From Schleiferia thermophila (GTDB lineage: Bacteria; Bacteroidota; Bacteroidia; Flavobacteriales; Schleiferiaceae), in NCBI RefSeq assembly GCF_003337435.1, contig NZ_QPJS01000007.1, forward strand, positions 1-37,226: 37,226 bases of DNA. The letters are read 5' to 3'. Shown in pieces: positions 1 to 37,226 of the stretch (position 1 is the stretch's first letter; every line of letters starts with the position of its first letter). Both the position numbers and the translations under genes were made by a program. The notes under the pieces are model-generated. The model was not told the origin of the DNA. It was given only the letters and a program-made list of their open reading frames with translations, and did no database searches.

Positions 1-46
1 TTTTCTGATAAAAGGACCATGTATATAAGTATATAACAAGGGTAGA
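1..46. repeat. Intergenic repeat R1, copy a
   Basis: Starts with ttttctgataaaa and continues through ggaccatgtatataa to gggtaga. A second, slightly rearranged copy lies at 4501-4543, with a 3-4 bp insertion after the first block and a shorter gap before gggtaga. The two copies bracket the two T9SS-type genes. The copy may extend left of the window. Confidence 0.7.
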
Positions 47-464
47 GCCCCAGTATCGACAGGTTGCAATCTGTGGAATAAGTATAATGCGCAACACCAC
101 GCGACCTTGAAGGGTTCAAACGTTTTATGCTTGTAAGCGTCCAGGGTTCGGGTTTTTGTCATGGTTTTATCCTGGCAAAAACACAGGCCAAAAACCGATG
201 AAATTGGGGTATGCTTGAAACCGAGGGTTCAATAATTTTAAAATCATAATCTTTTAATCTTTTCGCTCCTCTGGGGTTTTAAGCCTGGAAACCTTCCGAT
301 TTTTCAAACGCTAAAGCCTTAAAAATCTAATTAATCAAATCTGAGTCATAAGCTCTCTGAGTTCCGAAGACGCCTAGTAGACTTTAAAACATAGGAATAT
401 AGACAGTTACGTGTTTGAAACACTGGGTGCAGTATTGAACGTTGCCATGTATTTATTCAATTAA
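1..464. other. Non-coding stretch downstream of the CHU_C-domain gene
   Basis: Apart from repeat R1 at its left end I see no open frame with coding character, RNA gene or clear terminator. The minus-strand gene at 465-2069 ends here. Confidence 0.5.
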
Positions 465-2069
465 TCACCGGTACAATACAATCTCACCTCTTTTTGGGGT
501 TTGTGGGTTGCCATCTCTGTCGGTATAGCGAATGAGGTAGAGATATACTCCTTCCTGGACGGGCTTGCCCTGGTATTGCCCGTCCCAACATTCTTTGGGG
601 TCGGTACTGCTGTACATCATTGTTCCCCAGCGATTGAATATTTGTATGTGGTAATCTGCTACATTTTCTGCCGATACCTGGAAGCAATCGTTTACCCCAT
701 CGCCATTGGGGGTAAAGGCATTGGGGATGTAAATGGGGTAATCCACAACAGGGGGCGGGGAGCAATCTTTTTCATAAACTACTAGTGTGTCTGTATAGCT
801 AAAGCACTCATTGTAGGTGTGTACATAATAGACTCCTGCTTCATATATCTGAGTGGTAGCTGTGCTATCGCCATTGCTCCAGAGTATGCTTACTTCTTGA
901 GGTACTTGCACACCCAGCCAAGCCGATTGCCCAAGGCACAGGGTTTCTGGATAAGGAGCTATTTGAGGACTAAAATTGTAGATGTAATTGACTACAATGG
1001 TATCGTAAGCGCTGTAAAGTCCATCTATACTCACCTGTACCCAGTACGTACCTGCTTGATTTACTGTAATGCTTGGCGTGGTATCGCCTGTACTCCATAG
1101 ATAGTGACGGGTTTCATTTTCCAGCATATAAGTACTGTCAATTACCTGTGCGGTAAGCTGCAAGGTCTCGCCCTCACACAGGGTAGTATCGGCAGGTAGC
1201 TGCACTGTGAACAAGGTATCGCTGCATTTATAAAAATGGAAGTCGTCGAAAAAAACAAAGGAATAAAAAGATTGGAACATGGCTTGTGGATCGTTATTAA
1301 AATTTCTCCTTCGAGATAAACTGGTAGATGAATCAATAACATTAAATGAGCTTGGAGATAAGTTGGGATCAAATATTCCTAAGGAAAAATGATTGTAATG
1401 GTCATTGACACTTACATTAAATAAAACCTTTCTCCATTTGTCGCTTTTATTTATTGATGAATCATTTATTGAAACAACCAAAGAATTATTGACAATATCC
1501 GTATTTGAAAAACTAAAGCTTGGTAGATTAGCTAAACTTACAATACTATCTTTGGATAATGCGATATCAATATTATTTATTTGAAATGAATTTCTAGAAT
1601 CACTCCTTACAAAAAAATAACCACAATATTTATCTATTTCTGTAGTTTTTTTTAGAGGAATACTTATAATTGGAACTGAAATAACCCAATTCCAATTAAC
1701 ACCAAAAAATTGTCTAGCTTTTACAATAGAAAATGCAAAAAAATGGTCTCCGTTAAACGCATTTAAATTTTGATTATTTAATATGGAATCTAAAAGGAAA
1801 TTTATAGTAATTGGATAATAAAGATTTGGATATATAATCCAAATTTGACCAGAACCTGTAAAGTGAGAATATCTAATTGAAGCATCATACCAATCAAAGT
1901 ATCTTCCTTGAATGATATCAGGATGCAAATTTTGACCTGGCACTTTAATATATGGACAACCTATGTTATGTGGACAAGGGCCATGATTTTCAAAGGAGTA
2001 ATTAGAAATCAAATTTTGTCCCTGCAATTGGTTCATTATAATGAAGATGAAAAAGAGTACTTTTTTCAT
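465..2069 (-). CDS. T9SS surface protein with gliding-motility-type (CHU_C) C-terminal domain
   Basis: A protein of 534 residues, probably exported and attached to the cell surface by the type IX secretion system. I chose the ATG at 2069 because it begins a clean signal peptide (MKKVLFFIFIIMNQLQGQ); an upstream ATG would add eight residues. The N-terminal half opens with NLISNYSFE and looks like a jelly-roll type ligand-binding region. Around residues 300-440 are two related Ig/PKD-like units, each with LWS(T/N)GD and AGxYxV motifs. The last 90 residues (IPNAFTPNGDGVNDCF, then FNRWG, CWDG, GVYLYLI, GEIVLYR) are the CHU_C domain (TIGR04131 type) that serves as a T9SS sorting signal. The substrate or adhesion partner cannot be told from sequence. 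Confidence 0.9.
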   Translation of the reverse strand: MKKVLFFIFIIMNQLQGQNLISNYSFENHGPCPHNIGCPYIKVPGQNLHPDIIQGRYFDWYDASIRYSHFTGSGQIWIIYPNLYYPITINFLLDSILNNQNLNAFNGDHFFAFSIVKARQFFGVNWNWVISVPIISIPLKKTTEIDKYCGYFFVRSDSRNSFQINNIDIALSKDSIVSLANLPSFSFSNTDIVNNSLVVSINDSSINKSDKWRKVLFNVSVNDHYNHFSLGIFDPNLSPSSFNVIDSSTSLSRRRNFNNDPQAMFQSFYSFVFFDDFHFYKCSDTLFTVQLPADTTLCEGETLQLTAQVIDSTYMLENETRHYLWSTGDTTPSITVNQAGTYWVQVSIDGLYSAYDTIVVNYIYNFSPQIAPYPETLCLGQSAWLGVQVPQEVSILWSNGDSTATTQIYEAGVYYVHTYNECFSYTDTLVVYEKDCSPPPVVDYPIYIPNAFTPNGDGVNDCFQVSAENVADYHIQIFNRWGTMMYSSTDPKECWDGQYQGKPVQEGVYLYLIRYTDRDGNPQTPKRGEIVLYR

Positions 2070-2140
2070 GAGAATAAAATTAAATACACACAATATGGCA
2101 AATATTTAGAATACTGTGTGTTATTGTTTTAAAAATAATT

Positions 2141-4006
2141 CTAGTTCTTAACAATCCTGTGTCTGCTTTGTCCTGCATCAGAGTTTATTTGCATTATATA
2201 CATTCCTGAAGCGAGATTTTCTAGGTTAATTTGCAGCTGATCAGTGAATTCGGTGACCTTATAAGAATATACTTTTTGACCTATTTGGTTAATAATCATA
2301 ATATCGTGATGATAAGTTTTTTTGCTTAATTGAATATTCAATAGGTTACTTGTAGGATTGGGATATAAGTTGGTTGCAATAGCTGGTAATTCATCAATAG
2401 TTAATCCTCTATTAGAAGGAACGCTATTACATGAAGATATTGTTGCAGAAGAATTATCAGTGAAATCAGGATTTAATGATCCCGCCCATGTATTAGGATT
2501 AAAGGTTAAGCCTTGAGATGAATTCCAATAGTATGTTATTGGAAATCCAACATTCAAAGTTCCTTCTAATTTAAATGGATAGGAATGCATTACCCACTCA
2601 TTATTAGCACTTTGTGCAGGTGAGCCTATGTTGCCAATGTTCACATTTTGGAAGTAGATCCCTCGGGTATTGATAAATTGATTACACTCTATTCGGGTAA
2701 AGAGGAGGTTGTCTATCCCAAAGATAGAATAGCATAGGTTTTCAAAGATATTATTGCCTATCCAAGTGTTAAGTGAGTTGTTGGTATATAGGCCATAAAT
2801 GGTCCAGATATCGCAGTTGCTACTCATGGCCGTATTGGCATGGGTTATGTAATTTTCACCTACCACAGCATTTTCGCAATTATCTAGGCTAATGCCTCTA
2901 AAGGTATTGCCTGCGAGCTTACCCGTTATTTCATTAAAATTGATGTATAAGCGTTTGTTTATGGTCCAATTAGGGTCGCTTAGGTGGCGCGCAATGTCAA
3001 TGCCTCTCGCTTCTATATCTGTTAGAATATTGCTATGGATTAAGGTACGATTATAAAGGGTTTTTGGGGTGCCCAAATAAATTCCGGTAGTATAATTATG
3101 TATTTGATTATGTGATACATTGTTGTTGCCTGATTGGTTTATGAGGTCTAGTTTAATTGCATAAGATCCATTGTTGAAAGTATTGTACAATATATCGTGA
3201 ATTCCGTTGAGTGATTGAATTGCTGTATTGTTGTTTATAAACTCGTTAAAGGCAGTGCTTGAGTTGCCTATGTTTAGATAAGAATCTTTGCCTACTATTC
3301 CATAAGGGCCATTTTCCAATCGGTTGTTTTCCATGTACAATTGAGAGTTGATGGAATAAACGATTGGGTTTTCGGTATTGCCCTGTACAATAAGGTTGTT
3401 GATTCCTGCGCTCTGGTCACCAATGTAAACTTCATAACTGTTTATTAATACAATAGCTTGATGATAAAAATCGGCTATATAAGTGTAGGGCATTAAATTA
3501 ACAGTCGATGATGGCGATTGTAGGATACCGTTGTGTCCTTCCTGCCAAATATCGACTGTATTTTCTGTAAAAACTACGTTGTTTGAACCTGCTGTAAAAT
3601 TTTCAATTAAAAGGCTTATCATATTATTTGAAAAAGTAGAATTGTCAATCAACACAGTGGGATTGTTGAGCGCCCAAACTCCTCTAATGCCAGCTTCAGT
3701 ATGTGTTTGTGTAATGGATAAAGTACTGCTCGGGTCATCTACTACAATAGCATCCCATCTATATTCATTATTGCAATTCACAATGCTGCAATTGGTAAAT
3801 TCTACAGTGTAAGAAGCATCAATAACCAACTGAGCATCCGGAGCAAGATTAAAGATGCAGTTATCGAAAGTATAGTTTTCATCTAAATGCACAGTACCAT
3901 AAACATCAAAAATCATAAATGAGAAGAATCCACCTCCAATTTTTGGGCTAGTGGGTTCTTGCACAAAAATCTCATTACCTACACCATTGATACAACAATT
4001 CACCAC
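2141..4006 (-). CDS. T9SS beta-helix surface protein, main part (frame separated from its signal peptide by an in-frame stop)
   Basis: About 620 residues with the look of a right-handed parallel beta-helix: repeated short strands rich in Asn, Ile and Gly (VIDNSTFSNN, VENN and NNTAIQSL-like units) from the start to about residue 520. The last 75 residues (LYPNPTSNLLNIQL, GQKVYSYKV, LASGMYIMQI, HRIVKN) are a type A T9SS sorting domain (TIGR04183 type). No signal peptide precedes the first in-frame GTG at 4006. The same frame continues upstream, without shift, to a TAA at 4070-4072 and then to a 104-residue segment with a signal peptide. The two pieces therefore read as one gene of about 747 residues broken by one stop codon. 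Beta-helix T9SS proteins are often adhesins or polysaccharide-binding proteins, but no catalytic motif is seen here. Confidence 0.8.
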   Translation of the reverse strand: MVNCCINGVGNEIFVQEPTSPKIGGGFFSFMIFDVYGTVHLDENYTFDNCIFNLAPDAQLVIDASYTVEFTNCSIVNCNNEYRWDAIVVDDPSSTLSITQTHTEAGIRGVWALNNPTVLIDNSTFSNNMISLLIENFTAGSNNVVFTENTVDIWQEGHNGILQSPSSTVNLMPYTYIADFYHQAIVLINSYEVYIGDQSAGINNLIVQGNTENPIVYSINSQLYMENNRLENGPYGIVGKDSYLNIGNSSTAFNEFINNNTAIQSLNGIHDILYNTFNNGSYAIKLDLINQSGNNNVSHNQIHNYTTGIYLGTPKTLYNRTLIHSNILTDIEARGIDIARHLSDPNWTINKRLYINFNEITGKLAGNTFRGISLDNCENAVVGENYITHANTAMSSNCDIWTIYGLYTNNSLNTWIGNNIFENLCYSIFGIDNLLFTRIECNQFINTRGIYFQNVNIGNIGSPAQSANNEWVMHSYPFKLEGTLNVGFPITYYWNSSQGLTFNPNTWAGSLNPDFTDNSSATISSCNSVPSNRGLTIDELPAIATNLYPNPTSNLLNIQLSKKTYHHDIMIINQIGQKVYSYKVTEFTDQLQINLENLASGMYIMQINSDAGQSRHRIVKN

Positions 4007-4069
4007 CGTAGAACTTAAGGTGAAAACATTGAACCCATTGGTATAAGTAATGTCAAAAGTGCCAAAATC

Positions 4070-4384
4070 TTAAAAATCGGTAATGTTTACAGAGCTTAGT
4101 GTGAGAACCCCTGTTGAAGAATTAAAAGATTGGGTTGCAGTAAAGCCAACAGGAAAAAAGCCTGTAACGGAAAAAGTTGGATTGTGTCCAATCACTTGAA
4201 AAGTAGCTGTGCTACCACAAATGCCCACGGCATTACTGCCCACTGAGCTGGGTTGTAAACTAAATTGGGCATTAAGCCAAGTGGGAGAAAGGGTCAATAA
4301 TCCTGGAATCATTAGGCTTAGGATTAGGGTTACAGAGTTGCAGAGTTGCAGCGTTGCAGCGTTGTGAGTAGATACTTGTTTCAT
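4070..4384 (-). pseudogene. N-terminal part (signal peptide) of the broken beta-helix T9SS protein
   Basis: A frame of 104 residues starting at the ATG at 4384. It has a signal-peptide-like hydrophobic stretch ending in TWLNAQ and then a mature part with SVGSNAVGICGSTATFQV. It ends SVNITDF-stop; directly after the TAA the same frame reads DFGTFDITYTNGFNVFTLSS and runs into the beta-helix protein. The first 20 codons overlap an 8-bp tandem repeat (4330-4369). A good promoter lies 20-30 bp upstream (4413-4442). Without readthrough this fragment would be exported without a sorting domain. It could also be an assembly error of one base. Confidence 0.7.
4330..4369. repeat. 8-bp tandem repeat (about 5 units) in the signal-peptide codons
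   Basis: Five adjacent 8-bp units on the plus strand: gttacaga, gttgcaga, gttgcagc, gttgcagc, gttgtgag. The middle three are nearly identical and the outer two degenerate. Eight is not a multiple of three, so gain or loss of one unit would shift the reading frame 15-55 bp after the start codon. Confidence 0.8.
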
Positions 4385-4412
4385 AGTTCAAATGGAAATG
4401 GTATGTATATTT

Positions 4413-4442
4413 CAAAAATAATTTCTTTTTTAAAACATGCAA
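4413..4442 (-). promoter_or_regulatory. Bacteroidota-type promoter of the beta-helix gene
   Basis: On the minus strand TATTTTTG (4420-4413) fits the TAnnTTTG -7 box exactly. A TTG (4442-4440) lies 19 bp upstream as the -33 element. The predicted start of transcription is about 20 nt before the ATG at 4384. Confidence 0.6.
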
Positions 4443-4500
4443 CCGTTTATATGTTAAAATTTTAGAAAAAGTTTAAGATTGCGGATGTTGAGTTGACTGA

Positions 4501-4543
4501 TTTTCTGATAAAATAAAAGGACCATGTATATAACCAGGGTAGA
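4501..4543. repeat. Intergenic repeat R1, copy b
   Basis: Second copy of the repeat at 1-46: same opening block, same ggaccatgtatataa core and same gggtaga end, with small indels. It lies about 60 bp upstream of the promoter of the beta-helix gene. Confidence 0.7.
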
Positions 4544-5271
4544 AGTGAAGGGTGTACAAATATTCACTGCGCAAGTGCACCAAAATCTCACGAGTTGCGC
4601 GACCCACTGGCTAACTTTGAGGTGATAAGACCTGCACGAAAAGCTGTCAAAAGGAAATTGCCTGAAGCATCTGTGGTAAAAAATATAAAACCTCTTTAAT
4701 CTCTAGCACAGTCTTTTCTAGCCACTTAATTGTGATGTTCGTCTATTACCAAACCCTCAATATTTAACGGACAATTTTAAGCAGAGCCTATAAGCTCTAA
4801 AAGCGTAAGAAGTGTAAAAAAAGTGGTTTATAATCAAGAAAATTTTTTAATAGTTAGGTAGTTGGGAGTTTGATGGTTCTAAGTTGGGTAGTTTGGTGGA
4901 TTTGTTCACAGTTCAAAGTTTGAGGTTAATCTGATAACTTTAATATTTAAACTTTGAATATTAATACCATATGTAAAAAATATTTCAAATCTTCAAAAGT
5001 CATTAAACATTAATCATTGACAAGTGACAATTGAAACTCCAAATCCGACATCTACGCTGCCGCCGGCATTTTCAATGTTTTTATTCCTTTCAACTAGGTC
5101 AAATGAAAGAACCCACCAACGGAAGAATGCCAATTTTTTTGAGATAACACGTATTCATAAAACATTCTTTTTGCAACAATGCTGCACAACTACACGAGCG
5201 CGGAAACGCATAATGGTAAAGCGAATATTCAAAGAGGTTTAAAGGTTGTGGGGCGCTATGAAGAGAAAAGC

Positions 5272-5943
5272 CTAATCCAATTTAAAAGCGAGCCCAATTT
5301 CTGCCATAATGCTTCCGTGATTATTGCTCAAGTGATGGTAGCGTGTGGTAAGTGATAAATCCATTTTTGCATGTATTACATACAGAGCACCTGCTCCAAT
5401 AAAGTAAGTAACTCTATTGATATACAATTGATAAGGTACTAAATGATTAAACTCAGCTATAATTTGATTATCTAGGCCTACTGTAACTTCTTCTATGCCT
5501 ACTACATAGTGTTTTCTAACCTGCAAATAACTCAATCCTAATTCACCCATTACGCTCCATTGATTTTTTAAGTTAAAGGATTTCATAAGCCCAAAATCCA
5601 GTATGGCTTGATGACTATGCGCTGTGTAATAACTCTTTTCTTCGCCATTGATATCTCTTCCTAGCCAATCTTGAAAACCAGGATGTTCAAAGCTATAAGG
5701 CACACCCTTTTCAAGCACAATACCTCTATTACCACCGCCATACATAAAACTCCTGCGGAGCAATAGATTAAACTGATAAACCTTTGGAGAATTGTACTGA
5801 ATACTCAGGCCATAAGCATGTAAATTACTATGATTCATATACATATAAGGCAAAGCTGCATAAACTTCACCATATTTTTGAGCCAATAAAGAGGATGACT
5901 GAATTAAGCATCCTACAAAAACTAAAATCTTGTACCTAAACAT
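5272..5943 (-). CDS. Probable outer-membrane beta-barrel protein, last gene of the barrel cluster
   Basis: 223 residues with a signal peptide (MFRYKILVFVGCLIQSSSLLAQ) followed by alternating polar and hydrophobic strands typical of a small outer-membrane barrel. It ends in AEIGLAFKLD, so it lacks the final aromatic residue seen in its neighbours. The ATG at 5943 lies 22 bp inside the 3' end of the preceding barrel gene, so the two are almost certainly co-transcribed and translationally coupled. No known family is recognised. Confidence 0.7.
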   Translation of the reverse strand: MFRYKILVFVGCLIQSSSLLAQKYGEVYAALPYMYMNHSNLHAYGLSIQYNSPKVYQFNLLLRRSFMYGGGNRGIVLEKGVPYSFEHPGFQDWLGRDINGEEKSYYTAHSHQAILDFGLMKSFNLKNQWSVMGELGLSYLQVRKHYVVGIEEVTVGLDNQIIAEFNHLVPYQLYINRVTYFIGAGALYVIHAKMDLSLTTRYHHLSNNHGSIMAEIGLAFKLD

Positions 5944-6623
5944 AAACTCATGCTTAAAAAATCACTATATAAAATATGATTATAATCGGCTTGAATGCCC
6001 AATTGCGTATAAGTACCTAATTGGTATCTTAGAAATGCAGAAGCGTTGAAATTAAAATTTCCCAAAGCATCTCTTGCTAGCTGACGTAAATCTCCGTAGA
6101 TATCCACATCTATATACCCTACCACATTGCCACTCTCGTAAACCTCAAAACGATTCAAACCACCTCTTGCATAGAATCCTCTATGCATGACCATTTCATT
6201 TCTTAGTGCCGAGATTAAGGAGAGCTTTGGGTAACCAAGATTCTTTATTTCATAAAACACACCCAAATTCAAGCCCATTATATTGAATAAATCTGTAATC
6301 TTAATATTATCAGGTATATTGCCATTTGGCAGAGGGTCTCCACCAATTGGGAAATAGGCATTATTAGGATTATATGGGCCCGTAAAACCATGAAATAAAA
6401 CTCCTTCATAATTTATCCTCTCCCAATACTCAAACCTATCGTAAAACAAACCTAGATTTACTCCAAAACCCTTGTGTAGCTTCCTGAAGTAATTGATTTC
6501 TAGCTTATTAAAATCAAAATTATCTACAGCAAAAAACTGTTGACTTAATTGAATTTCGCTTTTGCTTTGAGCTGTACCCAAGAGTGAGTAAAAAACTAAA
6601 ATGCAAAATGTTGTTTTTTTCAT
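5922..6623 (-). CDS. Probable outer-membrane beta-barrel protein
   Basis: 233 residues. The ATG at 6623 gives a signal peptide (MKKTTFCILVFYSLLGTAQ) and lies about 18 bp downstream of an excellent promoter; an in-frame start further upstream would precede that promoter and is rejected. The mature part consists of amphipathic strands (LEINYFRKL, GFGVNLGLFYDRF, FNASAFLRYQLG) and ends MSLCLGTRF, with the terminal Phe typical of BAM-assembled barrels. First gene of a two-gene unit with 5272-5943. Function unknown. Confidence 0.75.
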   Translation of the reverse strand: MKKTTFCILVFYSLLGTAQSKSEIQLSQQFFAVDNFDFNKLEINYFRKLHKGFGVNLGLFYDRFEYWERINYEGVLFHGFTGPYNPNNAYFPIGGDPLPNGNIPDNIKITDLFNIMGLNLGVFYEIKNLGYPKLSLISALRNEMVMHRGFYARGGLNRFEVYESGNVVGYIDVDIYGDLRQLARDALGNFNFNASAFLRYQLGTYTQLGIQADYNHILYSDFLSMSLCLGTRF

Positions 6624-6640
6624 TTCTAAAAATCGTAGTA

Positions 6641-6668
6641 CAAACCTAAACTTCAAAAGAAGCCACAA
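6641..6668 (-). promoter_or_regulatory. Bacteroidota-type promoter of the barrel pair
   Basis: On the minus strand TAGGTTTG (6648-6641) matches TAnnTTTG exactly, and a TTG (6668-6666) lies 17 bp upstream. The leader to the ATG at 6623 would be about 10 nt. Confidence 0.6.
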
Positions 6669-6702
6669 GCGTTAAAGCTAAAAAATGACCCTAAGAAAAA
6701 TC

Positions 6703-6760
6703 TCACCTCCTCTCACAGCAATTCACCTCTTCGGTACTGTGGCAAGATTTTTCTACTTTG
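6703..6760. repeat. 58-bp repeat R2, copy a
   Basis: Begins tcacctcctctcacagca and ends gatttttctactttg. It is identical to 12939-12996 except for one base (aat here, act there). It lies just upstream of the promoter of the barrel pair. In one plus-strand frame both copies stay open (SPPLTA, then HLFGTVARFFYF), which hints at a fragment of a once-coding or dispersed element. Confidence 0.85.
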
Positions 6761-6841
6761 AACAAGCCGCAAGGCTAAGGGTCATCGATAATTTCCGCTG
6801 CGGTGTGCTTATTCAAAAATGGCTACAGGATAGCGAAAAAA

Positions 6842-7516
6842 TTAAAACCTATAACCTATACCTACCATAAATTGTATAAAAGCATCCCATTCATATGTGA
6901 AGAGGAAGGGATTGTTGCGCAAAGGTGGTTCATCTCTTCGAAATTCTTTGAAATAGTAGCTGCCTATGCTAAAACCCACTTGAGCATTGAAATACAACTT
7001 ATCATTAAGAGGAAACTGCCCTCTGAGATAAGCGGTATTAAACAAAAATGTTCCCTTTTCTCCAATGACTCCTTCTTCTACTGTATAAAATTCACGAATT
7101 GAGCTAAAAGATGGGTCTACTAACTCTTCTAAGAAAATATAATTAAGTTTTTTGAGGCTCAATCTATGTGCATGAATAGAGTAACCTATAAAAAAATGAT
7201 TCTGTGAAATACTAGCAAATCTTTTCTCAGTGAAAAAATTTAAGCCAATTACATCCGTGGTATTTATTCTATAAGCGCGCTTTCTATACACATAATTATT
7301 TCTATCATGTGGTATGTCATTCAAATGAAAATTAAAACCCCCACCAAAATTTAGTTTTTTTCTTTCTATTCTCAGGTTTATTTGTGCTCCCTTGTGAGGA
7401 AGTACTCTACCAATGCTTACATCCAAACATACACCTAGTGAATCGCGTTGGGCTATGCTGGGTAATGCCACTAAAAGCAAAATGCCAATGGCCAATAAAT
7501 GATACTTTGTTTTCAA
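6842..7516 (-). CDS. Probable outer-membrane beta-barrel protein, paralogue of the next gene upstream
   Basis: 224 residues with a signal peptide (MKTKYHLLAIGILLLVALPSIAQ) and barrel-like strands, ending FMVGIGYRF. The stretch IERKKLNFGGGFNFHLNDIP followed by a GLNFFTEKRF segment lines up by eye with YERQNWNFELGLNYFINVYP and GLDLSIERNW in the gene at 7513-8154, so the two look like a tandem duplication. The start overlaps the stop of that gene by 4 bp. Function unknown. Confidence 0.75.
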   Translation of the reverse strand: MKTKYHLLAIGILLLVALPSIAQRDSLGVCLDVSIGRVLPHKGAQINLRIERKKLNFGGGFNFHLNDIPHDRNNYVYRKRAYRINTTDVIGLNFFTEKRFASISQNHFFIGYSIHAHRLSLKKLNYIFLEELVDPSFSSIREFYTVEEGVIGEKGTFLFNTAYLRGQFPLNDKLYFNAQVGFSIGSYYFKEFRRDEPPLRNNPFLFTYEWDAFIQFMVGIGYRF

Positions 7517-8154
7517 AATTTATATTTTAATGAAACATTGTATGTAATTGTGAATGCTTCACCACCCACAGCTCTAAAAAATTTGCTAATCAACCAATCT
7601 GCACCACTCACTAGATTATCATCAACATAGTAGTAAAAAACTATACCCGGTAAGGCACTCATTGAAATAAAGAGATTGTCATACAATCTTCCATCAAAAC
7701 CCAAACCCAAACTATACATCCAATTAAATGAAGGGTCAACATCTAAATTATAAATATAAATTGCGTACCAATTTCCATCGTCCCCAATAAAAGTAGGAGA
7801 CATTAAATCAATTACATGTGCAATGTAATTCACAAAAAAATTATTGACAAAGTACAGTCTATTGTTATTGTTCTTTATCCAATTTCTTTCAATACTTAGA
7901 TCCAATCCAAATCTTTGGCTGTTATTAAATGCCCAGCCCCTATTAAAATGAATATTTCCTTGATTATCTGTAGGATATACATTGATGAAATAGTTTAGCC
8001 CAAGTTCAAAGTTCCAATTCTGCCGCTCATATCCTCCAGCTACAAAAGTATAATGACCAAAATGCTTTTTTGAATATCCTGATTTGATGCTCCAAGGCTG
8101 TGCATGCATCATAATGGGTATTAAAAGTATCATTAACAAACAATTCTTCTTCAT
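7513..8154 (-). CDS. Probable outer-membrane beta-barrel protein
   Basis: 213 residues starting at the ATG at 8154, which gives the signal peptide MKKNCLLMILLIPIMMHAQ; an in-frame start at 8181 would add nine residues of no signal character. The C-terminus ISKFF, then TYNVSLKYKF, carries the terminal Phe of outer-membrane barrels. The leader has the A-rich CCAAAAAATG context also seen at the lipoprotein start at 9569. It follows the split lipoprotein at a 57-bp distance and precedes its paralogue at 6842-7516. Confidence 0.75.
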   Translation of the reverse strand: MKKNCLLMILLIPIMMHAQPWSIKSGYSKKHFGHYTFVAGGYERQNWNFELGLNYFINVYPTDNQGNIHFNRGWAFNNSQRFGLDLSIERNWIKNNNNRLYFVNNFFVNYIAHVIDLMSPTFIGDDGNWYAIYIYNLDVDPSFNWMYSLGLGFDGRLYDNLFISMSALPGIVFYYYVDDNLVSGADWLISKFFRAVGGEAFTITYNVSLKYKF

Positions 8155-8211
8155 TTTTTGGAAATAATTAAAAAAGCTCATACAGCAATTTATATGAGCT
8201 TTATCATCTTA

Positions 8212-8937
8212 CTATTGTGTTCTTATCATTTTGAAATCTCCCAAAGGCTCGTTAATCCAATTATTTGCCCACTGAGAAGGATGCCAGCATATCCAGTCGT
8301 AAAACTTTATGGTTGGAGTTTCTTCAGGTTTGTAAGCAAAATAATCATTTGTCCAAGTTCTTTTCGACCTAGAAAAAATTTCCACCTTTGAACCATTGGC
8401 CAAAACTAAATATGTACCACAATGAATTTTTCCACCTTCAAACCAATCTCTTTCTACGGAATTCCAGCAAGTATTGCATTTATCTATTCGCTGTTGCAGA
8501 TTTACTGGTCTATCCGCAACTTCATTCCACATATATAGCCATTTATTTATATCATTTTTATTTACCTTTTTAAATATGCTGTAAGCAAACGGATAAGGTA
8601 TATGATCCCAAGCACCTGTAAAAGAGCTATATGCTAGCCTTGAGCCAAAATTCCAAACCTCAGAATCTCCCCATCTCTCATGTCTTACCTTTATTCTAAA
8701 ATCATAGGTGGAGAATTTATCACCAGCGGTTGCAGGTGGCATATCACAATTCACACAATTGTCAATTTCAGAGGGAGGAGGTGGTGGTGGAAGTTTTATT
8801 CCTGTATAAAACCAAGGTGGAGGACTTAGTCCTAAAGCTACATAATGATAACCAGGGTTTACCGATACAATTCCAATTACCATTGTTTCGCAATTTATGG
8901 ATCTATTTTCATCAATAATTACCTCTTCCCACGCCAT
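8212..8937 (-). CDS. C-terminal part of split lipoprotein, copy 2
   Basis: Up to 241 residues from the ATG at 8937; the open frame extends upstream to about 8997. There is no signal peptide although the protein has many cysteines, which would suit an exported protein. A run of prolines follows SPPPWFYTG. Near residues 125-175 it shares V-x-K-x-D-I-N, VNLQ, C..W, E-x-D-W-F and C-G-x-Y in the same order with the piece at 11391-12074. I read it as the second half of the lipoprotein at 8961-9569, now one frame off: with one base restored near 8961 the frame would continue as RVAFNATNMAWEEV, then ETMVIGIVSVN. Alternatively it is a separate translationally coupled gene. Function unknown. Confidence 0.6.
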   Translation of the reverse strand: MAWEEVIIDENRSINCETMVIGIVSVNPGYHYVALGLSPPPWFYTGIKLPPPPPPSEIDNCVNCDMPPATAGDKFSTYDFRIKVRHERWGDSEVWNFGSRLAYSSFTGAWDHIPYPFAYSIFKKVNKNDINKWLYMWNEVADRPVNLQQRIDKCNTCWNSVERDWFEGGKIHCGTYLVLANGSKVEIFSRSKRTWTNDYFAYKPEETPTIKFYDWICWHPSQWANNWINEPLGDFKMIRTQ

Positions 8938-8960
8938 GTTTGTAGCATTAAATGCCACCC

Positions 8961-9569
8961 TTATACTGCATCGCCATCTATATTCGGATAATACATCTCA
9001 TCATCCACATCTATCGCTGGTGTTACCAGCGGAATATAGGTATTTGAAGCTTCAAAAATATTGTATATAGAAATTGCAAGCTCATATTTATAGCCATCTA
9101 CATCCATACTACTTTCTAATTGGTCAATACAATTAAAACCTGCACATCCATTGCCCATTACAGTTGATAATTCATTTGCAATTTGCAACGCAAAAGTACT
9201 GTCTTCTTTTCTAAGAGTGTAAAAAGGCAAATCTGTACTTCCCGTTCTTTGATACCAATAAGCAGCGGCAGAATGTAAATTATAAATAAAGCGGGGATTC
9301 AAGGCTAAATTTCTAATGGCAATACTTAATTGATACTTAGCAATAAAATAATTCTGTTGCTCAAGAGTAAGATCATAAGTAAAAATTGTATTTGAGTCTT
9401 GTTGATTTTCTGGATACGCATGACAGAAATGACTCAGAAGGGTTTCGGGTATTTCCGAAAACATAGGTTTTGCATCTAAAGATTCTTTTTTGTCCTTCTT
9501 ACAGCTGAGTGCTATAAAACATGACAGAATCAATAATGAGAAATTTTTTAAAAGATTCTTTCTTTTCAT
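8961..9569 (-). CDS. N-terminal part of split lipoprotein, copy 2
   Basis: 202 residues from the ATG at 9569. The lipoprotein signal peptide ends in IALSCKKDKK with Cys23 as the lipid attachment site, so it should sit in the outer or inner membrane. The middle is helical (YQLSIAIRNLA). The end has GYKYELAISIYNIF, TYIPLVTPAIDVDDEMYYPN and a stop at 8961-8963. The paralogue at 12093-12725 shows the same order (YYLAKSLRIFA, GYSYNSLKSALVYDN, FPPSIKVDN, WYPN). From memory, a group of uncharacterised Bacteroidota lipoproteins has this layout in one chain, followed by a P-V-I-V-x-G segment and a Y-E-x-D-W motif; I cannot verify this here. Confidence 0.65.
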   Translation of the reverse strand: MKRKNLLKNFSLLILSCFIALSCKKDKKESLDAKPMFSEIPETLLSHFCHAYPENQQDSNTIFTYDLTLEQQNYFIAKYQLSIAIRNLALNPRFIYNLHSAAAYWYQRTGSTDLPFYTLRKEDSTFALQIANELSTVMGNGCAGFNCIDQLESSMDVDGYKYELAISIYNIFEASNTYIPLVTPAIDVDDEMYYPNIDGDAV

Positions 9570-9594
9570 TTTTTGGTATTTTAAAATTAATACT
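9570..9594. repeat. 25-bp leader repeat R3, copy 2
   Basis: A run of six T, then ggtattttaaaattaatac, directly upstream (in the minus sense) of the lipoprotein start at 9569. The same 25 bp recur at 12698-12722 before the paralogous lipoprotein, showing that the duplication included the translation start region. Confidence 0.85.
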
Positions 9595-9601
9595 CAAAAC
9601 A

Positions 9602-10264
9602 TTAAAACCACACATTGATTCCTAGTTTATTCTGAAAAACCCATTTACTACCCTCGTCAGATACATTCCTTCCGATACCTCCGTAAACGCTGAGTCCTAA
9701 GTCTGCAATTTCTGTTAACCTAAATCTGTAAGTTAATTGACCATTAAACTTAAAATGATTTTGAACCAACGGCACTTCAAACTCCTCAAAACTAAAGCCT
9801 GTGCTTGGTGTGCCAAATATGATAATTGGCAAACCTTCATCTCTGCTTACATAGTAGCCAATATTATAACCAATCCATAATGGTAGATTATAGGATGACT
9901 TTAAACTATATAAATGTGAAAATGAAAAAAAATGACCTATGATATAATCATTTAAAGGAAATCCATTGCCTGTAGAATCTTTAATTGTATGACTCGTTGC
10001 ATCTCTATAGTATTCATATTTAAAACCAAATAATGAATTGCCAACTTCTAGGTAAGATGAAATTCCAATGCCATGTCTGCTAAATATTTTTCGATTTATC
10101 TCCAAATCTTCATTAATAATATGATTGGCAAGATGAAAATTAGAAAAATCTGGATAATTAAACACTTCAAAAGAAAATGTCAATTTATCAAAAAAACGCG
10201 TTTTCTCCTGACCATTGCTATAAAAAGAAAATAGTATAAGTAATAAGCAGAAAGATTGTTTCAT
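9602..10264 (-). CDS. Probable outer-membrane beta-barrel protein
   Basis: 220 residues with a signal peptide (MKQSFCLLLILFSFYSNGQ) and alternating strands; the C-terminus NKLGINVWF ends in Phe as in BAM substrates. The ATG at 10264 directly abuts the stop of the barrel gene at 10265-11425. It is the last gene of module copy 1, and the copy 2 lipoprotein follows 32 bp later. Function unknown. Confidence 0.75.
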   Translation of the reverse strand: MKQSFCLLLILFSFYSNGQEKTRFFDKLTFSFEVFNYPDFSNFHLANHIINEDLEINRKIFSRHGIGISSYLEVGNSLFGFKYEYYRDATSHTIKDSTGNGFPLNDYIIGHFFSFSHLYSLKSSYNLPLWIGYNIGYYVSRDEGLPIIIFGTPSTGFSFEEFEVPLVQNHFKFNGQLTYRFRLTEIADLGLSVYGGIGRNVSDEGSKWVFQNKLGINVWF

Positions 10265-11425
10265 CTATCTATATGCATTAAATTTGTATGAAACACCCAA
10301 TCGAACTCTATCAATTCCTAATCCTATATAGTTTTCTAAATCTGGATTTAGTATTTTATACGTCTCATTAAATGTAAAATAGTCAATCTTACAATTAAGA
10401 CTCCATCTGTCGTCGATGACATATCCAGCAGCAAGAGAGTATCCACCTATAAAAAGTCTATTCTTTGTAAATAATCCATCCTCCAAGTCCATTATCATAC
10501 TTGCGTCAGTACCATTAATAAATCCAAGACCAAAGTATAGTGAGTTAGTTTTAACACGAATATATTTATTGAAGTATAAATATTGAAGTTCAAAATGAGT
10601 AGTCCTTCTTCCATCAGTCATTCCTTGATAGTGAAAAAGTCTTTCAGCTGAAATAGAGATTCCTGTTTGATTATGCCTCAATTCAAGGCCCAAAGAATGG
10701 GAATTCAAAAAGGTTTTGTCATATCTATTTTGGTCAATATTTAATTTTGCAAAACTTAGATTACTAAATAAACCTAAATTAAAAAACAAGTCTAATTCTT
10801 GATTTTTTGAAACTTTTGTATGAGCTCCGAACAATTCATGCTTGTAAGTAAGCATGTATGTGGTATTGAAATTAGCAAAAAATGAATTTGATTGAAATGT
10901 ATATATACCATTAAATAATACATTAGCTTCTATCCATTTCATTTTGAATCCAAACATAGGGACAATGTTTGTATGTCTATTAGGATAATACTGTGAAAAT
11001 ATATTATTATAGGTATTTGAAAGACCTATTCCAAATTTTAATCGACCTAAATACGAATATAAATTATAATAGTAATTGTGAATATCTAAATTTAACAAGC
11101 CATTTTGGAAAGGATAAATTACATCAAATTTTGAGTAATTAAACTCTAAGCCCAATCGATATTTTTTATAATAAATACCTACACCGATAGAAGGAGAATA
11201 AGCTAAAAGATCAATGCCTCCAGGAAAAAATGGCAATGGAAACATTTCATTACTTGGATCTGTAATGTGAAGTCCTGTGAGGAGATAAATATTTCTACTT
11301 GATGTTTTTGTTGTATCACTAGCTTCTAATTCTTGAAAAAAACTTACTGCAACCAAGAAGATTGCAGTAAATATTTTTAAACAATTAGTATTAATACGCC
11401 TTAATATGTATATCTCCATACCCAT
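10265..11425 (-). CDS. Probable outer-membrane beta-barrel protein (386 residues)
   Basis: Begins at the ATG at 11425, with a second ATG two codons on. The hydrophobic segment LKIFTAIFLVAVSFF serves as a signal peptide after an unusually long basic start (ILRRINTNC). The mature part has many amphipathic strands with Tyr/Phe/Asn girdles (GVGIYYKKYRLGLEFNYSKF, LKFGIGLSNTY) and ends RVRLGVSYKFNAYR. It overlaps the end of the preceding lipoprotein piece by 35 bp, implying coupling. Larger than its neighbours, so perhaps 14-16 strands. No family recognised. Confidence 0.7.
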   Translation of the reverse strand: MGMEIYILRRINTNCLKIFTAIFLVAVSFFQELEASDTTKTSSRNIYLLTGLHITDPSNEMFPLPFFPGGIDLLAYSPSIGVGIYYKKYRLGLEFNYSKFDVIYPFQNGLLNLDIHNYYYNLYSYLGRLKFGIGLSNTYNNIFSQYYPNRHTNIVPMFGFKMKWIEANVLFNGIYTFQSNSFFANFNTTYMLTYKHELFGAHTKVSKNQELDLFFNLGLFSNLSFAKLNIDQNRYDKTFLNSHSLGLELRHNQTGISISAERLFHYQGMTDGRRTTHFELQYLYFNKYIRVKTNSLYFGLGFINGTDASMIMDLEDGLFTKNRLFIGGYSLAAGYVIDDRWSLNCKIDYFTFNETYKILNPDLENYIGLGIDRVRLGVSYKFNAYR

Positions 11426-12074
11426 TATAATTGATCATTTTTGAATACTTTCTTTCCTCACCTATACACCAACATTTATTCTTTTCAACAAAAATTAGCT
11501 GATATGGCTTGTCTTTCTTCTTGCTATCTACACTCGCTTTTATCCGTAGACACTTATCATCAAAAGGGAGTGCAAATGTACTTTGATATATTCCGCAAAT
11601 TGAATTAAAATGTACTATTCTTTTTCTCGTGGCGAACCAATCATATTCATAAGTTGCGGCTAGCCATTTTTTACAATTTGCATTTACATCAGGTAATCCA
11701 GGATGCTGTAGGTTTACATTTCTATTGATTGAGATATTTGAGTTAATATCATCTTTATGAACGCTTTTTAAATCATAAGCTTTTGAATTCCAGTAATCAT
11801 GAATATGGTCTAGATTCATAGTTCTTACCCTCCATTCACTATGTTTCGTTCTTGATTCATTCCTTTTTGTAATATGACAATTCTTGTATTGTATGTAATT
11901 AGCATCATTACATACATTGCCAGGAGCTCTTGGGTCAAATAGAATTTCACCATTTTCTGTTGAATCGTGATGTCCATCAATGATAACTAAGAATAAGTGT
12001 TCATCATTTTCATCAATATTATATCCAACAATTAAAATTGGAATATCAGTTATTGGTAAAATTGACAAATCCAA
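11391..12074 (-). CDS. C-terminal part of split lipoprotein, copy 1
   Basis: About 227 residues from a TTG at 12074; no ATG exists near the front. The frame is open back to the TGA at 12093-12095 and is exactly in frame with the upstream lipoprotein, reading KRFG-stop-AELNEALDLSILPITD. There is no signal peptide. It has VHKDDIN, VNLQ, C-K-K-W, E-x-D-W-F (about 143-147) and C-G-x-Y (about 160-163), matching the copy 2 piece at 8212-8937. Most likely this is the back half of one lipoprotein, silenced or reached only by TGA readthrough. Function unknown. Confidence 0.6.
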   Translation of the reverse strand: MDLSILPITDIPILIVGYNIDENDEHLFLVIIDGHHDSTENGEILFDPRAPGNVCNDANYIQYKNCHITKRNESRTKHSEWRVRTMNLDHIHDYWNSKAYDLKSVHKDDINSNISINRNVNLQHPGLPDVNANCKKWLAATYEYDWFATRKRIVHFNSICGIYQSTFALPFDDKCLRIKASVDSKKKDKPYQLIFVEKNKCWCIGEERKYSKMINYNGYGDIHIKAY

Positions 12075-12092
12075 TGCTTCATTAAGTTCTGC

Positions 12093-12725
12093 TCATCCAA
12101 ACCTTTTACCAATTAATATTTCGTCCCAATCATTACAACCTTCATTTGGATACCAAGCTGGAACAAAATCTCCAATAGAGTCTTGGAAATCTGCTTCTGC
12201 CCCTATACCAATTATTGCCTTTGATAAGAACCAATTGCATGTTTGAAAATTATCTACTTTAATTGATGGTGGAAACTGAACATTATCATATACCAATGCA
12301 CTTTTTAAGGAATTATAAGAATAACCATGATTAGATAACTCATTCTCTAAATCTGTAAAATAATTATTATGAATTGATAAAAAATCATCTAACAACAGTT
12401 CACCATCTTCATTCAAATAGTTTCTTACATCAAGCAAAAACTCTTCGTCACAAGCAAAAATCCTCAAGCTCTTTGCTAAATAATATAAAGCTCTGTCGAA
12501 ATCTTCTTCTTCACTATCATAAGGATTGTCTAAATAATTGATTAGTGGCTGTGGCAGATTTCTAACTATCTCATACAATTCTGGTTGTCCAGAAAGTTCT
12601 GGCTTTGGCACATTAATTAAAGCTTGAAAATCTTTTTTACAAGATGAAAAAATCATCGATGTTACTACTATAAATAGTAGAGTTTTTAAGTTTTTTATTT
12701 TTTGGTATTTTAAAATTAATACCAC
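12093..12725 (-). CDS. N-terminal part of split lipoprotein, copy 1 (start codon decayed)
   Basis: Lipoprotein with LLFIVVTSMIFSSCKKD, Cys being the lipid site. The frame can begin at a GTG at 12725, but that GTG lies inside or at the transcription start predicted from a TACATTTG box at 12737-12730. Alignment of the 25-bp leader repeat with copy 2 shows that the homologous start codon (ATG at 9568-9570) is ATA here (12696-12698). The body matches copy 2: YYLAKSLRIFA, GYSYNSLKSALVYDN, FPPSIKVDN, DFVPAWYPN. It ends with TGA at 12093-12095, in frame with the piece at 11391-12074. A weakened start plus an internal stop suggest a pseudogene. Confidence 0.6.
   Translation of the reverse strand: MVLILKYQKIKNLKTLLFIVVTSMIFSSCKKDFQALINVPKPELSGQPELYEIVRNLPQPLINYLDNPYDSEEEDFDRALYYLAKSLRIFACDEEFLLDVRNYLNEDGELLLDDFLSIHNNYFTDLENELSNHGYSYNSLKSALVYDNVQFPPSIKVDNFQTCNWFLSKAIIGIGAEADFQDSIGDFVPAWYPNEGCNDWDEILIGKRFG
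12698..12722. repeat. 25-bp leader repeat R3, copy 1
   Basis: Identical to 9570-9594. The base next to it differs: the copy 2 ATG corresponds to ATA here. Confidence 0.85.
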
Positions 12726-12729
12726 AAAT

Positions 12730-12737
12730 CAAATGTA
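12730..12737 (-). promoter_or_regulatory. -7 box of the promoter of module copy 1
   Basis: Minus strand TACATTTG fits TAnnTTTG exactly. No good TTG is seen at the usual upstream distance. The predicted transcript start near 12723 makes a GTG start at 12725 unlikely. Confidence 0.45.
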
Positions 12738-12938
12738 AAAAACAATGTGTGTGTGAAATAGGCTAAATTCAGTGTGAAATAGCCTAAACACTTTGTTAAA
12801 GAAAATCGCAGACTATTATAATTAGTAGTTTTAACATATCTTACATTTGTTATGCATGCATAACATTTTTGTTTTTAATACAAGTATTACTATTAAAATG
12901 TAGTGTTAGTACATGTGTTTAGTTACAAATTCACACAT

Positions 12939-12996
12939 TCACCTCCTCTCACAGCAACTCACCTCTTCGGTACTGTGGCAAGATTTTTCTACTTTG
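12939..12996. repeat. 58-bp repeat R2, copy b
   Basis: Same as 6703-6760 with one mismatch and in the same orientation. It lies about 210 bp upstream of the copy 1 lipoprotein, as copy a lies upstream of the barrel pair. Confidence 0.85.
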
Positions 12997-13532
12997 GGGT
13001 AGAGGTAGATGGGTAGAAATAGTACTTCCGACATAATTTTATAATGATATTCTCTTCTTTAAACCAAAAACTTATAGCAAGGCATGGGTATAGCATAAAC
13101 GGGGATTTTCTCCCCAAAATTTGAAGGGTAGCTGAGTATGGAGAAAAAAACAAATCAATTATTTCGCGAAAAATGTACAGAAACCTGGCACTTTGTCTGT
13201 TTAAATTTCACTCTTTTTATCTTATAAAAGCGATATATCAGATCTCCTATTCGTTCCAATGAACAATCACTTTCTCATGGCTAATCATAATCAAAAAATA
13301 ATGGATTGTATGGACTAAAATTAAGAAAAAGGTCAATAGTAATATCACAGGAATTTTAAATGGATAGCGCAAAGATTGATTGTAATTTCTTCGTATTTGC
13401 TCATGATAAATCAATGAGTTTACACATTGTGGAGGGATCCGATGTGCTTTTTTATCATTTAAGGATTCTTCTTCAATTCAAACAATACTTTCGGTGGTGC
13501 AAATAGTTTGGTTTAATCGGTCCGAGGTGATT

Positions 13533-13672
13533 TGCGTGAGGGATGCGGAGGGCGCCCGTAAGGGCGGTGCGGAGCACGGGAGCGAAGCGCACCCCGGAGC
13601 AGCCCGACCCCGTGCGGTAAGGCCGACGCAGGAGGGCCGGCGCACGGGGGCACGCCCAAAGGAAAAAAATTA
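13533..13672 (+). ncRNA. GC-rich structured intergenic element, copy A (putative)
   Basis: A 140-bp GC-rich block in an AT-rich surrounding, from tgcgtgagggatgcgg to cacgcccaaa plus an A-run. Hairpin I is CGCCC (13553-13557), loop GTAA, GGGCG. Hairpin II is GTGC/GCAC, followed by CGGG/CCCG. Hairpin III is the 9-bp stem CCCCGTGCG (13608-13616) with CGCACGGGG (13641-13649), with inner GGCC/GGCC. Copy B at 24654-24793 keeps every stem, with one compensatory change and G-T wobbles. Calling it an RNA is inference; it could act as DNA or as a transcription-stop element. Confidence 0.5.
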
Positions 13673-13706
13673 TCTTTTAGATTAGCGGCCGTGTAGTGTA
13701 GTGTGG

Positions 13707-14165
13707 ATGGGAAAGCAATCGCAGGGTGAATCGCTTTGGGGCCCTCTGAGGAGGTATGTACCGAAGGCGGCTTTTGGATATGTGGAGGAGCTTCTGAACA
13801 GGGAGGTAATCTACCTGAAGGTGACCAGGCCTAAAAAGTCAAGGGCGGGTCTTTACTTCTACGATGAGAAGTGCGGCAGGCATGTAATTTACATCAACGG
13901 AAATCTGGATCGGTACAATTTTCTGATTACGCTGGTCCATGAGTACGCTCATCTGGTGGTGAGGAGGCAGTATGGTAAGGCTGTGAAGCCGCACGGGGTG
14001 GAGTGGAAGCGTGCGTTTGCGGGGCTTATGCGGCCATTGCTGAGGGTGGAGGTGTTTCCGGAAGAGATAGTGAAGTTGCTGGCCTTGCATATGCGTAATC
14101 CGATGGCTACGCACTTTCGCGATCAGGAACTTCTGAGTGTGATTAAAAAGTATCAGCAGCACTGA
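13707..14165 (+). CDS. SprT-like zinc metalloprotease-domain protein
   Basis: 152 residues from the ATG at 13707 (a GTG two codons upstream is possible). The zinc motif H78-E-Y-A-H82 lies in LITLVHEYAHLVV, and a third likely ligand is the His of VKPHGVEWKRAF about 16 residues on. This matches the SprT-like family, whose eukaryotic relative Spartan cuts DNA-protein crosslinks; the bacterial role is unsettled. My memory of flavobacterial homologues is about 200 residues with an extra C-terminal strand region, so this one, ending VIKKYQQH, looks short. It lies directly after the GC-rich element and 64 bp before miaE, which has its own promoter. Confidence 0.85.
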   Translation: MGKQSQGESLWGPLRRYVPKAAFGYVEELLNREVIYLKVTRPKKSRAGLYFYDEKCGRHVIYINGNLDRYNFLITLVHEYAHLVVRRQYGKAVKPHGVEWKRAFAGLMRPLLRVEVFPEEIVKLLALHMRNPMATHFRDQELLSVIKKYQQH

Positions 14166-14202
14166 AGGCCGGGAAGGGTGGGGGAGTGGAGGCTGTGGTC
14201 GT

Positions 14203-14210
14203 TACCTTTG
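14203..14210 (+). promoter_or_regulatory. -7 box of the miaE-tgt promoter
   Basis: TACCTTTG fits TAnnTTTG exactly and lies 20 bp before the ATG at 14230, giving a leader of about 13 nt. No perfect TTG lies at -33; a TGG-type variant is present. Confidence 0.55.
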
Positions 14211-14229
14211 CGCGAAAATTGAGATATAG

Positions 14230-14811
14230 ATGCTTGGATTGAAACTGCCGACCGACCCGCGTTGGGCAGATATTGCTTCAAAAAATCTGGAGGAGATTCT
14301 GACGGATCACGCGTACTGTGAGCAGAAGGCTGCATCTACGGCTATATCGCTGATTGTGAGTTTTCCGGAATTTCCGGATCTGGTGGCTGAGATGGCTGCT
14401 CTGGCCCGTGAGGAGATGTCGCACTTTGAGCAGGTGCACAAGCGCATTGTGGAAAGGGGCTATCGATTTGGGAGAGAGCGGAAGGATGTGTATGTGGCCA
14501 GGATTAACGAGTTTTTTCCGAAGACGGGCGACCGGCTGGAGCGTCTGATTCAGAGACTGCTGGTCGCTGCGCTGATAGAGGCCAGGAGTTGTGAACGCTT
14601 TAAGGTGCTGAGCGAAAACATTCAGGATGAAGATCTGTCGCGCTTCTACCGCGGGCTGATGGCTTCGGAGGCAGAGCATTATACGACTTTTCTGACCTTT
14701 GCCCGCAAGTATGGTGGCAGAGAGCGCGTGGATGCTATGTGGCGTGCTTTGCTGGAATACGAGGCTGAGGTCATAAAGGAATTTGGTAAAAAAGAACACA
14801 TCCACGGGTAG
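14230..14811 (+). CDS. miaE: tRNA 2-methylthio-N6-isopentenyladenosine-37 hydroxylase (MiaE family)
   Basis: 193 residues, a ferritin-like four-helix diiron enzyme that hydroxylates the isopentenyl group of ms2i6A at position 37 of tRNAs. The iron ligands are visible as paired carboxylate/His motifs: CEQKAAS near residue 37, REEMSHFEQVH near 66-76, EARSCERF near 120, and SEAEHY near 148. The start gives the family's MLGLKLPTDPRW opening. The stop abuts the tgt ATG, so the two tRNA-modification genes form one transcript from the promoter at 14203. The family identity is solid; whether the exact substrate is ms2i6A or i6A is not visible. Confidence 0.9.
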   Translation: MLGLKLPTDPRWADIASKNLEEILTDHAYCEQKAASTAISLIVSFPEFPDLVAEMAALAREEMSHFEQVHKRIVERGYRFGRERKDVYVARINEFFPKTGDRLERLIQRLLVAALIEARSCERFKVLSENIQDEDLSRFYRGLMASEAEHYTTFLTFARKYGGRERVDAMWRALLEYEAEVIKEFGKKEHIHG

Positions 14812-15945
14812 ATGCTACGCTTTGAGCTGGAAGCGATGGATCCGGGCTCCAAAGCCAGAGCTGGTCGTATCGCTACGGACCACGGGGTGATTGAAACACC
14901 CATTTTCATGCCCGTGGGTACGGTGGGTAGTGTAAAGGCTGTGCATCAATATGAGTTGGTAGACGATGTAGATGCCAAAATCATCCTGGGCAATACGTAT
15001 CATTTGTATTTGCGACCCGGTACGGATGTGCTTAAGAAGGCTGGTGGTTTGCATCGCTTTATGGGATGGGAGCGTCCGATACTGACCGATAGCGGGGGTT
15101 ATCAGGTTTTTTCTCTGGCAGAAAACCGCAAACTCACTGAGGAGGGTGCGCGGTTTAAATCACATATCGATGGAAGCTACCATATGTTTACTCCTGAAGG
15201 AGTGATGGACATTCAGCGGAGTATAGGAGCTGATGTGGTAATGGCCTTCGACGAATGTCCGCCCTGGCCGTGCGATGAGCGCTATGTGGAGGAGAGTATG
15301 CATCTGACGCATCGGTGGCTGGAGCGGTGTATCAGGCGTTTTGATGAGACACCTTCATTGTATGGGTATGAGCAGAGTCTGTTTGGAATTGTACAGGGGG
15401 GTACTGTGTCGCGGTTGAGGAAGGAGTCGGCCGAATTTGTGGCGTCAAAAAATCTGTCGGGGAATGCCATTGGGGGTCTTTCTGTGGGTGAGCCGGCGGA
15501 GCTGATGTATGAAATGACGGACCTGGTCACCGACATCTTGCCTGCTGACCGACCGCGGTATCTGATGGGGGTCGGCACACCAGAAAACATCCTGAATTCC
15601 ATTGCTCTTGGGGTGGATATGTTTGACTGTGTGATGCCAACGCGCAACGGGCGGAATGGGATGCTTTTCACGACGGAGGGCATCATCAACATCAAAAACC
15701 GCCGTTGGGCGGATGATTTTTCGCCTATCGACCCAGCGGGGATCAGTCGTGTGGATTTTCAGTATTCGAAGGCGTATCTGAGGCATTTGTTTGTGGCTGA
15801 TGAATTTCTGGGTCGGCAGATCGCATCGGTGCACAATCTGGCCTTCTACCTCTGGCTGGTGCGGGAAGCGAGGAGGCATATAGTTCAAGGCGACTTTGTG
15901 GAGTGGAAAAATGAAATTTTGCCAGTGATTAGCCGCAGGTTATGA
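14812..15945 (+). CDS. tgt: Queuine tRNA-ribosyltransferase (tRNA-guanine transglycosylase)
   Basis: 377 residues. It exchanges the wobble guanine of GUN-anticodon tRNAs for preQ1 or queuine. Motifs: LTDSGGYQVFSL (catalytic loop), VMAFDECPPWP, GIVQGG, GGLSVGE, RYLMGVGTPENIL and DCVMPTRNGRNGMLFTTEG, with the Asp nucleophile in DCVMP. The C-terminal zinc site is altered: where the family has Cys-x-Cys-x-x-Cys before YLRHL, this protein reads DPAGISRVDFQYSKAYLRHL, with none of the three cysteines, while the later His of VHN remains. I recall this as common in Flavobacteriia. ATG directly follows the miaE stop. Confidence 0.97.
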   Translation: MLRFELEAMDPGSKARAGRIATDHGVIETPIFMPVGTVGSVKAVHQYELVDDVDAKIILGNTYHLYLRPGTDVLKKAGGLHRFMGWERPILTDSGGYQVFSLAENRKLTEEGARFKSHIDGSYHMFTPEGVMDIQRSIGADVVMAFDECPPWPCDERYVEESMHLTHRWLERCIRRFDETPSLYGYEQSLFGIVQGGTVSRLRKESAEFVASKNLSGNAIGGLSVGEPAELMYEMTDLVTDILPADRPRYLMGVGTPENILNSIALGVDMFDCVMPTRNGRNGMLFTTEGIINIKNRRWADDFSPIDPAGISRVDFQYSKAYLRHLFVADEFLGRQIASVHNLAFYLWLVREARRHIVQGDFVEWKNEILPVISRRL

Positions 15946-16000
15946 GAATGGAGGATGGACATGGCGGCTATCCAATCAAAACACTTTAAACTGAAGGACA

Positions 16001-17038
16001 ATGTATACGTTGATAAAAAATTTACTGTTTTTGCTGGATCCGGAGCGGGCTCATTACATGGCGATGGATTCTTTAAAATTGGCTCGTCAGCTGCCGGGTG
16101 GTGAGTTGCTGCTCAGGTTACTGTTTAATGCAGAGGAGTTCAGACCGTTTGAATGGAAAGGGTTGACTTTCAGACATCCGGTGGGGCTGGCAGCTGGATT
16201 TGACAAAGATGGCCGGTATCTCAGAGAGCTTGCCTGTCTGGGTTTTTCGTTTATAGAGGCCGGGACGGTGACACCGCTGCCTCAACCGGGAAATGCAAAA
16301 CCCCGACTTTTCAGACTGCCGAAAGATCAAGGCCTGATCAATCGGATGGGTTTTAACAATCGCGGAGTGGTGGAACTCAGGTCGCGTTTGCTGAGGTCGA
16401 GACCCAAGGGAATGGTGATAGGTGGTAACATAGGGAAGAACAAACTGACGCCAAATGAAGAAGCACAAAGGGACTACCTTACGTGCTTTGAAGCCCTGCA
16501 TGACCAGGTTGATTATTTCACCATCAATGTGAGCTCGCCCAATACACCCGGTCTGCGGGATTTGCAGGAGAAGAAACCCCTGGAAAACATCATCACGGCG
16601 CTAAAAAGGCACCCTTTGCAACGCGAAAAATATCGCCCCATACTCCTGAAGATAGCACCAGACCTGACCGAGGGGCAAGTGGATGACCTATTGGAAGTAA
16701 TGCACAACACGGGCCTTGACGGAGTGGTGGCAACCAATACCACCATTAGCCGAGATGGGTTGAAGACACCGGCAGATCGACTTAAAGCCATAGGCGCTGG
16801 AGGATTGTCGGGTGCACCGCTGAGGGAAAGATCTGACCGCATCCTGAGTCAGCTGGCCAAAGGATTGCCTCAGGAGGTCTTGCTAATTGGAGTCGGAGGT
16901 ATATTTGAAGCAGAGGATGTCCGCCGGAAGCTCGATTTAGGGGCACATCTGGTACAGGTGTACACGGGGTTTGTATACGAGGGGCCGACTTTGGTAAAAC
17001 GCATGATTAAAGAACTGAAAAGCAATGGAAAAAACTAA
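16001..17038 (+). CDS. pyrD: Dihydroorotate dehydrogenase (quinone), class 2
   Basis: 345 residues. Oxidises dihydroorotate to orotate in pyrimidine synthesis, using FMN and passing electrons to the membrane quinone pool. The N-terminal helix pair ([22 protein letters not shown]) is the membrane and quinone-binding part of class 2. The FMN barrel shows [54 protein letters not shown] (catalytic Ser), LKIAPDL, ATNTT and VGVGGI near the end. It follows tgt by 55 bp and overlaps pdxJ by 14 bp. Confidence 0.97.
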
Positions 17039-17798
17039 ATTAAGCGTTAACATCAATAAAATAGCCACCCTGCGCAATTCGAGAGGTGGCAATGTACCCG
17101 ACGTGCTTCAGGCGGCTATCGATTGCCAGCGATTTGGTGCAGAAGGCATTACCGTACATCCACGCCCGGATGAACGGCACATTCGCTACAGCGATGTACG
17201 AGCCATACGGCCGATTATTACGACCGAATTCAATATTGAGGGATATCCATCAGAGAAGTTTCTGCAGCTGGTCGAAGAGGTCAGACCACATCAGGTAACG
17301 TTGGTACCGGATCCACCTGATGCCCTCACATCCAATGCCGGATGGGACACACAAGCACATCTGGATTTTTTGAAAGAAGTAATAGCCCGCATCAAAGCCA
17401 CCGGGGCAAGGGTTTCCCTTTTTGTAGAGACAAATGAAGAAGACATCAAAGGAGCAGCTCTGGCAGGTGCTGACCGCATTGAGCTTTACACGGAAGACTA
17501 TGCCAGGGGATACAACAAAGACCCTGAAAATGCCGTGGCACCCTACGCCGTATGTGCAGCCATAGCGCACTCTTTAGGCCTAGGCGTAAATGCCGGCCAC
17601 GACCTGAATCTGGATAATCTGCGCTATTTCGTAGCTCAGGTACCGCATCTACTGGAAGTAAGCATCGGGCATGCGCTGATTTCGGATGCGCTCTATTACG
17701 GGTTGGAAAACACCATACAAATGTATCTGAGACAGATCGCACTGGGACATCAGGACAAGCAGGCGCAATCTTCCGAAAGTACTTCAGTAGCTGACTGA
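17025..17798 (+). CDS. pdxJ: Pyridoxine 5'-phosphate synthase
   Basis: 257 residues. Condenses 1-deoxyxylulose 5-phosphate and 3-amino-2-oxopropyl phosphate to pyridoxine 5'-phosphate, the last step of the DXP-dependent vitamin B6 route. Typical segments: [83 protein letters not shown] and [17 protein letters not shown]. The start lies 14 bp inside pyrD, indicating coupling. It converges on mrpG, with only 37 bp between the stops and no clear terminator hairpin. Confidence 0.97.
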
Positions 17799-17835
17799 GG
17801 GCAGCGCCGTGAGCCTTCAGGAATTGGATTCGGAT

Positions 17836-18213
17836 TCATCGGTCGGATTCATCGGTTGTTTCGGAGCTGCTTAGCTTATGGGTGGTGGGATTGTACTTGC
17901 CTTTAAGATCGTCATGAAGGGAATTTTTCCAGAGAGGGATACCCGTAAAGTACGAAACCCTTCCGATCAGATGCGCACCTACCGGCGAAGTGAGAAATAC
18001 AAAAAAGACAATGGCCAATACCCGGCTCACGATGGATTCAGTACCAAAATGTACGGCTGCTGATGCGAGCATCAGACCGATGCCGAGGGTTACGGCTTTG
18101 GTAGTCACGGAAATGCGCAGATAGATATCGGGCATTTTTACAAAGCCAATGGCTGCCAGCAGAATGAATAAGGCGCCTAAAGTAGACAATCCAAGGATGA
18201 GAAGTTCGTTCAT
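17836..18213 (-). CDS. mrpG: Na+/H+ antiporter Mrp complex, subunit G
   Basis: 125 residues, three membrane helices, with the family segment GFVKMPDIYLRISVTTKAVTLGIGLML. Last gene of the operon; its ATG overlaps the mrpF stop by 4 bp. The hydrophilic tail ends SSSETTDESDR. A 13-bp direct repeat (tcggattcatcgg twice) spans the stop codon. It is a needed subunit of the seven-part Mrp antiporter. Confidence 0.93.
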   Translation of the reverse strand: MNELLILGLSTLGALFILLAAIGFVKMPDIYLRISVTTKAVTLGIGLMLASAAVHFGTESIVSRVLAIVFFVFLTSPVGAHLIGRVSYFTGIPLWKNSLHDDLKGKYNPTTHKLSSSETTDESDR

Positions 18214-18485
18214 TCCTGTTTATTTTTCTTTTCAATGTAATAACTAAAGGCTACAGTGCTTAGAAAAGCTATAAGTGCGAGCACCATGGCAATATCGAGA
18301 AACGGTGCCCGATCACTCACAATGCTGTAAATGGCTATGATGCCTATGCCGATGGTGATCAGCAAATCCACTGCTACAATGCGGTCAGGCATGGAAGGCC
18401 CCTTCAGAAAACGGTAAAACACCAGCAGCATGCTGATGACCAAAATGGGAAGAATTACAAAGTATAAGTAGTCTTGTACGGTCAT
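18210..18485 (-). CDS. mrpF: Na+/H+ antiporter Mrp complex, subunit F
   Basis: 91 residues, three membrane helices, with the family motif FLKGPSMPDRIVAVDLLITIGIGIIAIYS in the first half. It overlaps mrpE and mrpG by 4 bp each. A small integral subunit of the Mrp antiporter. Confidence 0.93.
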   Translation of the reverse strand: MTVQDYLYFVILPILVISMLLVFYRFLKGPSMPDRIVAVDLLITIGIGIIAIYSIVSDRAPFLDIAMVLALIAFLSTVAFSYYIEKKNKQE

Positions 18486-18973
18486 CGGGTCAGTTCTAAG
18501 ATTCTGCGTTCGAAGCCCTGTTTGATAGAGCGTATAAATTCTTCTTTGTCTTTGACAAACATGCCGTGTACGTAGAGTACCTTTTTGTCGTCGCTCACAT
18601 CGAGACTAAGCGTGCCGGGAGTGAGTGATATCAGGTTTGCAAGCAGGGTGATTTCCAGACTGGTGGTTACATCGAGTGGAATGCGCACGATGCCGGGAGC
18701 CATATAGCTTTTTGGTGTGATCACATCATAGGCCACCTGCAGATTGGCTTTAAGCAGCTCGTAGAGAAAGAAAAAAAAGAATGCTATGACCCGGGGGACC
18801 AGGATGAAGTATTTCTGGCCAGAGTCGTTGCCGGAGCCAAGCCCACGGCTGATCAGCCAGAGAATAAAATAGCTCAGTATAAAACCGAAGAGGAAATTTT
18901 TCACAGAAAGAGCTCCCGTAAGGGCCACCCATACAAAGGCCAGAAGATTGTTCATCAAAAATTTTGCTCTCAT
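18482..18973 (-). CDS. mrpE: Na+/H+ antiporter Mrp complex, subunit E
   Basis: 163 residues. Opens with two membrane helices (LLAFVWVALTGALSVKNFLFGFILSYFILWLISR) and has a cytoplasmic C-terminal domain with LTPGTLSLDVSDDKKVLYVHGM, the conserved MrpE core. The two flanking overlaps of 4 bp fix the start at 18973. Confidence 0.93.
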   Translation of the reverse strand: MRAKFLMNNLLAFVWVALTGALSVKNFLFGFILSYFILWLISRGLGSGNDSGQKYFILVPRVIAFFFFFLYELLKANLQVAYDVITPKSYMAPGIVRIPLDVTTSLEITLLANLISLTPGTLSLDVSDDKKVLYVHGMFVKDKEEFIRSIKQGFERRILELTR

Positions 18974-20496
18974 TGTTGTTCAGCAGATTTATCAGGCAAT
19001 ACGGTTTGAATGTAGTTTTTTGGATTCATCAGCTCAGAAGCAATTTTTTGGGATATCCTATGCACATCGGCAGCTCTGAAAGCGATAATCAGAGATACGG
19101 CTGACAGTAGCGCAATAGGGGTTATGTATTGAATTTTTTCAGCGAGTGTGAAGAGGTGCCAAAACCGGAAGTTAGGTCTTTCGGGCAGATTCTCTGCCGG
19201 GCGCCAGAAGACTTCGGCCCAAACTCTGGCGATCACCAGCAAAGTGATCACGGTGCCAAAAGCCAAACAAATGGTAATGAAAGAGCCTCCTTCGAGGTAT
19301 GCAGCTTTAAAAAGGTCAATTTTTGGCCAGAATCCGGACAAAGGCGGTACTCCTACCAGTGAAAACAACGGAATGGCCAGCAGGAGAGACAGCCGTGGAT
19401 AGTACTGATAAAATCCTCCTAATCTGTCGATGTGGTGAGTTCCCTGCACCCGATACAGCAATCCTGAGACCATAAAAAGATTGGTTTTGACTACGATGTC
19501 GTGTATCATGTAAAAAACTGCTCCGGTAACGGCTAGCTCGGTATGAATGCCAAGTGCAATCACCATGTAGCCTATATGGCTGATAATCAAATAAGAAAAA
19601 ATTTTTCGCACGTTGGTCTGGACCATAGCCCCTAACGAGCCGGTGATGATGGTGAGCCCGGCCAGGATAATCATAAGGGTATCGATAATAGGGTCTTCAA
19701 AAAAGACCAGAGTAAATACTCTGAGCATGGCATAGACCCCCAGCTTGGTCAGCAGCCCTCCAAATATGGCTGCAATGGCTGCCGGAGGTGTGTGGTAGGA
19801 GGCTGGCAGCCAGAAATACAAAGGAAAGATTGCCGATTTAATTCCAAAGCCTACCAGAAATAAAATGGCTGTGACCTCTACCAGCCCTTTATTGGGTATG
19901 GCGGCAACTTTGAGGGCCAGATCGGCCATGTTGAGCGTTCCCGCCAGGCCATAGAGTACTCCGATGGCTGTAAGAAATATCGTGGAAGCCAAAATATTCA
20001 GTGTAAAATATTTCACTGCACCCTCCAGCTGTGGTTTTTCACCACCTATGGTGAGCAACACAAAGGAGGAGATGATGATGATCTCAAACCATACGTATAA
20101 GTTGAAAATATCGCCCGTGAGAAAAGCCCCGTTTAATCCGGCAAACAGCAGATGCATAATGGGAAAATATCCGAACCGCATGCGGGCCTCCACGATGTTG
20201 GCCAGCGAAAAGAGACTTACGGCAAGTCCGGAAATTGAGGTAATGAGAACCAACACCGCCGAAAAGGTATCGCTGACAAAGACAATTCCGAAGGGTGCGG
20301 GCCATTTGCCTGCATTCATCGTTAAAATGCCTTGGCGATAGACTTCTGTCAGCAACCACGAGGCAATCAGAACTTGTATCACATTGCCCGATACGCTCAA
20401 TTTGCGCTGTAAACGGGGATTAAACCAACTGAACATCTGGGCAACGGCGATGAGAAATTGCCACAGGACAGGTACTATTACAAGATTTGATGTCAT
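18970..20496 (-). CDS. mrpD: Na+/H+ antiporter Mrp complex, subunit D (NuoN/NuoM-like)
   Basis: 508 residues, about 14 membrane helices, related to the proton-pumping subunits of complex I. The conserved Glu lies in NLYVWFEIIIISSFVLL, and the conserved Lys in FGIKSAIFPLYFWLPASYHTPPA. Further helices carry KLGVYAMLR and GFWPKIDLFKAA. The start at 20496 overlaps mrpC by 4 bp. The protein forms one of the two ion channels of the complex. Confidence 0.95.
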   Translation of the reverse strand: MTSNLVIVPVLWQFLIAVAQMFSWFNPRLQRKLSVSGNVIQVLIASWLLTEVYRQGILTMNAGKWPAPFGIVFVSDTFSAVLVLITSISGLAVSLFSLANIVEARMRFGYFPIMHLLFAGLNGAFLTGDIFNLYVWFEIIIISSFVLLTIGGEKPQLEGAVKYFTLNILASTIFLTAIGVLYGLAGTLNMADLALKVAAIPNKGLVEVTAILFLVGFGIKSAIFPLYFWLPASYHTPPAAIAAIFGGLLTKLGVYAMLRVFTLVFFEDPIIDTLMIILAGLTIITGSLGAMVQTNVRKIFSYLIISHIGYMVIALGIHTELAVTGAVFYMIHDIVVKTNLFMVSGLLYRVQGTHHIDRLGGFYQYYPRLSLLLAIPLFSLVGVPPLSGFWPKIDLFKAAYLEGGSFITICLAFGTVITLLVIARVWAEVFWRPAENLPERPNFRFWHLFTLAEKIQYITPIALLSAVSLIIAFRAADVHRISQKIASELMNPKNYIQTVLPDKSAEQQ

Positions 20497-20846
20497 AGAT
20501 CGTCGTCGATGGTGTTTACAGTATCAAGGTCATCTGAATGCAATGCCTGATACACCTTTTTGAATAGCACGATGGCAAATGCCTGCAGTCCGAAACTAAT
20601 TACAATGGCTGTCAGAATCAATGCCTGCGGTACAGGGTCTGCATACAATTCTGTGAGTACTTTGGCATCTGCCGGTATAATTGGTGGTTTGCCTTTGGCG
20701 ATGCGCCCCAGCAGGAAGATGAGGATGTTGGCTCCGTTGCCAATGAGGATCAGCCCAATAATCAGCTTTACCATGCTACGGCGAAGCATCATAAAAAGGC
20801 CTGCACCATAGAGCAAACCTGTGACGATGGCAAGTAAGATTTCCAT
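20493..20846 (-). CDS. mrpC: Na+/H+ antiporter Mrp complex, subunit C (NuoK-like)
   Basis: 117 residues with three membrane helices. GLLYGAGLFMMLRRSMVKLIIGLILIGNGANILIFLLG and DPVPQALILTAIVISFGLQAF are typical of MrpC/NuoK. Starts 1 bp after the mrpB stop and overlaps mrpD. Confidence 0.95.
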   Translation of the reverse strand: MEILLAIVTGLLYGAGLFMMLRRSMVKLIIGLILIGNGANILIFLLGRIAKGKPPIIPADAKVLTELYADPVPQALILTAIVISFGLQAFAIVLFKKVYQALHSDDLDTVNTIDDDL

Positions 20847-20847
20847 A

Positions 20848-21261
20848 TCAGGCTACTTCTGCAAGTGTGAAAATGATCGTAAGACTAACACCCACAACGA
20901 CCAAATACACCCCAATGTCAAAAAAAAGCGGTGTGCCGACCAGTCCAATCACATCCAGAGGTTCTTTCATCCACTGAGCTGCCATAAAGGGCTCTTTTTT
21001 TATCACCATTGGATACAAGCCGCTCAGAAGAGATACCGAAAGGCCGAGTGGCATCAAAAATCCCGGGTGAATGCGCAGTAAGTGTTTTGTCTCATTGAGA
21101 CCATTGGCAAAACTGTGGAGCACAAAGGCGATGGAAGCAATCAATCCTCCCACAAAGCCACCTCCGGGCAGATAGTGCCCACGCAATAAAATGAAAACGG
21201 AAAACAACAGCAACAAAGGAAGAAGATAGTCCGACGCTTTTTTTAGGATGATGCTTTTCAT
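20848..21261 (-). CDS. mrpB: Na+/H+ antiporter Mrp complex, subunit B
   Basis: 137 residues, four membrane helices; LRGHYLPGGGFVGGLIASIAFVLH is the family signature. The ATG shares one base with the mrpA stop (TAATG), a coupling arrangement. Confidence 0.95.
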   Translation of the reverse strand: MKSIILKKASDYLLPLLLLFSVFILLRGHYLPGGGFVGGLIASIAFVLHSFANGLNETKHLLRIHPGFLMPLGLSVSLLSGLYPMVIKKEPFMAAQWMKEPLDVIGLVGTPLFFDIGVYLVVVGVSLTIIFTLAEVA

Positions 21262-23558
21262 TATTCCCAGGTTTTTTCATTGTCTTTTAATCTCAGCTTC
21301 ATCAGCCCGAATACGCCGAGAGCGGCAATGGTAAGAACTGTGATTTCGACCATGGTGTCTGCTCCCCTGAAGTCCACAAGAATTACATTCACTACATTTT
21401 TGCCTTTAGCCAGCAAATACGAGTTTTCGGCATAAAATTCAGAAATTTCCCGGTTGACAGGCTCATTGATTACTTCAAGACAGAGTACAGTAATCATCAG
21501 ACCAAAAAGCAAGGAAATCACGGCATCGCGTATTTTCACTACATTCGAGGAAATATTGATGTATCTAGGCAGTTTGTAGAGCACCAAAACAAAGAGAATG
21601 ACGGTAAGTGTATCAATGGAAAACTGTGTCATAGCCAGATCGGGTGCGCTGTAGAGTACAAACATCAGACTGATGGAGATGCCAAGGACCCCCATTGCTG
21701 CCACAGCGGCCAATCGCGATTTTGCCAGCAGGATGTAAAAAATGCTGAAAATCATCAGCAGAAGAATGACTGCTTCGTACAAGGTGACTTCTGATATTTT
21801 TTTAAAATCAATGTAAATATGCACCCCATGGTAAAAGGAATAGCCAACCAGGGTCAACAAGAAAACCATTATGGTCATCACATACCACCTCAGATACCCG
21901 TTTTGAAGAATATCGGTATACCACCGACTCAGCCATTTGGTTACAGACAGGAATTTTTCATAAATAGCCACTGAGGAGTAGGACAATTTTTCCACCTTAA
22001 GTGCAATGCTTTGCCCGGGCACCAACCGGGAGTAGAGCACAATTCCGCCGGCAATCGTAGCCAGGGAGAGGAAAAACACTGTGTTAAACCCGTGCCAAAG
22101 TTCTAAATGCACCTTTATGGTATCTCTACCGGCTGCCTCTACCAGTGCATGTACCATTTGTTCGGCTCCAGCCGGCCATATACCGAATATCAAAGTTCCG
22201 GCGGTAAGGACATACACCGGCAGTTGAAGCCAGAGTGACACCGGGTGTTTCAAAGTATGAGAGGCTTCCCTGCCGCTGAAAAAAGGCCTGAACCCCACCC
22301 AAAAACCAGCTGCAAACAGCAAAAGACCGGTGATAAAGGCGGCTGCAATGGGCACCGGAGAAGTTTCGGCGTGAAGAGCACTTTCGTACATCAGCTCCTT
22401 GCCAATGAAACCAAATGTAAGAGGCACCCCGCCGTGACTTAATGCTGCCACTGCACCGGCTACCGCCACTCCCGGCATCACATGCCTCAGCCCGTGCAGA
22501 GCAGTCACATCGCGGGTATGCGCTTCATGATCTACTATGCCCGTAACCAGAAACAGCGCGGCCTTGTACAAGGCGTGTACCAGTATAAATGCAGCTGCCG
22601 CTACAAGCCCTTCGTTACCCCCGATGCCCGTCAGAAACACCAAAATACCAAGTGCGCTGAGGGTAGTGTAGGCAAGTATGCTTTTCATATCCGTAAAAAA
22701 AAGCGCTTGCGCGGCACTGTACACCATACTTACTCCACCGACTGTCATGAGCAGAGGTTTCCAAACAGGAAGTGCGGAGTATATAGGATACAATTTCAGC
22801 AAGAGAAAGACGCCTGCTTTGACCATCGTAGCCGAATGCAGATAGGTGCTTACGGGCGTTGGTGCCTTCATAGCTCCGGGCAGCCAGAAGTGAAATGGAA
22901 ACTGTGCTGATTTAGTAAAAGCAGCCAATATAAACAGCCAAAAAGCTATCCGGCCGGCCTGGCTGGCCAAGACAGTTTCCCGCTGGTCCAGCAATGCCTG
23001 AAAGGAAAAGCTCCCCGTCACCGTAGAGATCAGCACTGCTGCAATCAGCAATCCTACACCCCCCAGTCCGGTGATGGTAAGAGCTCTGAGAGCTGCCTTG
23101 CGCGACTCCCGATCTTCATAGTGAAAACCAATCAGAAAAAACGATGATACGCTGGTCAACTCCCAAAACATAAACAGCATAATCAGATTATCGCTCACCA
23201 CAAGACCCAGCATAGCCGTCATAAAGAGCGACAAAAAGCCGAAAAATCGGAATTTTTCGGGATGTCCTTTCAGGTAATAATGCGAATAAGCAAAGACCAA
23301 AGTACCAATACCACTGATCAGCAAAGCAAACATGCGGGAAAGGCCATCTACCCTCCACTCGAAATGCACCCCCATGCCCTGCTGCCAGCTCACAAGCCCC
23401 AGAGCGGGTACCTCTGATCCAAAAAATACGGCAAAATATGTAAAAACCGCTAAAGGCACTAAAAAGAAAAAGGCGCTGAAGCCATCCCTGAGGTAATCTT
23501 TGAAAATTACTAAAAACAAAGACAGCATGCCCCCAAGCAACACAGCGATGAGCATCAT
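21261..23558 (-). CDS. mrpA: Na+/H+ antiporter Mrp complex, subunit A (NuoL-like)
   Basis: 765 residues from the ATG at 23558, which lies at the front of the first membrane helix (MMLIAVLLGGMLSLFLVIF). A TTG at 23588 would add ten residues and is the alternative. The N-terminal two thirds resemble complex I NuoL, with the key Glu in FMFWELTSVSSFFLIGFHYED and the Lys in FTKSAQFPFHFWLPGAMKAPTPVSTYLHSATMVKAG. The last third holds the extra helices of MrpA (MbhD/MbhE-like: YSAPDLAMTQFSIDTLTVILFVLVLYKLP, then LVDFRGADTMVEITVLTIAALGVFGLM). First gene of the complete mrpABCDEFG operon, which exports Na+ in exchange for protons and supports salt and alkali tolerance. Confidence 0.96.
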   Translation of the reverse strand: MMLIAVLLGGMLSLFLVIFKDYLRDGFSAFFFLVPLAVFTYFAVFFGSEVPALGLVSWQQGMGVHFEWRVDGLSRMFALLISGIGTLVFAYSHYYLKGHPEKFRFFGFLSLFMTAMLGLVVSDNLIMLFMFWELTSVSSFFLIGFHYEDRESRKAALRALTITGLGGVGLLIAAVLISTVTGSFSFQALLDQRETVLASQAGRIAFWLFILAAFTKSAQFPFHFWLPGAMKAPTPVSTYLHSATMVKAGVFLLLKLYPIYSALPVWKPLLMTVGGVSMVYSAAQALFFTDMKSILAYTTLSALGILVFLTGIGGNEGLVAAAAFILVHALYKAALFLVTGIVDHEAHTRDVTALHGLRHVMPGVAVAGAVAALSHGGVPLTFGFIGKELMYESALHAETSPVPIAAAFITGLLLFAAGFWVGFRPFFSGREASHTLKHPVSLWLQLPVYVLTAGTLIFGIWPAGAEQMVHALVEAAGRDTIKVHLELWHGFNTVFFLSLATIAGGIVLYSRLVPGQSIALKVEKLSYSSVAIYEKFLSVTKWLSRWYTDILQNGYLRWYVMTIMVFLLTLVGYSFYHGVHIYIDFKKISEVTLYEAVILLLMIFSIFYILLAKSRLAAVAAMGVLGISISLMFVLYSAPDLAMTQFSIDTLTVILFVLVLYKLPRYINISSNVVKIRDAVISLLFGLMITVLCLEVINEPVNREISEFYAENSYLLAKGKNVVNVILVDFRGADTMVEITVLTIAALGVFGLMKLRLKDNEKTWE

Positions 23559-24653
23559 ATAATTACCAAATCCTGTTTCCAACGGCAATACTAAAGAAAT
23601 TTAAACACCGCAGCAAATTAAAAAAGGATGAAGGAAGAATCTCCGGTTCGGAAGCTTTTAAGAGCACAAGAAGACAGGCTGCCAAGAGATGCTCTGCCTG
23701 AATATAATTTGTTTTTGGCTTTTGGTAGCGGAGTTAAAGAGGGTATCCGGCTAAGTTGTTTGTGGTTTTAAGAACCTTTTGATTCAAAAAGCAGAGCAAG
23801 TTTATCAGGGGGGAGGGGGTGAAAGGTAATTCTCTCGAATTTCGTCGGACAAGGGGTTTTTCAGGATTTTTGTATTTTAAGGGGTCTTGCGTGCCGATAG
23901 GTTTGTTTATGCAGTTGGTCTTGTTTTTTCGGGATTTTCGGTTTGATTTCAGATGAGTTGTAAGGCCGGCGATGAGATGTTTGAAATTGAAGTGGCCAAT
24001 CTACCGGAATATGCGTAAGTGGTTTTGATAATCGAAGGAGGGTTTCTGGCTGCATTTTGTTGAGCGGAACCAGAAACCCGTGCATCTGTCGTGCACTTCA
24101 TCAGACTTGTAGTTATGAGGAGCGTATGTGCACCCGGAAATGCCGGTGCGGCTGTACAGGTTTTTCCAATGGTTTTTGAAATGATTTTTACTACATCGGA
24201 TTATCGATTTAAAGGAAACATTTTGAGCTATTTAAGATCAATGTAATGCGTTTATACAGGAAGCGGAGGCGAATTTCGGAAATTGGAAAGTACGGTGTAC
24301 TTCTTAAGCTTCATACAGCGATGCTCATGGATCAATGAACCTGATGACTTGTGAAAAAGCCGGTGAAAGCTTTGGGCGATCATTCTGACAAGTGAAGTAG
24401 AGACGAAAACCTTTCCCAGAGCGGCCATCAGGCAGTTTCTGATTTTTGAAAATTCAGCGCAAGGTGTCTGAAGCAAGGGGTGGGTCGGGGCAGTATGAGG
24501 TCAGAGCAGCAGTCGTTTTGGCCCGGGAAATCGGTCAGGGGAAGTGGTGTAGAGGAGTTTAAGATGGCGGCTGGTTGAATTTTGCGGTATTTCGGCTGGG
24601 ATGGTCCATTGCGGGTGTGATACCCTGCGGGTGTGACCTTGAGGGAGGGGTAG
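23559..24653. other. Long non-coding stretch between mrpA and the GC-rich element
   Basis: About 1.1 kb without a convincing gene. A variant -7 box for mrpA (TTAATTTG on the minus strand, 23621-23614) is near the start. A hairpin lies at 23675-23700, and three hairpins follow each other at 24040-24148. Short open frames in this part have no coding character. Confidence 0.5.
24040..24148. other. Three tandem hairpins in the mrpA upstream intergenic region
   Basis: A perfect 10-bp inverted repeat GGGTTTCTGG (24040-24049) and CCAGAAACCC (24070-24079) with a 20-nt loop. It is followed at once by GTGCA (24080-24084) with TGCAC (24092-24096), and then by CAC-C-CGG with CCG-GTG at 24131-24148. No known RNA family is recognised. 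Confidence 0.45.
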
Positions 24654-24793
24654 TGCGTGAGGGATGCGGAGGGCGCCCGCAGGGTGGTGCGCAGCGCAGC
24701 GGAGCACGGGAGCGAAGCGTACCCCGGAGCAGCCCGACCCCGCGCGGTAAGGCCGCGAGGCCGGCGCGCGGGGGCACGCCCAGGAAAAAATTA
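24654..24793 (+). ncRNA. GC-rich structured intergenic element, copy B (putative)
   Basis: Second copy of the element at 13533-13672, same orientation, 140 bp. Hairpin I is CGCCC (24674-24678), loop GCA, GGGTG (one G-T wobble). Hairpin III is CCCCGCGCG (24738-24746) with CGCGCGGGG (24765-24773); the T-A pair of copy A is C-G here. The inner stem is GGCC-GCGA-GGCC, with a GNRA loop. A 9-bp insertion relative to copy A falls in the loop of the GTGC/GCAC hairpin. Both copies end in an A-rich run. It lies 7 bp beyond the stop codon of the DUF2911 gene, antisense to it. Confidence 0.5.
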
Positions 24794-24800
24794 AAATGAA

Positions 24801-25691
24801 TTATTTAAGGCGTCTGCCGGTGCGGTCTTTGCCGGCTTTTTCGCGCCATTCGCGCAGGGAGTTTTGGATCATGTCGGCGTAGGAGAAGGGTCGGTTGGCG
24901 GCTTTGGCCTGTTCGTTGCCGAGCTTGAGGGCTGTGTTGCCGGCATTGATGGCTTCGGTGAAGTTGCCACGGCGGGCTAGGATTTCGCCACGGAGGTAAT
25001 GGCTGTACCAGTTGTCTGGGCTGAGCTCGATGGAGCGGTTGATGTAGTCGAGGGCGCGGTCGAGATGGATGTTTTTGTTCAGGAAGTATTGGGCGGAGTT
25101 TCGGTATACACGCCAGTCGCGGCTGTTTTCTTTAATGGCGCGTTCGATGTTGGCCATGGCAATGTTATCGACTTCTACCTGGAGGTTGATGGGGATTCGG
25201 GTGTTTTCCCAGGCGAGGGTGAGGGTGGCGGTGTTTTCGCCGATGTTGTCGATGGAGATGGTGAAGGTTTCGGTGGGTTCGGGAGCGTCGGCAGGAGTGA
25301 CGTCAAATCTGAGGGCGTCTTTTTTAGGGTCGTAGCCGTCGGCGCCCCAGAGGGTGGTGTCGGTGGTGAGGATGATGGTCCAACGATCGGGGTTGGGTAT
25401 GGTGAGCAGGCCGTATTTGCCGGCGCGGAGTTGTTGGCCTTCGAGGGTGATGTCGGTGCTGAAGGTTATGAGGGTGATGCGGTTGGCTCCGGTGCGCCAT
25501 ATCTGGCCGTAGGGGACAAGCTGGCCAAAGATTGCTCTTCCGCGGGCGGAAGGGCGGCTGTAGTCGATGGTAATGTCGGTGAGGCCTACGCGTTGTAGGA
25601 GGTAGGCTTTGGGGCTGGGTTGGGGGAGCTCCTGGGCGCTGAGCAATGTGGTGAGGGTGAGCAGTGTGAGAATGGTTCGAATTGGTGTCAT
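24801..25691 (-). CDS. DUF2911 domain protein with C-terminal TPR repeats
   Basis: 296 residues with a signal peptide (MTPIRTILTLLTLTTLLSAQ), so it is periplasmic or secreted. Residues about 25-170 are the DUF2911 domain: SPKAYLLQRVGLTDITIDYSRPSARGR, YGQIWRTGANRIT, GKYGLLTIP. Residues about 180-270 form TPR-like helices (RALDYINRSIELSPDNWYSHYLRGEILARRGNFTEAINAGNTAL). The basic tail ends GRRLK. DUF2911 has no established function. A long frame on the opposite strand is a GC-driven shadow. A variant -7 box TTAATTTG lies at 25720-25713, the same octamer as before mrpA. Confidence 0.9.
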   Translation of the reverse strand: MTPIRTILTLLTLTTLLSAQELPQPSPKAYLLQRVGLTDITIDYSRPSARGRAIFGQLVPYGQIWRTGANRITLITFSTDITLEGQQLRAGKYGLLTIPNPDRWTIILTTDTTLWGADGYDPKKDALRFDVTPADAPEPTETFTISIDNIGENTATLTLAWENTRIPINLQVEVDNIAMANIERAIKENSRDWRVYRNSAQYFLNKNIHLDRALDYINRSIELSPDNWYSHYLRGEILARRGNFTEAINAGNTALKLGNEQAKAANRPFSYADMIQNSLREWREKAGKDRTGRRLK

Positions 25692-25787
25692 GATCTTTTA
25701 TTTAGTTGATGGCAAATTAACTGTAGGATATCGGATCGGGTTCAGGGGGAGATGCAATTCTTTACGCTGGTATAACAGGTGCGGGTG

Positions 25788-25795
25788 TAAGTTTG
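25788..25795 (+). promoter_or_regulatory. -7 box of the lgt operon promoter
   Basis: TAAGTTTG fits TAnnTTTG exactly, 24 bp before the ATG at 25820. It excludes the in-frame TTG at 25793, which lies within the box. Confidence 0.55.
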
Positions 25796-25819
25796 CATCG
25801 GAATCGATTATCGTTTGGC

Positions 25820-26902
25820 ATGAATTCATTAGTTGTGACCTGGGATGTGTCCAGGATTTTGGTGGATTTGGGGGTGGTGGAAATCAGGTATTACAGTGTA
25901 TTGTTTGCGCTTGGTTTTGTGCTGGGGTATTTTATCATGAAGGGGATTTTCAGGGAGGAAGGTGTACCCGCAGATAAGCTGGATACGCTGCTGACTTATG
26001 TGGTAATAGCTACTGTAATTGGGGCACGACTGGGGCATGTGTTTTTTTATCAATGGGACTACTACAGTCAGCATCCGGAGGAGATTCTGATGATTTGGGA
26101 GGGAGGACTGGCCAGCCATGGGGCTGCCATCGCCATCATGGTGGCCTTGTGGATTTACTCGAAGAGAGTGTCGAAAAGGTCTTTTTTCTGGATTATCGAC
26201 CGGGTGGTTATAACGGTAGCACTGGCGGGTAGTCTGATTAGATTGGGGAATCTGATGAATTCAGAAATTTATGGTAAGCCGACAAATGGAAAGTTTGCAT
26301 TTGTATACGTAAACCCGGTGAGGGAGGTGTTTGACCGATTTTTTGGGAGCGAGGTGAAGGAAATCGAAATAGTGAAGACGGATGAGTGGGTGGAAACGGA
26401 TTCTTTGAAAATGCCGGTGTACGCGGTGAAGCTACGGCTTGATGAGCGTATTGCTCCAGAAATGGTGACAGCTCATCTGAGCGGAAGGCTTTTGCCTTAT
26501 CTGAGGCATTTGGATAGCGATGAACAGAATTTAGTGCCCTATGAGGGGAGTGTGCCTGAGGTGGTGCACAATGGCACGAATCCTCAAGTGGTTGTGAAGC
26601 TACTGGGAGTGCCAAGGGTGCCAAGCCAGATAGTGGAAGCTGTAGCATATCTGTTGATATTTTTAGTGCTTTGGCTGATGTTTTTTAAGACGCCAATGAG
26701 GCAAAGGGAGGGCTTTACCTTTGGGATGTTTCTGGTGCTGGTGTTTGGCTTCAGGATTGGAGTGGAGTTTTTCAAGGCCAATCAGGTGGCCTTCGAAGAT
26801 GAGCTTATGCTCAATGTGGGTCAATATCTGAGCATTCCGCTGGTGCTGGCAGGGGCAGCTGTGGTGGTGTATTCGCTGACTAATAAACCTGTACAAAAGT
26901 GA
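25820..26902 (+). CDS. lgt: Prolipoprotein diacylglyceryl transferase
   Basis: 360 residues, seven or so membrane helices. Transfers diacylglycerol from phosphatidylglycerol to the lipobox Cys of prolipoproteins, the first step of lipoprotein maturation, which the many lipoproteins here need. Motifs: EIRYYSVLFALGFVLGY, GARLGHVFFYQWDYY, WEGGLASHGA (H100), SLIRLGNLMNSEIYGKPT (R141, N144, N147, E149) and VPSQIVEA replacing the usual HPSQLYEA. Between E149 and PSQ (about 155-265) is a roughly 110-residue extracytoplasmic insertion, about twice that of E. coli Lgt as I recall it. ATG chosen because of the promoter position. The stop overlaps the next start (TGATG). Confidence 0.95.
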   Translation: MNSLVVTWDVSRILVDLGVVEIRYYSVLFALGFVLGYFIMKGIFREEGVPADKLDTLLTYVVIATVIGARLGHVFFYQWDYYSQHPEEILMIWEGGLASHGAAIAIMVALWIYSKRVSKRSFFWIIDRVVITVALAGSLIRLGNLMNSEIYGKPTNGKFAFVYVNPVREVFDRFFGSEVKEIEIVKTDEWVETDSLKMPVYAVKLRLDERIAPEMVTAHLSGRLLPYLRHLDSDEQNLVPYEGSVPEVVHNGTNPQVVVKLLGVPRVPSQIVEAVAYLLIFLVLWLMFFKTPMRQREGFTFGMFLVLVFGFRIGVEFFKANQVAFEDELMLNVGQYLSIPLVLAGAAVVVYSLTNKPVQK

Positions 26903-27402
26903 TGAGGAATGTAATACTTGCTGCAGTAGGACTGATGGTAGTGGCTACGGCATGCACAACCTCTGACGAGCAAAGCAATGAGGTAAACACGCAAAGGGTG
27001 TACGAGCCAAAATTCAGACATGATGGATATTTGTGGATATTGGACGGAAGCGCCAAGGATACCATCGCTTTGCTGGAGATTGAAGTGGCGGTTTCGGATG
27101 AAGAAATTCAGTATGGCATGATGTATCGCAGGTCAATGGCTGAAAACCGGGGGATGCTTTTTGTGATGAAAAACGAGCGGCCGCAATCTTTTTGGATGAA
27201 GAACACGTACATACCTCTGGACATTGTTTATATCAATAGTCAAAAGCGGATTGTGAGTATACAAAAGGAAGCTGAGCCGCTGAGCGAGCGCTCATTGCCT
27301 AGTTACGAACCCGCTCTGTATGTATTGGAGGTAAATGCCGGATACTGCGATCGCCATGGAGTGAAAGTGGGGGATTTGGTACTTTTTGAATACAACCGCT
27401 GA
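26902..27402 (+). CDS. DUF192 family lipoprotein
   Basis: 166 residues. Signal peptide ends VVATAC with Cys18 as likely lipid site. The DUF192 fold spans about residues 55-165: EIEVAVSDEEIQYGMMYRRSMAENRGMLFVM, SFWMKNTYIPLDIVYIN, then the final VNAGYCDRHGVKVGDLV. DUF192 proteins are small and uncharacterised. Shares one base with the lgt stop and precedes the metal-receptor gene by 5 bp. Confidence 0.9.
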   Translation: MRNVILAAVGLMVVATACTTSDEQSNEVNTQRVYEPKFRHDGYLWILDGSAKDTIALLEIEVAVSDEEIQYGMMYRRSMAENRGMLFVMKNERPQSFWMKNTYIPLDIVYINSQKRIVSIQKEAEPLSERSLPSYEPALYVLEVNAGYCDRHGVKVGDLVLFEYNR

Positions 27403-27407
27403 GAACA

Positions 27408-28148
27408 ATGCGCATCGTAAGCCTTGTGCCATCGCTTACGGAATATCTCTATCACCTTAAGGCCGATGTAGTGGGAATTACAAAATTCTGCATTCATCCG
27501 GAAGAGTGGTACCACACGAAGCCAAGGGTAGGAGGCACAAAAAACCCAAATCTTGAACAAATAAAGGCACTAAAACCTGACTTGGTCATAGCCAACCGGG
27601 AAGAAAACCGCAAGGAAGATATCGAACACCTGAAGAGGGATGTTCATGTGCTGCTGACCGACATTGTAACGCTGGAAGATGCCTACCGCACCTTATACCA
27701 CATTGGTGAAGCTGTGGGCAAATCAGCTGAGGCAGAGGCCATTCTTGCTGAAATCAAGCATCGCTGGGAGGGATTGAAACATTGTCTGCCTCCCTGGCGG
27801 ACACTCTACCTTATCTGGAAGAGACCTTACATGGCAGCAGGTAGGAACACGTATATACACCACGTGATGGAGCATGTAGGGTTGGTAAATGTAGTCAAAG
27901 AGGAAAGATATCCTAAGCTAAGCACAGAGCAGATCATTGAGTTGGAACCAGAGCTGGTATTGCTCTCGTCTGAGCCATATCCATTCAAAGACAAGCATAT
28001 AGAAGAGTTTCAGTCCATGGTACCGAAGTCGGCAATAAGGCTGGTAGATGGCGAAGCCTTCAGCTGGTATGGCTATCGGATGATTCCAGGGGCAACGTAT
28101 ATTTACCAGTTGAAAAAAGAGCTGACGCAGAACAACAGAAATTTTTAA
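27408..28148 (+). CDS. BtuF/FhuD-like helical-backbone metal receptor, apparently without signal peptide
   Basis: 246 residues. Two lobes joined by a long helix, as in cobalamin and siderophore binding proteins: RIVSLVPSLTEYLYHL, VVGITKFCIHPEEW, VGGTKNPNLEQIKALKPDLVIANREENRKEDIE, then YPKLSTEQIIELEPELVLLSSEPYPFKDKH. The protein starts directly at the fold without a signal peptide, so it may be cytoplasmic; such leaderless forms are common in Bacteroidota as I recall. No permease or ATPase gene is adjacent. The ligand is unknown. Confidence 0.85.
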   Translation: MRIVSLVPSLTEYLYHLKADVVGITKFCIHPEEWYHTKPRVGGTKNPNLEQIKALKPDLVIANREENRKEDIEHLKRDVHVLLTDIVTLEDAYRTLYHIGEAVGKSAEAEAILAEIKHRWEGLKHCLPPWRTLYLIWKRPYMAAGRNTYIHHVMEHVGLVNVVKEERYPKLSTEQIIELEPELVLLSSEPYPFKDKHIEEFQSMVPKSAIRLVDGEAFSWYGYRMIPGATYIYQLKKELTQNNRNF

Positions 28149-28156
28149 CAATAGCT

Positions 28157-28606
28157 ATGAGAAATTTTCATGCATTGCTGGCGATTGCATTTCTTCTACT
28201 GTTTTCATGCAGGAAATCCGAAAATCAGGCTGAAAAAGACGATGAATTAATTCGCCGGTATCTTGCTGAAAATAATATTGAGGCTACTCGCACAGCCAGC
28301 GGCCTTTATTATTGGATACAGGAACAGGGCAATGGTCCCTTCCCTACGATAAGCTCCCGCGTGAGGGTAGTGTACAAAGGATATCTGCTTGATGGGACGG
28401 TGTTTGATGAGACAGATCCGGCCGGTTTGGAATTTGATATGGCAGGTCTGATTAGGGGTTGGCAAGAGGGTCTTACTTTTTTTAGGGAAGGGGGCAGGGG
28501 AAAGCTATTTGTGCCTTCTCATTTGGGATATGGTGCGCAGCAGGTGGGAAACATTCCGCCAAACAGTGTCTTGATTTTTGATATTTTTTTACTAAAAGTC
28601 AGGTGA
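28157..28606 (+). CDS. FKBP-type peptidyl-prolyl cis-trans isomerase, lipoprotein
   Basis: 149 residues. Lipobox LLLFSC with Cys18. The FKBP domain occupies the last 105 residues: GLYYWIQEQGNGPFP, VRVVYKGYLLDGTVFDET, LIRGWQEGLTFFREGGRGKLFVPSHLGYG, IPPNSVLIFDIFLLKV. It would assist folding of proteins in the periplasm or at a membrane. It resembles small GldI-like or FkpA-like lipoproteins, but is not specific enough to name. Last gene of the lgt unit, 8 bp after the metal receptor. Confidence 0.93.
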   Translation: MRNFHALLAIAFLLLFSCRKSENQAEKDDELIRRYLAENNIEATRTASGLYYWIQEQGNGPFPTISSRVRVVYKGYLLDGTVFDETDPAGLEFDMAGLIRGWQEGLTFFREGGRGKLFVPSHLGYGAQQVGNIPPNSVLIFDIFLLKVR

Positions 28607-28724
28607 ATTCTGAAACAGAGAAACAAAATCTCTACAATAAACAACGGGGAAAAAACTCGCGGATAGTGCCGGTAGTACCATGCCTTAATTTTAATCTTTG
28701 TTAGCCTTATTTTTTTTGAAATTT

Positions 28725-28732
28725 GACCTTTG
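28725..28732 (+). promoter_or_regulatory. Possible -7 box of cysS
   Basis: GACCTTTG, one mismatch to TAnnTTTG, 12 bp before the ATG at 28745, with a TTG at 28698-28700 upstream. Confidence 0.35.
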
Positions 28733-28744
28733 CATAAGTCTTCA

Positions 28745-30226
28745 ATGAAAAATCCTAAGAGTCAACAGCTGACCATATACAATACCCTTACGGGACAGAA
28801 GGAGAGATTCGAACCTCTGAATCCACCCTATGTGGGCATGTATGTATGCGGGCCGACTGTGTACAACGATGTGCACCTGGGCAACTGCCGGACATTTATA
28901 TCCTTTGATGTAGTGTTTCGCTACCTGCAGCACTTGGGCTACAAGGTGCGATACGTGCGCAATATAACCGATGCGGGTCACCTGGAAAATGATGCAGATG
29001 AGGGCGAGGATAAAATTGCTAAGAAAGCGCGGCTCGAACAGCTCGAGCCCATGGAAGTGGTGCAAAGGTACACAGTGGGATTTCACCGCATCATGGAGCG
29101 CTTTAATGTGTTGCCCCCCTCCATTGAGCCGACTGCTACCGGGCACATTGTAGAGCAGATTCAGCTAATCCGCAAAATACTGGACAAAGGTCTGGCCTAC
29201 GAGGTCAACGGCTCTATTTACTTCGATGTCAAAAAATATATGGAATCGGAGCCTTATGGTGAGCTAAGCGGCAGAAATGTCGATGAACTCATCGCTGGAA
29301 CTCGGGAGTTGGAAGGTCAGAGCGAAAAACGCAGTCCTTTGGATTTTGCACTCTGGAAAAAGGCATCGCCTACCCATATCATGCGCTGGGAGTCTCCCTG
29401 GGGTGAGGGGTTTCCGGGCTGGCATCTGGAATGCTCTGCCATGAGTACCAAATATCTGGGCGAACAGTTTGATATCCACGGCGGGGGGATGGATTTGAAG
29501 TTTCCTCACCATGAGTGCGAAATAGCCCAATGCAAAGCTGCGAATAACAAAAAGCCTGTCCGCTACTGGATGCATGCCAATATGCTCACGCTCAACGGCA
29601 AACGAATGAGCAAGAGTACAGGCAATACCCTGCTACCTCAGGAGATTTTCAGTGGACAGAATGCGTTTCTTTCCAAACCCTACTCCTCAGCTGTGGTGCG
29701 GTTTTTCATATTGCAGGCTCACTACCGAAGCCCGCTTGACATCAGCGATGAGGCCCTTCAAGCTTCGGAGAAAGGTTTCAGGAGATTGATGGAAGCCAAA
29801 GAGACCCTTAGCCATCTAAAGGCTGGTACGGTGTCCGACTGGGATGTTCAATCTGCCATGGCCAGAGTCTATGAAGCGATGAATGATGATTTCAACACTC
29901 CGGTGGCCATTGCTGAGCTTTTTGAGATCGTCCGCTACATCAACCTGATGAAGGCTGGTGAACAACACCTCTGTGAAAAGGACTTAACGGAATTAAAAGA
30001 CTTTTTTCACCGGATGGTAGAGGATGTCCTGGGTCTGAAAGACGAGCAACGGTCGATGCTGGATACCGCGCGTTTGGACGCTGTGATTCAGGTGCTTATC
30101 GATATGAGACAAAAGGCAAGACAGGACAGAAATTATGCTTTGGCGGACCAGATAAGAGACCAGCTGCTAAAAGCCGGTATTCAGCTCAAGGATACCAAAG
30201 AAGGAACCACCTACACTTTGCTATGA
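28745..30226 (+). CDS. cysS: Cysteinyl-tRNA synthetase
   Basis: 493 residues. Charges tRNA-Cys. The zinc site is Cys35 in [10 protein letters not shown] plus WHLECSAMS and the HHECE segment. The HIGH motif is HLGN (44-47) and the KMSKS motif lies in [10 protein letters not shown]. The C-terminal DALR-like helical domain ends in [23 protein letters not shown] at 28745 chosen; a TTG five codons upstream overlaps the promoter region. Overlaps yidD by 4 bp. Confidence 0.97.
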
Positions 30227-30486
30227 AGTGGCTAAAACTGGTAGGTCGGGGACTGTCGCATTTGTTGATTTTACCGGTGAGAGGGTATCAATATCTGATA
30301 TCACCTTTATTTCCAAAAGTTTGTCGCCACACTCCCTCTTGCTCAGAATATATGGTGGAAGCATTGAAGATATGGGGTCCATTTAAAGGGCTCTGGCTGG
30401 GTCTGCGACGATTAATGCGTTGCCATCCCTGGGGTACCTGGGGATACGATCCGGTGCCGAAACCACCGCACACCAATAAAGACTGA
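30223..30486 (+). CDS. yidD: Membrane protein insertion efficiency factor YidD
   Basis: 87 residues. Small membrane-associated protein with the family core [31 protein letters not shown] and [18 protein letters not shown], including the three conserved cysteines. Thought to assist YidC-dependent insertion. Coupled to cysS through an ATGA overlap. Converges with the next gene at a distance of 3 bp. Confidence 0.95.
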
Positions 30487-30489
30487 TTC

Positions 30490-31314
30490 TCACAGGGTGC
30501 TCAATATTTGAAGGCCTTTCTTTATCATTTTATCGACCACTTCCTCAGGCTTTGAGGAGAATTCCCCTGTGATTCTATTGGCCAGAATAGCATTGAGCGA
30601 CACAGCTCTATGCCCCAAAAGGCGGCTGAGCGCATAAATTCCGGCGGTTTCCATTTCAATGTTTGTGAGGCCAAGGTCGGAAACAAAATCTGCTTCGCTG
30701 CGCAATGCGCTGAGTTTGGAAGGGATTCTGATGCTCCTGCCTTGAGGACCGTAAAATCCGGAAGCCGTGAGTGTAATTCCTGGTATAAAACCCTCATTGG
30801 TAAATATTTCAACCAGACGTTCATCTCCTATGGCATGGTAAGCCATCACGCCGGGCGCCAATTCTCTAAGGTTTCCAAAATCATAGCCTGTTTGCAGACC
30901 GTCAATACCCCATGCAGACGTGCTCACCAGCAGAGTTCCCACGGGATAGTTGCTTCTGATGGCACCTGAGGTGCCCATCCGGCAGATAATGAGACTGCGA
31001 GGAAAGGGATGTGGTACGCGTTCTGGAAGGAGCACATTGGTGAGAATATCCAGTTCGTTGAGTACTATGTCCACATTGTCGGTACCTATCCCTGTAGAAA
31101 TTACGGTCATCGGACGTCCGGCAAAGGTGCCTGTAATGGTGTAAAACTCCCGATACTGCCGTTTGACGCGTATGCTTTCAAAATGTTGTACAACTTGCTC
31201 TACCCTGCCGGGGTCACCCACAGTGATGATTAAATCAGAAATCTCCCCCGGATGCAGATGAAGATGGTATACCGAATGGTCGTCATTGAGAATAATCTCT
31301 GATAAGTGTAACAT
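30490..31314 (-). CDS. Nucleoside phosphorylase (uridine phosphorylase-like)
   Basis: 274 residues of the PNP/UDP phosphorylase family 1, which splits nucleosides with phosphate into base and ribose 1-phosphate. Motifs: ITVGDPGRVEQV (phosphate loop), VISTGIGTDNVDIVLNEL, ICRMGTSGAI and the ribose-binding NIEMETAGIYALSRLLGH. The enzyme is cytosolic. Whether uridine or purine nucleosides are preferred cannot be told. Confidence 0.9.
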   Translation of the reverse strand: MLHLSEIILNDDHSVYHLHLHPGEISDLIITVGDPGRVEQVVQHFESIRVKRQYREFYTITGTFAGRPMTVISTGIGTDNVDIVLNELDILTNVLLPERVPHPFPRSLIICRMGTSGAIRSNYPVGTLLVSTSAWGIDGLQTGYDFGNLRELAPGVMAYHAIGDERLVEIFTNEGFIPGITLTASGFYGPQGRSIRIPSKLSALRSEADFVSDLGLTNIEMETAGIYALSRLLGHRAVSLNAILANRITGEFSSKPEEVVDKMIKKGLQILSTL

Positions 31315-31335
31315 AAGCTAATTCAAACAGGGATG

Positions 31336-31363
31336 CAAAAGTATGCGTCAAGATGCCCTGCAA
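31336..31363 (-). promoter_or_regulatory. Bacteroidota-type promoter of the nucleoside phosphorylase gene
   Basis: On the minus strand TACTTTTG (31343-31336) fits TAnnTTTG exactly, with a TTG (31363-31361) 17 bp upstream. The leader is about 15 nt. Confidence 0.6.
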
Positions 31364-31401
31364 TCGGCTGGTTGGTCGAATCGATATCAAATGCTAATTG
31401 A

Positions 31402-32379
31402 TTACTTAAGGGTTTTAAAACCTGTATTGATGAATTTGATAACTTCACTGTTAAAAGTTTCGGAACCTTCCCACTGAACAAAGTGACCACACCGGGGAAT
31501 CATAACCAATGTTGAACGGGGTAAGCGTTTGTAACCTGCCTGAGCTACATCTTTAGTTCTGCCCGGATTGAGAAACCGGTTAGGAATCAGATTATCGTTC
31601 TCGCCGAAAATTACCAGCACAGGTTGGATAATTTTTGGTAGCAAATCGAAAACTGGCTGATTTACCATGCCTTGTATACTTTTGGGAATAATGAAGCAAT
31701 ATCCGTCAAAATCCGTGGCAAAACGCATGGCCAGGCGATCGCGGATCATAAAATCAGCGTCTTTCGGAAATTTGTAAAAGTTATAGCCGAAGTTGGTCTG
31801 AATGGTCTGTGCGGGTGTGAGTGCTGTGCTGCGAGCAGTGACAACTTCTCTAAACCACTGTTTCTGCCCCTCGTGAAAGGTTTCAAATCCTGCAGGTGCT
31901 GCCAGAACCAGGGCTTTTATCCGCTCAGGATACCTCAAGGCAGTGACCATGGCAATCTGTCCACCCATTGAATGGCCAACCAACACAACTTGCCTGATGC
32001 CTAATTTATCGACCAATGAAATGACGGCATCGGAAAAGAATTCCATTGATCCTTCATATATACCCTTGGATGACTTTCCGTATCCCGGGAGGTCTACTGC
32101 TATGCATCGGTAATATTGGCGGAGGACTTCCACATTTTTTTTCCATGCAGGCAGATAACTTCCTAATCCGTGAATAAATAACAAGGTTTCAGGTCCAGTG
32201 CCTTCATCGGCATAGGCTATTGTAATATTATTGTCGATATTGAGTTTTTTGACTGGAAAAGGATATTGAAGCTCATCAAAGGAAGAGATGCGCTGATAGT
32301 TGTCCATAGAAGTAATAAGTTGAGCAATGCTGTAACTACAAGCCATCAGGCCTAAATGGAGAAAGAGTATCTTTTTCAT
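31402..32379 (-). CDS. Exported alpha/beta hydrolase
   Basis: 325 residues from the ATG at 32379, which gives the signal peptide MKKILFLHLGLMACSYSIAQ; the in-frame start nine codons earlier is rejected. The fold shows the oxyanion motif FIHGLGS (about 68-74), DLPGYGKSS, the nucleophile elbow VGHSMGG (Ser137), a Asp in IFGENDNLIPN and a His in IPRCGHFVQWEG. It probably acts on an ester or related bond in the periplasm; the substrate is unknown. Starts 11 bp after the stop of the barrel gene upstream, so the two are likely one transcript. Confidence 0.9.
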   Translation of the reverse strand: MKKILFLHLGLMACSYSIAQLITSMDNYQRISSFDELQYPFPVKKLNIDNNITIAYADEGTGPETLLFIHGLGSYLPAWKKNVEVLRQYYRCIAVDLPGYGKSSKGIYEGSMEFFSDAVISLVDKLGIRQVVLVGHSMGGQIAMVTALRYPERIKALVLAAPAGFETFHEGQKQWFREVVTARSTALTPAQTIQTNFGYNFYKFPKDADFMIRDRLAMRFATDFDGYCFIIPKSIQGMVNQPVFDLLPKIIQPVLVIFGENDNLIPNRFLNPGRTKDVAQAGYKRLPRSTLVMIPRCGHFVQWEGSETFNSEVIKFINTGFKTLK

Positions 32380-32390
32380 GGAATTCGTTT

Positions 32391-33956
32391 TTAAAACAAC
32401 AACCAACGGTAGACGAAAAACAGAGTCCAGGGATTGACAGGTCGTGCACTGACCCCACCATTTACCAACGGGCTGTCGTAGAAGTCACCCAACCACAAAT
32501 AAGCTCCATGCAGTTCAAGGTTCATAAACACTTTTGGAGTGTACTGGACCCTGAAATTGATTTCCTGACCTATAATGAAGCCACCATTTCTGGGAGCAAC
32601 ATTACTCAGGGCAAACGCTCCTCCGATTTTTCCATTGAGCTTGTGAGGAATAAAATCCTTTTGGGCATTGAGCATCAGCCCTGTGACGCCAAATCCAAGG
32701 TTTGATGGATCAGTAACAGCCGCCACAAATCGATTCACCACATTCCCATGGGGAAACAGAATATAAGCGCCGTGACTGATGTAGAGACTCACCGGGGAGC
32801 CCCAGGTATTTCCGGTGAGTATTCCGGAATATTTGTTATCGTTGAGTGAATTGGCATCACCAGATGTATACACGGCGTCGAAATGTAGGATGTCGCCGAG
32901 TGTTTGTCCATATTTGTAAGCCAACCTTATGTTGGCAGCATATCCTCCAATGTCGGCTCTTTTATAGAAGTTTCCATCCTGAGCCAGCGTATCAACTCTT
33001 CCAAAATTATAATTAAAAAAACCATTGAATGCCCAGGGTGCCATGGCATGGTCGGCATTGTAGTTGAAAATGGTACCTAACCAGCCAATATCGGCCTTGT
33101 AGGAGCTACTAAGGGGGAAGCGGTAGGTGCCATTGTAATCATTAAGTACTGAATTAAGTCCCTGACCCAATATTGAAGGTCCTCCTTCACCATTACCCCG
33201 ATCGCGCACATAGTCAGCACTGAGGGCCACACGCCAGAATCGTGCTACTTCACGTTCGTACATCCATTCAAAGCGTTGTACATCATCATCGTCCTGAGGA
33301 TTGTTTTCGTAAAACTGCCAAAATCCAAATTTCATGCGGTCAAAATCCCCATCGTAGCGAACGCTGATTCCTGATGCATCTGTACCCCAATAAAAAAGGC
33401 GGTATCCGGTGTTGGTTAGTTGTTCAAAAAGGGTGAGGTAAGCATTGCCTGGGTGGTCAAACATGCGCTGAAGACCCAACAGTACTGACCAACGACGAAA
33501 CGGAAGTAATTCAAGCTGAATATTTTGCGTTTGAATATTAACCTGGTCGGCAGATAGACCTCCACCGAAATTACCACCAACTCCATATGCAACATCTCCC
33601 CAGGTAAAGTCAATTTCAAAAGAGGTTCGGAGAATTGCTTTGCCATTGAGTAATTTGGGAGAGTATATTAAAAATGGGAGCAGTCGTTGTTCAAAATATT
33701 TGGCTTTTAATTCGTTGGAGGTATTGGTGGTGTTTTGTCCAAAGAGCCTTCCAAAAATCTGACCTCTGAGAAAATCATTTGTCGGAAAATAGTTGCCAGT
33801 CACATATTGGTTGTAAAACAGCGCAAAGACTTGAAGCTCTTTATCGGCTTTTTTAGGGATTGACCTGTCCAGCTCTTTTAAGGAAGGTGGCTGCACCTGT
33901 GTATACGTAGTAAAATGATCTAGCAATAGAACAAGGAGAAGCAATTTCCTAATCAT
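32391..33956 (-). CDS. Outer-membrane beta-barrel protein, porin-like
   Basis: 521 residues from the ATG at 33956 with a signal peptide (MIRKLLLLVLLLDHFTTYTQ). The mature part has long amphipathic strands (LQRMFDHPGNAYLTLFEQL, RRWSVLLGL, FNGFFNYNFGRVDTL, AAYLWLGDFYD-like segments) and ends LFFVYRWLLF with a terminal Phe. The size and the AYTSGDANSLNDNKYSG type loop recall alginate-export-like barrels, but I would not insist. An upstream in-frame start would lie in the terminator of the preceding gene. Confidence 0.8.
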   Translation of the reverse strand: MIRKLLLLVLLLDHFTTYTQVQPPSLKELDRSIPKKADKELQVFALFYNQYVTGNYFPTNDFLRGQIFGRLFGQNTTNTSNELKAKYFEQRLLPFLIYSPKLLNGKAILRTSFEIDFTWGDVAYGVGGNFGGGLSADQVNIQTQNIQLELLPFRRWSVLLGLQRMFDHPGNAYLTLFEQLTNTGYRLFYWGTDASGISVRYDGDFDRMKFGFWQFYENNPQDDDDVQRFEWMYEREVARFWRVALSADYVRDRGNGEGGPSILGQGLNSVLNDYNGTYRFPLSSSYKADIGWLGTIFNYNADHAMAPWAFNGFFNYNFGRVDTLAQDGNFYKRADIGGYAANIRLAYKYGQTLGDILHFDAVYTSGDANSLNDNKYSGILTGNTWGSPVSLYISHGAYILFPHGNVVNRFVAAVTDPSNLGFGVTGLMLNAQKDFIPHKLNGKIGGAFALSNVAPRNGGFIIGQEINFRVQYTPKVFMNLELHGAYLWLGDFYDSPLVNGGVSARPVNPWTLFFVYRWLLF

Positions 33957-33976
33957 ATTCAGGGTTTTTAGGGCAG

Positions 33977-34016
33977 AAAAAAAGCTGATAAGATCCTTCC
34001 GGGGCATCTTACCAGC
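33977..34016 (-). terminator. Rho-independent terminator after the small lipoprotein gene
   Basis: In the minus direction a stem GCTGGTAAGAT pairs with ATCTTATCAGC across CCCCGGAAGG, followed by seven T. One G-T pair is present. It lies 17 bp after the stop at 34034 and before the barrel gene start at 33956. Confidence 0.8.
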
Positions 34017-34033
34017 TCACCATTACTGTGGAA

Positions 34034-34543
34034 TCATTGAATTCTCACATAAGTCTGAACGTTCGCTTGCCCCAGAGCACCTCCATTGGTACTGCCAAAA
34101 CCACCTTGTGGAGTAGGAGGTACGGCCTGAATATCAGGTTGGGTTTGTACAACTTCGTATTTCATCGTGTTGCCGGTGATTTCAAATATTCCTTCGCTGA
34201 TTAGGGCCGATGGTTGGGTTTGCTCCAGGCGAATGGTCCAAATGTTATTTACATTGCTCTTGGCTTGTGTATAAGTACCCGAAAGAGTTGGAAGTTGAGC
34301 TCCATCCTGGTTCCACTGTCGAACTTCATAGGTGTTATTGCTGCGGAATTCTACCCAAATGGAGTCGACCTGAAATAAAGCTACCAAAAGAGGAGCCACA
34401 TTGCTTTTAGACGATTGCCAAATTCCCTGTAGCCCGATGGGCTGATTGTTACCATTGTTATCGTTGTTGTCTTGTTTTTTACAGGCACTGAAGACAAGGA
34501 TCAAGGATATACCTGCTACCAAAATGTTGTTGATTTTTTTCAT
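34034..34543 (-). CDS. Small lipoprotein, lipocalin-like
   Basis: 169 residues. Lipobox LVFSAC with Cys21, then an Asn/Asp-rich linker (KKQDNNDNNGNNQPIG). The mature part (GLQGIWQSSKS, FRSNNTYEVRQWNQDGAQ, GTYTQAKS, IWTIRLEQ, GIFEITGNTMKYEV) looks like a lipocalin-type beta sheet often seen in Bacteroidota lipoproteins. Ligand unknown. A strong terminator follows. Confidence 0.8.
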   Translation of the reverse strand: MKKINNILVAGISLILVFSACKKQDNNDNNGNNQPIGLQGIWQSSKSNVAPLLVALFQVDSIWVEFRSNNTYEVRQWNQDGAQLPTLSGTYTQAKSNVNNIWTIRLEQTQPSALISEGIFEITGNTMKYEVVQTQPDIQAVPPTPQGGFGSTNGGALGQANVQTYVRIQ

Positions 34544-34815
34544 TTTCTGCTTGTTTATTATTGATGTAAAGTTAAGGAGAGATTAAGAAAAACTTGAATT
34601 ACTTGCCGATAAGCACTATTATTGACATAATTGATTTTATCTGTAAAAATAATGATATATCATTCAATACGAGCGATATAGAATTCTGAAATAATAATGG
34701 ACATTGACTGACAGTAAGAAAAGGTTTCTTTAAGCAGTCAGTTTGCAACAAGTAAAATTACTTTTTAGATCTAGAAAATTTGTTTCATACTTGCAGGTGA
34801 AAAATATCAAATACC

Positions 34816-35577
34816 ATGAACAAACCAAAGTTAGTTGCCGGCAATTGGAAAATGAATACCACTTTGTCTGAAGGCATTGCTTTGCTGGAATCCATCATTA
34901 AAGGTGTGAAACTATTGAAAACCAATACCAAGATTGCTATAGCGCCTCCTTTCACTCATTTATCCGAATTTAGAAAGGCATTAAAAAATACTGATGTTTG
35001 CTTGGCTGCTCAGAATGTGAGCGATAAACTGCAAGGAGCCTTTACAGGTGAGATTTCTGCATTAATGCTCAAAGATCTTGGGGTAAAGAAAGCAATCGTA
35101 GCGCATAGCGAGAGGAGACAATATTTTGGCGAGACAAACGAAAGTGCCTTGTTTAAAATCAAAACCCTGCTCAAACAAGACATACATCCTATCTATTGTG
35201 TGGGTGAGCTTCTTGAGGACAGAGAAAGAGAAAGGCATTTTGAAGTAGTAGAAGAGCAAATAACAACAGTGTTGTATCAATTAACGGAAGAAAAACTGCC
35301 AAAGCTTACCATAGCATATGAACCAGTCTGGGCTATTGGTACCGGTAAGACTGCAACTCCTGAGCAAGCGAATGAAATGCATGAATTTATTCGTGCTGTT
35401 ATTGCAAAACGGTTTGGGGAAGACTTAGCAGGGCAGGTAATGATTCTATACGGCGGAAGCGTCAATTCCGGTAATGCCAGTGCTTTAATGGCTCAACCTC
35501 AGATAGATGGCGCATTGGTGGGAGGTGCTTCGCTCAAGGCGGAAGAGTTCATTGCTATCATTAAAGCAGCAGGTTAG
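34816..35577 (+). CDS. tpiA: Triose-phosphate isomerase
   Basis: 253 residues. Interconverts dihydroxyacetone phosphate and glyceraldehyde 3-phosphate. GNWKMN (catalytic Lys), AHSERRQYFGE (catalytic His), YEPVWAIGTGKTATPEQA (catalytic Glu and loop 6), YGGSVNSGN and GALVGGASLKAEEF are all present. The promoter is not clear; TACTTG at 34788 is a weak -7 candidate. Confidence 0.98.
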   Translation: MNKPKLVAGNWKMNTTLSEGIALLESIIKGVKLLKTNTKIAIAPPFTHLSEFRKALKNTDVCLAAQNVSDKLQGAFTGEISALMLKDLGVKKAIVAHSERRQYFGETNESALFKIKTLLKQDIHPIYCVGELLEDRERERHFEVVEEQITTVLYQLTEEKLPKLTIAYEPVWAIGTGKTATPEQANEMHEFIRAVIAKRFGEDLAGQVMILYGGSVNSGNASALMAQPQIDGALVGGASLKAEEFIAIIKAAG

Positions 35578-35592
35578 AAAAAAATAATTTCA

Positions 35593-36837
35593 TTGAACAA
35601 CTGGAGACTATCACTTTTTTTAGGCCGGAGATTAAGCTTCAGTAAATCTGAAAGCAACAGCTTTTCGGGGCCAGTGGTCCGATTGGTTACTATGGCAGTG
35701 GCAGTGTGTTGCGTAGTCATGCTCATTGCCATAGTGACCGGTACTGGCCTCCAGCAGGAGATTAAAAATAAAATCTACAGTTTCAGAGGGCATATTCAGG
35801 TCAAAAAATACATAGACGAGTCTGACCTGAGAGAAAGTGAGAGTATCAAACTCACAGACGAGATGCTTTTAGCCATCAGCAGTCATGAGGCAGTAAAATT
35901 TATTCAAAGTTCCGCTTACAGAACAGCTGTCGTGAAGTCGTCTGAATTTTTTGACGGTGTAGTTCTCAAAGGAATTGACAGAGATTTTAATTCCGAAAAT
36001 CTAGGCTTTTATCTCCAAGAGGGGAGAATATTTTCTATGACAGAAAAAGATATTTCCGATAGTCTGGTCATTTCCTCACACCTGGCCAGGGTCTTGGCAG
36101 TATCATTGGGTGACAGAGTGGCTGTCTATTTTATTAGAGAATCTCCTAAACCCCCATTGCTCAGATACCTTTACATATCAGGGATTTACGAAACAGGTGT
36201 TGAGGATGTAGACAAGCAATTTGCCTATGCTGATATGCGATTGATCAGAGAAGTTAACCGATGGAACGAAAATGAAGTAGGATCTCTCGAAATATTTTTA
36301 AAAAAAGGCTATGACCCTCAAATGGTAGCTTTTGAACTGGAAGGACTCTTGCCCTATGATCTTCAGGCACAGCCGGCAGAGGACGCTTTCAGGCAATTGT
36401 TTCAATGGATGAGCCTTTTTGATATAAATATCCTGATTATCATCATTGTAATGGTTGTAATTTCAGCCATTAACCTGAGCTCCGCTCTGATGATTCTCAT
36501 TGTAGAGCGTACGCGGATGATAGGTATGCTAAAAGCACTAGGGGCAGAAAATGGTTTGATATTTAAAATTTTTCTCTTTAAAGCATTTGTGATATTGAGC
36601 AGAGGCCTTTTAATGGGTAACCTTGTAGCCTTGGGGTATGCACTTATACAAAAGAAATTTAAGCTGATAAAGTTAGATCAGACTGCATATTTTGTAGATA
36701 GTGTACCTGTTTACTTCCAATGGAATTGGATTTTGTACGTGAATGCAGGTACTCTGCTCATTTGTTTGTTGATGATGCTCTTACCGGTTCGGTATATTTC
36801 ACGTATTCCAGCCACCAAAGTCCTTAAATTTGAATAA
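35593..36837 (+). CDS. FtsX/LolE-like ABC transporter permease
   Basis: 414 residues. N-terminal helix (VVRLVTMAVAVCCVVMLIAIVTG), an extracytoplasmic domain of about 220 residues (VKKYIDESDL, VKSSEFFDGVVLKGID), and three C-terminal helices (IIIIVMVVISAINLSSALMILIVERTRMIGMLKALGA, then two more) ending RISRIPATKVLKFE. This is the layout of lipoprotein-releasing (LolC/E) permeases. The start appears to be TTG at 35593, 15 bp after tpiA, as no ATG precedes the first helix. The cognate ATPase is not in the window. Confidence 0.88.
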   Translation: MNNWRLSLFLGRRLSFSKSESNSFSGPVVRLVTMAVAVCCVVMLIAIVTGTGLQQEIKNKIYSFRGHIQVKKYIDESDLRESESIKLTDEMLLAISSHEAVKFIQSSAYRTAVVKSSEFFDGVVLKGIDRDFNSENLGFYLQEGRIFSMTEKDISDSLVISSHLARVLAVSLGDRVAVYFIRESPKPPLLRYLYISGIYETGVEDVDKQFAYADMRLIREVNRWNENEVGSLEIFLKKGYDPQMVAFELEGLLPYDLQAQPAEDAFRQLFQWMSLFDINILIIIIVMVVISAINLSSALMILIVERTRMIGMLKALGAENGLIFKIFLFKAFVILSRGLLMGNLVALGYALIQKKFKLIKLDQTAYFVDSVPVYFQWNWILYVNAGTLLICLLMMLLPVRYISRIPATKVLKFE

Positions 36838-37226
36838 TTTCCAATGATAGTCTTTATGTTATGACTCTTGAGAAAGAGAAATTTTTAAATGATAACCATA
36901 GGTCGGTATTTTCTAAAGAAGCGCTATTGCTCATATAATTGGTTACCTGTGTTTGTGCATTCTATGAATTGATTGGGCGAAGTGTAGATCTGATAAGGAC
37001 GATTTCTTGATTAGTTGGTACATTTTTTAAGGAGATTTAGGGTAATTATTTGCATAAAAATTTGATATACAAATAGATGTAAAAATTGCTTAAAAATATT
37101 TACATTGTGCTTGCGCAAAAAGAAAACACGCCTTTACCTTTGCAGCCCGTTTTTTTAGAAGCGGGTAGTTCTTTGGAGAGGCGAATTGGGAGGCGAGAAG
37201 GCAAAAGAAGTGTTAAACAGGGATAT
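36838..37226. other. Intergenic stretch at the right end, with promoter
   Basis: No open frame of note. Contains a weak hairpin (ctctt-gaga-aagag, 36865-36878) followed by T residues, and the promoter/leader at 37111-37175. Confidence 0.5.
37111..37142 (+). promoter_or_regulatory. Strong Bacteroidota-type promoter, reading out of the window
   Basis: TTG (37111-37113), 21 bp, then TACCTTTG (37135-37142), an exact TAnnTTTG box, with an AT-rich stretch upstream. The following leader has a short hairpin (CCCG/CGGG) and GTTCTTTG at 37168-37175, which resembles the boxA of rRNA leaders. The target gene lies beyond the window. Confidence 0.6.

Follow-up and report, generated by a model that had tools for sequence, protein, structure and literature searches.

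Two adjoining gene sets in Schleiferia thermophila, each a lipoprotein gene with outer-membrane barrel genes behind it, are best explained as a genuine surface module in which both lipoproteins have been disabled in this genome and the barrels kept, similar one-sided loss having arisen independently in relatives; we put the probability of this reading at about 0.6. The sets lie in a stretch of 37,226 nucleotides (contig NZ_QPJS01000007.1), which we call the window; coordinates refer to it.

Arrangement of the two gene sets

The genes of both sets are on the minus strand, as are the leaders and repeats described below. The first lipoprotein gene, A (11391..12725), belongs to what we call the type A subfamily and is interrupted, with an N-terminal part at 12725-12093 and a C-terminal part at 12092-11391. 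Directly downstream is its partner, the type A barrel gene (10265..11425), which is open and encodes 386 aa from its first ATG; that ATG overlaps the 3' end of A and the true start is uncertain. It is followed by a gene for a 220-aa protein with a signal-peptide-like start (9602..10264), a candidate barrel. The second lipoprotein gene, B (8212..9569), is also interrupted, with an N-terminal frame at 9569-8961 that ends in TAA and a C-terminal frame open over 8997-8212, and again has a barrel gene directly downstream, the first of two small open ones of 213 aa (7513..8154) and 224 aa (6842..7516). The first-pass annotation described tandem lipoproteins each followed by barrels, and there are indeed two related lipoproteins with secreted, strand-rich genes after both; what does not stand is 9602-10264 as a proven barrel, as it has no detectable relation to any of the others (Z at most 1.7).

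The identical 25-bp leader reported for the two lipoprotein genes is real. It is found at 12697..12721 for A and at 9568..9592 for B, where it runs into the ATG start, with no matches in 100 shuffles, and a genome-wide search for its 20-base core, with up to 2 mismatches allowed, finds these two places and no other. The whole set is bracketed by a 58-bp direct repeat, with one copy upstream of A (12939..12996) and the other, 98.3% identical, directly after the final barrel gene, with the next gene pair downstream of it (6703..6760); a 34-base core of this repeat has no third occurrence in the genome when up to 3 mismatches are allowed. Other modules of the family also have repeats around them, direct at loci L009, L025, L028 and L068 and inverted at L060 and L066, but these differ in sequence by eye and we do not claim a common mobile element. 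There is no tRNA gene in the window. The set is within an AT-rich island of surface genes, where GC content is 33%, compared with 47% for the right-hand part of the window, and a neighbouring type IX secretion substrate gene (4384-2141) is also interrupted, by an in-frame TAA.

An unnamed lipoprotein family and its partner barrels

The two lipoproteins and their barrels represent a real Bacteroidota gene pairing that has no name, and no Pfam or NCBIfam family fits it. Both A and B have a lipobox-like sequence and whole-length similarity to an unnamed lipoprotein family (profiles A2/A5). A, itself a row of the family profile, matches it from model position 2 to 418 of 419 (E 4.7e-168), a stretch with one TGA inside, and B, likewise a row, gives two hits, to model positions 2-184 and 180-409 with E 1.6e-69 and 1.6e-61. 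Independently of the profile, A has pairwise shuffle Z values of 35.9 and 45.6 with the lipoproteins of genome G030. Direct similarity of A to B is weak (Z 6.6 with the N half of B and 2.3 with the C half), and the two are joined firmly via the lipoprotein of genome G003, for which Z is 11.3 with A, 16.5 with the C half of B and 5.8 with the N half.

Six motifs had been reported as shared; five read alike in A and B, and the sixth, YxLAxSLR, does not (YYLAKSLR in A and YQLSIAIR in B). Most of them survive in a wider alignment, with VNLQ and CGxY not being family-wide. The description of the set as uncharacterised is borne out by the profile searches, in which no match was seen to attain a curated Pfam or NCBIfam threshold. 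The strongest Pfam matches, both far from firm, are gp6_C-domII for the C half of A (E 0.0019, 19 bits, below the cut-off of 27) and DUF3052 for one relative (E 0.0031). The PDB sequence search gave no match below E 0.41, a plasmid search with two family lipoproteins gave none, and the C half of A alone found no relative in the genome contigs.

The pairing recurs elsewhere. Among the 21 loci with a readable downstream side there is a barrel-like gene adjoining the lipoprotein gene in 16 and no barrel beside it in 5, so it is not the case that homologues elsewhere are never adjacent to barrels. In the other direction, three of nine type A barrels have no adjoining lipoprotein gene, the best remnant having E 0.18. 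For these counts the downstream genes of L064-L075 were called barrels by alignment as a set, L071 ends too soon for a barrel to be judged, and L065, which is on a contig labelled Mariniblastus and has an aberrant N-terminus, is probably mis-binned and was counted as open and barrel-less. The pairs L063 and L042, L066 and L043, L072 and L044, and L073 and L045 each denote one locus, which was counted once, and L069 was counted with L068, since the shown protein is the same though the DNA is not identical. The copies at L067 and L072 (outside the bacterial family of S. thermophila) and on contig C168 of G030 (inside it) are without 5' ends. We left out L006 and L007, where the match is short and the protein of another kind, L008, which overlaps L007, and G161, G288, G473, G478, G631, G452 and G456, in which the matches are confined to the N-terminal part (the open frame in G478 looks like an unrelated lipoprotein); tallies from the searches that yielded this last group are lower bounds, with at most 4 candidates scored per genome. 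The pairing spans several Bacteroidota groups, and the motifs could seed a family model.

The two small barrels are paralogous to each other as first proposed (Z 9.2), and that at 6842-7516 is also similar to the G003 barrel (Z 9.3). The type A barrel gives a profile hit of E 2.4e-98 with no stop inside, its own row being in the profile, and is related to the barrels behind the lipoproteins of G030, G028, G009 and G010, with Z 3.8 and 4.8 for the two G030 barrels. One cross pair, the large barrel of G030 C168 with the 7513 barrel, gives Z 4.0, and on such sequence similarity the two barrel types may have a remote common origin.

The term duplicated has to be given up if it means that one set was recently copied from the other. 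A is within a well-supported clade that has partner barrels of about 365-390 aa, whereas B, with barrels of about 205-225 aa, is outside it. Recent tandem duplication is rejected, as support for the clade that holds A and leaves out B is 100/99, and comparison of the type A barrel with the two small barrels shows no similarity (Z 0.3 and 0.9). A caveat is that long branches lead to A, B and the L075 row on the tree, and B meets L075. To judge by the tree and the barrels, A and B are long-diverged versions side by side and not recent tandem duplicates.

Interruption of the lipoprotein genes

Each lipoprotein had been taken as a single gene, but neither is one open frame. Inspection of the reading frame of A reveals an in-frame TGA at 12095-12093, and the start-codon position has ATA (12698-12696) where B has ATG. 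In B a frameshift within 8997-8961 leaves two ORFs in different frames, the gene's span of 1358 bases not being a multiple of 3. The adjoining barrels all have open frames. Residues identical to those of relatives number 55 of 194 before the stop in A and 58 of 207 after it, and because both halves still resemble relatives the breaks in A, B and the G003 gene look recent. A surface complex had been suggested for the set, but as both lipoprotein genes are interrupted a working version in this genome is unlikely.

In the bacterial family to which this genome belongs, interruptions affect 5 of the 9 lipoprotein genes, a small sample from 7 genomes. The lesions are TGA in A, a frameshift in B, TGA in G003, TAA in G009 and TAG in G010, and across the five genes they fall at residues 44, 62, 201, 203 and 262. 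All are read from assemblies, five of the seven in several contigs, and a mixed population or an error in the consensus might lie behind some of them. G003 is a one-contig genome with its in-frame stop in an otherwise open frame, and the stretch that holds the G010 stop is poorly conserved, identity ahead of the stop being limited to 3 of 19 aligned residues. Across these 7 genomes none of 135 TonB-receptor barrel matches is interrupted, and only 2 of 73 matches to OMP_b-brl_2 (PF13568), both below cut-off. None of the 12 partner barrels is interrupted (0 of 9 type A and 0 of 3 small), nor any of the 13 lipoprotein members outside the bacterial family. The respective Fisher p values for 5 of 9 are 2.6e-7, 8.9e-5, 0.006 and 0.005, the genome-wide controls being barrels, and accessory lipoproteins may decay faster in general. 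Control genome searches report in-frame stops only and would not show frameshifts, so the fairer TonB comparison is for in-frame stops alone, 4 of 9 as against 0 of 135 (p 7.3e-6). To account for the broken genes the tree requires 5 changes, at least 4 of which are forced by well-supported branches.

We suggest that the module is an outer-membrane lipoprotein, with a helical N-terminal part and a beta-rich C-terminal part, whose gene immediately precedes that of a small or medium outer-membrane beta-barrel. The lipoprotein would probably be exported to the cell surface and the barrel would probably carry or position it, perhaps within a physical complex. A would have been disabled by the ATA at its start and the nonsense codon, and B by the frameshift, leaving the barrel genes partnerless, and similar one-sided loss would have arisen independently in other genomes of the bacterial family. 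The lipoprotein half would thus be expendable or selected against here, with the barrel retained. Where the lesions gather so much more often in one gene of a surface pair than in the other, such repeated and uneven loss can point to a surface feature with a high cost. It is conceivable, though doubtful, that the lipoprotein half is under recurrent lineage-specific counter-selection, being silenced by nonsense, frameshift or a shift in a dinucleotide tract while the barrel is kept, and if so the lipoprotein would be a surface liability (a receptor for phage, bacteriocin or predator) or a phase-variable surface antigen.

Other explanations are to be weighed against loss of the lipoproteins with retention of the barrels. 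We also regard as doubtful the plain decay of an AT-rich and probably acquired island, with unselected lesions and an excess in relatives due to small-sample luck or a general decay of accessory lipoproteins. The low GC content and the in-frame TAA of the type IX substrate gene fit this, and the lesions there and in A and B may in part be island-wide; however the barrel genes that share operons with A and B are open, inspection by eye (not systematic) of the fetched neighbourhoods of G003, G009 and G010 turned up no additional lesion, and the comparison of in-frame stops with TonB barrels is against it. Slightly less probable again is reversible or recurrent silencing of a lipoprotein that is a liability, for example as a receptor for phage, bacteriocin or predator, with intact versions returning by slippage or recombination. 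In-frame stops make up four of the five lesions and would need true reversion, and none of these stops was seen beside a repeat tract; nor is there a link to phage, with no match for one family lipoprotein in a phage collection and no PADLOC family for the 4 proteins tried. On the other side are the lesion excess in one gene of the pair, the 58-bp direct repeat, which could support deletion, and the G030 C53 copy, whose signal-peptide region contains a (TG)8 tract and whose two nearest upstream ATGs, one of them just before the tract, are out of frame with the gene.

Sequencing or assembly errors in genes that are really intact are most improbable. The assemblies are mostly draft and in four of the five cases there is a single lesion, but errors should strike barrels too, as they do not in the TonB matches, the G003 stop is in a one-contig genome, and A has two separate differences. 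We give still less credence to programmed recoding, with full-length lipoprotein made by stop readthrough and ribosomal frameshifting. Such recoding would have to act on TGA, TAA and TAG as well as on a frameshift, each at a different position, there is no XXXYYYZ slippery heptamer in the B overlap (8997-8961), and the 13 members outside the bacterial family are open. In its favour, the A, B and G003 frames are otherwise open and like relatives on both sides.

Comparison with known systems

With regard to the DUF805 and DUF805b RNA leaders (Rfam RF03081 and RF02914), a DUF805b RNA is directly upstream of the G016 lipoprotein gene (50.9 bits, cut-off 35.6), and upstream of that in G028 there is a sub-threshold DUF805 match (27.6 bits, cut-off 51.1). 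Rfam gave no match to either in window positions 4000-14200, in repeat copy 1 alone or in the G009 leader. The sole hit in 4000-14200 was mir-8186, which at 32 bits against a cut-off of 80 we take as chance. A literature search gave no match for DUF805b, nor for DUF805 with 'structured RNA'.

Residues about 261-423 of the L064 lipoprotein align weakly with C2 domains (best Z 4.7, rmsd 4.6, 114 aligned), and with Z below 5, Foldseek E above 0.2 and a different context this suggests a common arrangement rather than established kinship. A possible likeness to the OmpA, OmpX and OmpW group is in the barrel at 6842-7516, for which structure prediction gives eight long strands (pLDDT 77, pTM 0.69). 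Foldseek matches this model to small outer-membrane proteins, among them the T. thermophilus major OMP, OmpW, OmpA, OmpX and NspA, with probability up to 1.00 and a best E of only 3.0e-3, none being below 0.001, and OmpT and other outer-membrane barrels obtain similar scores. The barrels here differ in being without a Pfam family and in being encoded with a dedicated lipoprotein.

SusCD-like pairs consist of a surface lipoprotein and an outer-membrane transporter, and the modules here resemble them in that a putative surface lipoprotein and an outer-membrane barrel are encoded side by side in Bacteroidota. However the barrels, at about 205-390 aa, are far too small for a TonB-dependent SusC, and the 10 window proteins tried gave no match to SusD or TonB receptor families at E up to 1. 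The Bacteroidetes surface lipoprotein export signal (LES), as given in PMC5080379, is C-X-K-(D/E)2-X after the lipidated cysteine, and several family members, with a lipobox and a C-x-K-(D/E) start, resemble it. A and B, with C-K-K-D-F and C-K-K-D-K, have one acidic residue and not two, and the full match is found in G009 (C-S-K-E-E) and L070 (C-N-K-D-E).

The lipoprotein family and its partner barrels

The lipoproteins A (12725-11391, minus strand) and B (9569-8212, minus strand) belong to a new family without a Pfam or NCBIfam model: no curated cut-off was seen to be reached in searches of those collections, some relatives being judged on E-values alone (best 0.0031). A search of 149 relatives with single sequences gave weak but true relatives, and profiles made from these detected members in 7 of 88 genomes belonging to the same bacterial family. 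At least one genome outside the bacterial family (G349) was accepted among 395 of the order, a sample that overlaps the 88, and at least four outside the order (G702, G511, G775 and G629) among 395 of the class. Named genomes have the family at 13 loci, with labels that include Bacteroidia, Porphyromonadaceae, Vicingaceae, Crocinitomix, Flavobacteriales, Bacteroidales, Chitinophagales and Flavobacterium cerinum. The family alignment has 9 rows; an E-x-D-W motif is present in 8 (all except G010) and R-x3-SE in 7. One Bacteroidota-like member with an odd N-terminus (L065) is on a contig labelled Mariniblastus, which is probably mis-binned or chimeric.

On the minus strand, A is followed by a large barrel gene (386 aa counted from the first ATG), a gene for a secreted protein of 220 aa, B, and then two small barrel genes, the last running down to 6842. 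The suggestion in the first-pass annotation of an uncharacterised lipoprotein-barrel pairing that recurs is borne out, as a barrel gene is immediately downstream at 8 of 9 lipoprotein loci in the own bacterial family (the exception is G016) and downstream at 8 of 12 determinable distinct loci outside it. The partners are of two sizes, about 363-377 aa after lipoproteins of the clade containing A (type A) in other genomes, and about 203-227 aa after the rest. A type A barrel profile run over 88 genomes gave 9 matches, spread over 8 of them; 6 of the 9 are themselves profile rows. Neither a lipoprotein gene nor a recognisable remnant of one adjoins three of the nine (the second copy in G003, and those in G014 and G024).

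Interruption of the lipoprotein genes

The same annotation had two intact duplicated copies, and this does not hold. The A frame has a TGA at 12095-12093 followed by 233 more codons, and B is in two frames, the N-terminal one stopping at 8961 and the C-terminal one open from 8997. The 25-bp leaders of A and B are fully identical (0 matches in 100 shuffles) with a core found at two places in the whole genome, and the similarity extends to 31 bp with one mismatch, which is the start codon, ATA in A as against ATG in B. The four genes between and after A and B as far as 6842 are all open, as are two further secreted genes past the module (6668-5272).

In all, lesions affect 5 of the 9 lipoprotein genes counted within the own bacterial family: those of A and B, and TGA in G003, TAA in G009 and TAG in G010. 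The sites are at residues 44, 62, 201, 203 and 262, each in a different gene, which leaves no shared recoding site; nor is there a slippery heptamer in the B frame overlap. On the tree the five broken genes require five changes, at least four of them forced. The G030 gene on contig C53 was scored intact, but has a (TG)8 tract in its signal-peptide region (L003:699-714) with the two closest upstream ATGs out of frame, a candidate phase-variable start.

Lesions in the lipoprotein genes are in excess over barrel controls. In the same 7 genomes internal stops were found in 0 of 135 TonB-receptor barrel matches (PF00593) and in 2 of 73 PF13568 matches, both below cut-off; there were none in the 9 type A barrels, and the small partner barrels are open (3 of 3). 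Fisher tests against TonB barrels gave p 2.6e-7 for all five lesions and 7.3e-6 for in-frame stops alone, the latter being fairer because the barrel search does not show frameshifts; against PF13568 p was 8.9e-5 and against 12 partner barrels 0.006. The 13 distinct lipoprotein members outside the own family are all open, two judged to the contig end (p 0.005 against own-family members). The interruptions suggest loss of function, and loss may be under selection, on a comparison of few genes (n=9), read from assemblies, with barrels as the genome-wide control.

Repeats, leaders and genomic setting

GC content is 33.3% at 2001-13200 of the window as against 46.8% from 13701 onward. Positions 12939-12996 and 6703-6760 hold the two copies of a 58-bp direct repeat (98.3% identical), whose core has no third site genome-wide when up to 3 mismatches are allowed. 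The second copy sits within a longer inverted repeat, 6668-6790, with ends ATGACCCTTA and TAGGGTCAT (minus strand), which resembles a small palindromic element. A GC-rich, strongly folding repeat is at 13533-13672 and 24654-24793 (84% identity over 149 columns). Beyond the module, genes 465-2093 and 2141-4384 have type IX secretion signals; the second (minus strand) has a C-terminal type IX sorting domain and an in-frame TAA at 4072-4070, both sides being open.

About 17 bases upstream of the G016 lipoprotein start there is a DUF805b RNA (L028:2328-2363, minus strand; 50.9 bits, above cut-off), which may hint at a regulon, and the G028 lipoprotein is preceded by a DUF805 match below threshold. 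In G009 a leader of 118 columns, 91% identical, is directly before two different lipoprotein genes (L025:791-906 and 3723-3838). An Rfam search of this leader gave no match; by eye it is partly like the DUF805-like leader of G028.

Predicted structures

The predicted model of the barrel at 6842 has eight strands, and its nearest structures are outer-membrane barrels (best E 3e-3). The lipoproteins are probably surface exposed and may form a complex with their barrels. The model of one family lipoprotein (L064, pTM 0.77) has one helical part and one beta-rich part, the latter with a weak resemblance to C2 domains.
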